Part shown: positions 1 to 42,491 of the stretch, piece after piece
Layout of the letters: each line of letters starts with the position of its first letter
Numbering within the stretch: the first letter of the stretch is position 1
Notes under the pieces: generated by a model
Told to the model about the DNA's origin: nothing
Seen by the model: the letters and a program-made list of their open reading frames with translations, nothing else
Database searches by the model: none
Program-made: the position numbers and the translations under genes
Assembly: GCA_903914415.1 (NCBI GenBank)
Contig: CAIWOY010000235.1
Span: 1 to 42,491, forward strand
DNA length: 42,491 bases
Direction of reading: 5' to 3'
From: an uncultured Phycisphaerales bacterium
Lineage (GTDB): Bacteria > Planctomycetota > Phycisphaerae > UBA1845 > Fen-1342

Positions 1-1
1 C

Positions 2-136
2 CAGGCCCTCGGTGGCGAGTCGGCCTGGACGCACGCCCCGTGTCCGTGGCTCAACGGCGACTGCAACGGCGACCACAACGTCACGTTCGCCGACATCGAC
101 CCCTTCGTCGCCCGGATCGGGACGACGTGCCCGTAA
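2..136 (+). CDS. C-terminal end of a secreted dockerin-type protein (5' cut by window edge)
   Basis: Only the last 44 codons are present. The open frame runs from the window edge to a TAA at 134-136 and encodes half of a type-I dockerin-like module: the Ca-binding loop DCNGDHNVTFADIDPFV followed by a short Cys-Pro end. It is nearly identical, in DNA and protein, to the end of the protease gene that finishes at 3372, with changes only near both edges of the match. The missing upstream part is therefore probably another large secreted protein of the same style. The catalytic part, if any, lies outside the window. Confidence 0.8.
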   Translation, partial: QALGGESAWTHAPCPWLNGDCNGDHNVTFADIDPFVARIGTTCP

Positions 137-157
137 CGCAGGTCGGCCAGGGTGTTT

Positions 158-196
158 GGACCCCGCGTACGCACGGGGTCCGGCGGGGTTTGTTTG
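158..196 (+). terminator. Intrinsic terminator-like hairpin
   Basis: An 8-bp perfect stem, GGACCCCG (158-165) with CGGGGTCC (174-181), has an 8-nt loop. A moderately T-rich stretch (gtttgttt) follows shortly after. It lies 21 bases after the stop of the upstream gene, where a terminator is expected. Confidence 0.55.
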
Positions 197-330
197 GATG
201 TGTGTAGTTATAGTGCTAGGATAGGTGTGCTGGGATCACGGGTCCGCTCTATTGTCGGGCAAGATCGGCCGAGTCTTGCCCGGAATGTACGCGCGGGCCA
301 TCGGTTCGCATACGGCCTGGAGGTTCTACT

Positions 331-3300
331 GTGTTCGCAAAGCCCCGCCTCGGTTCATTGATTACCGCCCTGCTGACTGCGTTCGTACTACTGCCCGCTT
401 GGGCGACCGGTCAGACGGCCGCCGCCCATTCTTACTACTACTTCAAGCAACCGTTGCCGTTGCAGCTCGACTCGACGCGCATCGCGGTCTTCAGCGAACA
501 GGCCGCTGAGGAGCAGGGGGTACGCCGCGCCCTGACGGACGTCGGGATCGGCCCAGACCAGATCCAGCGGCACACGCTCAACCACTGGTGGGTGGCCCAG
601 ACGCCGTCCGCCATGCGCAGCGCGGCCCAGGTCCAGGGGCTCATGCAGTCGCTCAAGAGCCAGGCCGGGGCAGATTTCACGTCCCCGGTCCTGCTGGACG
701 CCCAGGGGGCTCCGGTCCTGATTACGCGCGACATCCTGCTGCGCTTCCAGCCCGACGTGTCCGCCGAGCGGGCCGAGCAGATCCTTGCAACCCTGGACGT
801 GGGCACGGTCCGCGACCGTGACTTCGCCGGTCTGCCCGGCGTCTACCGCGTGCGCAGCTCGGCGAAGGACGGCCTCGCGGTGTTGGATGCAGCCAACATG
901 CTGGCGCAGATGCCCGAGGTCGAGTTCGCCGAACCGGACAAGGTCATCCAGGGCAAGTTCCACCTGACTCCCAACGATCCGTACTACACGAATGGCTATC
1001 TCTGGGGCCTGAACAACTACGGCCAGTACAACGGCACCGCGAACATGGATATGGACGCCCCCGAGGCCTGGAACATCACCACCGGCAGCTCCTCGATCAA
1101 GGTAGCCGTGCTCGATTGCGGCACGCAGCTCAATCACCCGGACCTCGCGGCCAATCTGGTGGACGGCTACGACGCCACGGGCCACGGCACCGGTGGCGGC
1201 CCCGATCCCAACAACCCCTGCGACAACCACGGCACCGAGACCGCCGGCTGTGTCGCCGCGATCATCAACAACAGCACGGGCGTCGTGGGCATCGCCCCCG
1301 GGTGCAAGGTCATGCCGATCAAGATCGCCGTCTCCGTCGTGCCTTGCAACGGCTACTGGAGCGCCCAGGACAGTTGGCTCGTCAATGGCCTGAGCTGGGC
1401 CGTGTCGCACGGGGCCCGCGTCACCAGCTCCAGCTTTGGTTGGGGGGCATCTTCGGCCATCACGACGGCGTACACGTCGGCCTACAACTCCGGCCTCATC
1501 CATTTCGCCTCCTCGGGCAACGACGGCGCATCGTCGATCTCCTACCCGTCCAGCCTGAGCGTCGTCAACTCCGTGGGCGCGGTGGATCGCACCGGCAACC
1601 GCGCTTCGTGGAGCAACTACGGCACCGGCCTCGACTTCTCCGCCCCGGGCGTGGCGATCTGGACCACCGAACGCACAAGCTCCTACGGACAGGTGGACGG
1701 GACGTCGTTCTCGTCGCCCTACGCCGCCGGCGTCGCCGCCCTGGTCCTCTCGGTCGACAGCGGCCTCACGCCCACCCAGGTCGCAATGATCATGCAGAAC
1801 ACCTGCAAGGACCGTGGCGCGGTGGGTTACGATACCTTCTACGGGTGGGGCCTGATCAGCGCCTACAACGCGGTCTACAGCATGAACAATCCGCCGCAGC
1901 CGTTCAACCTGGTTTCCCCGCTCGACGGCGCGACCACCGTGAGCACGAGCCCGACCTTCACCTGGACCGTGTCCACGTACGCCCTTACATATACACTGCA
2001 AGTTGCCACCGATCCGAACTTCTCGGCGCTGGCCGCGGAGCGCACCGGCATTACGGCCACGTCGTACCAGCTCACCGGCGACGTCCTGGCGCAGCAAGCG
2101 CTTTACTATTGGCGCATCATCGCGGTGGGCGTCGGTACACAGATCTCGACACCGGCGTACCGCTCATTCACCACTTGGCTCGACTGCAACCACAACAACC
2201 AGGACGATGCCGTGGACCTCGCGAGCGGGACCAGCCACGACTGCAACAGCAACGGCATCCCCGACGAGTGCGACACCGCCAGCGGGTACTCGCTCGACTG
2301 CGACCACAACGCCGTCCCCGACGAGTGCGAGCCGGACTGCAACAGCAACGGCATCCCCGACGCGTGCGACATCGCCAGCGGGTATTCGCTCGACTGCAAC
2401 GGCAACGGCGTTCCGGACGACTGCGATATCGCCAACTGCAACGGCAGCCCGTGGTGCGGCGACTGCAACAGCAACGGCATCCCCGACGTGTGCGACCTGT
2501 CCACCACCTTCCAGGTGGCGTCGCCCCAGTACACGCCGCTCGGTAATCCGACCGTGCATACGTTCACGTTGTACGCAGCGCCGGACGCCAGCGGGAACGT
2601 CTTGCTCACGTTCAGCGCGCTCGGCGACCTCTTCTCGACGGCCAAGTATGTGAACGTCAGCATCAACAGTCAGGCCGTCGGCACCGCGTACGGGCACACG
2701 GGCTACTTCTCGTGCTCGCCGAACCAGGTCGACACGCTCACCGTCCCAACCGCAACGTACAACACGCTCAAGGCGGCCGGCGGCGGCAACGTGGCCATCG
2801 CCATGACGCCCACGTCCAACATGAATCCGACCGCCTGCGGCTCGACCCCCCCCACGACGATTCAGGTCACGGTGGCGTACCCGGCCCTGTCGAACGCCCA
2901 GGACGTCAACAGCAATGGGATTCCCGATGAATGCGAACCCGGGGCCTGCTGCTTCGCCGACGGGCATTGCGAGCTGAAGAAACCTGCGCTCTGCACGCAG
3001 GCGGGCGGCACATACCAGGGCCTCGGGACGACCTGTACGCCGAACCCGTGCCCGCAGCCGCAAGGCGCGTGCTGCTTCCCGAACGGCTCGTGCACGCTCG
3101 TAACACAGGCGAATTGCACCGGCACATGGCAGGGCGCCGGCACGACCTGTACGCCCAACCCCTGCCCGTCCGGGTTGTGTCCGGGCGACATGAACTGCGA
3201 CGGTGCAGTCACCTTTGCCGACATCGACCTGTTCGTCCAGGCCCTCAGCGGCGAGTCGGCCTGGACGCACGCCCCGTGTCCGTGGCTCAACGGCGACTGC

Positions 3301-3372
3301 AACGGCGACCACAACGTCACGTTCGCCGACATCGACCCCTTCGTCGCCCGGATCGGCTCGATGTGCCCGTAG
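331..3372 (+). CDS. Secreted subtilase (S8 family) with Cys-rich repeats and C-terminal dockerin-like module
   Basis: Serine endopeptidase predicted to be exported. Residues 1-32 form a signal peptide (basic start, hydrophobic core, then ATGQTAAAH). Residues about 35-215 resemble an inhibitor-like propeptide. The S8 domain spans about 215-515, with catalytic D262 (AVLDCGT), H300 (NHGTETAG), oxyanion N397 (SSGNDG) and S459 (GTSFSSP). A fibronectin-III-like segment (about 521-612) follows. Then come Asp/Asn/Cys-rich calcium-binding repeats of the DCNSNGIPDECD type (618-722), a beta-rich domain (about 724-857), two GACCF-type Cys repeats (871-950) and a dockerin-like pair of EF-hand loops (950-1013). 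GTG start at 331 with GGAGG at 319-323. The dockerin-like end suggests surface or complex attachment; the substrate is unknown. The C-terminal 136 bp duplicates the end of the gene before it. Confidence 0.93.
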   Translation: MFAKPRLGSLITALLTAFVLLPAWATGQTAAAHSYYYFKQPLPLQLDSTRIAVFSEQAAEEQGVRRALTDVGIGPDQIQRHTLNHWWVAQTPSAMRSAAQVQGLMQSLKSQAGADFTSPVLLDAQGAPVLITRDILLRFQPDVSAERAEQILATLDVGTVRDRDFAGLPGVYRVRSSAKDGLAVLDAANMLAQMPEVEFAEPDKVIQGKFHLTPNDPYYTNGYLWGLNNYGQYNGTANMDMDAPEAWNITTGSSSIKVAVLDCGTQLNHPDLAANLVDGYDATGHGTGGGPDPNNPCDNHGTETAGCVAAIINNSTGVVGIAPGCKVMPIKIAVSVVPCNGYWSAQDSWLVNGLSWAVSHGARVTSSSFGWGASSAITTAYTSAYNSGLIHFASSGNDGASSISYPSSLSVVNSVGAVDRTGNRASWSNYGTGLDFSAPGVAIWTTERTSSYGQVDGTSFSSPYAAGVAALVLSVDSGLTPTQVAMIMQNTCKDRGAVGYDTFYGWGLISAYNAVYSMNNPPQPFNLVSPLDGATTVSTSPTFTWTVSTYALTYTLQVATDPNFSALAAERTGITATSYQLTGDVLAQQALYYWRIIAVGVGTQISTPAYRSFTTWLDCNHNNQDDAVDLASGTSHDCNSNGIPDECDTASGYSLDCDHNAVPDECEPDCNSNGIPDACDIASGYSLDCNGNGVPDDCDIANCNGSPWCGDCNSNGIPDVCDLSTTFQVASPQYTPLGNPTVHTFTLYAAPDASGNVLLTFSALGDLFSTAKYVNVSINSQAVGTAYGHTGYFSCSPNQVDTLTVPTATYNTLKAAGGGNVAIAMTPTSNMNPTACGSTPPTTIQVTVAYPALSNAQDVNSNGIPDECEPGACCFADGHCELKKPALCTQAGGTYQGLGTTCTPNPCPQPQGACCFPNGSCTLVTQANCTGTWQGAGTTCTPNPCPSGLCPGDMNCDGAVTFADIDLFVQALSGESAWTHAPCPWLNGDCNGDHNVTFADIDPFVARIGSMCP

Positions 3373-3412
3373 CCGCCCCGCGGTCGGCCAGAGCGCCATA
3401 ACGTCCAAGACG

Positions 3413-3455
3413 CGACGCCGACGACTCGTCCGCTGCGGCGGGTCGCTCGGCGTCG
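3413..3455. terminator. Possible bidirectional terminator between convergent genes
   Basis: A 9-bp inverted repeat, CGACGCCGA (3413-3421) and TCGGCGTCG (3447-3455), lies between the protease stop and the convergent BtpA-family stop. There is no clear T-run, so the call rests on position and symmetry. Confidence 0.35.
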
Positions 3456-3476
3456 AACGTTAAACCGCGCGCGGGC

Positions 3477-4325
3477 CTACGAAACCGCCCGCAACAGCGC
3501 TTTCACGCGGCCTGCGTCAACCGGATGGCCCACCTCCCCGTCACGCTTCAAAGCGGTCCCCACGATCAGCCCGTCGGCATACGGCAGATAGTCGCGAACC
3601 GACTCCGCCGTGACGCCGCTCCCCACGAAAACCGGCGCATGGCCCGCCGCAGCCTTCGCGGTGCGCAGCTCGTCAACCGCGGTCGGCCGCCCGGTCCCGC
3701 TACCGGACAGAATGACTCCGTCCGCCCCGCCGCGCGCCAGCGTGTCGGCCACCTCCTCGGCCAGCGGCCGCGCCGTGCCGAGCGGCGTCGAGTGCTTCAC
3801 GTCCACGTCGGCCAGGATCTTGATCCGTGCGGCGCCGAGCCGCGCGCGGTCGCGCAGCAGCGCGTGGGCAATGCCCGCGATCAGGCCCTGGTCCGTCACG
3901 CGCGCCCCGCACAGGATGTTGACGCGGATGAAATCCGCCCCCACGGCGTGCGCGACCGCCAGCGCGCTGCGGCCATCGTTGCGGAGCACGTTGATGCCCA
4001 GCGGCAGACCCCAACGGCGGCGAACTTCACCGGCCAGCCACGTCATGCACGCCACCACCGCCGCGGGCACGCGATGCGGGTAAAACGGGGCGTCGCCGAA
4101 GTTCTCCAGGAGCAGCCCGTGCACGCCGCCAGCGGCCAGCGCCTCGGCGTCGCGCAGCACGAACTCGCGGATGGCCGCCAGGTCGCGGTCGCAGCGCGGT
4201 GCGCCCGGCAGCGGCGGCGCGTGCAGGACGCCGACGACCGGCGTGCGCACGCCCACCCACGCCGGCGCGAGCACGGACGCGGCCCCCGCGAGTCGGCCGT
4301 CGGGTCGGTCGCCCGCCGATGTCAT
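3477..4325 (-). CDS. BtpA/SgcQ family TIM-barrel protein
   Basis: 282 residues, the normal size for the BtpA family. Family signatures seen are VVGVLHAPPLPGAP near the N-terminus, LLLENFGDAPFYP, INVLRNDGRSALAVA, the conserved ILADVDVKHSTPL, and the glycine-rich phosphate-site strands GGADGVILSGSGTG and VFVGSGVT...GLIVGTALKRDGE at the end of the barrel. In cyanobacteria BtpA is needed for photosystem I stability. In other bacteria members sit in sugar or phosphate-ester operons and their reaction is unclear, so a photosynthetic role is not inferred here. The ATG overlaps the TGA of the upstream thioredoxin gene (ATGA, 4322-4325), which implies translational coupling. Confidence 0.9.
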   Translation of the reverse strand: MTSAGDRPDGRLAGAASVLAPAWVGVRTPVVGVLHAPPLPGAPRCDRDLAAIREFVLRDAEALAAGGVHGLLLENFGDAPFYPHRVPAAVVACMTWLAGEVRRRWGLPLGINVLRNDGRSALAVAHAVGADFIRVNILCGARVTDQGLIAGIAHALLRDRARLGAARIKILADVDVKHSTPLGTARPLAEEVADTLARGGADGVILSGSGTGRPTAVDELRTAKAAAGHAPVFVGSGVTAESVRDYLPYADGLIVGTALKRDGEVGHPVDAGRVKALLRAVS

Positions 4326-5299
4326 GGCTTCTTCTCGGCGTCCTGGTACTTCTTGAGCGTCTCTTCGAATTCCTTACGGACGTCCTTGCTCGCGCTGACC
4401 AGCTCGACGGCCTTCTTCTGCGTCTCGATAGCCTCCTTGACCTTCCCGTTGTCAAACAGGGCGCGAGCGTATGTGTCCAGCGTCGTGAAGTCCTCGCCCT
4501 TCGTCAGGTCGTTGGCGGCTTTGCCTGCGCGCAACGCCAACTCCAGGTCCCGGCCCTTGAGACCCTCGTCCGCCAGAATCCGCCAGGCAAACTCGTTCAG
4601 CCGGTCGGCGTCGCCCTCGATCAGCTTCATGGTCTTCTCGCCCAGCTCCCGATTCGCCTTGACGTCGACCGACTCCGCCATGGCCTGGAAGTACTTCATC
4701 ATCGCCGCCTCCTGGGCCTCTATCTGCTCCATCTTGCGCTTGGCGGCCCGCTCGCCGATCTCGCCCAGCTTCTTGATGTCGTACTCGCCCGCGACGACCG
4801 TGGCGATCACCTCGTCCGGGTCGAGCAACGGGTTGCCCTCCCAGACGATCTTGCCCTTCTTGTCGACCAGGAAGCACTGCGGGATGCCTTTCTTCTTGAA
4901 CCCGTCCATGTAGGCCTTGTCGGTCGGCGCCGCGCCCTTGTCCTCGTACCCGACCGTATAGTCCATCTTGGACCCCATCAGCTCCACGAACTTCGTCACC
5001 GTCTCGAGGTTGCGATCGGCGCTCGAGATACTGACCACGACGAGGCCCTTGTCCTTGTATTTCTTCTGCAGCTCGGTCATGTGCGGGATGCCGCGCACGC
5101 ACGGCCCGCACCACGTCGCCCAGAACTCGATCAGGTAGATGTTCTTGCCCCGCCCCTCCTTCAGATCGACCGGGCCGCCCTTGACCCACTTCTTCACGCT
5201 CAGCGGCGGCGCGTCGTCGCCCAGCTCCAGGGCCGGCGCCGACAGGCCCGCCAACCACAGCACACCCAAACCCGCCACGATGCTTCGAGTCGAACGCAT
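4322..5299 (-). CDS. TlpA-like exported thioredoxin-fold protein with helical C-terminal extension
   Basis: Predicted thiol:disulfide oxidoreductase outside the cytoplasm. Residues 1-23 form a signal peptide (hydrophobic GLGVLWLAGLSAPA). The thioredoxin fold spans about 25-170, with the active-site WCGPC at 63-67 and the cis-proline loop KKGIPQCFLVD. After about residue 190 comes a charged, TPR-like helical region (EFAWRILADE, DTYARALFDNGKVKEAIETQKKAVELV) typical of planctomycete TlpA-like proteins. The ATG at 5299 is preceded by AAGGAG at good spacing. It is co-transcribed with the BtpA-family gene through an ATGA overlap. The partner protein is not evident from the sequence. Confidence 0.92.
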   Translation of the reverse strand: MRSTRSIVAGLGVLWLAGLSAPALELGDDAPPLSVKKWVKGGPVDLKEGRGKNIYLIEFWATWCGPCVRGIPHMTELQKKYKDKGLVVVSISSADRNLETVTKFVELMGSKMDYTVGYEDKGAAPTDKAYMDGFKKKGIPQCFLVDKKGKIVWEGNPLLDPDEVIATVVAGEYDIKKLGEIGERAAKRKMEQIEAQEAAMMKYFQAMAESVDVKANRELGEKTMKLIEGDADRLNEFAWRILADEGLKGRDLELALRAGKAANDLTKGEDFTTLDTYARALFDNGKVKEAIETQKKAVELVSASKDVRKEFEETLKKYQDAEKKP

Positions 5300-5467
5300 G
5301 ATTGCTCCTTCAGAAACTCCAAGATCGTCATCCGGCGCGCGCCCACCTCAGCCGCGCAGCGCCACCAGAACAATACCCGCCGCCGGGGGCATGTCGCAAG
5401 GAAATCACGGCCGCCCGTTGCGCATGCCAAGCCGCCGGCCGCCGCGCCCGCCGCGGTCTGCCCTGGA

Positions 5468-6886
5468 TCATAGCGTCGTTGTCCCTTGCGTCGCAAAAAC
5501 GGGCCGCTGCAAGCGGAATTCCTGGAACGACCCGAGCAGCAGCAGGCTCGGCAGCAGCCGCAGCAACGCGGACCCCAGGCACAGCAGCACGAACGGATGC
5601 CCGATGGTCACGCCGGCCACGTGCAGCGGCAGCGGCGTGCACGTGGCGACCAGCGCGGCCCCGAAGGTCCCCACCGCCGTGCCGGCCGCCCCGAACAGCG
5701 CGTTGTAGGCGCTGCAGCGGGCCCGCTTCGGCACGGTGACCACGTCGAAGAGATAGTTCGCGCTGGCGATGCTGAACGCCGACGTGACGATCCCGTCGTA
5801 CGCCTGCGCGATCGCAAACCACCAGAAGTGGTCGGAGACCAGCAGCAGCAGCGGCACCAGCGCCAGGCCGATGCCGCCGATCGCGAGCACCCGCTTGTTG
5901 CCGACGCGGTCCGCCATGTGCCCCCACACGATCGACGAACCGTAGTTTGCCAGCCAGTTGATCGCGCCGATCGCCGCGAACGCCAGCGGGCTGAAGTGCA
6001 GCTCGGCCAGGATGTACCAGAAGAAAAACGGTCCGATGAAGCCCACGCCCGCATTCAGCCCCATGCAGTAGAAAACGAACCGCCCGAAATGCGCCCGCGG
6101 CGCCCGGCGAATGAAATCCAGCAGCGTGAAATGGTCCGAAGGGTGCCGGTGGTACGGCGGCTCGTGCATTTGGTGCAGGTAATAGGCCGAGACCAGCCGG
6201 GCCAGCATCGCCACGGCGAAGACCGTGAGGAACGCGAAGTTCAGGCTGCTGAGGCCCAGATGGGCCAGCCCGGGCCGGTCGCGCCCGTAAGTCACCCACG
6301 CCCCGGCCGCCAGCGACGACACGATCAGACCGGCCCCGATCACCCCGTTCCGCAGCCCGAAGTAACGCCCGCGGCGGTCCGCCGGCACCAGCTCCCCCAT
6401 CATGCTGTTCCACGCGGGCGCGCCGAAGTTCGCGAACCCAATGTACAGCGCGAACGACGCCAGCATCAGCCAGTAGCCGATCGCCGGCGGCAGGAACATG
6501 CCCGCACAAAACGGCACCCACGTCAGCGCCTGCGCCGCCGCCGAACCCGCGCAGAACGGCCGGCGCCGGCCGGCGGCGTCGACGATGTCGGCGGCAAAGC
6601 ACTGCACGACCGCGCCGACCAGCCCCGGCAGGGCGTGCATGCCCGCGATGCGCGTCAGTCCGGCCTGCCCGAGGATGATGAATGCGCTGACATAGCGCTC
6701 CCCCGCCCCCACCATGACCGACCACGCCACGCCGTCCTTGATCGAGATCCACAGCGTCCGATTGAGGACCTGCGGCTCGACGGACTGCGACGCGGGCACC
6801 GACGGCGTCACCGGCGTAACCGGTACAACGGGGGCAACCGGCGCAACCGGCGTGCCGTCGCGGCCAACGGCCGACCCTTCCGACAT
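5468..6886 (-). CDS. Major facilitator superfamily (MFS) transporter
   Basis: About 472 residues with around 12 hydrophobic segments. A long MFS-like loop motif, GELVPADRRGRYFGLRNGV, lies after the fourth segment, and YGSSIVWGHMADRVGNKRVL lies in the second half, matching the A-motif-like loops. The N-terminus before the first membrane segment is a low-complexity Pro/Val/Thr run (VAPVAPVVPVTPVTPSVP) encoded by short near-repeats (about 6790-6855). I chose the ATG at 6884-6886 because GGAG sits five bases upstream. The open frame runs 67 codons further upstream, but that part is Arg-rich, includes a dispersed repeat and looks non-coding. The substrate cannot be told. Confidence 0.85.
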   Translation of the reverse strand: MSEGSAVGRDGTPVAPVAPVVPVTPVTPSVPASQSVEPQVLNRTLWISIKDGVAWSVMVGAGERYVSAFIILGQAGLTRIAGMHALPGLVGAVVQCFAADIVDAAGRRRPFCAGSAAAQALTWVPFCAGMFLPPAIGYWLMLASFALYIGFANFGAPAWNSMMGELVPADRRGRYFGLRNGVIGAGLIVSSLAAGAWVTYGRDRPGLAHLGLSSLNFAFLTVFAVAMLARLVSAYYLHQMHEPPYHRHPSDHFTLLDFIRRAPRAHFGRFVFYCMGLNAGVGFIGPFFFWYILAELHFSPLAFAAIGAINWLANYGSSIVWGHMADRVGNKRVLAIGGIGLALVPLLLLVSDHFWWFAIAQAYDGIVTSAFSIASANYLFDVVTVPKRARCSAYNALFGAAGTAVGTFGAALVATCTPLPLHVAGVTIGHPFVLLCLGSALLRLLPSLLLLGSFQEFRLQRPVFATQGTTTL

Positions 6887-6955
6887 AACCGCTCCGTCCA
6901 GCGCGGAAACACGTATTCTATTCGCTTCCGCCCGCCGTGTGATCGAGCAGCGTCC

Positions 6956-6985
6956 CGCAATCCGAGCCGCGACCGGCAGGGAGCG
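6956..6985 (+). repeat. 30-bp dispersed repeat, copy 1
   Basis: Runs CGCAATCCGAGCCGCG then ACCGGCAGGGAGCG. An identical 30-bp copy in the same orientation is at 22803-22832, where it lies inside a reading frame. This copy is intergenic. Confidence 0.9.
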
Positions 6986-7221
6986 CGGCCTGCAACTGCC
7001 AGTCGGTCTCGCGCGCCAAGACGCCTCCTTGCACCGGTGCGTGATTCCCATCTCGCCCCCCGCCCCCCGGTACGCACGAAGTTCCACTTCGTCCCACGTC
7101 CGCGCGCTCCTTGGCCCCCGTCCCCGCTTCTGCTACGATGCCCTCGCCCGGGTGGGCAATTCGCCAGCCGTTGCCGGGAGCGGGCCGTGTCCGAGCCGCT
7201 GCAATACGACGTGACCTGTAG

Positions 7222-7247
7222 GCTGGGCTGAGTCTTCGAAGCCCAGC
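7222..7247. repeat. Hairpin repeat just upstream of the TIR-WD40-GTPase start
   Basis: Perfect 8-bp arms GCTGGGCT (7222-7229) and AGCCCAGC (7240-7247) with a 10-nt loop, ending eight bases before the ATG at 7256. It resembles short palindromic elements that I associate with planctomycete intergenic DNA. By position it could affect translation initiation of the next gene. Confidence 0.7.
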
Positions 7248-7255
7248 ATCCACCT

Positions 7256-10200
7256 ATGCCCGACTTGCTCACATACGACGTCTTCCTGAGCTACGCCTCG
7301 CCGGACCGCCCGGCCGTGCGCGGCCTGGCCGAGCGCCTCAAAGCGGACGGCCTCCGCGTCTGGTTCGACGACTGGGAAATCAAGGCCGGCGACAACATCC
7401 CGCTCGCGATCTCCCACGGCGTCGAGCAATCGCGCGTCCTCGTGCTCTTCATGACCCCGGCGTTCTTCGCGTCCGAGTGGACGAAGTTCGAGAGCTACTC
7501 GCTGATCTTCCGCGACCCCACGAACCAGGGCCGCCGCTTCATCCCGCTCCTGGCGACCGACTGCCACCTTCCGGTGACCCTGGCCCAGTTCCGCTACATC
7601 GACTGGCGCGGCCAGTCCGACCAAACGTATCAGGAAGTCCTCACGGCCTGCGGCCCGAGTGCGCCTACCGCCCCCGCTCCGCCGCCCGCATCCGGCACCG
7701 CATCCCATCCCGCCCCGCACCGCCCAACTCATCCGCGGCAGCCGCCGAAGACCACGCGCGCCCGAGTCCGGCGGCCCACGGCCCTGATGACGATCGAAGG
7801 TCACGAGAGCATGGTCTTATCCGTCGCGGTGACCCCTGACGGGCGTCGCATCGTCTCGGCTTCCAGCGACGAAACACTCCTGGTATGGGACCTGGACTCT
7901 GGCCGGTTACTCGCCACGCTGCAAGAGGAAGGCATGAGCAATGCCGTCGCCGTGACGCCCGACGGACGCCGTGTCATCTCCGCCCCGTCCAAGTTCACGG
8001 TGTGGGATTTGGACTCAGGTCAGTTGCTCGCGACGTGGGACAGTCACACCGAGTCTGTCCTCTCCCTCGCTGTGACGCCGGATGGGGAGCGCATCGTTTC
8101 AGGCTCGTTTGAGGGCGTGTCGCGGGGATGCGACCCGGAGTCGAGCCCGTTGCGGGTTTGGGACCTGGGGTCGGGGCGGCCACTCGCGAAGTTGGTCGGA
8201 CACGCAGGCTGTGTTAACGCCGTCGCGGTGACGCCGGACGGGCACCGTGTCGTTTCGGGCTCGAACGACCAAACGCTGCGTTTGTGGGAGCTGGAGTCGG
8301 GCCGGCCCCTCGCTACATTGAGAGGACACACGGATGCCGTCACCTCCGTCGTAGCGACGCCCGACGGATGCCGCATCGTGTCGGGCTCATGGGACCACAC
8401 CCTGCGGGTGTGGGACCTGGATTCGGCTCAGCTACTCGCGACGTTGGAAGGGCACACGGGACCCATCAGCTCCGTCGCGGTGACGCCCAATGGGCGCGCG
8501 GTCATTTCCGGTTCATTGGATGAGACGGTCCGGGTGTGGGATCTGCAGTCCGGGCGGTCACTCGCTACGCTGCTCGGGCACGAAGCTCGTGTGAACGCCA
8601 TCGCGGTGACCCCTGACGGGCGCCGCATCATCTCGGGCTCGGATGACAAAACGCTGCGTGTGTGGGACCTCACGGCGATTCTGGATTCCGGCCCAACCGC
8701 GCCTACCCGCCGCTACACGAACGCCAAAGTTGTCCTGGTCGGCGACACTGGCGTGGGCAAGACCGGTCTTTCGCTGCGCCTCTGCCAAGACCGCTTCGAG
8801 GCGACAGAATCGACCCACGGCATGCACATTGCCCGCCTGCCCCTGCCGGCAGAGGGCCACGCCGACGACGACCTGGAGCGTGAAGTCTGGCTCTGGGACT
8901 TCGCCGGCCAGCCTGACTACCGCCTGATCAATCAACTCTATATGGACGAGACCTCGCTCGGCGTGGTGGTCTTCGACCCCCAGGACGACAGTCCCTTTGA
9001 CACGTTGGCCCATTGGTCGCAGGCGCTCGATGCGGCGGTCAAGCACCGCCCACCCAAGTTGCTCGTCGCCGCCCGCTGCGATCGCGGCGGCATCACCGTC
9101 AGCCGCAAACGCTTTGAGCAGTTCTGCCGCGATCACGGCTTCGTGGGCTTGCTCCAGACGGCCGCCAAGACCGCCGACGGCTGCAATGAGCTGAAGAAAG
9201 CCATCGCGGAGCACATCCCCTGGGACCGGCTGCCATGGACGGCCACCGATGCGCTGTTCAAGACGCTGAAGGATGCCATCATTGCGGTGCGCGAAGGCGG
9301 CGGCGTGCTCATCCGCATGTCCGAATTGGGCCAGCGCCTCGAGCTGGCGCTGCCCGGCGTGACCATCGGAGCCGAGGAGCTACGGGCCGTCGTCGGGCTC
9401 ATGCAGGGCCAAGGCGTTATCCAAGAGCTGGACTTCGGCGACTTTGTCCTGCTCCAGCCGGCCGAGATCAACCGTTATGCCTCCGTCATCGTGCGCTCGG
9501 CTCGCGAGCACATGGACGAGATGGGTGCGGTGCCGGAGCGCCAGGTCCTCGATGGCCGCCTGGACTTCAAGGGCATGGAGCGACTCGCGCCCGAAGACGA
9601 ACGCATTCTCCTGCGGGCGATCGTGCAGACGCTTCTGGACCGCGCCTTGTGCCTCCGCGAAGAGACGCCCGCCGGCTCGCTGCTCGTCTTTCCGGCGTAC
9701 TTCAACCGCGACAAGCCCGACCTGCCGGAACATCCCCACGTCTTCGTCACCTACGGCTTTGCGGGCAAGCTCGACGAGATTTACGCGACGCTCGTCGTAC
9801 GCCTCAGCTACTCCGACGGGTTCAAGAAGGACGAGCTCTGGAAGGATGCGGCGGACTTCAAGACACATGGCGGCAAGCGTGTGGGCCTGGCGCTGCGCCG
9901 TAAGGCCGAGGCGCAATCCGAGCTGATTGTCTACTTCGAGCGCGGCGTCCCCGACGACACCAAGGTCACGTTCATCAAGTACGTGCACGAGCACCTGCTG
10001 CGCCGGGCGCAGGAGGGCAGCGTCACGCGCGTGCGGACGTACGTCTGCCCGCATTGCGACACGCCGGTCGAAAACCGCAGGGCCATCGAGATCCGCGTTC
10101 GCGACGGCAAGCGCGACATCCTATGTGCGGCGTGTGAGAAACGCGTGCCGTTGATTGACCTGATCGAGGAGAAGTTCGCGTCCGACGAGTTCCGCCAGAA

Positions 10201-10702
10201 GGTGCGCGAGCTGGACGAGCGCGCCCAGATCAACATCGACAACGAGAGCCGCGAGTTGATCCTGGTCGGACACGCCTTCGCGATCGCCGGCGAAGCCGGC
10301 CAGATCTTCCGCCCCACGCCCAACTCCGACTGGGGCATCGACGGCGAAATCGAGTTCAAGGACGACCGCGCCGAGGCGAGCGGCCAGCGCGTGTACTTGC
10401 AACTGAAGTCCGGCGACTCGTACCTGTACAAACGCCAGCGCGACGACCAGGAAATCTTCACCATCAAGAATCCGCGCCACGCCGAGTACTGGCAGAAGCA
10501 CGCCTACCCGGTGATGCTCGTGATTCGCACCTCGGAGGGCACGATCCGCTGGATGAACGTCACCGAGTACCTCCGCGACTACTTCCAGCAACACGGCAAA
10601 CAGGCCACGCAGATCGTCTTCGCCGGCGAGCCCTTCACCGCCCTCAATCTCGACCGCCGCCGCCGCCGCATCCTCGGCCTCCCCGTCGCCCAAGCCCCCT
10701 GA
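7256..10702 (+). CDS. TIR - seven WD40 - Roc-like GTPase - COR-like - zinc ribbon - DUF4365-like multidomain protein
   Basis: Single 1148-residue signalling/conflict protein. TIR domain about 4-125 (YDVFLSYASPD, VWFDDWEIKAGD), with the likely NADase glutamate E79 at the place expected from the W-x3-E pattern (SEWTKFE). A Pro-rich linker covers about 130-175. Seven WD40 repeats span 180 to about 480, each with VTPDGRRIxSxSxDxTLxVWDLxSG. The Roc-like GTPase spans about 490-660: P-loop GDTGVGKT 496-503, switch II DFAGQ 548-552, and ARCD ending at D609 in place of NKxD. A COR-like region covers about 680-860. The zinc ribbon is C931, C934, C957, C960. The DUF4365-like PD-(D/E)XK fold spans about 985-1140 (SDWGIDGEIE with D1029, then LQLKSG with K1051). 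The likely role is ligand sensing by the propeller, a GTP switch, and NAD cleavage and/or DNA cutting as outputs; this is inferred. It stands alone, with no clear partner genes. The ATG has no strong Shine-Dalgarno sequence. Confidence 0.9.
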   Translation: MPDLLTYDVFLSYASPDRPAVRGLAERLKADGLRVWFDDWEIKAGDNIPLAISHGVEQSRVLVLFMTPAFFASEWTKFESYSLIFRDPTNQGRRFIPLLATDCHLPVTLAQFRYIDWRGQSDQTYQEVLTACGPSAPTAPAPPPASGTASHPAPHRPTHPRQPPKTTRARVRRPTALMTIEGHESMVLSVAVTPDGRRIVSASSDETLLVWDLDSGRLLATLQEEGMSNAVAVTPDGRRVISAPSKFTVWDLDSGQLLATWDSHTESVLSLAVTPDGERIVSGSFEGVSRGCDPESSPLRVWDLGSGRPLAKLVGHAGCVNAVAVTPDGHRVVSGSNDQTLRLWELESGRPLATLRGHTDAVTSVVATPDGCRIVSGSWDHTLRVWDLDSAQLLATLEGHTGPISSVAVTPNGRAVISGSLDETVRVWDLQSGRSLATLLGHEARVNAIAVTPDGRRIISGSDDKTLRVWDLTAILDSGPTAPTRRYTNAKVVLVGDTGVGKTGLSLRLCQDRFEATESTHGMHIARLPLPAEGHADDDLEREVWLWDFAGQPDYRLINQLYMDETSLGVVVFDPQDDSPFDTLAHWSQALDAAVKHRPPKLLVAARCDRGGITVSRKRFEQFCRDHGFVGLLQTAAKTADGCNELKKAIAEHIPWDRLPWTATDALFKTLKDAIIAVREGGGVLIRMSELGQRLELALPGVTIGAEELRAVVGLMQGQGVIQELDFGDFVLLQPAEINRYASVIVRSAREHMDEMGAVPERQVLDGRLDFKGMERLAPEDERILLRAIVQTLLDRALCLREETPAGSLLVFPAYFNRDKPDLPEHPHVFVTYGFAGKLDEIYATLVVRLSYSDGFKKDELWKDAADFKTHGGKRVGLALRRKAEAQSELIVYFERGVPDDTKVTFIKYVHEHLLRRAQEGSVTRVRTYVCPHCDTPVENRRAIEIRVRDGKRDILCAACEKRVPLIDLIEEKFASDEFRQKVRELDERAQINIDNESRELILVGHAFAIAGEAGQIFRPTPNSDWGIDGEIEFKDDRAEASGQRVYLQLKSGDSYLYKRQRDDQEIFTIKNPRHAEYWQKHAYPVMLVIRTSEGTIRWMNVTEYLRDYFQQHGKQATQIVFAGEPFTALNLDRRRRRILGLPVAQAP

Positions 10703-10742
10703 CCCCGCCCCCGCCCGCGAATCCGCCCTCCGTCATTCACTT

Positions 10743-10774
10743 TCCGCCCCTCCGTGCCTTCGTCCCTCCGTCCC
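10743..10774. repeat. Degenerate 8-bp tandem repeat, four units
   Basis: Four consecutive units: TCCGCCCC, TCCGTGCC, TTCGTCCC, TCCGTCCC. Looks like slippage-generated simple sequence. Confidence 0.7.
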
Positions 10775-10977
10775 TGCTTTTTTCCGCCAATCTCCGCTAC
10801 CCGCCGCCAATCTCGCGCAAACCGCCCGCCCCGCCTTGCCCCCGCCCGCCGCTGTGCTAGTATTTCTAGTATGCCCGCTCCGCGCCTCGGCCCCTGGTCC
10901 CTGCGCCCCCTCGGCCCTCCGCCCCTCGCCCCCTGCGCGCGAGTTATCGGAAGAATGCCATTTACGGGGCGCACACT

Positions 10978-11001
10978 CTTGGCATTCTTGGCATCCTTGC
11001 G
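10978..11001. repeat. 9-bp tandem repeat CTTGGCAT[T/C]
   Basis: CTTGGCATT, CTTGGCATC and a partial CTTGCG. A related CTTGGCGGT/CTTGCC pair lies about 60 bases further on (around 11057-11071). Confidence 0.6.
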
Positions 11002-11085
11002 TTTTCACCAGCGCCAGCGGCCTTTTTATCCGGAACCATGCCAACCGCTTGCCACTCTTGGCGGTCTTGCCCCGCGCCGCGTGCG

Positions 11086-11961
11086 CTACCGGCCGGCGGC
11101 CAGCCCCTCGGCGGTCCGCGGGCACGCCAGCACGTTGCAGCGCTCGACCGGCGGCGCCGCGAGCGGCACCAATTCCCCGCGCTCCACGATGCTGTGCAGC
11201 TCGTACCCCCGCTCCGTCAGAAGCTCGCACACCTGCCGGGCCGCGCCGCCCAGCTCGTGCAGGAAGCCGTCGTCCAGCTCGAGAATCAGGAACGGCCGGT
11301 CGCGGTCGAGCAAGCCCCGCATCCCCCGCAGAGCCAGCAGCTCCGCCCCCTCCACGTCGATCTTGACCAGCCGCACGGCGGGCAAGTCGTCCAGCAGCGA
11401 GTCGATCGTCACGCTCGGCACGGTCGTGACGCCGCCGGCCGCGCGGCCCAGGTCGCGAAGCGACGAATACCCAGTGCGTTCCGGCGTGGCCATGAAAAAC
11501 TCGGTCTGCCCGCAGCGGTCCGTGACGGCGGCCCCGTGCACGTCGATGTTCGCGAGCGGGTTCAGCCGCGCGTTGGTCCGCAGGCACGGCAGCGTCTGCG
11601 GCGACGGCTCGAAGGCATGGACGCAGCCGGCGGAGCCGACGAGCCGAGCCGCGACCAGCGTGTAGTAGCCGACGTTGGCGCCGATATCGAGCACGCAATC
11701 GCCGGTCCGCAGCAGATGGATGAAGTGACGCGTGAGCCGCTCGCGCGGGTCGAACCCGTGCACGTAAATCCTGCGCCCGTTCTCGTCGCGCGGGTGCACG
11801 CGCACGTGGAGGTCACCCGCGAACCGCAGCGTCTTCGGCGGCAACGCCGCGAGCGCCGCCTCGTGCTGCTCCAGCCAGCGCACGATCCGCCACCGTCCCG
11901 GCAGCCGGTGCAGGTTCCGCGTGGCCCAGGCCAGCCCTTCGACGACCACCGGCGGCGGCAT
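11086..11961 (-). CDS. FkbM family SAM-dependent methyltransferase
   Basis: 291 residues, normal length for FkbM-type O-methyltransferases. The SAM-binding motif I is VLDIGANVGYYTL (residues 90-102), motif II is HAFEPSPQ (E118), and the KIDVEGAELLAL motif (D202, E204) is diagnostic of the family. Such enzymes commonly O-methylate sugars in surface glycans, which fits the neighbouring glycosyltransferases; the acceptor is unknown. The ATG at 11961 is preceded by GGAG. A palindromic repeat and a tandem array lie directly upstream, so its promoter must lie in or beyond them. It is divergent from the glycosyltransferase gene at 12188. Confidence 0.93.
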   Translation of the reverse strand: MPPPVVVEGLAWATRNLHRLPGRWRIVRWLEQHEAALAALPPKTLRFAGDLHVRVHPRDENGRRIYVHGFDPRERLTRHFIHLLRTGDCVLDIGANVGYYTLVAARLVGSAGCVHAFEPSPQTLPCLRTNARLNPLANIDVHGAAVTDRCGQTEFFMATPERTGYSSLRDLGRAAGGVTTVPSVTIDSLLDDLPAVRLVKIDVEGAELLALRGMRGLLDRDRPFLILELDDGFLHELGGAARQVCELLTERGYELHSIVERGELVPLAAPPVERCNVLACPRTAEGLAAGR

Positions 11962-11975
11962 CGTTTTTCTTCTCC

Positions 11976-12000
11976 ACGTCGGCCACGGGGGGCCGACGCT
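11976..12000 (+). repeat. Palindromic (REP-like) repeat, copy 1
   Basis: GTCGGCC and GGCCGAC arms flank a CACGGGG-type core. The reverse complement is found at 32285-32309 with one mismatch in 25 bases. Its right part is the unit that is expanded in the tandem array beginning at 11991. Confidence 0.85.
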
Positions 12001-12130
12001 ACAGCGCCCGGGCCGAGGCTACAGCGGCCGGGCCGACGCTACAACGGCCGGGCCGACGCTACAACGCCCGGGCCGACGCTACGGCGCCCGGGCCGACGCC
12101 ACAGCGCCCGGGCCGACGCTACGACGCGCC
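11991..12130. repeat. Tandem array of seven 20-bp units
   Basis: The unit GGCCGACGCTACARCGSCCG repeats at 11991, 12011, 12031, 12051, 12071, 12091 and 12111, with few substitutions; the last unit decays. There are no unique spacers, so it is not a CRISPR array. It lies between the divergent FkbM and glycosyltransferase genes. Confidence 0.95.
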
Positions 12131-12187
12131 GCACGACGCGGGCGCACGTTTCATGCCTCCAATCCGTATCGGTCGATAAAACCACCA

Positions 12188-13444
12188 GTGAGCATGCGCG
12201 CCGCCGGAACTCGCGACTTCTACATCGCCAGCCACAGCAACGTGTACGGCTGGGGCGGCGGGCTTGCATTCACGCTCGGGCTCGCCGATGCGTTCCGGCA
12301 GCTCGGGCACACGAGCCTCGTACTCGGCGTCGACGACGCTGCACCCCTGAGCCGGCGTCCTTTCGCGGGACAACGGCTGAATCTGCCCACCGGCGTGCCC
12401 AAAGCCCTCTGGCGCGTGCGCAGTTGGTGCCTGCCGGTGATGCTGGCGCGCTCGCTGCGCCGGCTCCCACCGCCGCGCGTGGCCTTCGTCACCGTAAGCC
12501 CTACCTGGGTCGTCGCGGCCAAGCGCGCCTGGCCCGACGTCCCGGTGGTCTTTGCCTTCGCGTGCCTGCTCAGCAACTGCCTGCCCTTCACCTGGCCCGG
12601 ACGCCGGCCCGCCCGGCTCTGGGCCCGCGTGGACTATCGGGGTATTCAGCGGGCCGAGCAGCTGGCGTTCGCCCAGGCGGACCTGGTTCTCGCCCCGACC
12701 CACCAGAGCATGGACGAGATCGCCGCCTTCGTCCGCCGTCCGGTCGCACGCCTGGAACGCTGTGACTATGGCGTTCGCCCGCTGCCCGGCGCGTCCGCGC
12801 TGCGCACGCTCCAGCGCCAGGCGCTGGGCGCGCGGCCGGACGATTTCCTCGTTGCCGCCATCGGCGTCTGCGACCGCAACAAGGCATTCGACGTGGCCCT
12901 GCGCGCCTGGCCGCAGGTCGATCGCCGGGCCCACCTCCTGATCGTCGGCGACGGCCCGGAGCGGGCAACCCTGGAGCGCCTGACCGAAACGCTCGATCTG
13001 ACCGCCCGGGTCACCTTCGCCGGCGCGCAGCGTGACATGGCTGCGTGGTACGCCGCCGCGGACTGCGTGCTCTCGACCAGCGGCTACGACACCTTCCCGA
13101 ACGTGCTGCTGGAGGCGCTGGACCTGGGCCGCCCGGTCGTCGTGCCGGAGCACGACCCCCCGCGCGCGTACTCCGGCTTCGCGGAGGTCGTACGCGAACA
13201 TCGCTGCGGGCTGATCTACGACCGCAGCGCGCCCGCGGCACTGGCCGCCTGTCTCAACCGCCTGGCGCGGGACCCGCGCGCGGCGGCGGAACTGGGCGCC
13301 CGCGGCCTTCACACCGCACGCCGCCGCTACCGGTGGAAGCAAGCCGCGGCGCGTATTCTGAACCACTGCGGCGTAGCACCGCCGGCCCCGAAACCCCACC
13401 GCGAGCCCGCGGCATTACAGACGGCGACGGGGGTGCCGGCGTGA
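12188..13444 (+). CDS. GT4-type glycosyltransferase (tandem paralogue A)
   Basis: 418 residues, GT-B fold. The N-terminal glycine-rich acceptor loop is SHSNVYGWGGGLAF. The C-terminal donor domain has GVCDRNKAFDVAL, LLIVGDGPERATLERL, WYAAADCVLSTSGYDTFPNVLLEALDLGRPVV. The last stretch matches the GT4 E-x7-E motif with Asp in the first place (D-TFPNVLL-E). It would transfer a sugar from a nucleotide-sugar donor to the growing lipid-linked glycan in the cytoplasm. GTG at 12188 was chosen because the next, clearly homologous gene also begins GTGAGC; an ATG two codons later is possible. The frame stays open upstream through the 20-bp array, but that part is repeat DNA. Its TGA overlaps the next GTG (GTGA). 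Confidence 0.88.
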   Translation: MSMRAAGTRDFYIASHSNVYGWGGGLAFTLGLADAFRQLGHTSLVLGVDDAAPLSRRPFAGQRLNLPTGVPKALWRVRSWCLPVMLARSLRRLPPPRVAFVTVSPTWVVAAKRAWPDVPVVFAFACLLSNCLPFTWPGRRPARLWARVDYRGIQRAEQLAFAQADLVLAPTHQSMDEIAAFVRRPVARLERCDYGVRPLPGASALRTLQRQALGARPDDFLVAAIGVCDRNKAFDVALRAWPQVDRRAHLLIVGDGPERATLERLTETLDLTARVTFAGAQRDMAAWYAAADCVLSTSGYDTFPNVLLEALDLGRPVVVPEHDPPRAYSGFAEVVREHRCGLIYDRSAPAALAACLNRLARDPRAAAELGARGLHTARRRYRWKQAAARILNHCGVAPPAPKPHREPAALQTATGVPA

Positions 13445-14679
13445 GCATCGCCGGCGAAAAATGCGACGTGTACGTCGGCTGTCACGGCGACCTCGCCGGC
13501 TGGGGCGGCGCGATGATCGCGGGTCGCGGCCTGGCGACGGCGTGCACACGCGCCGGCCTTCGAACGACGCTACTGGGAATGGGCGCGCGCCAGCCCGAGT
13601 CTCCCGTCACCGCCGACGGCATTCCGCAGCGCAACGTGCCCGTGGACCCCCGGCCGCTGCTCTGGCGCGTACACACCTGGTGCCTTCCGCGCATGCTCGC
13701 CCGGCAACTGCGCGCCCAAGCGCCGCCGCGACTGGCGTTCGTCAGCTTCTCGCCATTCTGGACGGTGGCGGCCCGGCAGGCGTGGCCCGCGACGCGCGTG
13801 TTGTTTCGCTATCAAGGCCTTTTGAGCAACTGCCTGCCCTTCACCCGCCCACCCGACGATCGCCCCGGTTTCTGGGAGCGGATCGCGCGGCGCGGCACGC
13901 ACGCGAGCGAGCGCAGCGCCCTGCGGGCGGCGGACTTGGTCCTGGTGCCGACGCAAGAGCACGCCGGCGAAATCGTCGCGTTCGAGCCGGCGGCCCGCGG
14001 ACGCGTGCACGTGTGTCTCGAGGATTGCCGGCGGTACGACACCCCAGCCGCCCTGCGGCAGCAGACGCGCGCCAGCCTCCGCCTCAGCGACACCGAATTC
14101 CTGATCGTGCTCGTCGGCAGTTGCGACCGCAATAAGGCTTTTGACCACGCGCTGCGCGAACTGGCCCAGGTCGAGCCGCGCGGCCGCCTGGCGATCGTCG
14201 GCGACGGCCCGCAGCGCCACGAACTGCACGAGTTGGCAGCCACGCTCGGCCTGACGCAGCGCGTGCACTTCGCCGGCGTACAAGCTGACATGGCCCCGTG
14301 GTACGCCGCCGCCGACTGCGTCATCTCGACCAGCCACTACGACACGTTTCCCAACGTGATCCGCGAAGCGATGGCGTGCGGACGCCCCGTCATCGTCCCC
14401 GCGCATGACCCCCCGCGCACATACGCCGGTATCTCCGGGCTCTTGCGGCGGGAAGGCGGCGGGCTGCTATACGAGCGGCTACGGGGCGGGGCCCTCGCGG
14501 AGCAGCTCCACACGCTGCTCGCGGATCCCACGCGCGCCCGCGAGCTGGGCGCCGCCGCGCGCCGGGTCGCCGAGCGCTTGTTCCGCTGGGACGAGACGCT
14601 CAGCCACGTGTGCAACGCAGCAGCGCATGCGCCAGCCGTCCCCATTCCCAGCGCGCTCGTCCGCGCGGCTGAACCATGA
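13441..14679 (+). CDS. GT4-type glycosyltransferase (tandem paralogue B)
   Basis: 412 residues, clearly homologous along its length to the preceding gene (GWGGAMIAG, WCLPRMLAR, LLSNCLPFTRP, GSCDRNKAFDHAL, AIVGDGPQRHEL, STSHYDTFPNVIREAMACGRPVIVPAHDPPR). The pair probably arose by duplication and may add related sugars in sequence. The donor motif again has Asp for the first Glu of E-x7-E. The GTG start overlaps the upstream stop as GTGA, so the two are translationally coupled. Its last 80 bases overlap the 3' end of the convergent GT2 gene, which is unusual; both frames look genuine. Confidence 0.88.
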   Translation: MSIAGEKCDVYVGCHGDLAGWGGAMIAGRGLATACTRAGLRTTLLGMGARQPESPVTADGIPQRNVPVDPRPLLWRVHTWCLPRMLARQLRAQAPPRLAFVSFSPFWTVAARQAWPATRVLFRYQGLLSNCLPFTRPPDDRPGFWERIARRGTHASERSALRAADLVLVPTQEHAGEIVAFEPAARGRVHVCLEDCRRYDTPAALRQQTRASLRLSDTEFLIVLVGSCDRNKAFDHALRELAQVEPRGRLAIVGDGPQRHELHELAATLGLTQRVHFAGVQADMAPWYAAADCVISTSHYDTFPNVIREAMACGRPVIVPAHDPPRTYAGISGLLRREGGGLLYERLRGGALAEQLHTLLADPTRARELGAAARRVAERLFRWDETLSHVCNAAAHAPAVPIPSALVRAAEP

Positions 14680-15589
14680 GCGAGCGAAACCCGTAGCGGG
14701 CCGCGGCGGCGTACCGGCCCTCGTGGTACGTCCAGTCGCGGAGCAGCCCCAGGGCGCGCGCCAGGCCACGCCGCCAGTATGCCCGGCAGTCGGGCCGCCG
14801 GCGCAGCTCGCGCAGCAGCAGGTAGCGCATCGCGACCTCTTCCACTTTGGCGCGCTCGCGGTTCCTTGTGAGACTCAGCGGAGCGCCCTGGCTGTAGGTC
14901 GTCAGGTGGGCATCCAGATACACGGCGGGCGCGCGACACGCGAGCTGAAGCCACAGGTAGTGGTCGTGGCAGACCCGCAAGCGCGGGTCGAAGAGCCGCG
15001 TCTGCGCCAGGTGCGCCGCGCGCACCATCACGGACGGCGTCGCGATGAAGCAGCTTTCGAACAGATGCGGGGCGATGTCGAACGGCTGATCGCGCGGGAT
15101 CGGCGGAACGTCGGGCTCGCCCTGCCGCCCGTCGGGACTTTGCCAGCGGGCACGCCCCGCGACGAGCGCGACCGCTGTGTGCCGCCGCATCGCGTCGAGT
15201 TGTCGTTCAACGGTCTCCGGCAGCCACTGGTCGTCGGAGTCCAGGAAGGCAACGAACTCGTTGGGCTGCACCCGAATGGCGGTGTTGCGCGCCGCGGACG
15301 CACCGGCGTTGCGCTGCCGGAGATACGTGATCTCGCGGCCGAACCGCCGGGCGACCTCCGGCGTGCGATCGGTGCTCCCGTCGTCGATGACTACAATGTC
15401 ACAAAGTCGCCGCGCCGTCTGCGTCAAGGCGCTTTCCACGGCGCGCGGCAGCAGCGCGGCACGGTTATACGTCGGGATAACCGCCGTCACGCGCCCGTTG
15501 CAATACGCCGCACCGGGGATCACGGACGCCGCACCGCTACCGGTCTGGTGGGTGTTGACCATCAGGATGTTCAGAGGGCGGGCTCCCAT
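14600..15589 (-). CDS. GT2-type family glycosyltransferase
   Basis: 329 residues, GT-A fold. Motifs in order: VTAVIPTYNRAALLPRAVES (about 34-53), IVVIDDGSTD (65-74), QRNAGASAARNTAI (92-105) and the metal/nucleotide-binding FLDSDDQWLP (D117, D119, D120). Then HDHYLWLQLA and a C-terminal helical part follow. Predicted inverting transferase using a UDP/GDP-sugar on a lipid-linked acceptor. The ATG at 15589 has GGAG five bases upstream. The open frame continues upstream but without a credible start. The 3' end overlaps that of the convergent GT4 gene by 80 bases. Confidence 0.9.
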   Translation of the reverse strand: MGARPLNILMVNTHQTGSGAASVIPGAAYCNGRVTAVIPTYNRAALLPRAVESALTQTARRLCDIVVIDDGSTDRTPEVARRFGREITYLRQRNAGASAARNTAIRVQPNEFVAFLDSDDQWLPETVERQLDAMRRHTAVALVAGRARWQSPDGRQGEPDVPPIPRDQPFDIAPHLFESCFIATPSVMVRAAHLAQTRLFDPRLRVCHDHYLWLQLACRAPAVYLDAHLTTYSQGAPLSLTRNRERAKVEEVAMRYLLLRELRRRPDCRAYWRRGLARALGLLRDWTYHEGRYAAAARYGFRSLMVQPRGRARWEWGRLAHALLRCTRG

Positions 15590-15825
15590 GCAAACTCCGC
15601 CAGCCCTATCGGGTGGGTTTCCCGGAGCGACTGACCCGCCCCAGCGAGCCGCCGTCAAGCCTCTTGGACGGCAGACTCTGCGCCCGGCCGCGGTAGCCGC
15701 GGCGGCAGTCGCGCGCCAAGACCCGATACTCAAGACGAACGTACGCCGTCCGCTACCCGCCTGTGGCGGCAGTCCACGCCCGTCGCGCGCCGCTGTCCCG
15801 CGGCGGGCAGGTAAGAAGTGCGCCC

Positions 15826-17154
15826 ATGAGCCAACCCGCCGTCGTCGTGGAAAACCTCGGCAAACGTTACAAGATCGGACGGCCCAGGCCGGCCGGATGG
15901 ACGTGGCGCACCGCGCTGGGCGCGGCCCTGCGGGCACCTTTCGCACGTGGCCGCGCGCCGGACAAGGCCGAGCACGACAGCGAGTTCATCTGGGCCCTGC
16001 GCGACGCCAGCTTCGAGGTCCGGCCCGGCGAGGTCGTGGGCGTCATCGGCCGCAACGGCTCGGGCAAAAGCACGCTCCTGAAGATCTTGTCGCGCGTCGT
16101 CACCCCGACCACCGGCCGGGCGGTCGTCGCCGGCCGCATCGGCACGCTGCTCGAAGTCGGCACCGGCTTCCACCCCGAGCTAACCGGGCGCGAGAACGTC
16201 TACCTCAACGGGGCCATCCTGGGCATGAAGCGGCACGAGGTTCGGCGCAAGTTCGACGAGATCGTCGCCTTCGCCGAGACCGAGCGCTTCCTCGACGTAC
16301 CGGTGAAACGCTATTCGAGCGGAATGTACGTGCGGCTGGCGTTCGCGGTCGCGGCGCACCTCGACCCCGAGGTGCTGATCGTGGACGAGGTGCTCGCCGT
16401 CGGCGACGCCGCATTCCAGAAGAAATGCCTCGCGAAGATCGCGGCCAGCGCGCGGAGTGGCCGCACGATCCTCTTCGTGAGCCACAACATGGTTGCCGTG
16501 CGGCAGCTCTGCCGCCGCGCGCTGCTTCTGGAGCAGGGGCGGATCACGCAGATCGGCGACGTGGGCCCCGTGATCCAGAGCTATTGCGGGACGCCGGTGA
16601 ACCCTCGGGCCACGTTCGCCCGCGCCCAAGCTCCCCCGATCGCCGACGAATGCTGGGTGGCCGAAGTGTGGCTCGAGCAGAATGGCCACAAGGTCGCCAC
16701 GGTGCGCAACGGCACACCGGTGGTATTGTGCCTCGTAGTGCAGGCGGAGCGGGATACCGCCCTGGTGTTCGAGGTCCTCATCCGCGACCAGGACCAGCGG
16801 CCCGTCCTGTGGGGGCCCGCCGACATGTCGCCGCGTGCGGCGCGCGAGCTGCCGGGCGGCCGTCACGCGGCACGTCTGGTTCTGAATCTCCCGCCCCTGG
16901 TCGCCGGGCGTTACTACCTGGACGTGATGCTGGCGGAGGCCGACCGGCGTTTCATCGACTACGTGGAATGCGCGGTCGCGCTCGAAGTCGAAGCGGGGCT
17001 GTACGCGACCACCGAGTGGACCTTCTGCCAGTCGCGCGGGCCGGCGGCCGTCCTGCTGCCAATCCCGCAGGTCACTGTCGAGCCGCTCCCGGTCGGCGTC
17101 GCCGCGCCGCCCCGCCAGCCCGAAAGCGAGCTGCTGGCTCATGCACAGCGCTAA
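15826..17154 (+). CDS. ABC transporter ATP-binding protein, Wzt-like, with C-terminal Wzt_C-type domain
   Basis: 442 residues. The nucleotide-binding domain covers about 1-250: Walker A GRNGSGKST (75-83), signature YSSGM at 163-167 (polysaccharide-exporter variant), Walker B VLIVDEVLAVGD with D187/E188, and H-loop H220. Residues about 275-425 form a beta-sandwich like the Wzt C-terminal domain, which reads the capped non-reducing end of O-antigen in well-studied systems. Expected to energise export of a lipid-linked glycan with an ABC-2 permease; the only candidate in the window is at 41070-41915. ATG at 15826 chosen because conserved sequence starts there (SQPAVVVENLGKRYKIG); 21 upstream codons look non-coding. 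Confidence 0.93.
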   Translation: MSQPAVVVENLGKRYKIGRPRPAGWTWRTALGAALRAPFARGRAPDKAEHDSEFIWALRDASFEVRPGEVVGVIGRNGSGKSTLLKILSRVVTPTTGRAVVAGRIGTLLEVGTGFHPELTGRENVYLNGAILGMKRHEVRRKFDEIVAFAETERFLDVPVKRYSSGMYVRLAFAVAAHLDPEVLIVDEVLAVGDAAFQKKCLAKIAASARSGRTILFVSHNMVAVRQLCRRALLLEQGRITQIGDVGPVIQSYCGTPVNPRATFARAQAPPIADECWVAEVWLEQNGHKVATVRNGTPVVLCLVVQAERDTALVFEVLIRDQDQRPVLWGPADMSPRAARELPGGRHAARLVLNLPPLVAGRYYLDVMLAEADRRFIDYVECAVALEVEAGLYATTEWTFCQSRGPAAVLLPIPQVTVEPLPVGVAAPPRQPESELLAHAQR

Positions 17155-17263
17155 ATCACCGTGCGCAATGCCGCAACAGAGCCGGGCTGTCCTCAGCCCG
17201 CCGAACCGGCGTGAGGACACGCCGGCTCGGCTCGGCGCCGCGGTTTCGCGCACGGTGATTTAG
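17151..17263. terminator. Long nested inverted repeat between convergent genes, probable bidirectional terminator
   Basis: Perfect 16-bp outer arms CTAAATCACCGTGCGC (17151-17166) and its complement (17248-17263) enclose inner arms TGTCCTCA (17189-17196) and TGAGGACA (17212-17219). Each outer arm contains the TAA stop codon of the gene entering it: the Wzt-like gene from the left and the sugar transferase from the right. Confidence 0.75.
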
Positions 17264-18807
17264 TGTGCCCCCAGCAGAAACGTGCCGAACGTGCGGATGA
17301 GGATTGCCAGGTCCAGGTCCAGCGAGCGGTGCTTCAGGTAGTACAGGTCAAAGCACAGCTTGCGGTGCGCGTCCGCCACGTTCGCTCCGTAGCCGTAGTG
17401 AATCTGCGCCCAGCCCGTCAGCCCCGGCTTGACCAGGTGCCGCAGCCGGTAGTGCGGCAGCAATTCCTCCAGATTATGGACGAACTCCGGGCGCTCCGGA
17501 CGCGGGCCCACCAGGGCCATGTCGCCGCGCAATACGTTCAGCAGTTGCGGCAGCTCGTCGAGCCGCGTGTGCCGCAGGAAGCGTCCGACGCGCGTCACGC
17601 GCGTGTCGTGCCGCTGCGCCCACCGCGCCCCGTCCCGCTCGGCGTCCGGGCGCATCGTGCGGAACTTGTAGATCGTGAAGCCCCGGCCGTGCTGGCCGAC
17701 GCGCGCCTGCTTGAAGAACAGCGTCCCGCGGCTGTCCAGCCGGATGGCCAGCGCGATCAGCGGCCACAGCGGCAGCGTCGCCAGCAGGCCGCAAGCCGCC
17801 ACCAGCAGGTCCATGATCCGCTTCGCCGCCTCGTAGCTGCCGTGGTTCTGCACGTCGGCCCGCAGGAACCACGCGGCGGTAATGCTCTCGGCCGGCACCT
17901 CGCCGAGCAACTTCTCGACGAAGGTGGGCTGGTCGGTGACGCGGCAGCGGCCTTCAAGGCAGGCCGCCATGACCTGCCCCACGGCCGGATGGACCGCCAA
18001 CTCCGGTGCGACGACGATCTCGTCCACGACTTGGTCCGCCACCAGGGCGGCCACGTCCGCCAGCCCGCCCAGGCACGGGCAGTCCTCGGCAAACCGGTCG
18101 TCGGCCGCGGTCCGAAACCCCAACTCGCGCGGCACCCGCGCCGCCCAGGTGATCGGCCACTCCAGCTCGCGGCTCGCGCGGACGTGCCCGACCACGTGGT
18201 AGTGCCGGTTGTGGATGTTCCGCAGGATGCCCACGAGCCGGCGAATGGACTCGCCGGTACCGACGCAGAGCAGGCGCACCCGGCTGCTCGTCATCACCTC
18301 GTGGGCCAGTAGGCGCATGGGGACCGCCAGCGCCAGGTAGGTCAGCGACACCGAGAGGCCAACCCAGCGGCTGGCCTGCGCGTAGAACAACACCGACAGG
18401 CACGCGAACGCCAGCACCACGCCGAGCGCCAGCGACATCACCGAGCGAAAAACGATCCGGCCGCGCGACAGCAGCGTGGGCCGCTCGTAGAGCCCAAACA
18501 CGATGCCCGCCAGCGTGATGCTGACGCTGAACGCGGTGCTCGCCAGCCACGGATTGGCGATCCAGCCGTAGCCCTGCGCGGTGAGCAGGAGCGCCGTTTG
18601 GGCGGCCAGCGTCGCCAGCCCGATAATGAGAATGTCCAGGCAAACCCACGTGGTCGGAGACATCGACAGCAGAAGCCGTCGCAGGCGTGGCCGCCCGGCG
18701 CTCCGCGGACGCCGTAGTGCGAAGTTGAACTTCGCACTACCGTGGACGCGCCCGGTCGGTCCGGTCGTGGACCGGGACTGTGTCGCTGTGACGGCCGTGC
18801 TCTCCAT
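17260..18807 (-). CDS. Polyprenyl-phosphate glycosyl-1-phosphate transferase (exopolysaccharide initiating sugar transferase)
   Basis: About 515 residues. Four to five membrane segments lie in the N-terminal half, then a Rossmann-like middle part ([19 protein letters not shown]), then the catalytic bacterial sugar transferase domain: [20 protein letters not shown] re-entrant helix, [40 protein letters not shown] and [10 protein letters not shown]. It would move a sugar-1-phosphate from a nucleotide sugar to undecaprenyl phosphate, the first committed step for this locus. The start is uncertain: ATG 18807 (used), 18870 or 18900 upstream, or the ATG at 18663 just before the first membrane segment. 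A 27-bp palindrome lies inside the early coding part (18714-18740), which would favour the downstream start if that stretch is not translated. Confidence 0.92.
18714..18740. repeat. 27-bp near-perfect palindrome inside the 5' part of the sugar transferase gene
   Basis: GTAGTGCGAAGTT, one G, then AACTTCGCACTAC: 13-bp perfect arms. Read on the minus strand it encodes about SAKFNFALR. It has the look of a mobile short repeat rather than ordinary coding sequence. Confidence 0.85.
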
Positions 18808-18856
18808 GCGGCGGTACGCTCGTGTAAGCCCAATGCCGCAGTAAGTATCGGCTGCG

Positions 18857-18891
18857 GTCGGCGCGGCCATAAGACAGCGGGCCGCGCCGAC
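18857..18891. repeat. 12-bp inverted repeat in divergent promoter region
   Basis: GTCGGCGCGGCC (18857-18868) and GGCCGCGCCGAC (18880-18891) with an 11-nt loop, between the divergent sugar-transferase and lipoprotein genes. It could be a REP-like element or an operator. Confidence 0.65.
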
Positions 18892-18968
18892 GAACCGCAA
18901 AAAAGCTTACGCATGTTCGCCCCCGACGGACCCGATAACACCGCTGGGAAAGACTGCGGAGCGCGCCC

Positions 18969-19703
18969 ATGCTGGGACGTGTCACCAACGTCGGTTTACC
19001 GCTCATCGCACTGCTCGTTTGCCTTGGCTGCCACGGCCGGCCGCCGGCGGCGTACGAGCCGCCGCTCGACCTGGCGCAGCTCGCGCCGGGGCTGCAACCG
19101 CCCGACAACAGCTTCTGCCTACTGGCGGACGTGCACACCGAGGGGCGCTTCGCCTGCCCGCTGGCGATCGCCAAGTTCCTGCCGCAGGGCCCCGAAAACG
19201 ACCGCCAACTCGTGCTACAAAGCCCGCTGCCGGAGGAGGAGGCCTACTGGACCGAACAGGTGCGCGGAGTCAGCGCGATCCGCGAGGTGGTCTTCCTCCG
19301 CCCGATCAGCGTGCGCCCCGAGGAAACCAGCCTCGCACAGCTCTGTGCGACGGCCCAACGGCTAGGCGCCCCGCTGCTGCTGGTTCACGTACCGAACCGC
19401 GTGGGACCCAACTCCGCCCAGGTGCTCGGCGTGATGTACGACACGGCGTCCGCACAGCCGCTCGCAACCCTCCACGCTTCGTCCACCATCCTCAACCAGA
19501 AGGGCCAGGAAGTTGCGCCCGACCGCCAGCGCGGCGACCACCGCCGCACCGACGCGCAGTATCAGGCGCAGCGCGCGTTCGAGGGGCACGCTCTGGCCTG
19601 CCTGCGCGAGATGATCCACCTCGACTCCCCGTCGCCCACCACGCAGCCACATAGCTGGCAACTGCCGCTGGCCGAACGGTGGTGGATTCGCAGCCGGCAA
19701 TAA
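18969..19703 (+). CDS. Predicted lipoprotein of unknown function
   Basis: 244 residues. Residues 1-21 form a lipoprotein signal (hydrophobic LPLIALLVCLGC) with the acylated cysteine at C21 (lipobox CLGC). The mature part has no motif I recognise. It contains alternating short strands and helices (LAQLCATAQRLGAPLLLVHVPNRVG, AQVLGVMYDTASAQPLATLHAS) that recall envelope lipoproteins with a TolB- or GNA1162-like alpha/beta core, but this is not secure. It is divergent from the initiating sugar transferase and precedes the VanZ-like gene by 344 bases, so a link to envelope glycan export is possible by context only. Confidence 0.75.
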   Translation: MLGRVTNVGLPLIALLVCLGCHGRPPAAYEPPLDLAQLAPGLQPPDNSFCLLADVHTEGRFACPLAIAKFLPQGPENDRQLVLQSPLPEEEAYWTEQVRGVSAIREVVFLRPISVRPEETSLAQLCATAQRLGAPLLLVHVPNRVGPNSAQVLGVMYDTASAQPLATLHASSTILNQKGQEVAPDRQRGDHRRTDAQYQAQRAFEGHALACLREMIHLDSPSPTTQPHSWQLPLAERWWIRSRQ

Positions 19704-20047
19704 GGCTGCTCGACCCCCAAGACCGGCCAACGCCGGAGTCACCGCCTCCTGTAGTGCCTCATTGAAACTGCGACGTATGGGAGCCGCGACGTTTATGTCA
19801 CGCGGTGGTCCCGCGCGGCCTGAAGGCCGCGGCTCAGCCTGTGATACGATCGGTTTTTTCCGAGACACCACCTCCCCGGCCGGCACGTCCCGTAAAACCT
19901 TCGCACCATCAAGCCTCGTGGCCGGCGTTCCGTTGATGCGCAACAATCCTGGCCGGCCGGCCCCGCGTTTTGAATCCTAGAATCGGGCGTACGCGAGACC
20001 GGCCGCGGGCTGCGCGCCGGTCCCCAACCCGTGAGGGACACGAGGTC
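19704..20047. other. Intergenic region, one hairpin repeat, no gene seen
   Basis: 344 bases between the lipoprotein and VanZ-like genes, both plus strand. It contains the hairpin at 19814-19831 followed by a T-run (cggttttttc at 19851-19860). No RNA gene or convincing small ORF was recognised. Confidence 0.55.
19814..19831 (+). repeat. Hairpin CGCGGCC-TGAA-GGCCGCG
   Basis: Perfect 7-bp arms around TGAA. A T-rich stretch begins about 20 bases later, too far for a classic intrinsic terminator, so I list it as a repeat-like hairpin that may help end the lipoprotein transcript. Confidence 0.6.
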
Positions 20048-21490
20048 ATGCCGCCGGCCAGCTTGCCACGCCGATCCGGTGACCGCGCGGACGATCCGCG
20101 CACCCACGCCGGCAACCTGGTGAAGCCCCCCATTCTCACGCGCGCCGCGCAGCGCTGGCTGTGCATCGCCTGTTTGCTCACGATCGTCCATGGCACGTTG
20201 GGGCCGATCGGCCCCCGTCACGGACTCTGGCTGCGGCCGACGGCCGCCTGGCGCTGGCTGCCGGAGCAGCGCCCCAGCGACCTGAACGACGTCGTCACCA
20301 ACCTGGCCGTGTACGTACCCGTCGGTGTCGCGTTTCGGCTGCTGCTGCGCCGCCGCGGGCGCGCCGGCTGGAGCAACCTGCTGTGGGCCTGGGGCGCCTC
20401 CGTGCTACTCAGCTACGTCACGGAATTGCTCCAGCAGTTCATGCCCGCCCGCTCGTCGAGCCTGACCGACGTCTACGTCAACAGCGTGGCGGCGTTGGGC
20501 GGCGCGCTCGTCGCCGTGCCGTTCCAACGGCTGCTGCGGCACCTGCACGGCGTCGTCTTCGTCCGCGTTCGCGACCGGCGGCAGGTGTGGTCGGTCGCCT
20601 CGCGGTTAGCACTTGGCAGCACTTTCGTACTGATGACGATGCCCTGGGGCCTGCGGCGGCCGACGATGATCCTGGGCCTGGATCGGCCGCTCGCGCTGGG
20701 CGACCCGTGGTGCTTCGGTCGGTTCGCCGCCTTCGCGGGGCTGGGGTTTCTCGCGGCCGGAGAAGGCCGGGCCCTCGGCTACGATCGGCGCCGCGCACTC
20801 CGCCGCGCGGTCGTCGGGATGGCGGCCTTCGCCACGCTGCTGGAGCTCGTCCAGGCAGCGCTCGCCGGGCACGTCTCCAGTTTGGCGCAAGCCCTGATCG
20901 CGACCGCCGGGGGCGCCGCGGGCGCGCTGCTGGCCGTCACGCTGTTTCACGCGGCGGCGCCTGGTCTGGCGCCGGAGCAGGGCGAGCTGCGGCCGGCGAC
21001 GTCTGATGCGCCGCCGCGGTCGAGCCCCCCGCGCCGCTGGCCTCTGACGATTCTGCTGGGCACGCTGCTCTGCGTGATGCTGTGGAGCCTTGTGGCCGAC
21101 GTGCGCCACGGAGCGTTGCGCCACGAGCCGCTCTTCGATTGGATTCCCTTCCGCGCGCACTTCCGCGTGTCGTTCGCCGTCATGCTGGCGGACCTGTTCC
21201 AGCAGTGCGGACTCTACGCCTTCATCACCTTCGTGTGCCTCAGCCTGACGCAGGGCCGCCGGCCCTTGCTCGCGCTGTTCCTGCTCGGCACGCTGGCCGC
21301 CGTCGTGGAAGTGGGCCACGCGTACCTCAAGGATCACGGGGCCGACACGACCGCCCCGCTGCTCGTGCTGGCGAGTTGGTTCGCGACCCGGCGGGTCTGG
21401 AACGCGGTCTATCCGCTGGGACGCGCAAGACCTGCCGCGCCACCGCCGTCAGGGGACGGGCCCGCGCTACCGATAAGACTGGAAAGCTGA
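20048..21490 (+). CDS. Membrane protein with two VanZ-like domains
   Basis: 480 residues, strongly hydrophobic with about ten membrane segments. VanZ-like features occur twice. The first is NDVVTNLAVYVPVGVAFRLL...ELLQQFMPARSSSLTDVYVNSVAALGGALVA. The second, near the C-terminus, is FDWIPFRAHFR...FQQCGLYAFITFV...EVGHAYLKDHGADTTAPLLV. VanZ gives teicoplanin resistance in enterococci by an unclear route, and related proteins are frequent in exopolysaccharide and exosortase loci. ATG at 20048 chosen: it has GAGGGA about nine bases upstream, and the preceding in-frame codons are Arg-rich. It is probably the first gene of the plus-strand operon that runs to 30558. Confidence 0.87.
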   Translation: MPPASLPRRSGDRADDPRTHAGNLVKPPILTRAAQRWLCIACLLTIVHGTLGPIGPRHGLWLRPTAAWRWLPEQRPSDLNDVVTNLAVYVPVGVAFRLLLRRRGRAGWSNLLWAWGASVLLSYVTELLQQFMPARSSSLTDVYVNSVAALGGALVAVPFQRLLRHLHGVVFVRVRDRRQVWSVASRLALGSTFVLMTMPWGLRRPTMILGLDRPLALGDPWCFGRFAAFAGLGFLAAGEGRALGYDRRRALRRAVVGMAAFATLLELVQAALAGHVSSLAQALIATAGGAAGALLAVTLFHAAAPGLAPEQGELRPATSDAPPRSSPPRRWPLTILLGTLLCVMLWSLVADVRHGALRHEPLFDWIPFRAHFRVSFAVMLADLFQQCGLYAFITFVCLSLTQGRRPLLALFLLGTLAAVVEVGHAYLKDHGADTTAPLLVLASWFATRRVWNAVYPLGRARPAAPPPSGDGPALPIRLES

Positions 21491-21581
21491 GGACGGGCAT
21501 GGCTGCGCGCCGACGGCATGGGGCGTTCCCGGCCGCCGCAAGGCGGTCGCGCCATCTCGAACCTCCAGCTCGCGGTCTATC

Positions 21582-22790
21582 GTGGTACGGATCGGTCTTG
21601 ATGCCCGCAGCATGACCCTGCCCCGGCCCCGCGGCACCGGGCGCAACTTGCTCGACGCGTACCGGCTCATCCCGCGCCTCCGGCCCGACTGGGAATTCCT
21701 GCTCTACCACCAGCACCCGCTCGACGACGACACTGCCCCCCACGACCCGCCCTGGCGCCATCCCAACGTCCGCCTGCGGCGCATCGACCTGCCCGGCGAC
21801 CGCTTCGACGCCTGGCTCCAGGTGCGGCTGCCGTTGGCGATCCGGCACGACCGGCCCGACCTGGTGCACTTCCCGGCCAACACGGCCCCCAAGTGGTGCC
21901 CCGCCCCCTTCGTCGCCACGATCCACGACCTGATCCCGCTGCTCATCCCCGGCGAAGCCTCAGCCGAGCAGATGGCCGCCTTCGAGCGCGGCGTGCGGCG
22001 CGCCGTCAGACACGCCACCCGCATCATCACGCCGTCCAACGCGACGCGCGACGCGCTCCGCCGACGACTCGACGTCCCGCTCGACCGCATGACCGTCATC
22101 CCTTGGGCTCCGGACGACCGCATCGCCGCCGAGGCCCGGCAGGGCTTCTGTCCACGTCGTCGGCAGCGGCTGCGCGACGCGTACGGGCTAAGCCAGCGCT
22201 GGCTGCTGAGCTTCTCTGGAGGCGCGCCGCGCAAGAACGCACACGGCGTCCTGCGCGGCTTCGCCCGCGTCCCGCCGCACGTCCGCGAGGACTTCCAGGT
22301 CGTCCTGGCCGGCTGCGAGCCAGCGGCGGTGCAGCAGGAACTCGCCCGCGAAGCGCAGCGGCTCGGCCTCGCCGACCGTTGCCGCGTGCTCGGCTTCGTC
22401 CCCTACCGCGACCTGCCGGCGCTGCTGCGCGGCGCCAGCGGCCTGCTCATGCCCAGCCGCGGCGAGGGCTTTGGCCTGCCGATCCTCGACGCGTTTGCCT
22501 GCGGCGTGCCGGTGCTTACCTCAAACCTGAGCAGTATGCCCGAAGTGGCCGGCGACGCCGCCGTGTTTTGCGACCCGGAGGACCCCGCCAGCATCGCCGC
22601 CGGCATCGCCCAACTGCTGGATCCGCCGACCGCGGCCCGTCTCGTGCCGCGCGGCTACAAGCAACTGGCGCGCTTCAGTTGGGAGCGGACGGCGGAAGCC
22701 ATCTGTGCGACATACGAGCAATGCCTGTGTGGGACCAGCTTGAAACCAGTCGCGCCGGTGACCACCGCGCTGGAGGGCTGCCCCCGATGA
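21582..22790 (+). CDS. GT4-type glycosyltransferase (mannosyltransferase-like)
   Basis: 402 residues, GT-B fold. The N-terminus VRIGLDARSMTLPRPRGTGRNL is typical of the GT4 subgroup that starts RIGIDAR. Other motifs are FVATIHDLIPLL, ITPSNATRDAL, LSFSGGAPRKN (phosphate/base contact), RVLGFVPYRDLPALLRGA, PSRGEGFGLPILDAFACGVPVL and SMPEVAGDAA. The E-x7-E motif reads E-GFGLPIL-D, with Asp for the second Glu. Predicted cytoplasmic transfer of a hexose to the lipid-linked glycan. GTG start at 21582. The TGA overlaps the ATG of the next gene (ATGA, 22787-22790). Confidence 0.92.
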   Translation: MVRIGLDARSMTLPRPRGTGRNLLDAYRLIPRLRPDWEFLLYHQHPLDDDTAPHDPPWRHPNVRLRRIDLPGDRFDAWLQVRLPLAIRHDRPDLVHFPANTAPKWCPAPFVATIHDLIPLLIPGEASAEQMAAFERGVRRAVRHATRIITPSNATRDALRRRLDVPLDRMTVIPWAPDDRIAAEARQGFCPRRRQRLRDAYGLSQRWLLSFSGGAPRKNAHGVLRGFARVPPHVREDFQVVLAGCEPAAVQQELAREAQRLGLADRCRVLGFVPYRDLPALLRGASGLLMPSRGEGFGLPILDAFACGVPVLTSNLSSMPEVAGDAAVFCDPEDPASIAAGIAQLLDPPTAARLVPRGYKQLARFSWERTAEAICATYEQCLCGTSLKPVAPVTTALEGCPR

Positions 22791-24070
22791 ACCCGTCCAC
22801 TTCGCAATCCGAGCCGCGACCGGCAGGGAGCGCCACACCCGCCGACACGACAGACGTGCACCGCCTGAAGCTTGATTGCCGAAACTACCGCGGCGACCGG
22901 CCCTGCGCGGCGGGCGTGCCGGGGGTCTGCCCCGCAGACTGCCGAGCGTACGAACCGCTGGGGCACCGCATCCTGCTCATCAAGCTCGCCGCGCTGGGCG
23001 ACGTGATCCGCACCGCCGCGCTGCTCCCCGGGCTCAAGCAACTCTGGCCGCACAGTCAGATCACCTGGGTCAGCCGTCCGAGCGGTGTGCGCGTGTTGGC
23101 GAACCATCCGCTAATCGACCGGCGTCTGCCCCTCGACGCCGAGACGCTAAGTCACCTCGAGCACGAGCGCTTCGATCTGTGCCTAAGCCTGGACAAGGAG
23201 CCGGCGCCGGCCGGGCTGGCGATGCGGATCAACGCGCCTGACAAACGCGGCATCGGCCTGAGCCTGTTCGGAGCACCCTACCCGCTCAATCCCGAGTGCG
23301 ATTACTACTTCCGGCTCGGTCTCGATGACGACCTCAAGTTCCGGCACAGCCGCAAGACGTACCCGCAACTCATCTACGAGGCGTGCGGACTAACGTACCG
23401 CGGACAGCGCTACCGCCTGTACCCCGGCGAGCCGGAGCGACAGCACGCCGCCGACTGCTGGCGGCGCCTGGGCGTCGACGAGGCGGACGTCGTGATTGGC
23501 CTGAACACGGGGGCCGGACGCGTGTTCGCCCACAAGAATTGGCCCGCGGACCGGTATGTTGAGCTCGCCACGCGCCTCGTCCGGCACCGCCACGGCTCAG
23601 CAGGAGCTTCGCCCTCCCACTGGCGCGTCGCCCTGTTGGGTGGACCCGACGAGTGCACGATCAACGCGCAGATCGCCGCGGCGTGCCCCGGCGTCCTGCA
23701 TACCGGCTGCGACCACAGCGAGCTGGAATTCGCCGCCCTCCTCGAGCGCTGCCAGGTCGTCGTCACGGGAGACACGCTGGCCCTGCACGTCGCGGTCGCC
23801 GGCGCGGTGCCCTGCATCGCCCTCTTCGGTCCGACCTGCGCCCACGAGATCGACCTCTACGGCCGCGGCGAGAGGATCGTCACCGGTTTCGCCTGCTCCC
23901 CGTGCTACCGGCGCCGTTGCGACAAGCCACGGACCTGCATGGAAGACATCGCCGTCGATCGCGTGCTCGCGGCCGTCGAACGCTGGGCCGACGATCCAGC
24001 GCGCGAGCGCGCCAGCCACGCGGCCGCGTTGCCGCGTCAGCCCCTACCGATGCTGGAGGTCGCGACGTGA
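22787..24070 (+). CDS. GT9 / heptosyltransferase-like glycosyltransferase carrying two in-frame repeat insertions
   Basis: 427 residues, GT-B fold of the ADP-heptose:LPS heptosyltransferase family: ILLIKLAALGDVIRTAALLP, GLNTGAGRVFAHKNWPADRY, VALLGGPDE, VVTGDTLALHVAVA, CIALFGPT. A Cys-containing N-terminal extension (DCRNYRGDRPCAAGVPGVCP) may bind metal. Two stretches look inserted. Residues about 6-16 are encoded by the 30-bp dispersed repeat (22803-22832). Residues 269-279 (HGSAGASPSHW) interrupt the usual short link before VALLGGPDE. Both keep the frame. The predicted role is transfer of heptose or a related sugar to the glycan. ATGA overlap upstream; GTGA overlap with the next gene. Confidence 0.92.
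   Translation: MNPSTSQSEPRPAGSATPADTTDVHRLKLDCRNYRGDRPCAAGVPGVCPADCRAYEPLGHRILLIKLAALGDVIRTAALLPGLKQLWPHSQITWVSRPSGVRVLANHPLIDRRLPLDAETLSHLEHERFDLCLSLDKEPAPAGLAMRINAPDKRGIGLSLFGAPYPLNPECDYYFRLGLDDDLKFRHSRKTYPQLIYEACGLTYRGQRYRLYPGEPERQHAADCWRRLGVDEADVVIGLNTGAGRVFAHKNWPADRYVELATRLVRHRHGSAGASPSHWRVALLGGPDECTINAQIAAACPGVLHTGCDHSELEFAALLERCQVVVTGDTLALHVAVAGAVPCIALFGPTCAHEIDLYGRGERIVTGFACSPCYRRRCDKPRTCMEDIAVDRVLAAVERWADDPARERASHAAALPRQPLPMLEVAT
22803..22832 (+). repeat. 30-bp dispersed repeat, copy 2, inside the GT9 reading frame
   Basis: Identical over 30 bases to 6956-6985. Translated as part of the N-terminus of the GT9 protein (SQSEPRPAGSA). Confidence 0.9.
23591..23623 (+). repeat. Short repeat-like insertion in the GT9 coding sequence
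   Basis: CACGGCTCAGCAGGAGCTTC then GCCCTCCCACTGG encodes HGSAGASPSHW. The GSAGASPS peptide (GEAPAEP on the other strand) is one I recall from dispersed repeats of planctomycete and related genomes. It falls in a surface-loop position of the family. Confidence 0.65.
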
Positions 24071-25383
24071 ATGCGCTCATGCGTGAGCCTCTGCGCATCC
24101 TGGCGGTCGCGGCCGGCGAGCCGTGGCCGCTCGACAGCGGCGCGCGCCTGCACCTCTACCACGTGCTGAAGGAGCTGGCCCGCCACGCCGACGTCACGCT
24201 GGCGCTGCCGAGCGACCCTCAGCACCGCGCGCACCTGCCAGCGGACATCGCCATTGAAGTCATCCCGAACACGCTTGGCATAAACGGGCCCACACCGTAC
24301 GGTCGCCACGCAGGCCTCGCCGCCTCCCTGGCCCGGCGGCACTTCGGCTGGCGCGCTTCGCTCGCCGCGTGGTTGGAGCGCGAGGCGCACGCGGGCCGTT
24401 TTGATGTCGTGCTGCTCAACGGCGCCCTGTCCGGCCAATACGCACCCCACTGCCGCGTGCCGGTCGTATGGAACCCGCAGGACGAGCTGGTCCTCGGCAC
24501 GCTCCGCGCCGCCGAGCACGACGGTTGGCACGCCCGGGCGACGGCCCTGCGGCACGCGGCGTTGTACGCAGTCTACGAGCGCCACCTCGCGCAGCAGGCC
24601 GCAGCCACAGTCTTCGTATCCAGAATCGACGCCGCCTACGCCCGCCGCTGGGCCCCCGCCGCGCGGATCGAGATCGTTCAAAACGGCGTAGATCTGGAGT
24701 ACTTCCAACCGACGAGCGCCCCGTCCATACCCGGCACGGTCGCGTTCGTCGGCGCCCTGGACTTCACGCCAAACATCGACGGCATCGTGCAGTTCGTCCG
24801 CACCGCCTGGCCGGACATTCACGGCCGCGGACGCGCGCGGCGGCTGCTCGTGGTCGGCCGCAAGCCGGCGCCCGCCGTGCGGGCGCTTGACGGCTTGCCG
24901 GGCATCCGGGTCATCGCGGATGTACCTGACGTGCGGCCCTATCTGACGCAGGCCGAGGTTGTCGTCGTACCGGTCCGCAAGGGCGGCGGCCTGAAGAACA
25001 AGGTCCTCGAAGCGTGCGCCATGAGCCGCCCCGTCGTGGCGGCCCCGCGGGCCCTAGCCGGGCTCAGCGCGCGCCCCGGCCTCGACGTGCTGACCGCCGA
25101 CAGCCCGCGGACGTGGGTCGCCCAGGTGGACCGCTTGCTGTGCAACCCAACGTACGCGCGCGCGATCGCCGAGCGCGGCCGCGCCTGGGTGCGGCACACG
25201 CACCGCTGGGCCGATACCGGACGGCGTTTTCTCGACATCCTCGCGTCCGCCGCGCGGTACGGCCGAGCCGCCACGTACTGCCGGTCAGCGGAGGCCATGC
25301 CCGCGCTGACGTTGCCGGCCGCGCCGCGTGCGTGGCGGCGGCAGCCCGGCCCGATCGCTGAGCAGGAGGCCCTATGCCGCTGA
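24067..25383 (+). CDS. GT4-type glycosyltransferase, exosortase-locus (PEP-CTERM/EpsH-associated) type
   Basis: 438 residues. It opens with LRILAVAAGEPWPLDSGARLHLYHVLKELARHADVTLAL, the pattern of sugar transferases found beside exosortase systems. The acceptor-side VVWNPQDELV and IEIVQNGVDLEYFQP and the donor-side FVGALDFTPNIDGIVQFV, RVIADVPDVRPYL and VVPVRKGGGLKNKVLEACAMSRPVV follow. The last contains the K-x7-E style donor motif. GTG at 24067 overlaps the upstream TGA and has GGAGG at 24055-24059, which decides the start. It overlaps the next gene by 10 bases. Same subfamily as 33595-34848 but diverged. Confidence 0.9.
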   Translation: MNALMREPLRILAVAAGEPWPLDSGARLHLYHVLKELARHADVTLALPSDPQHRAHLPADIAIEVIPNTLGINGPTPYGRHAGLAASLARRHFGWRASLAAWLEREAHAGRFDVVLLNGALSGQYAPHCRVPVVWNPQDELVLGTLRAAEHDGWHARATALRHAALYAVYERHLAQQAAATVFVSRIDAAYARRWAPAARIEIVQNGVDLEYFQPTSAPSIPGTVAFVGALDFTPNIDGIVQFVRTAWPDIHGRGRARRLLVVGRKPAPAVRALDGLPGIRVIADVPDVRPYLTQAEVVVVPVRKGGGLKNKVLEACAMSRPVVAAPRALAGLSARPGLDVLTADSPRTWVAQVDRLLCNPTYARAIAERGRAWVRHTHRWADTGRRFLDILASAARYGRAATYCRSAEAMPALTLPAAPRAWRRQPGPIAEQEALCR

Positions 25384-26789
25384 CGGCCATCCTATTCCTG
25401 ATCCTCTACGTGGGCGGGATCTGCGCGGCGATCTTCAACCCGGTCGCCGGCGTGGCGCTCTACATCTTCGTGTACCACCTCAACCCGGAAACGCAGTGGT
25501 GGGGCACGGCGGTGCAGGGCCTCGGAACGCGCATGTCCTTCACCGTCGCGCTGGCCACCGCCGTCGGCATGTTGGTGCGCCAACCCCGCTTGGAGCATGG
25601 GGCTCGCCAATTCCCGTTGCCGTACTGCCTGGCGCTGCTCCTGGGCCTGATCGCGCTGGGCAGCCTGGCCTGGGGCGTGGACCTGACCGAGCGCGGCGAG
25701 TACCAGGCCGAGAAGTTCGTCAAGATCCTCATCTTCCTCTTCATCCTCATCCGCTGCGTGCGTACGCCGGCCCAATACCACGCGGTCGTCTACAGTTGGC
25801 TCGTCGGCGTGCTGTACCTGGGATATGAGGCGCACGGCGGCGTCGGCGTCCTCGAGCAGGGCCGCCTTTCGTCCGGCCTCGGCGGCCCCGACTTCGCGGA
25901 GTCCAGCGACCTGGCCGTCCACCTGGTCGCCACGCTGCCCCTCATCGGCGCGGTCTTCTTCATGTCCCGCTCCTGGCTCGGACGCGTTCTCGCTCTGCTC
26001 ACCGGCGCCCTGACCGTCAACATGCTCATCATGACCCGCACGCGAAACGCCATCGCCGGCCTCGCGCTCGTCACCTACTCCTGCGTGCTCGCGCTGCCGC
26101 GTGGCTACCGTCTCAAGGGTCTCGCGGCCATCGTCGCGGGCACGCTGCTGGCGGGTCATCTCGCCGACCCCGGCTGGTGGAACCGGATGGCCACCATCAC
26201 CGACTTCCAACAAGACAACGCCGCCATCGGCCGGCTCACCTACTGGAAGGCCGCCCTCCAGATGGCCTCCGACCACCCTTTCGGAATCGGCCTTGGCAAT
26301 TTTCACCACGTCGTGATGGACTACGTGCCCGGCCTCACCATCCTCCGCGGCGCGCACAGCACCGTGATGGCCTGCCTCGCCGAACTCGGCTGGCCGGGGC
26401 TGCTCGTCTTCCTGGCCGCCATCGCCGCCGTGCTCTACCAACTCGGACGCGTTCGCCAAACCGCCCGCGACCTCCCGGCACACGCCGAGCTGCACTACTA
26501 CCGCTGGCAAACACGCTTCCACCTCGGCTGGCACGCGACCGCCATCCGCGCCGCCCTGCTCGGCTATCTCGGCTGCGCGCTCTTCACGACGCGCCTCTTC
26601 AGCGAGGACTTCTGGCTCCTCATGGGCTTCGGCATGTGCCTCCACAACGTGAGCAAGTACCTGGCCGCCGAACACCAGCCCGAAACGGCGGTATCTCCCG
26701 AAACCTCTCCGGCCGCACCGGCCGAGACGCCCTCCCCGCCGCCCCGTCCGCGACGCAGACGAGTACGTCCCGCCGCGACCGGCGACTAA
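25374..26789 (+). CDS. O-antigen ligase / polymerase-like membrane protein (exosortase-locus O-ligase type)
   Basis: 471 residues with about 10-12 membrane segments, and a Pro/Arg-rich cytoplasmic tail from about residue 440. The N-terminus (FLILYVGGICAAIFNPVAG, YHLNPETQWW) resembles the probable O-glycosylation ligase of exosortase A loci. The large periplasmic loop and following helix carry GRLTYWKAALQMASDHPFGI, GLGNFHHV, GAHSTVMACLAELGWPGLLV, the Wzy_C/WaaL-type pattern. It would join or polymerise glycan units from undecaprenyl diphosphate at the periplasmic face. ATG at 25374 with AGGAGG just upstream; overlaps the preceding gene by 10 bases. Confidence 0.87.
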   Translation: MPLTAILFLILYVGGICAAIFNPVAGVALYIFVYHLNPETQWWGTAVQGLGTRMSFTVALATAVGMLVRQPRLEHGARQFPLPYCLALLLGLIALGSLAWGVDLTERGEYQAEKFVKILIFLFILIRCVRTPAQYHAVVYSWLVGVLYLGYEAHGGVGVLEQGRLSSGLGGPDFAESSDLAVHLVATLPLIGAVFFMSRSWLGRVLALLTGALTVNMLIMTRTRNAIAGLALVTYSCVLALPRGYRLKGLAAIVAGTLLAGHLADPGWWNRMATITDFQQDNAAIGRLTYWKAALQMASDHPFGIGLGNFHHVVMDYVPGLTILRGAHSTVMACLAELGWPGLLVFLAAIAAVLYQLGRVRQTARDLPAHAELHYYRWQTRFHLGWHATAIRAALLGYLGCALFTTRLFSEDFWLLMGFGMCLHNVSKYLAAEHQPETAVSPETSPAAPAETPSPPPRPRRRRVRPAATGD

Positions 26790-26808
26790 ACGAAACCGCG
26801 GAGCCTCG

Positions 26809-29800
26809 ATGAAAGTCGCGCTCCTCATCGACGACCTGGCGCACGGCGGCGCCGAATGCGTCGTACGGCACCTCGCGCGCGGCCTCGTGCAACGCGGACA
26901 CCAAGCCTTCGTCTACTGTCTGAAGCAGGCCGGACCGCCGGAGCATGAGCTGCGCGCCGCCGGCGTGGTGGTGCGCGCTGCACACAGCGCCAGGCACGAT
27001 CCGTGGCTCGCCTGGCAACTCGCCCGCTGGCTGCACCGCGACCGCGTCGAGCTCGCCCACGCCCACAGCAGTGCCGCGACGGTCTGGAGCCTTGCGGCCG
27101 CCAAGCCGCTCGGCCTGCCGGTCGTGCAGACCTGGCACGGGCCGCTGCTCGGCGCACCCTCGCACTACCGCTTGCGCGCGCGTCGCCTGTCGCCACTCCT
27201 CGACCGCCTGACCATCGTCGCCGAAACACTGCGCCCGCAACTTCCGGCCGGCCGCCTGGCGCGCACCGCAAGGCACATCCCCAACGGCATAGATCGTCCC
27301 ACCCCCACGCCCACCGCGGCCCGCTCCGCGCTGGAAGCGCTGTGCGGCGGCCCGCTGCCCGGCCCCGTGGTCCTGGCCGTGGGGACCATCTGCCCCGAAA
27401 AGAACACCGTTGGCCTGCTGCACGCCGTGGCGCTTCTGCGGTCCGAGTTCCCCGCCGTCAGGCTGGTGTGCGTCGGGGCCCAGCGCGACCCCGCCTACGA
27501 CCGCCAAGTCGAGCGGCTCCGGCAGTCGCTGGGTTTGGCGCAGAACACGGTGCTCGCAGGGCCCGTCGCCAATGCCTGGCGTTTCATGGCGGCGGCCGAC
27601 GTCTTCTGCCTGCCCAGCATCATGGAAGCCATGCCGCTGGCCATCGTCGAGGCCATGAGCCAGTCCGCTCCGATCGTCGCCACCGCAGTCGGAGACGTCG
27701 GGCAACTCGGCCCCGGCCCTGCGGCGAACGGCTTCGCCCTCTTGCGCCACGAGGAGACCGCGTTGCTCGTCGCCCCAGGCCAGCCGCCCGCTCTTGCCGA
27801 AGCCCTGTCGCGCGTGCTGCGCGACCCCGCCGCGGCCCGGACGCGCGCCCAGCGCGCCCGCGCGGAGTACCTGCAGCGCTTCACCGCCGCGCAGATGGTC
27901 CGAAACTACGAGGAACTGTACGCCGACTGCCTGCCGCGCCGCGCTCGCAGCCTCCGGCGTGCGGCCCAGCCCGCCCACCGGACCGAGCGGCCGCGCGTCC
28001 TGATGGTCGGCCCCGGCCCCGAGCAGATCGGCGGCATGGCCAGCGTAATCGACGCGCTCATGAGCAGCTCCCTGCCCCAGACCTGCCAGCTCTTTCGCGC
28101 GCCGACACTAGCAAGCAGTGTGTCCTCGTCATCCGGCCACATCCGCGCCAGAGCGCTGCACACGCTGTCGGCCCCGGCTCGCCACCTGCGGGCGCTCTGG
28201 CACCTGGCGCGGACCATCCGGCAAGCACGGATCGACATCGTTCACATCCACACGTGCAGCTTCACGTCCTTCTATCGCAGCCTGGCGGACCTCGCCGTCG
28301 CAAAGACGCTCGCCGCGCGGGTTTGCCTGCACGTTCACGGCGGGCGCTTCGCCGAGTTCTGCGCCGGCAGCCGTTGGCTCGGACGGTGGCTGATCCGCCG
28401 CGGCTGCGAGGCAGCGGACGCCGTGCTGGTCCTTTCGCACCAGGCGGAAGCGGCTCTGCGGCCCTATTTCGGCACCGCACGCATGACTGTGGTACCCAAC
28501 GGAGTCGCCAGCGTGCCTGAGCGGCCCTCCAGCTCCACGGCGTCCGGCCACACCTGCCGGTTTCTGTTTCTCGGCGCCCTCACGGCCGCCAAGGGTCTCG
28601 CCGAGCTGATCGAAGCCGCAGCGCAACTGAGAGCGGCGGGAGTTCCCTTCGAGCTGACGATCGCCGGACCGGCAAACGCACCGGGCGCCGAACAATGGAG
28701 CCGGACTGCACATGCCCGGGGTCTCCAGCCGCACGTACGCTTCGTCGGCCCCGTGCTGGCTGATGCAAAGTCGAAGCTGCTCGCCGACGCCGACTGTCTG
28801 GTCCTGCCCAGCCACCATGAAGAGCTGCCGATTGCGGTCCTCGAGGCGGCGGCCGCGGGACTGGCCGTCATTGCCACGGATGTAGGCGCCCTGCCGGAGC
28901 TTATGGCCGCCGATACGGCGTCCTTACCCGCGCCAAACGGCCGTTACCTCGCCCCGCTCGTCCCGCCGCACGATGCCGCTGCGCTAACACGCGAGATGAA
29001 GCGGCTGGCGCGCGATCCGCAACTGCGGCGGCAGATCGGGCAGCATCTGCGCGAGCGCGTGCAGACTGCCTATAGCCTTGACGTGGCCGCCGCGCGCATC
29101 GCAGACGTATACCAGCGCATTTCCCCGTCGCCACAGCCCCGCGACTGCTGCGCGGCCCGCCCCGACCTCGCCGCGCGGCTGGTTCGGCACCTGCTTTACC
29201 CCCTGCATGAGCGGCTCCGCGGCCGGCCGACGATGCGTGAGCTGCGCAGCCTCCAGCGGCTGGCCCGCGCGACGCCGGAACTTGTGCAAACCGACGCCGC
29301 CCGTCGCCTGCGCGACCTGCTGGCCTTCGCCGCAGCGCACCTGCCCTACTACCGCGAGCAGTTCTCTCGCCACGGCCTCAACCAGGAGGCGGTGGACCCA
29401 TACGCGGAGTTGAACAAGCTCCCCGTGCTCACCAAGCCCAACGTACGCGCCGCCGCGCAGCGCATGACCTGCCCTCGCGTCCCCGGCGGGCTCATTGCCC
29501 GCTCCAGCGGCGGAACCACCGGCGACACGCTCTACTTCCACGTCGATCGCCTCCGCCAAGCGCAGGATCTCGCCGCCCGTCTGTTCATGCAAAGCCTCTT
29601 CGGCGTGCAGCCGGGCGAGCGCCGCGTGCACCTGTGGGGCTCGCCGCTCGAGGCACGCGGCGGTCGGCTCACACGCTGGCGCGACCGCCTGCTCAACGAG
29701 CTGCTGCTCGACGCGTTCGACCTGACCCCCGCGAAGCTGGACGAGTACCTAAAGCGAATCCGGCAGTTTCAGCCGCGCGTGCTCTACGGCTACCCGACCG

Positions 29801-30558
29801 CCGTGACGCTGCTCGCCCGCCACGCCGCCGCCCACTATGGTCCCCGCGACTTCGCCTGCCTGCGGCTGGTCGTGCTGACCGGCGAGGAGCTTACCGCCGA
29901 CCAAACGGCCCAGATCAAATCCGTCTTCGGCGCCCCCGTGGCCGGCGAATACGGCAATCGCGAGGTCGGCTTGATCGCCCACGACTGCCCACACGGACAG
30001 ATGCACGTCGTCTCGCCGCACATTCACGTCGAGATTATGGCCGGTAGCCGCCCCACGCCTCTCGGGCACTGCGGCGAGATCGTCTGCACCACGCTGAACG
30101 CGCGGGGCCAGCCCTTCATCCGCTACCGCGTGGGCGACGTCGGACGGCTGCTCCCGCACCCCTGTCCGTGCGGCCTGCCGCTGCCCGTTTTGCGGCTGGA
30201 AGGCGGCAAGATCACCGGTTTGCTCGCCTTGCCGGATGGCCGGCTCTGTCACGGCGCGGTCTCGTCGTACGCGGTGCACGGTCTGCCCGGCCTCGTCGCG
30301 TTCAAGACCCATCAGCGCCGGCTGGACTGGATTGAGGTCTTCCTGGTCGTCAACGACCACTTCCGGCCGGAATCTTGCGGCCACATCCAGGCCCGGTATC
30401 GCGGGCTGTTCGGCCCGCACGTTCAAGTCGATTGCCGGATCGTCGATGAGATTCCGCCCGATCCGTCCGGCAAGCGCCGGCACGTCGTTTCCGACGTGGC
30501 CCCCAACTACTTCAACTTCGAGGTCGTGCAGGCACCGGTCGAGCGTCTGCTTGTGTAG
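26809..30558 (+). CDS. Three-module fusion: GT4 - GT4 - CapK/PaaK-like adenylate-forming enzyme
   Basis: 1249 residues in one uninterrupted frame. Module 1 (about 1-375) is a GT4 glycosyltransferase: MKVALLIDDLAHGGAECVV, VQTWHGPLLG, HIPNGIDRP, AVGTICPEKNTVGLLHA, PSIMEAMPLAIVEAMS. Module 2 (about 395-772) is a second GT4: RVLMVGPGPEQIGGMASVI, LHVHGGRFAEF, VVPNGVAS, FLGALTAAKGLAELIEA, PSHHEELPIAVLEAAAAG. Module 3 (about 785-1249) is a CapK/PaaK-like AMP-binding enzyme: HLPYYREQF, SSGGTTG loop 899-905, GYPTAVTLLA, VAGEYGNREVGLIAHDC, FIRYRVGDVGRL, and a CxCG pair near HPCPCGLPL. Single-module relatives of all three occur in polysaccharide loci; the fusion would couple two sugar additions with an acyl or amino-acid activation/attachment step (inferred). 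ATG with GGAG upstream, 19 bases after the ligase gene. Confidence 0.92.
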   Translation: MKVALLIDDLAHGGAECVVRHLARGLVQRGHQAFVYCLKQAGPPEHELRAAGVVVRAAHSARHDPWLAWQLARWLHRDRVELAHAHSSAATVWSLAAAKPLGLPVVQTWHGPLLGAPSHYRLRARRLSPLLDRLTIVAETLRPQLPAGRLARTARHIPNGIDRPTPTPTAARSALEALCGGPLPGPVVLAVGTICPEKNTVGLLHAVALLRSEFPAVRLVCVGAQRDPAYDRQVERLRQSLGLAQNTVLAGPVANAWRFMAAADVFCLPSIMEAMPLAIVEAMSQSAPIVATAVGDVGQLGPGPAANGFALLRHEETALLVAPGQPPALAEALSRVLRDPAAARTRAQRARAEYLQRFTAAQMVRNYEELYADCLPRRARSLRRAAQPAHRTERPRVLMVGPGPEQIGGMASVIDALMSSSLPQTCQLFRAPTLASSVSSSSGHIRARALHTLSAPARHLRALWHLARTIRQARIDIVHIHTCSFTSFYRSLADLAVAKTLAARVCLHVHGGRFAEFCAGSRWLGRWLIRRGCEAADAVLVLSHQAEAALRPYFGTARMTVVPNGVASVPERPSSSTASGHTCRFLFLGALTAAKGLAELIEAAAQLRAAGVPFELTIAGPANAPGAEQWSRTAHARGLQPHVRFVGPVLADAKSKLLADADCLVLPSHHEELPIAVLEAAAAGLAVIATDVGALPELMAADTASLPAPNGRYLAPLVPPHDAAALTREMKRLARDPQLRRQIGQHLRERVQTAYSLDVAAARIADVYQRISPSPQPRDCCAARPDLAARLVRHLLYPLHERLRGRPTMRELRSLQRLARATPELVQTDAARRLRDLLAFAAAHLPYYREQFSRHGLNQEAVDPYAELNKLPVLTKPNVRAAAQRMTCPRVPGGLIARSSGGTTGDTLYFHVDRLRQAQDLAARLFMQSLFGVQPGERRVHLWGSPLEARGGRLTRWRDRLLNELLLDAFDLTPAKLDEYLKRIRQFQPRVLYGYPTAVTLLARHAAAHYGPRDFACLRLVVLTGEELTADQTAQIKSVFGAPVAGEYGNREVGLIAHDCPHGQMHVVSPHIHVEIMAGSRPTPLGHCGEIVCTTLNARGQPFIRYRVGDVGRLLPHPCPCGLPLPVLRLEGGKITGLLALPDGRLCHGAVSSYAVHGLPGLVAFKTHQRRLDWIEVFLVVNDHFRPESCGHIQARYRGLFGPHVQVDCRIVDEIPPDPSGKRRHVVSDVAPNYFNFEVVQAPVERLLV

Positions 30559-30597
30559 GCTCGGCCCCCGTTGCAGGCGTCGCCCGCCAATTGCCGC

Positions 30598-31548
30598 TCA
30601 CCCGCCCCGTCCGCGCAGGTCAAAGCTCGGCAGCGTGCGTTCGGCGCACAGCCGTGCCAGCACCGCGTCGGCTCGGTCGAAGGGGAATGCCGCCAGAAGC
30701 CGCTCGACCTTGTGTTCCGTGGTGCGCAGGTTCACGCAGTGCCGCCAGCCCGTGAGCAGCGGCGCCGGCAAACGCGGCTGGCCCGGATCAAGCTCCCACG
30801 GATGCACATACAGCATCGCCGCCTCGCCGCGGTCCTGCCGCGCCGCCACAGACCGGCGTACCACCGCCCCGGGCAGCAGCCGCAGATACCCGCCGCCGCC
30901 GACTGGAATGCGCAGCCGCCCGACCCTCACCGTCAGCGGCGGAAACTCCAGGATCCGCCGCCCCGACGGCGCGATCGCCCAGAACGGCTCGACCGGCGCC
31001 CCCGGCACGCCGTAACGATCGTGGCGGATCGGGAAGATGCTGGCGTCGTACTCGAACGCCTGTTCGATCAGCACGTCCAGCGCCCACGCGGTGGCACGGG
31101 TCACGGAGAACGTCGGCGCGCGATAGCCGCGCGGGCTGACGCCCAGCGCGTCCTCGATCCGCATCCGGGCCCGCCGAAGGTCCTCGCGCAAGCCCTGCGC
31201 TGTGAGACGGCCCAGGTGCTCGTGTGCGTCACCGTGGCACGCGATCTCGTGTCCGCACTGCGCGAGCTGCCGCAGCAACGGCGCCAGGTAGGGCACGGTC
31301 CACCCCAGGACGAAGAACGTGGCCCGGCTGTGGTAACGCTCCAGGAGGCCCGCCAGACGCTCCAGGAACGGCTTGGCGCGGCGTTCCAGCCGCGGCCAGT
31401 CCTCCCGGCAAACGCAACGCGCGAAAGCCTCGCACTGGAAATACTCCTCCACGTCGACCGACAGGCAGTTCAGCGTCGACGGGCGCGCGTCTGCCTCCCG
31501 CCCCGACCGCCCAAGCCTACGGCCGCGCGCGGCGGCACAGGTTTCCAT
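30598..31548 (-). CDS. Polysaccharide deacetylase (NodB/CE4 fold, exosortase-locus type)
   Basis: 316 residues. NodB motifs are LSVDVEEYFQ (D32 with E34/E35, motif 1), ATFFVLG, HEIACHGDAHEH (metal H105 and H109, motif 2) and GYRAPTFSVT (R143, motif 3). After about residue 200 a C-terminal extension (FPIRHDRYGVPGAP, EFPPLTVRVG, YVHPWELDP) matches the deacetylase variant found in exosortase A loci, whose VDVEEYF opening is characteristic. It would remove N- or O-acetyl groups from the exported glycan. No signal peptide is apparent. It converges on the fusion gene across 39 bases and is divergent from the zinc-ribbon gene. The start at 31548 is likely but the ribosome site is weak. Confidence 0.92.
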   Translation of the reverse strand: METCAAARGRRLGRSGREADARPSTLNCLSVDVEEYFQCEAFARCVCREDWPRLERRAKPFLERLAGLLERYHSRATFFVLGWTVPYLAPLLRQLAQCGHEIACHGDAHEHLGRLTAQGLREDLRRARMRIEDALGVSPRGYRAPTFSVTRATAWALDVLIEQAFEYDASIFPIRHDRYGVPGAPVEPFWAIAPSGRRILEFPPLTVRVGRLRIPVGGGGYLRLLPGAVVRRSVAARQDRGEAAMLYVHPWELDPGQPRLPAPLLTGWRHCVNLRTTEHKVERLLAAFPFDRADAVLARLCAERTLPSFDLRGRGG

Positions 31549-31684
31549 AGCCGTCTCATCGGATAGGCGGCGCCGCCGACCGAGCGCAGAAAACGCGCGT
31601 CGCCGTCACGCGGCTCGCCAGAGCATTCGCGGACCCCGTTTTCGGAAGCTAATCCCGCCATACCAGTATGGCGATGGAACCATT

Positions 31685-32260
31685 ATGGTTCGGGAGCACG
31701 GAGAGTCCCTCGCCGCCGCGGAACCGCCGCGCGTCGCTGACGCGCCAGGCGAAACGGACCAACCGGCCGCCAGACCGGCGCTTTCTTTCTCCGACGTCAT
31801 CACGGCCGCGCCGGACTGCCCTCAAGCCGTGTGGCCCCCGCCGGCGGCGCCGCGTCCCGTCGTGCTGCCGCGCGCCCAGCCGCGACACGCGCAGTTGCGT
31901 TGCGGTTCCTGTCGGCAACCGATCAGCAGCGTCGGTCTCGGGCGCACCGTGTGCTGCCCCAGGTGCCGCGGGGCTCTGCACGTACCCGACCACTTCCTCG
32001 TCGGATGTGAGCGCTGCGGGCATGAACAGCGCATTCCGGCGCGCGAGTATGGTCTCGAGCGCCTGTGCGGCAACTGTGGCAAACCGTTCCCCCTCCAGGA
32101 CGTCACGCTCCCGCCGCACCAACCCCACCATCACGCCCACCATCGCGCACACCACATTTGGCAGCAGGGTCCGGCCGGTTTCCAAGGCGACGCAGCCTGG
32201 ACCGTGCTGATCGTGGGTCTCACGCTGGTGATTGTCGTGCTGGCCCTGACGATCCTGTAG
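31685..32260 (+). CDS. Small tail-anchored protein with two zinc ribbons and a His-rich stretch
   Basis: 191 residues, function unknown. Residues 1-70 are Pro/Ala-rich and probably disordered. The first zinc ribbon is C73-x2-C76...C91-x2-C94, the second C108-x2-C111...C128-x2-C131. A histidine cluster (PPHQPHHHAHHRAHH, 143-157) follows, and the protein ends in one hydrophobic segment (about 171-191, AAWTVLIVGLTLVIVVLALT) without a tail, so it would be C-terminally membrane anchored with the ribbons in the cytoplasm. Similar zinc-ribbon plus membrane-helix proteins are frequent in planctomycetes. No other function is suggested by its neighbours. ATG at 31685; upstream codons in frame are unconvincing. 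Confidence 0.72.
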   Translation: MVREHGESLAAAEPPRVADAPGETDQPAARPALSFSDVITAAPDCPQAVWPPPAAPRPVVLPRAQPRHAQLRCGSCRQPISSVGLGRTVCCPRCRGALHVPDHFLVGCERCGHEQRIPAREYGLERLCGNCGKPFPLQDVTLPPHQPHHHAHHRAHHIWQQGPAGFQGDAAWTVLIVGLTLVIVVLALTIL

Positions 32261-32284
32261 CGTTGGCCCCCTATCTCCAAACGC

Positions 32285-32309
32285 AGCGTCGGCCCCCCGC
32301 GGCCGACGT
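32285..32309 (-). repeat. Palindromic (REP-like) repeat, copy 2
   Basis: Reverse complement of 11976-12000 with one mismatch in 25. It lies 24 bases after the stop of the zinc-ribbon gene, between convergent genes, where it could also serve as a terminator. Confidence 0.85.
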
Positions 32310-32366
32310 AGAACGCGAAAGCCGCGCACTCGCCGGATCGTCCCCGTGGGAACAGCGCTTCCTCAA

Positions 32367-32382
32367 CCGGCCGATAGGCCGG
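32367..32382. terminator. Possible bidirectional terminator hairpin
   Basis: CCGGCC-GATA-GGCCGG, a perfect 6-bp stem with a 4-nt loop, just past the stop of the minus-strand operon (32390) and facing the plus-strand zinc-ribbon gene. No T-run. Confidence 0.4.
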
Positions 32383-32389
32383 CCGGGCC

Positions 32390-33598
32390 CTACGCGGAAT
32401 GCACGGCGCTGACCTGCGGCCGCACCCGCGGGATGTGCGCGGTCGCCCGGCGGGTCGTCGCCGTCACGATTTCAGAAAGGCGCTCCACGCGCTGCCGCCA
32501 GCTTTCCCTGCGGACCAGCGCCTGACGGGCCGCCGCATTGCCGTCCGCCGCCATCCGCAGCGCCGCGTGACACGCGCCCAGAAACTCGCCGGGCGACTCC
32601 GCCGTCAGCACCGCCGGCGCGTACGGCAGCACCTCCGCAATCGGCGCCGACACGACCGGCAAACCGGCGGCGAGATACTCGCGCAGTTTGATCGGGTTCA
32701 CCGCGCGAACCAGGCGGTTCATGCGAAACGGGATCAAGCCCACGTCGAACCCCCGGCAATACGCCGGCAGCAGCTCGTACGGCCGTCCGCCCAGCCGGTG
32801 CACGTTGGGCAGGTGCGCGATCGCCTCCACATCGCAGCGCACGTCGCCAATCAGCACGAACGACCAGTCCGGCCGGGTCCGCGCGGCCCGGCGAATCAGG
32901 TCCAGGTCCAGCCAATCGCTGACCAGCCCCATGTACCCCAGAATGGGGCGCGGAATCCGCTTCAGGTCGTCCGGCACCGCGTCGGCCGCCAGCGTCGCGA
33001 CCTGCGCGAAATGCTCATAGTCCACGCCGTGCGGTACCAGGTGCACGTTGGGGTGGCGCTCCCGCCGCCCTTCGTACAGTCGCGTCGAGGTGGCAACGAT
33101 CACGTCGCTGCCGGCGATCGTGCGCGCCTCCAGCCGCTCCATCAACGCCGTGTTGAACCCGCCGAACGCCGCGAAATCGTCGACGCAGTAGTAGACGACG
33201 CACTCCGTCGGCAGCCGGTCGATCAGCTCCGGCAGGTCTGGCGTGAACAACCAGAGCTGCGTCGGCCGCGCCGGCAGCCGGCGGAGCGCCGTCCGGATTT
33301 GCCGCGCGACCGTCTGCGCGTTCACGAACCGCGCCAGCGGCGACTCGGGCATGGGGATCACCAGCGGCGAAAGCACGTCGAGCCGCGGCGCCACGCGCTG
33401 CACGCCCCGCCACGCCCGCGCCAGCCGGCGAATCACCAACTCGGTGTCGCTCCGCGTAAGCTGCGGCCGGCGCGACGCGTGAAAGTTGACCCACAGCACG
33501 TTGTTATGCTCGGCCAGCCGGCGCATGACGTGGTGCTTGCTGGTTGGATGGTCGAACCAACTGCTGGCGATGCAGACGATGTTGCGGTCGCGGATCAA
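32390..33598 (-). CDS. GT4-like glycosyltransferase
   Basis: 402 residues, GT-B fold. Features: IRDRNIVCIASSWFDHPTSKHHVMRRLA at the start, YYCVDDFAAFGGF, IVATSTRLYEGRRERHPNVHLVPHGVDYEHF, RPILGYMGLVSDWLDLDLI, NVHRLGGRPYELLPAYCRGFDVGLIPF, NPIKLREYLAAGLPVVSAP. The last is the donor motif of the WcaI/TuaH-like subgroup. TTG start at 33598 overlaps the upstream TGA (TTGA, 33595-33598). GGAGG lies about nine bases before the TTG, which supports this rare start. Last gene of the six-gene minus-strand operon. Confidence 0.9.
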   Translation of the reverse strand: MIRDRNIVCIASSWFDHPTSKHHVMRRLAEHNNVLWVNFHASRRPQLTRSDTELVIRRLARAWRGVQRVAPRLDVLSPLVIPMPESPLARFVNAQTVARQIRTALRRLPARPTQLWLFTPDLPELIDRLPTECVVYYCVDDFAAFGGFNTALMERLEARTIAGSDVIVATSTRLYEGRRERHPNVHLVPHGVDYEHFAQVATLAADAVPDDLKRIPRPILGYMGLVSDWLDLDLIRRAARTRPDWSFVLIGDVRCDVEAIAHLPNVHRLGGRPYELLPAYCRGFDVGLIPFRMNRLVRAVNPIKLREYLAAGLPVVSAPIAEVLPYAPAVLTAESPGEFLGACHAALRMAADGNAAARQALVRRESWRQRVERLSEIVTATTRRATAHIPRVRPQVSAVHSA

Positions 33599-34848
33599 AC
33601 GGACAACACCTCCGGGTTGACACCCGCCGCGTCCGCCCGCGCCCCGAAACCCTCCGCGCGCACCGCGTCGCCGGCCAGCCAGTTCTCGAGTCGCGCCATC
33701 TGGCTTTGCGTGCTGTAGTGCGCCGCCGCGACGGCGCGCGCCCGGGCGGCCAGCGCCCGCGCCTGCGCGTCATCGCGCAGCAGGCGGACCACCGCCTCAG
33801 CAAACGCCGCCGGTGACACCGCCGTCAAAAACGGCGGCGGGTCACCGTGGTCGATGCCGGCGGCGCAGTCGGGCGTGACCACGCACGCCCGGCCCGCGGC
33901 CAGGGCCACGATCACTTTGGACTGCACGCCGATGTCGCCGTCCACCGCATCAACGAAGACGCGCATGGACGCCAGGTACGGGCGCACGTCCGCAACGTAC
34001 CCGGTGACGGTCACGTCCGGGCAGCGCCCCCACCGTTGCACGCTGCGCACCGGCCGGCTCCCGACGATCAGCCAGCGGGCCCGCGGCACTTGCGCGCGCA
34101 CCCGCGGCCAGACATACCGGCCGAACCAGTTCACCGCGCGCACGTTGGGCGGATAGAACATCGAGCCCACCATGCCCACGACCCCCGCCGGCCCGGCACC
34201 GGGCAACGGGCTGGGCGGGTACTCGTCCAGGTCGATTGTCGTCGGCAGCACGGCCGTTTCAGCCCGCGGCATCCGGTTCTGGAGTTTCTGCCGCTCGCGC
34301 TCGTTCACCAGCAGACACAGATCGTGCCCCCACACGGCCCGCTCTTCCAGCCGCCCCACACGCCGCGCCTCGACGCCCAGCAGCCACCGCAGCGGCGGGA
34401 GGCTGCGCCGGGCGTACGTGACCCACTTCACGCTGTCCACGTCGCCCAGGTCCAGGATGCGCCGCCCGTTGACGACGACGTGCTCCGCGGCTGCGGCGAT
34501 CGACGACGAATACGTGAACAGGGCGTCGAACGGCACCGTCTCCGACCAGTGTCGGACGGTCTCCGCGAAGCCCGGATGGTCGAAATAACCCTCGGTCAGG
34601 CTGCGCCCGCGCACCAGCGCGCCGACCCCCCGCCAGAAGCTCGCTTGTGAAGATCGCACCACAACCGCTGTCGCCGCGCACCGCCGACGCACGTACTCCA
34701 GGTGCTCCGGACGCGGCGGGACGTGATCGACGCACGCCAGCCAGACCTCGTGCCGCGCGGCCAGGCTGCTGAGCACCGCCCAGGAGCGCAGCGTGTCGCC
34801 CCGGTCCGGCGGATACGGGAAACGCGGCAGGAGCATCAGAATACGCAT
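33595..34848 (-). CDS. Exosortase-locus (EpsH/PEP-CTERM-associated) sugar transferase, GT4-like
   Basis: About 417 residues. The opening MRILMLLPRFPYPPDRGDTLRSW is the hallmark of sugar transferases that accompany exosortase A systems. LDLGDVDSVKWVTYA, AVLPTTIDLDEYPP, VGMVGSMFYPPNVRAVNWF, VTVTGYVADVRPYLASM and GIQSK-like GDIGVQSKVIVALAAGRACVV follow. Predicted transfer of a sugar to the lipid-linked glycan. ATG at 34848 used; an ATG two codons upstream (34854) is equally possible, both with AGGG-type sites. Two to eight bases after the FemAB-like gene, in the same operon. Confidence 0.9.
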   Translation of the reverse strand: MRILMLLPRFPYPPDRGDTLRSWAVLSSLAARHEVWLACVDHVPPRPEHLEYVRRRCAATAVVVRSSQASFWRGVGALVRGRSLTEGYFDHPGFAETVRHWSETVPFDALFTYSSSIAAAAEHVVVNGRRILDLGDVDSVKWVTYARRSLPPLRWLLGVEARRVGRLEERAVWGHDLCLLVNERERQKLQNRMPRAETAVLPTTIDLDEYPPSPLPGAGPAGVVGMVGSMFYPPNVRAVNWFGRYVWPRVRAQVPRARWLIVGSRPVRSVQRWGRCPDVTVTGYVADVRPYLASMRVFVDAVDGDIGVQSKVIVALAAGRACVVTPDCAAGIDHGDPPPFLTAVSPAAFAEAVVRLLRDDAQARALAARARAVAAAHYSTQSQMARLENWLAGDAVRAEGFGARADAAGVNPEVLSV

Positions 34849-34856
34849 GGGCATCC

Positions 34857-36005
34857 CTACCCTGGAACCGACCTCGAAAGCCACACACCCAGCGCCCGCG
34901 TTACGGGAAGCGGAAGCTGCGACCAGACGCGGCGGGCCAGCGCGTAGCGCGGATTGGACGGCTTCAAGTCCGGCGCACGGCGCCCGGGCTCGACGTACCG
35001 CTGGTATTCCAGCGGCTGCGGCTCAAAACCCTGGTTTTTCTTGAACCCGACCGCCCCGCGGTTCTCCGCCCGGCTCCGCCCGTAGTCGAAACGCCGCACT
35101 CCTGCGCCGACCGCACGCTCCATCACCGACCAGTACAGCAGGTTCGCCGCTCCCTCGCACCCGATCCGCTCGTCGGCCCCGAGAATGTACGGCGTGATCG
35201 TGTCGCGGAAGATGAAGCTCACCGTACCGCACACGGGCCGCTCGTCCTTCCACGCCACGCTGACCCAGGCCCGTGGCCCAAGGCGCGTCTGCAGCGACTC
35301 GAAGAACCCCAGCGGATAGTTGAGCGAGCCCAGCCGTCGCATGCTGCGGCAATAGAGCTGCCAGACGATCGGCAGCAGCGCCGCGTCGTGCCGAACGGTC
35401 ACACCGTCGCGGTCGCGGGCGTGCCGTGCTGCGGCGCGGGCCCGCTTTGGCAGGAACGCCGCCACCTCGTCCGTCGTGGCCGGCAGATCGCGGGCGAATC
35501 CGACGTACCCGTCCACCGGCTCGAAACCCGGCGCGTTGGCCACGGCCGAGCGCAGGTCCACCACGCTCGCCCGGCGCGTTTGCGCCAGGCACACCGCCGC
35601 CCCGGCCAGCGCTGCGCACACGCCCTCGTCGTCGCCCAGAATGCCCCCATACGTGCCGTATGGCACGCTGACGAGCATCCGGCCGGCGAGCACGCTGTTG
35701 ATCTCCAGCAGCGGCAGGACGCCCACGATGCGCTCGCCGCGCCGCGCGACCAAATGCCGCGGCCGGTGTCCGAACGCCTCTTCGACGGCAGCGCACCAGT
35801 CGGGATGGTGGAATAGCGTCCCCTGCGGACACTGCTCGACGTAGCCGGCCCAGCCCGCCGCCGCAGCCGCGTCAATCGCCGGCCGCACGACCACCGGGCC
35901 CGCGCCCGCGCCGCGCCCGAAGCGGTCGCGACGAACTTCCGGACCGTGCGCGGCGGTGCGGCACGGCTCAGCGCCGATAGTAACTGGAGGAATAATAGTG
36001 GGCAT
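34857..36005 (-). CDS. FemAB-like acyl/aminoacyl transferase, exosortase-locus type
   Basis: About 382 residues of the GNAT-fold FemAB family. It contains FHHPDWCAAVEEAFGHRPRHL (the HxxxWxxAvee opening), VSVPYGTYGGIL, YCRSMRRLGSLNYPLGFFESL, SFIFRDTITPYILGADER, NLLYWSVMERAVGAGVRRFDYGRSR and VGFKKNQGFEPQPL. FemABX enzymes add amino acids from tRNA to cell-wall precursors. The exosortase-linked branch is of unproven reaction and is thought to modify the glycan or its carrier. The start is uncertain (ATG 36005 or 36023); either overlaps the 3' end of the kinase gene by 38-56 bases, and conserved sequence begins later, near residue 40. Confidence 0.87.
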   Translation of the reverse strand: MPTIIPPVTIGAEPCRTAAHGPEVRRDRFGRGAGAGPVVVRPAIDAAAAAGWAGYVEQCPQGTLFHHPDWCAAVEEAFGHRPRHLVARRGERIVGVLPLLEINSVLAGRMLVSVPYGTYGGILGDDEGVCAALAGAAVCLAQTRRASVVDLRSAVANAPGFEPVDGYVGFARDLPATTDEVAAFLPKRARAAARHARDRDGVTVRHDAALLPIVWQLYCRSMRRLGSLNYPLGFFESLQTRLGPRAWVSVAWKDERPVCGTVSFIFRDTITPYILGADERIGCEGAANLLYWSVMERAVGAGVRRFDYGRSRAENRGAVGFKKNQGFEPQPLEYQRYVEPGRRAPDLKPSNPRYALARRVWSQLPLPVTRALGVWLSRSVPG

Positions 36006-36879
36006 GGTAACCCGTGCCGCCATTACGGAAGTGCGACAGCAGACACCCCAGGACCTTCACGTTGTTGGCCTGGAGCGCCCGAACCGCCTGCTGCACCGTC
36101 GGCTCGGGCGTCCCGCCCATCTTGATCACCATGATCGCCCCGTCGCAGTGCGGCGCCAGCAGACATGCATCGGACACCGTCGTCACCGGCGGCGTGTCGA
36201 CGAAGGTATAGTCGAAACGGCTGCGCAGCTCCTCCAGCGCGCTGCTCGTGCCCATCCCCCCCAGCAGGTCGCCGTAAGCCTGATCCCCCACCTCGCCGGC
36301 CGGTAGCAGCTTGAGGTTCGGGTAGGGCGTGGCCTGCAAGGCCTCGTTCAACCCCACCTCCCCGCGGAGCACCTCGGCCAGACCGGGCGCTGCCGCCACG
36401 CCGAGCATCCGCGCCAGCGACGCGCGCCGGAAGTCGGCATCCACGATCACAATACGCTGCTCGCCGCCCTCCGCCATGACCAGCCCGAGGTTGACGGTCG
36501 AGACGCTCTTGCCTTCCTCCGGCACGCTGCTGGTGATCGCGATCACCTGGGCTGTGCGCTGCGGGTTCATCGTCAGCAACCGCGCGCGGACCGCCCGGTA
36601 CTGCTCGCAAATCGCCGAGTAACGATCGTGAAAAGCGACCAGCACCGGGTCCACCAGGGTTGCATCCCACGCGACGGTGCGGTCGTCCACCGGCGGCGAC
36701 GACGGCGGGGCCACGCTGTCCGCGGCCGAGTCATCCGGCGCGACGAAACGGCTCACCGGCGCTGGCTCATCGAGCACCACCGACTCCGCCGGCAGCTCGA
36801 CGAGCATCTGCTCCGGCAACGCGGCCAGGTCGGCCGCCTTGACGTGGTCCTCCCGAACTCTCTGCATGACCTTCGTCAT
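35968..36879 (-). CDS. BY-kinase-type tyrosine kinase / capsular exopolysaccharide family ATPase
   Basis: About 303 residues: a Pro/Asp-rich N-terminal stretch, then a P-loop ATPase domain. Walker A is SSVPEEGKSVSTVN (GKS at 123-125), Walker A' is IVIVDADFRRASLARML, and Walker B is YTFVDTPPV. The C-terminus YHAHYYSSSYYRR is a tyrosine cluster, the autophosphorylation site of Wzc/CpsD-type kinases. It lacks its own membrane part, so it should work with the Wzz-like protein encoded just upstream (CpsC/CpsD arrangement) to control polymer length. ATG at 36879 overlaps the upstream TGA (ATGA); an ATG at 36888 with GAGG eight bases before it is a fair alternative. Confidence 0.92.
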   Translation of the reverse strand: MTKVMQRVREDHVKAADLAALPEQMLVELPAESVVLDEPAPVSRFVAPDDSAADSVAPPSSPPVDDRTVAWDATLVDPVLVAFHDRYSAICEQYRAVRARLLTMNPQRTAQVIAITSSVPEEGKSVSTVNLGLVMAEGGEQRIVIVDADFRRASLARMLGVAAAPGLAEVLRGEVGLNEALQATPYPNLKLLPAGEVGDQAYGDLLGGMGTSSALEELRSRFDYTFVDTPPVTTVSDACLLAPHCDGAIMVIKMGGTPEPTVQQAVRALQANNVKVLGCLLSHFRNGGTGYHAHYYSSSYYRR

Positions 36880-38624
36880 TGAGCGCATGGAGGACACCTC
36901 GCGGCGAGCGGGCCGGCCGGCGCACGGCTGACCATGCCGGCCGTCTGTAGCGCGCCCTGCACGCGCTGCATCGCGCGGCTGTGCACGCCTGGCAGCGCCA
37001 GGCTCGCGTAGGCCAGTGCCGCGCTAACCACCAGCGACAAGACCAGCACACTCAGCGTCGGCGCCCAGAAGAGCAGCGACAATGTCGCCCGCCGCTTCTC
37101 GCGCGGCGTCGGCGCGACGCCGATGCACTCCAGCACGGGAATGCCAAGCGTACGGCCGACCTGCCCCACCGAGCGGAAGGAGCGGTCGAAAAGCTCGGCC
37201 AGGGCCACGACCAGCGCCGCCGCGGCCAGCGCCAACCCCGAGCCGACGACGAAAACCGAGGCGACGCGCGGCTTCGATGGCCGCACGGCGTCCTCGGGCT
37301 CTTCCAGAACAGTGAACTGCGTGCCCCGCTCAACGCTCTCGGCCGCCAGCACGCGCTCCAGGCTGACTAGGTGACCCTGCCACACGTTCAGCTCGCGGGT
37401 CGCCTCCGAGCGGCTGTCCAGCATCGTTCGAAGCCCGCCCTCGTCCTGCTGCAGCAGCCGGCTGTACAGTTGCCCGAACTGTTCCAGCCGTTCATCGGCC
37501 CCCGTCAACTGCTGCTCTGCCACCGTCAACTGACTCCGCAGCGATTCAAGCTCCATTTGGACGCGCGCGCTCTGCAGACGCCACTGCCGCTGCGCTTCGC
37601 TCACCGCTGGCGGCGCCCCCAGATCAGCCGGCGCCGTGCCCACGGCGTCGCGCAGCAACTCCAACTGCGCCAGCCGGTCGCGGGCTGCCTTTACCGCCGG
37701 ATGCTCCAGGGTCATCCGCTTGTTCGTCAGGAGGTCCACGATCTCGCGCTGCGCCTTGTCGATGGTCTCGTTGAGCGCGGCGTCTCCGGCAGGCGGGACC
37801 GCCCCCGTGCCGTCGCCGGCGCCGTCAGACGACACCAGCGCGGATTCCAGAAACCCCTCGCGGGCCGCGATGTCCGCGGCGAGCCCCGTCTTGCGCTGGA
37901 ACAGGTTGTCCCGCTGCGCGCGCAGCATCTCCAGCCGGCTGCCGACCCCGACCAGGTCGGTCGGGTCGAGCCCGGGAAACTCGTCCAGGTCTTTACGCAG
38001 GCCGCTTTCGCCCTGCGTTATCTGCTTCTGCAGGCGGGCCACCTCCGCGCTGAAGAACTCGCGCGTCCCGCCGAGAATCTCCCGAATCCGCTCGCGCGTG
38101 TCCACAATGTAGTTGTCCCGCAGCGCCGCGACGACCCGGCGGGCCACCGCCGGGTCATTCGCCGTACAGCTCAGGCGAATCGTGTCCAGGCTGCTGCTGC
38201 TGTGAATCAGCCGCACGTCGGTCTTGACCTGGTACTGCCCTTCCACCGCATCGAGCACGGCGCGCTCGCGCTCCGTCAGCACGGCGCCCCCGGCCAAGTC
38301 GTCCTCCGCCAGAACCCCCGCCGTGACCAGCGCCCGGGCTAGGGCACGCGACCCCGTCATGTCCATCGTCATGGTCGTCTTGAGATGGTCGAACCCGTAC
38401 GGCGAGTTGCCCTGAATCAGGTTCTGGAGCACCACGTCGTCGCGGCGCTCGAAGATCGTCGCGGCGGCGTACTCGCGCGGCAGGTACTGGCTGAACCAGA
38501 AGGCCAGCGAGCCGACGAAGCACAGGCCCACGATCGCCAAGCGCCAGCGCTGCCGGAGGATGCGCAGACACTCGCTGATCGTGTTGCGCAGGTCCTCGAA
38601 CGCCTGTCCTTGCTGATTCGCCAT
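36876..38624 (-). CDS. Wzz/GumC-like polysaccharide chain-length determinant protein
   Basis: 582 residues. Membrane segment 1 is about 27-46 (RLAIVGLCFVGSLAFWFSQY), followed by the Wzz-type periplasmic domain with long coiled coils (about 190-430, LQKQITQGESGLRKDLDEF, ERLEQFGQLYSRLLQQDEG). The usual Pro-rich exit PEDAVRPSKPRV comes next, then segment 2 (SVFVVGSGLALAAAALVVAL) and a third segment near the C-terminus (APTLSVLVLSLVVSAALAYA). Between segments 2 and 3 is a cytoplasmic stretch with RSVGQVGRTLGIPVLECIG, the normal link to the kinase in fused Wzc proteins. It sets glycan length together with the kinase and the Wza-like lipoprotein. First gene after the Wza-like gene, 25 bases downstream. 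Confidence 0.92.
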   Translation of the reverse strand: MANQQGQAFEDLRNTISECLRILRQRWRLAIVGLCFVGSLAFWFSQYLPREYAAATIFERRDDVVLQNLIQGNSPYGFDHLKTTMTMDMTGSRALARALVTAGVLAEDDLAGGAVLTERERAVLDAVEGQYQVKTDVRLIHSSSSLDTIRLSCTANDPAVARRVVAALRDNYIVDTRERIREILGGTREFFSAEVARLQKQITQGESGLRKDLDEFPGLDPTDLVGVGSRLEMLRAQRDNLFQRKTGLAADIAAREGFLESALVSSDGAGDGTGAVPPAGDAALNETIDKAQREIVDLLTNKRMTLEHPAVKAARDRLAQLELLRDAVGTAPADLGAPPAVSEAQRQWRLQSARVQMELESLRSQLTVAEQQLTGADERLEQFGQLYSRLLQQDEGGLRTMLDSRSEATRELNVWQGHLVSLERVLAAESVERGTQFTVLEEPEDAVRPSKPRVASVFVVGSGLALAAAALVVALAELFDRSFRSVGQVGRTLGIPVLECIGVAPTPREKRRATLSLLFWAPTLSVLVLSLVVSAALAYASLALPGVHSRAMQRVQGALQTAGMVSRAPAGPLAARCPPCAQ

Positions 38625-38649
38625 GTCTACCGCCGACCTGCCGCAGCCC

Positions 38650-39477
38650 TCAGCGGGCGAAGCGGCTCAGCAACCCGCTCCGCTCGTGGTTATCCGACGA
38701 ATCCACGCCGTTGTTGATCGTGCGCGTCGAGGTGATCGCCGCCGCCGGCGAGTTGTACGCCTCCAGCACCGGCGAGACCGGGTACATCAGCTCGCGCACG
38801 CGTTGGCCGACCCACGCCAGCGGGGTCGGCGGAACCTCGATTGCGTCGCCCTCCTGCAACAGAATGTTCATGGTCTGATCGCCCGCCTGGAGCATGCGGC
38901 CCAGGTCCACCGTGATGACCTTCTGGCCGCCTTCCTTGACGCTCGGCCGCACGATGCGGATCTGCGACCGCCAGGCGAGGAACGTCGGTTGCGCATCGGC
39001 CAGGGCCATGACCAGCGTGTCGCGCCCCGTGTAGCGCTTCGGCCCCGGGGAAGAGACCTCGCCAAACACGTAGTAGAACTGGCTGTTGTAGCCCGAGACC
39101 TGCACCACCACTTCCGGGTCCACGTAGTAACGCGCCAACTGAATCTTGAGCTTCTCCGCGATCTCCCCCGTGGTCAGGCCTGCCACGTCCACCTCGCCCA
39201 GCAGCCGCAACACGATCTTGCCGTCGGCCCGCACCATCTGAGTGGCCCCGTCGACCTCCGGCGCGCCGGGGGCGTTGATCGTGAGCGCGTCCGGCGGACG
39301 AACGACGTAATGTCCCGTGGAAACTTCGGCCTCGTGCGACCGCAGAAAGGCGACCATCTGGTCGTGCGGGCTCGCACAACCCGCGGCGTGCAGCGTCACG
39401 ACCAGCCCGATCACGCCGCACACGCGCGGCAGGCCGCGCGCCCTGGCGGGCCCGGTCCTGGTCCGACGCACGACCAT
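38650..39477 (-). CDS. Wza-like polysaccharide export outer-membrane lipoprotein
   Basis: About 275 residues. A lipoprotein signal peptide (basic RRTRTGPARARGLPR, hydrophobic VCGVIGLVVTLHAAGC) has the acylated cysteine at C34. The mature protein has a Poly_export domain (YVVRPPDALTINAPGAPEVDGATQMVRADGKIVLRLLGEVDVAGLTTGEI) and a SLBB-like beta-grasp domain (YYVFGEVSSPGPKRYTGRDTLVMALADAQ). It would form the outer-membrane exit for the glycan. I chose ATG 39477 over the GTG/ATG at 39516/39513, because GAGGAA lies six bases before it and the signal peptide then has a normal length. It heads the minus-strand operon and is divergent from the AAA ATPase gene. Confidence 0.92.
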   Translation of the reverse strand: MVVRRTRTGPARARGLPRVCGVIGLVVTLHAAGCASPHDQMVAFLRSHEAEVSTGHYVVRPPDALTINAPGAPEVDGATQMVRADGKIVLRLLGEVDVAGLTTGEIAEKLKIQLARYYVDPEVVVQVSGYNSQFYYVFGEVSSPGPKRYTGRDTLVMALADAQPTFLAWRSQIRIVRPSVKEGGQKVITVDLGRMLQAGDQTMNILLQEGDAIEVPPTPLAWVGQRVRELMYPVSPVLEAYNSPAAAITSTRTINNGVDSSDNHERSGLLSRFAR

Positions 39478-39722
39478 CGCGGCTTCCTCAGCTTCGGGCG
39501 GCAAGTGAGTCATCACCCTTTAACGGGCCATCCCTAGCCGCGGCAGCCAATCCTTTGCTTCCCGTCCGGAGTTATCGACCGATTCAGCCCTCCCTTGAAG
39601 TACGCGGGCCCGCTGGGGCTCATATACAGTGAAGTCAGGCAACCACCGCCGTGCCCACGCCTATAGCACCCCCCCCACCCAACCGATAATCAGGACAGAA
39701 ACCGAGGAGCGCGCCGCCCTCC

Positions 39723-41060
39723 ATGGAAGCCTACCGCTACTTCAATCTGAACCGGCCTCCGTTCGAGGCCCGGCCCGACCCCGCTTTTTTCTACGAGACC
39801 TCCAGCCACGGCGAGGCCCTCGCCACCGTCCAATACACCGTCCACGCTGGCAAAGCCTGCGGCGTCGTCCTCGGCGACTCGGGTTCCGGTAAAACACTGG
39901 TCGGGCGGCTGCTGGCGGACAACGTCAACCGCAAGGCCCGCGTGCTCTGGATTCACGGCATCGGACAGCCCGCCGACGGCACCGAGGTCGCCATTCATGC
40001 GCCCGGGACAATGAACGGCCCCTACACCATGCGCCGGGCGCGCCCGGAGTCGTCGACGCTCGCCGCGTGGCTGCGGACCGTCACCTCCTCCTCCCCAGTG
40101 AACGTCATCATCGTCGATAACGCCGACGGCCTCCCCAAGCACAGTTGGACCGACCTGCTGGCGCTGCTGACACGCGAATTCCGGGCGACCCGCCCCACCA
40201 CGCTGATCCTCATGGGACTCCCCAGCCTCGTCGAACGCCTTGCCCGGCCCAGCCTGGTCCGCCTGCGCCGCCGCATCTTCCGCACCTGTGAGCTAACCCC
40301 CTTTGCACGCCCGGACACCGAGGCCTACATCCGCCACCGCCTGGCGCGGGCCGGCAACGACGACACGCCCTTCACCCCGGCCGCCCTCGACATGGTCTAT
40401 CGCCTTTCGGCCGGAAACCCCGCGCTCATCAACCAGATCTGCGACAACGCCCTCGTCGAAGCCTACGGGGCGGAATGCCGCACCATCGACACCCCCCATA
40501 TCCTCGCCACCGTACAGGCCATCACCGGCCCGCGCCCCCGGCGGCCACGCCTGAAAGACCCCAAGCTGCCACGCCTCGGCGCCGCCATTCGGTCGGTTCT
40601 GCCGGAGGAGGCACCCGGGGCGACGGCCCTTCCGGATGCGGCCACCGAGACGGCACCCGCAGAGGCCGACGCGCCTCCGCCCGAGCCCGAGCTCGCGGCG
40701 CAAGAGGTGCGCTTCGCAGCCGCCGGCGAGGACGACGCGTGCACTCCATTGAACGCCCTCCTGGCCGGCCCCGTGAGCCGGCCGATTTCCGCCCTCGCGC
40801 CCCGGCTTCCCGAGCTGCCAGCGCCTGGCACGCCACACGAAAGCGCCTGCTGGTCGCTGCTGCCCATCACCCGCCGTGGCGACCCCGCGTCGGGCCTGTT
40901 GCTCGAGCGGCTGCGCCTCGTCGAAACGCGCATCGCCGCCGCCCTGTCACGCGTGCGCGGCGCCCGTGCGCGGCAGTACGCCGCCCTCTCGGCCCGCCCA
41001 GCCCCCGTGCCCGCGCCGCAGGAGGTTCCGGCGGCCCGCGACACCGGCACGGCGGAGTGA
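39723..41060 (+). CDS. ExeA-like AAA ATPase, exosortase-locus type
   Basis: 445 residues. The ATPase domain covers about 1-270: opening MEAYRYFNLNRPPFEARPDP, Walker A GDSGSGKT (51-58), Walker B VIIVDNADG with D132 but Asn at 133 where the catalytic Glu is expected, sensor-like LILMGLPSLVERLARP, and FRTCELTPFARPDTEAYI. Then RLSAGNPALINQICDNALVEAY, the ExeA family C-terminal signature. Residues 275-445 are Pro/Ala-rich and low-complexity with a short helical stretch. Relatives sit in exosortase A loci next to kinase and secretion genes, and the role may be assembly of the export machinery. It ends 9 bases before the ABC permease gene, so the two are likely co-transcribed. Confidence 0.9.
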   Translation: MEAYRYFNLNRPPFEARPDPAFFYETSSHGEALATVQYTVHAGKACGVVLGDSGSGKTLVGRLLADNVNRKARVLWIHGIGQPADGTEVAIHAPGTMNGPYTMRRARPESSTLAAWLRTVTSSSPVNVIIVDNADGLPKHSWTDLLALLTREFRATRPTTLILMGLPSLVERLARPSLVRLRRRIFRTCELTPFARPDTEAYIRHRLARAGNDDTPFTPAALDMVYRLSAGNPALINQICDNALVEAYGAECRTIDTPHILATVQAITGPRPRRPRLKDPKLPRLGAAIRSVLPEEAPGATALPDAATETAPAEADAPPPEPELAAQEVRFAAAGEDDACTPLNALLAGPVSRPISALAPRLPELPAPGTPHESACWSLLPITRRGDPASGLLLERLRLVETRIAAALSRVRGARARQYAALSARPAPVPAPQEVPAARDTGTAE

Positions 41061-41069
41061 GGCCGACGA

Positions 41070-41915
41070 ATGGCCGCGCGTCCCGACAGCGTTTCGCCAA
41101 CCTGGACCGTCGTCGACGCCGACGGCGCACGCACGCTGCTCGATTCGGCGGAACTCTGGCGGCACCGCGATCTGCTCCTCTTTCTTGCGTGGCGCGACAT
41201 CCGCGTCCGCTACCGCCAGACGCTGCTCGGCGCCGCCTGGGCGATCATCGAGCCGGCCATCGGCGTGCTTATCTTCACGCTGCTGTTCAACCGCCTCGCC
41301 GGAATCCAGTCCGGCACCATCCCCTACCCGCTGTCCTGCGGGGCCGCGATGCTGCTCTGGACCTTCTTTGCCCGCGCCTTGCGGGCGACGACCCTTAGCC
41401 TGGTCGCGAACGCGAGCCTCGTGGCCAAGGCCTACTTCCCCCGTCTCATCCTGCCCCTCTCCACCCTGCTCGCGACGCTGCTCGACCTGGTCTGCGCGCT
41501 CGCCGTGTTCTTCGCCCTACTTCTCTACTATGGGGTGCCGGTGGGCTGGCCGCTGCTGACGCTGCCCATCTGGGCGCTGCTGGCCGCGTTGCACGCGCTG
41601 GGCATCGGTCTGGCGCTGGCGGCGATCAACGTCCGCTACCGCGACATTTCGCAGGCCGTGCCGTTCCTCGTGCAAGTCTGGATGTTCGCCACGCCCGTGG
41701 CGTATCCACTTTCCGCGATCCCCGCGCGCTGGCTCACGCTGTACTCGTTGAATCCGCTGGTGGGCCCGGTCGAAGGGATGCGCTGGGCGCTGCTCCCCGG
41801 CTATCACTTCGATCCGCTGCTCCTGCTGCCCAGCCTTGCCATCGGCGCGCTCTTCCTCTTCGTCGGTCTCATCTGCTTCCGCCGCACCGAGCGCTGCTTC
41901 GCCGACATCGTGTAG
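41070..41915 (+). CDS. ABC-2 type polysaccharide export permease, Wzm-like
   Basis: 281 residues with six membrane segments, normal length for the family. Key features are the N-terminal amphipathic LAWRDIRVRYRQTLLGAAWAIIEP (the RDIKVRYKQT-type coupling-helix motif of O-antigen and capsule permeases), FARALRATTLSLVANASLVAKAYFPRLILP, INVRYRDISQAVPFLVQVWMFATPVAYP and SLNPLVGPVEGMRWALL. It should form the export channel for a lipid-linked glycan with a Wzt ATPase. None is adjacent; the partner is probably 15826-17154. GGAG and GAGG sites lie in the short gap before the ATG. Confidence 0.93.
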   Translation: MAARPDSVSPTWTVVDADGARTLLDSAELWRHRDLLLFLAWRDIRVRYRQTLLGAAWAIIEPAIGVLIFTLLFNRLAGIQSGTIPYPLSCGAAMLLWTFFARALRATTLSLVANASLVAKAYFPRLILPLSTLLATLLDLVCALAVFFALLLYYGVPVGWPLLTLPIWALLAALHALGIGLALAAINVRYRDISQAVPFLVQVWMFATPVAYPLSAIPARWLTLYSLNPLVGPVEGMRWALLPGYHFDPLLLLPSLAIGALFLFVGLICFRRTERCFADIV

Positions 41916-41918
41916 CGG

Positions 41919-41938
41919 CCCGCGCCGCGCGGCGCGGG
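41919..41938. terminator. GC-rich hairpin after the permease gene
   Basis: CCCGCGCC-GCGC-GGCGCGGG, 8-bp perfect stem with a 4-nt loop, starting four bases after the stop. Only a weak TT follows. Confidence 0.45.
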
Positions 41939-41993
41939 TTCGGATCGGGCGCGCTGGCCGCTTCCTGACGGGCGCGGGTCGGATCGGGCGCGC
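41931..41993 (+). repeat. Direct repeat, 23-24 bp, 40-bp period
   Basis: GGCGCGGGTTCGGATCGGGC followed by GCGC at 41931, and the same minus one T at 41971. Two copies only. Confidence 0.75.
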
Positions 41994-42154
41994 AGCGGGG
42001 GCGCGGAAGGCGGCTAGAACCGGCCATTTCGGCGGCAGGCGCGGTTCGGGTCCGTAATCGGAATGTGTTTTGGTGTCCCCGGTCCCCATGATGTGCGGCG
42101 TTGTGCAGGCGACGACGACGTGTCACCAGGCAATGGCCAATCGTCGGCCAACGA

Positions 42155-42487
42155 GGGCCGAACGAATCGCGTCGCGGACAGCGCGGGCAGCATGGGGATG
42201 GCAAGCAGCGGTCAGCTTTCAGCTAGTGCAGCGACTCGAAGAAATCTGAACGTAAGTGGAGCAGGCCGGCGGGCCTGCGTGGGCAGGCAGGGACGCCTGC
42301 CCCACTCCAGGAATGTCGCCGCTTTTGTGAGGCAGTACAGCGGCGGCGGACCGCGGGTTGCCGGGTTTGGCCGGCGTGAGCGACGCCGGCGCCGTTGTGG
42401 GGGCAACGGGGGTTGTCAGGCGAGCGCGGCAAGTTACCCAGCGGGGTCAATCGCGGCTTGCGAGGCCGAACGAACCGCGTCGCGGAC
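42155..42487 (+). repeat. Pair of about 25-bp direct repeats
   Basis: AGGCCGAACGAACCGCGTCG followed by CGGACA near 42463-42487, and the same sequence with two substitutions at 42155-42180. About 308 bases apart, in the gene-free end of the window. Confidence 0.75.
42257..42308 (-). repeat. Palindrome-rich repeat-like block
   Basis: On the minus strand this reads as GGAGTGGGGCAGGCGTCCC, then TGCCTGCCCACGCAGGC and CCGCCGGCCTGC, with several overlapping short palindromes (GGCAGGC/GCCTGCC, GCCGGCGGGC). I recall similar GGGCAGGCGTCC blocks dispersed in planctomycete genomes. Confidence 0.5.
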
Positions 42488-42491
42488 AACA

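What the first reader, a model, noticed from the sequence alone, without database searches (positions are those of the whole stretch)
7256..10702. Single-gene TIR-WD40-Roc/COR-like-zinc ribbon-DUF4365 protein: candidate immune or programmed-death system
Seen: an N-terminal TIR with a candidate NADase glutamate (E79), seven WD40 repeats (one full propeller), a P-loop GTPase with DFAGQ switch II, a COR-like region, a C4 zinc ribbon and a C-terminal SDWGIDGEIE / LQLKSG pattern like DUF4365 (PD-(D/E)XK fold). Known: TIR domains of bacterial defence proteins cleave NAD or make signal nucleotides, Roco GTPases act as dimerising switches, and WD40 arrays act as sensors in NTP-dependent conflict systems. 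Inferred: one polypeptide carries a sensor, a switch and two different possible effectors, one at each end, a compact NLR-like layout that could act without partner genes.
Basis: partly seen in the sequence, partly recalled or inferred. Interest (0 to 1): 0.82.

Follow-up and report, generated by a model that had tools for sequence, protein, structure and literature searches.

The report
Dual-effector Roco receptor with diversified sensor
One bacterial gene encodes a self-contained, immune-receptor-like protein: a fast-changing propeller sensor and a GTPase switch related to human LRRK2, with a probable NAD-destroying enzyme at one end and a probable DNA-cutting enzyme at the other; its family has jumped between bacteria and archaea and looks like a prokaryotic counterpart of plant and fungal immune receptors.

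Summary
Window 7256-10702 (+) encodes 1148 aa: TIR (9-127), one closed 7-bladed WD40 propeller (178-472), Roc GTPase (490-654), COR (655-976, with four invariant Cys), DUF4365 nuclease fold (1010-1111). COR, missed by Pfam, is confirmed by a model whose best matches are Roco COR structures; DUF4365 matches SPARDA nucleases. Catalytic-type residues (E79; K502, Q552; D1029, Q1049, K1051) are invariant in 26 same-order homologues. I found 31 proteins with TIR and DUF4365 in one ORF, from many phyla and methanogenic archaea; the window's closest relative (73%) is archaeal. Sister branches keep WD40-Roc-COR but swap the C-terminal domain. New result: the propeller evolves far faster than everything else (94-96% Roc-COR versus 51% WD40 between two Chlorobi), concentrated on the four repeat positions reported under positive selection in fungal hnwd allorecognition genes. 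No gene partner recurs; the window gene stands alone. Best reading: a single-protein, NLR-like immune/abortive-infection receptor with a Roc-COR GTPase in place of a STAND ATPase and two possible effectors. Roc-COR conflict proteins with swappable effectors were predicted in 2021 (LRR-fronted), so this is a new variant of a known kind. Activity and triggers are untested.

The parts
7256..10702 (+). Complete gene, 1148 aa, ATG start; single unit between a divergent and a convergent neighbour
   Evidence: neighbours
7280..7636 (+). TIR domain (residues 9-127), candidate NADase effector
   Evidence: Pfam TIR_2 1.3e-28; best solved relatives are bacterial TIR domains including NAD hydrolase AbTIR
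7490..7492 (+). E79, conserved TIR glutamate, aligned with the Glu of AbTIR-type domains; invariant in 26 homologues
7661..7771 (+). Low-confidence, Pro-rich linker (residues 136-172)
   Evidence: pLDDT about 30
7787..8671 (+). Seven-bladed WD40 propeller (residues 178-472), candidate sensor; the fastest-evolving part
   Evidence: Pfam WD40, model, divergence
8723..9217 (+). Roc GTPase (residues 490-654): P-loop GDTGVGKT 496-503, switch II DFAGQ 548-552, D609, TAAK 635-638
   Evidence: Pfam Roc/Ras; invariant residues; positions
9218..10183 (+). COR domain (residues 655-976), structural match to Roco COR
   Evidence: a Roc-COR sequence profile also hits CtRoco
10046..10135 (+). Four invariant cysteines C931-x2-C934 ... 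C957-x2-C960, predicted metal site at the end of COR
   Evidence: invariant in A3 and A4
10184..10294 (+). Long helix (residues 977-1013) linking COR to the C-terminal domain
   Evidence: model
10283..10588 (+). DUF4365, PD-(D/E)XK-type nuclease domain (residues 1010-1111), candidate second effector
   Evidence: Pfam 3e-21; SPARDA DUF4365 chains by sequence and fold
10340..10408 (+). Candidate nuclease active site D1029 ... Q1049-x-K1051 (E1031 and E1033 also invariant)
   Evidence: invariant; QxK is the motif mutated in the DUF4365-APAZ nuclease TmuRE (PMC10810196)

Best explanation
A stand-alone intracellular immune receptor of NLR-like logic. The propeller's top face recognises a variable invader-derived or invader-altered protein. 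Recognition changes the nucleotide or oligomeric state of the Roc-COR module, which in Roco proteins couples GTP turnover to a monomer-dimer switch. That brings the N-terminal TIR domains together for NAD+ consumption and releases or pairs the C-terminal DUF4365 nuclease to degrade nucleic acid. The infected cell is killed or stalled (abortive infection). Shown here: the domains, the intact and invariant active-site residues, recurrence of the order, swapping of the effector, horizontal spread, and rapid diversification of the sensor's binding face. Inferred: ligand type, the switching step, both enzyme activities and the outcome.
For: Domain identities and folds. Invariant catalytic-type residues in 26 homologues. 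The DUF4365 fold is the effector nuclease of SPARDA/TmuRE-Ago, a nonspecific DNase released on target recognition, and related pAgo systems use TIR-APAZ as an alternative NADase effector, with double-effector versions known (PMC10810196). The C-terminal slot is swapped among DUF4365, TIR, cyclase, cyclase-TIR, cyclase-PNP, SEFIR and phosphoesterase +/- CHAT on a conserved WD40-Roc-COR core. The WD40 region diverges far faster than all other domains between close orthologues: L056/L057 dN 0.136 versus 0.010-0.018; L072/L079 51% versus 94-96% identity in Roc and COR. Differences are concentrated at repeat columns 5, 7, 23, 25, the spacing of hnwd codons 7, 9, 25, 27 under positive selection at the propeller's top: higher than elsewhere in 178 of 180 pairs. 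Blades are near-identical within some proteins (mean 0.83 in L056 and L059), as under concerted evolution. Patchy distribution and archaeal nearest relatives. Likely transcribed alone: MFS gene divergent 168 bp upstream, FkbM gene convergent downstream.
Against: No enrichment or recurrent linkage with known defence genes was shown. No homologue was found in the viral contig collection. High variability at top-face positions is reported for highly repetitive prokaryotic WD40 proteins in general (PMC5587647), and one close pair shows no WD40 divergence (L124/L125). dS is also raised in WD40, so repeat exchange contributes and selection is not formally demonstrated. The interdomain arrangement in the model is not reliable (pTM 0.58). 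No experiment on any member of this branch was found in the library.
Confidence: 0.62

Rival explanations
1. A self/non-self or kin-discrimination device: the propeller reads host-lineage proteins rather than phage, as fungal HET-D/HET-E do, and kills cells after DNA or cytoplasm exchange.
For: The diversified positions are those of the hnwd allorecognition genes; a tandem pair with different propellers occurs in Chlorobium L067.
Against: Planctomycetes and methanogens have no known cell fusion of this kind (general knowledge); the window genome has one Roc and one DUF4365 match only.
Confidence: 0.1
2. A signalling or developmental Roco protein of complex bacteria: the TIR is a scaffold, the DUF4365 a nucleic-acid-binding or inactive domain, and the WD40 an adaptor to internal partners.
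For: Neighbours of the window gene are ordinary metabolic and transport genes; WD40 proteins often act as adaptors (general knowledge).
Against: Both active-site sets are invariant across distant lineages; patchy, horizontally spread distribution including archaea; sensor variability at near-identical core; effector swapping.
Confidence: 0.13
3. An anti-plasmid or anti-DNA system: the DUF4365 nuclease is the main effector aimed at invading DNA and the TIR is a secondary or regulatory domain.
For: Seven relatives have WD40-Roc-COR-DUF4365 with no TIR (L054, L060, L061, L073, L076, L093, L096), so DUF4365 can act alone; the DUF4365-APAZ nuclease is activated by invading DNA (PMC10810196).
Against: The diversified propeller face resembles a protein-binding platform; most DUF4365 members in hand keep a TIR, with its Glu invariant.
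Confidence: 0.12

Closest known systems
AP-GTPase (Roc)-COR conflict systems predicted by Burroughs and Aravind 2021 (PMC8195603)
   Same: Roc-COR core fused to a repeat sensor and to a swappable effector (at least 24 C-terminal domains, including TIR and caspase); predicted counter-invader function
   Different: There the sensor is described as N-terminal LRRs; here it is a WD40 propeller, and a second effector (TIR) sits at the N-terminus. DUF4365 is not mentioned in that paper's main text; its supplement could not be checked
Roco proteins (CtRoco, MbRoco2, LRRK1/2)
   Same: Roc-COR tandem by sequence and fold
   Different: Prokaryotic Rocos known to a 2019 review all have the LRR-RocCOR layout (PMC6337361); here WD40 precedes Roc and effectors flank the core
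SPARDA / DUF4365-APAZ short Argonaute nuclease (PMC10810196, PMC12205087) and SPARTA TIR-APAZ
   Same: DUF4365 PD-(D/E)XK fold with QxK; TIR as the alternative effector; double-effector versions exist
   Different: No Argonaute or APAZ here; the sensor is a propeller with a GTPase switch
Podospora hnwd / HET-E, HET-D NLRs (PMC1805685, PMC2873952)
   Same: Effector plus NTPase plus WD40 sensor; near-identical repeats; diversification at the same four top-face positions
   Different: NACHT ATPase instead of Roc GTPase; HET domain instead of TIR and nuclease; fungal; order effector-NTPase-WD40
STAND/NLR anti-phage proteins (Avs, bNACHT)
   Same: Single-polypeptide sensor-NTPase-effector logic (general knowledge)
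   Different: No STAND ATPase here (Pfam gives only a sub-threshold nSTAND3 hit over the Roc P-loop, E 0.19)

Membership tests
Roco (Roc-COR) proteins | Roc-type Ras-like GTPase with G1 and G3 motifs | tested here: met
   Pfam Roc 1.2e-19; GDTGVGKT and DFAGQ, K502, D548, G551, Q552 invariant
Roco (Roc-COR) proteins | COR domain directly after Roc | tested here: met
   best fold match CtRoco COR, Foldseek 5.5e-10, VIA Z 17.2 over 293 residues; not found by Pfam COR
Roco (Roc-COR) proteins | GTP-dependent monomer-dimer cycle | not testable with these tools
   needs biochemistry
AP-GTPase conflict systems (PMC8195603) | N-terminal leucine-rich repeats | tested here: not met
   WD40 propeller instead
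AP-GTPase conflict systems (PMC8195603) | Variable effector domain in the C-terminal slot | tested here: met
   seven C-terminal types on one core tree, 10 changes
TIR NADases | TIR fold with catalytic-type Glu | tested here: met
   alignment to AbTIR; E79 invariant
TIR NADases | NAD+ hydrolysis or cyclisation | not testable with these tools
   assay needed
DUF4365 PD-(D/E)XK nucleases (SPARDA type) | PD-(D/E)XK fold with D...QxK | tested here: met
SPARDA / short Argonaute systems | APAZ domain and short pAgo partner | tested here: not met
   no APAZ region: between COR and the C-terminus only the linker helix and DUF4365; neighbouring genes are unrelated
STAND/NLR receptors | NACHT, NB-ARC or other STAND ATPase | tested here: not met
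   no significant STAND match; the switch is a Roc GTPase
hnwd-like diversified WD40 receptors | Repeat positions 7, 9, 25, 27 (here 5, 7, 23, 25) diversified | tested here: met
   178 of 180 pairs; all four in the top six of 42 columns; formal dN/dS site test not done
hnwd-like diversified WD40 receptors | HET-NACHT-WD40 architecture | tested here: not met

The most novel reading that the evidence does not exclude
A GTPase-switched class of prokaryotic NLR-like receptors in which a WD40 propeller is diversified at the same four positions as fungal allorecognition NLRs, an independent arrival at the same recognition surface, and in which one polypeptide carries both an NADase and a nuclease, giving two-pronged abortive infection without partner genes, shared between bacteria and methanogenic archaea.
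Probability: 0.45. Interest if true: 0.86.

Novelty: new variant of a known kind. Interest (0 to 1): 0.7.

Why it matters
Roc-COR proteins are studied mainly because of LRRK2 in Parkinson's disease, and the function of their bacterial relatives is largely unknown. A compact, single-gene relative with identifiable effectors gives a direct read-out (NAD+ loss, DNA damage) for what the Roc-COR switch does. If the sensor reading is right, it also shows that bacteria and fungi diversify the same four residues per propeller blade to recognise invaders, and the near-identical Nostoc pair (L056/L057) makes specificity testable by swapping propellers.

Tried and rejected
(1) COR by sequence alone: Pfam COR gave no hit and a 48-sequence COR profile found no Roco chain; resolved by structure. 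(2) Phage-borne homologues: the viral contig scan gave none. (3) Obligate partner gene: clustering the neighbours of about 77 loci found only local synteny in related species (semialdehyde dehydrogenase genes in Chlorobi, macro-domain genes in three Chlorobiales) and no general partner. (4) Defence islands: a PADLOC scan of 103 neighbours gave scattered hits, at most two members per family, not tested against background. (5) Diversity-generating retroelement as the source of WD40 variation: considered and not favoured, since the variable residues include Trp and Lys, which adenine-specific changes of AAY codons do not give; not tested further. (6) Recent foreign origin by composition: GC of the gene (0.66) is close to its neighbours, so no signal either way. 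(7) State of the site in the sister species G001: the flanking genes' matches there end at contig ends on both sides of the locus, so presence cannot be decided.
Full report
WHAT IS THERE. The ORF at 7256-10702 (+) encodes 1148 residues from an ATG. Pfam finds TIR_2 at 9-127 (1.3e-28), WD40 repeats, Roc/Ras at 490-654 and DUF4365 at 1010-1111 (3e-21). The full-length AlphaFold model (pLDDT 80, pTM 0.58, so domain packing is unreliable) shows seven four-stranded blades with a closing strand at 178-181, a disordered Pro-rich linker at 136-172 and a long helix at 977-1013 before the C-terminal domain. The best propeller matches include prokaryotic and designed seven-bladed WD40 structures.

COR AND NUCLEASE. 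COR is invisible to Pfam and to a COR-only profile, although a Roc-COR profile aligns through both domains of C. tepidum Roco (3dpu, 6hlu). A separate model of residues 655-1148 from 49 sequences is good (pLDDT 88, pTM 0.83). Its top Foldseek matches are CtRoco COR and LRRK1/LRRK2 (3dpt_B E 5.5e-10), with SPARDA nuclease chains among them. VIA gives Z 17.2, rmsd 4.3 over 293 residues (3dpu_B) for the COR part and Z 12.7, rmsd 3.6 over 143 residues (9qcc_Y) for DUF4365. By sequence, the DUF4365 part also finds two SPARDA-type DUF4365 chains (9qbq 2e-7). The match to COR runs through the four-Cys segment C931-C960, so the 'zinc ribbon' may be a metal-binding elaboration of COR rather than a separate domain.

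ACTIVE SITES. E79 aligns with the Glu in the solved AbTIR-type domains. Across 26 proteins of the same domain order, E79, G496, G501, K502, D548, G551, Q552, D609, the four Cys, D1029, E1031, E1033, Q1049 and K1051 are all invariant. In the DUF4365-APAZ nuclease TmuRE, Q62 and K64 of the QxK motif were the predicted active-site residues and were mutated to make the inactive form; the complex degrades DNA nonspecifically once activated (PMC10810196). The same paper describes TIR and SIR2 NAD(P)ase effectors and double-effector versions.

FAMILY. A scan of 84,980 species genomes with a seven-sequence core alignment gave 382 relatives, of which the best 79 loci were kept. On these and the loci from the genome search, 31 ORFs (the window's included) hold both a TIR at the N-terminus and a DUF4365 at the C-terminus; 29 of these have a WD40-sized segment between (L066 and L078 have none). 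Seven have WD40-Roc-COR-DUF4365 and no TIR (L054, L060, L061, L073, L076, L093, L096). In three loci (L058, L077, L090) the TIR lies in a separate upstream ORF. In relatives outside the DUF4365 group the C-terminal slot holds a TIR (19 rows), cyclase (5), cyclase-TIR (3), cyclase-PNP (1), phosphoesterase with or without CHAT (4) or SEFIR/TIR (1). Classification beyond rests on HMMs built from these sequences and on reading motifs by eye. The core tree (82 rows, quick method) needs 10 changes of C-terminal type against a shuffled mean of 30.6.

TAXONOMY AND TRANSFER. The window's genome is a planctomycete by inference: G030, in its order, gives the same locus as record L069, 'Phycisphaerae bacterium', and G141, in its phylum, the same as L110, 'Planctomycetota bacterium'. 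The window protein's core is nearest to Candidatus Methanoperedens nitroreducens (73%) and Methanothrix, in a group with SH-aLRT 99; among its own relatives the gene is rare (1 of 60 near genomes, G030, has a full-length match; 6 of 392 in the phylum sample, the window's genome included, have a strong one). This points to transfer between bacteria and archaea, direction unknown. Distant relatives lie on mobilizable or conjugative cyanobacterial plasmids.

THE SENSOR EVOLVES FASTEST. Mean pairwise identity over 28 same-order proteins is 61-63% for TIR, Roc, COR and DUF4365 and 42% for WD40. Close pairs make the point. Nostoc L056/L057: TIR 96%, Roc 97%, COR 97%, DUF4365 98%, WD40 80%; dN 0.136 in WD40 and 0.010-0.018 elsewhere. 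Chlorobiales L072/L079: Roc 94%, COR 96%, WD40 51%. In L056/L057 the third and fourth blades are identical to each other within each protein but carry different residues between proteins, the mark of concerted evolution. Differences concentrate at repeat columns 5, 7, 23 (18 of 18 against 30 of 224). Those three columns were picked after looking at the data, so an outside yardstick was used next.

COMPARISON WITH FUNGAL NLRs. Published work on Podospora het-d/het-e found codons 7, 9, 25 and 27 of each repeat under positive selection, flanking constrained codons 8 and 26 and lying on top of the propeller (PMC1805685, PMC2873952). With a two-residue offset (my inference from the spacing and the constrained neighbours) these are columns 5, 7, 23, 25 here, and 6 and 24 are indeed constrained (entropy 1.0 and 0.5 bits). 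Over 180 pairs with core identity at or above 0.70, divergence at these four columns exceeds the rest in 178 pairs, and all four are among the six most divergent of 42 columns. The pairs are not independent, repeat register may blur some alignments, dS is raised in WD40 too, and top-face variability is reported for highly repetitive prokaryotic WD40 proteins in general (PMC5587647). One pair, L124/L125, shows no such divergence. So rapid diversification of the binding face is shown; positive selection is likely but not formally tested.

CONTEXT. The gene stands alone: an MFS transporter diverges 168 bp upstream and an FkbM methyltransferase converges downstream; further neighbours are a subtilase, BtpA, a thioredoxin-like protein and a glycosyltransferase. 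Across loci no partner recurs outside related species. The genome has one Roc and one DUF4365 match. No viral homologue was found.

HOW IT MOST LIKELY WORKS. The propeller binds a variable protein ligand; Roc-COR changes nucleotide or oligomeric state, as Roco proteins do (PMC6337361); this activates TIR NAD+ consumption and DUF4365 nucleic acid degradation, ending in cell death or arrest. The TIR-less and C-terminal-TIR relatives suggest that each effector can serve alone, so carrying both would give redundancy against phage inhibitors. Domains, residues, recurrence, swapping and diversification are shown; ligand, switching and enzymatic outcome are inferred.

KNOWN OR NEW. Roc-COR ('AP-GTPase') proteins with N-terminal LRRs and at least 24 swappable C-terminal domains were predicted as conflict systems in 2021 (PMC8195603). 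A 2019 review knew only LRR-RocCOR prokaryotic Rocos (PMC6337361). No paper in the library was found that describes the WD40-fronted branch, the TIR...DUF4365 double arrangement or its sensor diversification; only open-licence papers were searched and supplements were not. I file it as a new variant of a known kind.

Noticed in passing
10710-11085: The intergenic stretch after the gene belongs to a dispersed repeat: 58 matches across the genome, mostly partial pieces 71-94% identical. It could promote rearrangement.
   Followed up: partly
L038 (G001:C96) 2580-3423: The same-genus genome holds a truncated 3' piece of the gene (residues 1031-1129, 86%) together with the downstream repeat, next to an unrelated NTPase-like gene; a remnant or duplicated fragment.
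   Followed up: partly
L037 4309-6959: A chimera in G041: a TIR close to this family runs into an unrelated segment, followed by an overlapping ORF with the COR end, Cys4 and DUF4365; looks like replacement of the middle of such a gene.
   Followed up: partly
L067 6597-10046 and 10827-14315: Two tandem copies in one Chlorobium with different propellers (hot-site divergence 0.82 versus 0.33 elsewhere), like a small receptor array.
   Followed up: partly
L066 7443-10031; L078 980-3514: Two members have TIR-Roc-COR-DUF4365 without any propeller; an ORF directly upstream in each (L066 6685-7527, L078 3-983) clusters together and might supply the sensor in trans.
   Followed up: no
L035 5215-8181: A relative with a C-terminal TIR whose Roc has lost the P-loop and the switch II Gln; a long branch, perhaps a dead switch.
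   Followed up: no
L072 7430-7948; L079 4793-5305; L084 10567-10965: A macro-domain gene lies convergent and directly downstream in three Chlorobiales; macro domains bind ADP-ribose, a product of TIR NADases. May be plain synteny.
   Followed up: no
L106 1324-6111: Acidovorax relative (1595 aa) with an N-terminal TIR and a C-terminal cyclase-like plus nucleoside-phosphorylase-like region; another possible multi-effector member.
   Followed up: no
G000:C417:32646-33119 and G000:C152:99815-100288: The genome has at least two more large proteins with TIRs like this one (35-36% over residues 6-158; open frames of 980 and 1230 aa), not examined.
   Followed up: no

Follow-up and report, generated by a model that had tools for sequence, protein, structure and literature searches.

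The GT9 glycosyltransferase gene in the Phycisphaerales DNA analysed here, a stretch of 42,491 nucleotides that we call the window, probably contains one unit of a REP/REPIN-like, non-autonomous repeat that has become fixed in frame. The unit belongs to a dispersed repeat, GGCTCRGCNGGAGCYTCGCCCTCCC, which we name REP1; it is an insertion relative to the homologous genes, it keeps the reading frame, and it encodes a loop that is predicted to be disordered. The host gene (22787..24070, forward strand) is an open reading frame of 427 amino acids plus stop, whose product belongs to the heptosyltransferase family, matches PF01075 with an E-value of 3e-15 and was aligned with 19 homologues. Translation places the peptide HGSAGASPSHW at residues 269-279 (23591..23623, forward strand), the residue numbers that the initial annotation had given. 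Within this segment the REP1 unit GGCTCAGCAGGAGCTTCGCCCTCCC occupies positions 23594..23618 of the forward strand and is read in frame as GSAGASPS; it occurs once in the window, where shuffling the sequence 100 times gives an expectation of 0.

The alignment of the 19 homologues shows that the net gain is nine residues (nine codons, 27 nt), located ahead of the VALLGG strand, and not the 11 residues or 33 bases that had been claimed; as a figure derived from a protein alignment, the 27 nt leaves the exact ends of the insert unfixed. The frame is indeed kept, but by virtue of an insert of 27 nt, which is divisible by three, and not for the length originally given as the reason. Two of the 20 aligned proteins carry the insert, one encoded by the window and one by G001, the only other genome from this genus (a sister species); the expectation that close relatives would lack the segment therefore holds for 18 of the 19 homologues and fails for the closest one. 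The G001 protein is 91% identical to the window's and its 25-nt unit differs by two base changes. Since the insert is common only to the sister species among the homologues, we regard it as inherited, and it would have been acquired before the two species of the genus split. In an AlphaFold model of the protein (mean pLDDT 82), residues 267-278 (23585..23620, forward strand) form a loop between a helix (254-266) and a strand (279-284). Residues 270-273 have pLDDT values below 50, and the neighbouring ten-residue blocks score 80 before the insert and 93 after it, so that the insert is, in this model, a loop predicted to be disordered. We presume that it contributes nothing of its own to the working of the enzyme.

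Further repeats were seen in this gene and elsewhere in the window, and an interruption in one GT9 orthologue. A unit of a second repeat, REP3 (CGAGCCGCGACCGNNAGGGAGCG), forms an in-frame part of the N-terminal tail of the GT9 protein (22803..22833, forward strand), where it reads EPRPAGSA; it is a perfect 31-nt match to the window's second copy (6956..6986, forward strand). The REP3 core has 24 copies in the window's own genome, compared with one in the reversed control, and 376 and 364 copies in G012 and G017, respectively. The window also contains a tandem array of a 20-nt, GGGCCGACGCTACA-like unit in seven registers (11970-12159), and the GT9 orthologue of G010 (L052) is interrupted in frame by about 90 nt around query residue 310, possibly another insert.

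The REP1 family

From the whole genome to which the window belongs (G000, 4.74 Mb), we extracted 86 copies of REP1 with at most two mismatches, split 45 to 41 between the strands; the backwards control gave none. Counting genome copies was a check suggested by the initial annotation, which had also named the outcomes that would speak against it, a lack of other copies or the same residues in orthologues without the repeat family. Neither was observed: other copies are many, and the sole homologue with the same residues comes from G001, which has 53 REP1 copies. With up to three mismatches allowed, the stretches of G000 that we examined contain 93 copies in 71 clusters, either single or multi-unit; among the 21 multi-unit clusters, 16 consist of a head-to-head pair and none shows the opposite arrangement.

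The REP1 unit measures 25-27 nt and has the consensus GGGAGGGCGARGCTCCNGCYGAGCC. Bases 6 and 15 form a Watson-Crick pair (G-C, A-T or C-G) in 87 of the 93 G000 copies, and the same pair is found in 224 of 232 copies from 117 stretches of other records with exact matches. This pairing fits a hairpin on the other strand, GGC-GA-RGC-TCCN-GCY-GA-GCC; in the GT9 unit, its inner part is AGC / AGGA / GCT (23599..23608, forward strand), and comparison of the copies shows the outermost bases to covary (A-T or G-C). Single units fold no better than their shuffled counterparts (z of 0.28, -0.40 and -0.79), and one head-to-head pair has a folding z of -4.43.

The distribution of REP1 is patchy. With at most one mismatch it is present in 25 of 101 genomes (the window's own and 100 relatives) and missing from 76, close ones included, and the numbers of copies at this threshold reach 431 in G007, 137 in G097, 69 in G000 and the above 53 in G001. 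Exact copies were found in nine of a sample of 392 genomes from the phylum, and a scan of named records for exact matches returned at least 117 stretches. The link to planctomycetes drawn in the initial annotation is well founded, given that nearly all of the 80 records listed have titles that name Planctomycetota; the few others, for example Chthonomonas, Deltaproteobacteria and Zixiibacteriota records, may be transfers or binning errors. REP1 has several of the general characteristics of a REP, being of high copy number, dispersed, arranged in inverted pairs and located mostly outside genes.

In the stretches inspected, no transposase of its own could be assigned to REP1. Among 55 inspected stretches containing a Y1_Tnp domain (some genes covered twice), REP1 flanks no RAYT. 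It occurs in two places among them: in L031, where the REP that flanks the RAYT is FAM2 and not REP1, and in contig C173 of G465 (a single place, catalogued as both L238 and L253), where it lies about 180 nt from the RAYT. When the 117 exact-match stretches were searched along with these 55 for a cognate RAYT, G465 C173 was the only place where a RAYT and a REP1 unit lie near each other with no other REP family intervening; a single case of this kind is not evidence for a cognate pair, and we rejected it as such. The 117 exact-match stretches do not support a class-3 RAYT as the partner of REP1 either. Neither a GTAG nor a CGTC tag is present in the consensus. As REP1 has no such tag and flanks none of the RAYTs inspected, we refer to it as REP-like and do not assign it to the GTAG/CGTC families.

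REP1 within genes

The position of each cluster relative to genes was assigned by a codon-usage score of our own, applied to both flanks, rather than from annotation, and this score places 16 of the 71 clusters inside a gene and in frame with it, counts 41 as noncoding and 12 as one-sided, and leaves two mixed. Of 3000 random positions taken from the same stretches and subjected to the same test, 1604 are in frame and 373 noncoding. With fewer clusters in frame than random positions (16/71 versus 1604/3000; Fisher P 2e-7), REP1 is depleted in genes. Inverted pairs apart, there are 12 in-frame clusters, and 11 of them are translated as peptides of the GEAPAEP or GSAGASPS type (P 5e-5 under equal use of the three frames). 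The Pfam scan, from which clusters C213, C251 and C310 were left out, covered 11 of the 16 in-frame clusters in ten proteins, and each host is a different, unrelated protein: NuoC, DprA, a MobA-like transferase, UvrA, a ProS-like synthetase, LeuS, a CofH/MqnC-like protein, a semialdehyde dehydrogenase that we take to be ArgC (with two insertions), an OPT transporter and SecA. Besides these ten, GT9 and IleS are hosts, likewise by Pfam.

Comparison with about 0.6 Mb of G001, in which the flanks of 21 of the 71 clusters could be matched, revealed both shared and differing sites. Both species carry REP1 at GT9, nuoC, C129, C373 and the two argC sites. C251 has one extra unit of 45 nt in G000 and C323 shows a clean difference of about 114 nt, while the differences at DNA level are less clean for the C18 copy in ileS and for C205. 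The ileS genes of G000 and G001 differ as well, each encoding a REP1 peptide at a place where the other does not. Such presence and absence between sister species, along with the patchy spread over 25 of 101 genomes, supports the earlier description of the repeats as mobile, in so far as sequence comparison can speak to movement. The same annotation suggested that they tolerate or exploit coding sequence: tolerance agrees with the frame bias, with the predicted disorder of the loop and with the depletion of copies within genes, and exploitation is not borne out for REP1. Taken together, the observation on the GT9 insert is partly confirmed, and its interpretation as the in-frame insertion of a mobile repeat is supported.

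Other explanations were weighed against this one. REP1 could be a functional DNA site under selection, for example for uptake, nucleoid organization or polarity, which arises by mutation wherever the frame permits. The unit is short, highly conserved and present on both strands, its inverted pairs could act as terminators, and a bias towards permissive frames is a property of uptake sequences in other bacteria. We nevertheless consider this unlikely, because REP1 is added DNA (27 nt in GT9, about 114 nt at C323, 45 nt at C251), because 76 of 101 genomes, close ones among them, do without it while one has 431 copies, and because the covarying bases of the hairpin are not expected of a linear site. 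We are similarly doubtful that the GSAGASPS/GEAPAEP linker is kept because it improves the host proteins, an idea to which the strong frame bias and the retention of the GT9, NuoC and two ArgC inserts in both sister species would lend themselves; 18 of 19 GT9 homologues manage without the insert, the hosts are unrelated to one another, the GT9 loop is predicted to be disordered, and tolerance accounts for the same frame bias. Finally, the look of the peptide by itself might suggest that a low-complexity Ala/Ser/Gly loop had simply expanded, and the mostly fragmented state of the genome assemblies might suggest an artefact. Both are refuted by the identity of the 25 nt to dispersed genome copies, with no second occurrence in the window, and by the same insert in the independent genome G001, and we give them next to no credence.

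We therefore return to the insertion of a REP-like unit as the most probable origin of the GT9 segment. A Y1/HUH transposase of the RAYT kind would act in trans on units such as REP1 and move them in single-stranded form. Of the units that land in genes, only those would survive whose length is divisible by three and whose translation is a soft linker, such as GSAGASPS or GEAPAEP, in a surface loop.

RAYT domains inside housekeeping enzymes

The machinery we propose may be illustrated in G000 by a different repeat family, FAM2. A PF01797 match on contig C18 lies inside an open frame of 1629 amino acids that is ileS, the only one in G000 above the TIGR00392 cut-off, and Pfam recognizes synthetase domains on both sides with Y1_Tnp between them. 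The RAYT (C18 23326-23805) is enclosed by FAM2 units at 23299 (+) and 23844 (-), which form an inverted pair, and RAYT and units alike are in frame with ileS. FAM2 has 16 copies in G000 as opposed to one in G001, and at the corresponding ileS of G001 the RAYT is absent. The ileS RAYT and FAM2 of G000 thus have the composition of a REPtron, with inverted REP flanks and further copies in the genome.

A profile built from five such embedded RAYT domains (A2) matched 52 times in 114 genomes from the order, 36 of which had at least one match. We give host genes for 44 of the 52, under putative names assigned from sequence motifs, and in 39 of these 44 the RAYT lies inside the host gene: purH in 19, ileS (two sites) in 10, gcvP in three, leuS, a DNA methylase and a DUF1156 protein in two each, and rarA in one. 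Pfam, applied to eight of the host proteins, recognized the host domains every time and Y1_Tnp in five cases; for PurH of G000, RarA of G003 and ValS of G419 the transposase call is that of the A2 profile alone. Outside the class to which the organism belongs, the matches to this profile are mostly in short open frames.

The sites are recurrent. In ileS the RAYTs are in frame at two positions, before the LLVWTTTPW strand and before CIVLGHVMGED (L303, which is G000 C18, and L266, L269, L333, L356, L340, L336, L327, L329 and L328). In purH they are in frame in one loop, near position 264 of TIGR00355 (L353, which is G000 C228, and L330-L345), and in G015 and G036 the same loop is occupied by a different class of Y1 protein. 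Pfam also finds Y1_Tnp within purH of G032; both G032 and G036 are single-contig genomes, which argues against an assembly error. Several PurH and IleS rows stop at contig ends (e.g. L326, L329, L334, L338, L342), and in L358 (PurH of G020) in-frame PurH sequence exists only downstream of the RAYT, which marks it as a broken or misassembled copy. Some relatives are free of an insert: a gapless end-to-end match of purH to the family model was obtained in 10 of 27 genomes, G001 included. Further hosts are alaS of G012 (L267, C11), whose single open frame includes two class-3-like RAYT domains, and the valS-like genes of G419 (L413) and G403 (L414), from other families of the class, with one in-frame RAYT each.

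Some features of G012, a genome from the window's family, are recorded here as observations in their own right. REP3 units are located near its alaS RAYTs (C11 69442 and 70111), about 13 tandem SIGVPPVPSAQSPG-type units are translated upstream of the RAYT inside its ileS (C27, L269), and the stretch with its purH RAYT is also carried by JAJVHV010000034.1 (Phycisphaerae bacterium Bin_15R).

All 44 rows contain the HxH motif (EHVH in the G000 PurH copy), and the catalytic tyrosine motif (Y..NP) is found in 43, the remaining one being cut by a contig end. The pN/pS ratio for 12 pairs is 0.19-0.41, a measure quoted because near-saturation of synonymous sites makes dN/dS rough. By these measures the embedded RAYTs are under purifying selection and have their catalytic motifs intact. 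A tree of the RAYTs groups them by host gene (10 changes versus a mean of 23.7 after shuffling, with none of 200 shuffles as low) and mixes taxonomic families, and the two ileS sites are intermixed within one clade. A structural model of PurH with its RAYT, which is weak (shallow alignment of 10 rows, pTM 0.50), predicts a folded RAYT domain at about residues 336-470, joined by linkers of pLDDT about 25-30 to a folded host on both sides.

From these observations we tentatively hypothesize that REP/RAYT elements live inside proteins, as in-frame transposases without stop codons, with REP-derived linkers, and spread into the same loop without splicing; we regard this as a real possibility, short of an even chance. 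The embedded transposases would sit in essential single-copy enzymes, from which the host could lose them only by exact removal, and, like homing elements, they would spread between lineages while keeping to one loop of one gene. The GT9 repeat would then be the visible edge of REP/RAYT life within proteins. By itself the GT9 insert is of modest value, as a clear case of a short mobile repeat turned into protein sequence through a measurable frame filter, and the wider RAYT finding carries more weight. If true, RAYTs resident in the frames of purH, ileS, gcvP, leuS, alaS and valS would constitute a new niche for bacterial transposons and would explain the oversized housekeeping enzymes of Phycisphaerae.

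Comparison with known systems

In-frame REPs in genes are already known, and PMC3733652 includes uvrA and tRNA synthetases among the hosts; REP1 similarly occurs in genes of the uvrA, leuS, proS and ileS types. With the REP/REPIN elements described there, REP1 also shares a short unit, in its case a putative hairpin, many copies, inverted pairs and a mostly extragenic location. It differs from them in having no GTAG/CGTC tag and no established adjacent RAYT, and in being nearly identical in sequence across several classes of Planctomycetota, among the matches listed. The Rickettsia palindromic elements are a second parallel: according to PMC3733652 they, too, are palindromic repeats that enter protein genes without disturbing the frame and become translated, but they differ from REP1 in sequence, in the bacteria that harbour them and in a CGTC end that REP1 lacks.

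The embedded domains resemble RAYT/TnpA-REP proteins, as these are characterized in PMC6006769, in their HxH and Y..NP motifs, and most of those scanned match Y1_Tnp. The same source mentions in-frame REPs within one RAYT subclass and reports that unexpectedly long RAYTs were discarded as 'gene fusions or annotation errors'. The ileS RAYT of G000 is like REPtrons in lying between inverted REP units. Unlike known RAYTs, the embedded ones have no stop codon of their own and would be read through within purH, ileS and other enzymes; in the literature that we searched, we found no description of RAYTs in frame inside housekeeping enzymes.

The embedded RAYTs can also be set beside the inteins. Inteins and their homing endonucleases bring a mobile enzyme domain into essential proteins, at positions that recur and in lineages that follow the host gene. 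Recurrent sites in essential proteins and lineages that track the host gene are shared by the embedded RAYTs, whose enzyme, unlike that of inteins, is a Y1 transposase and whose linkers are REP peptides.
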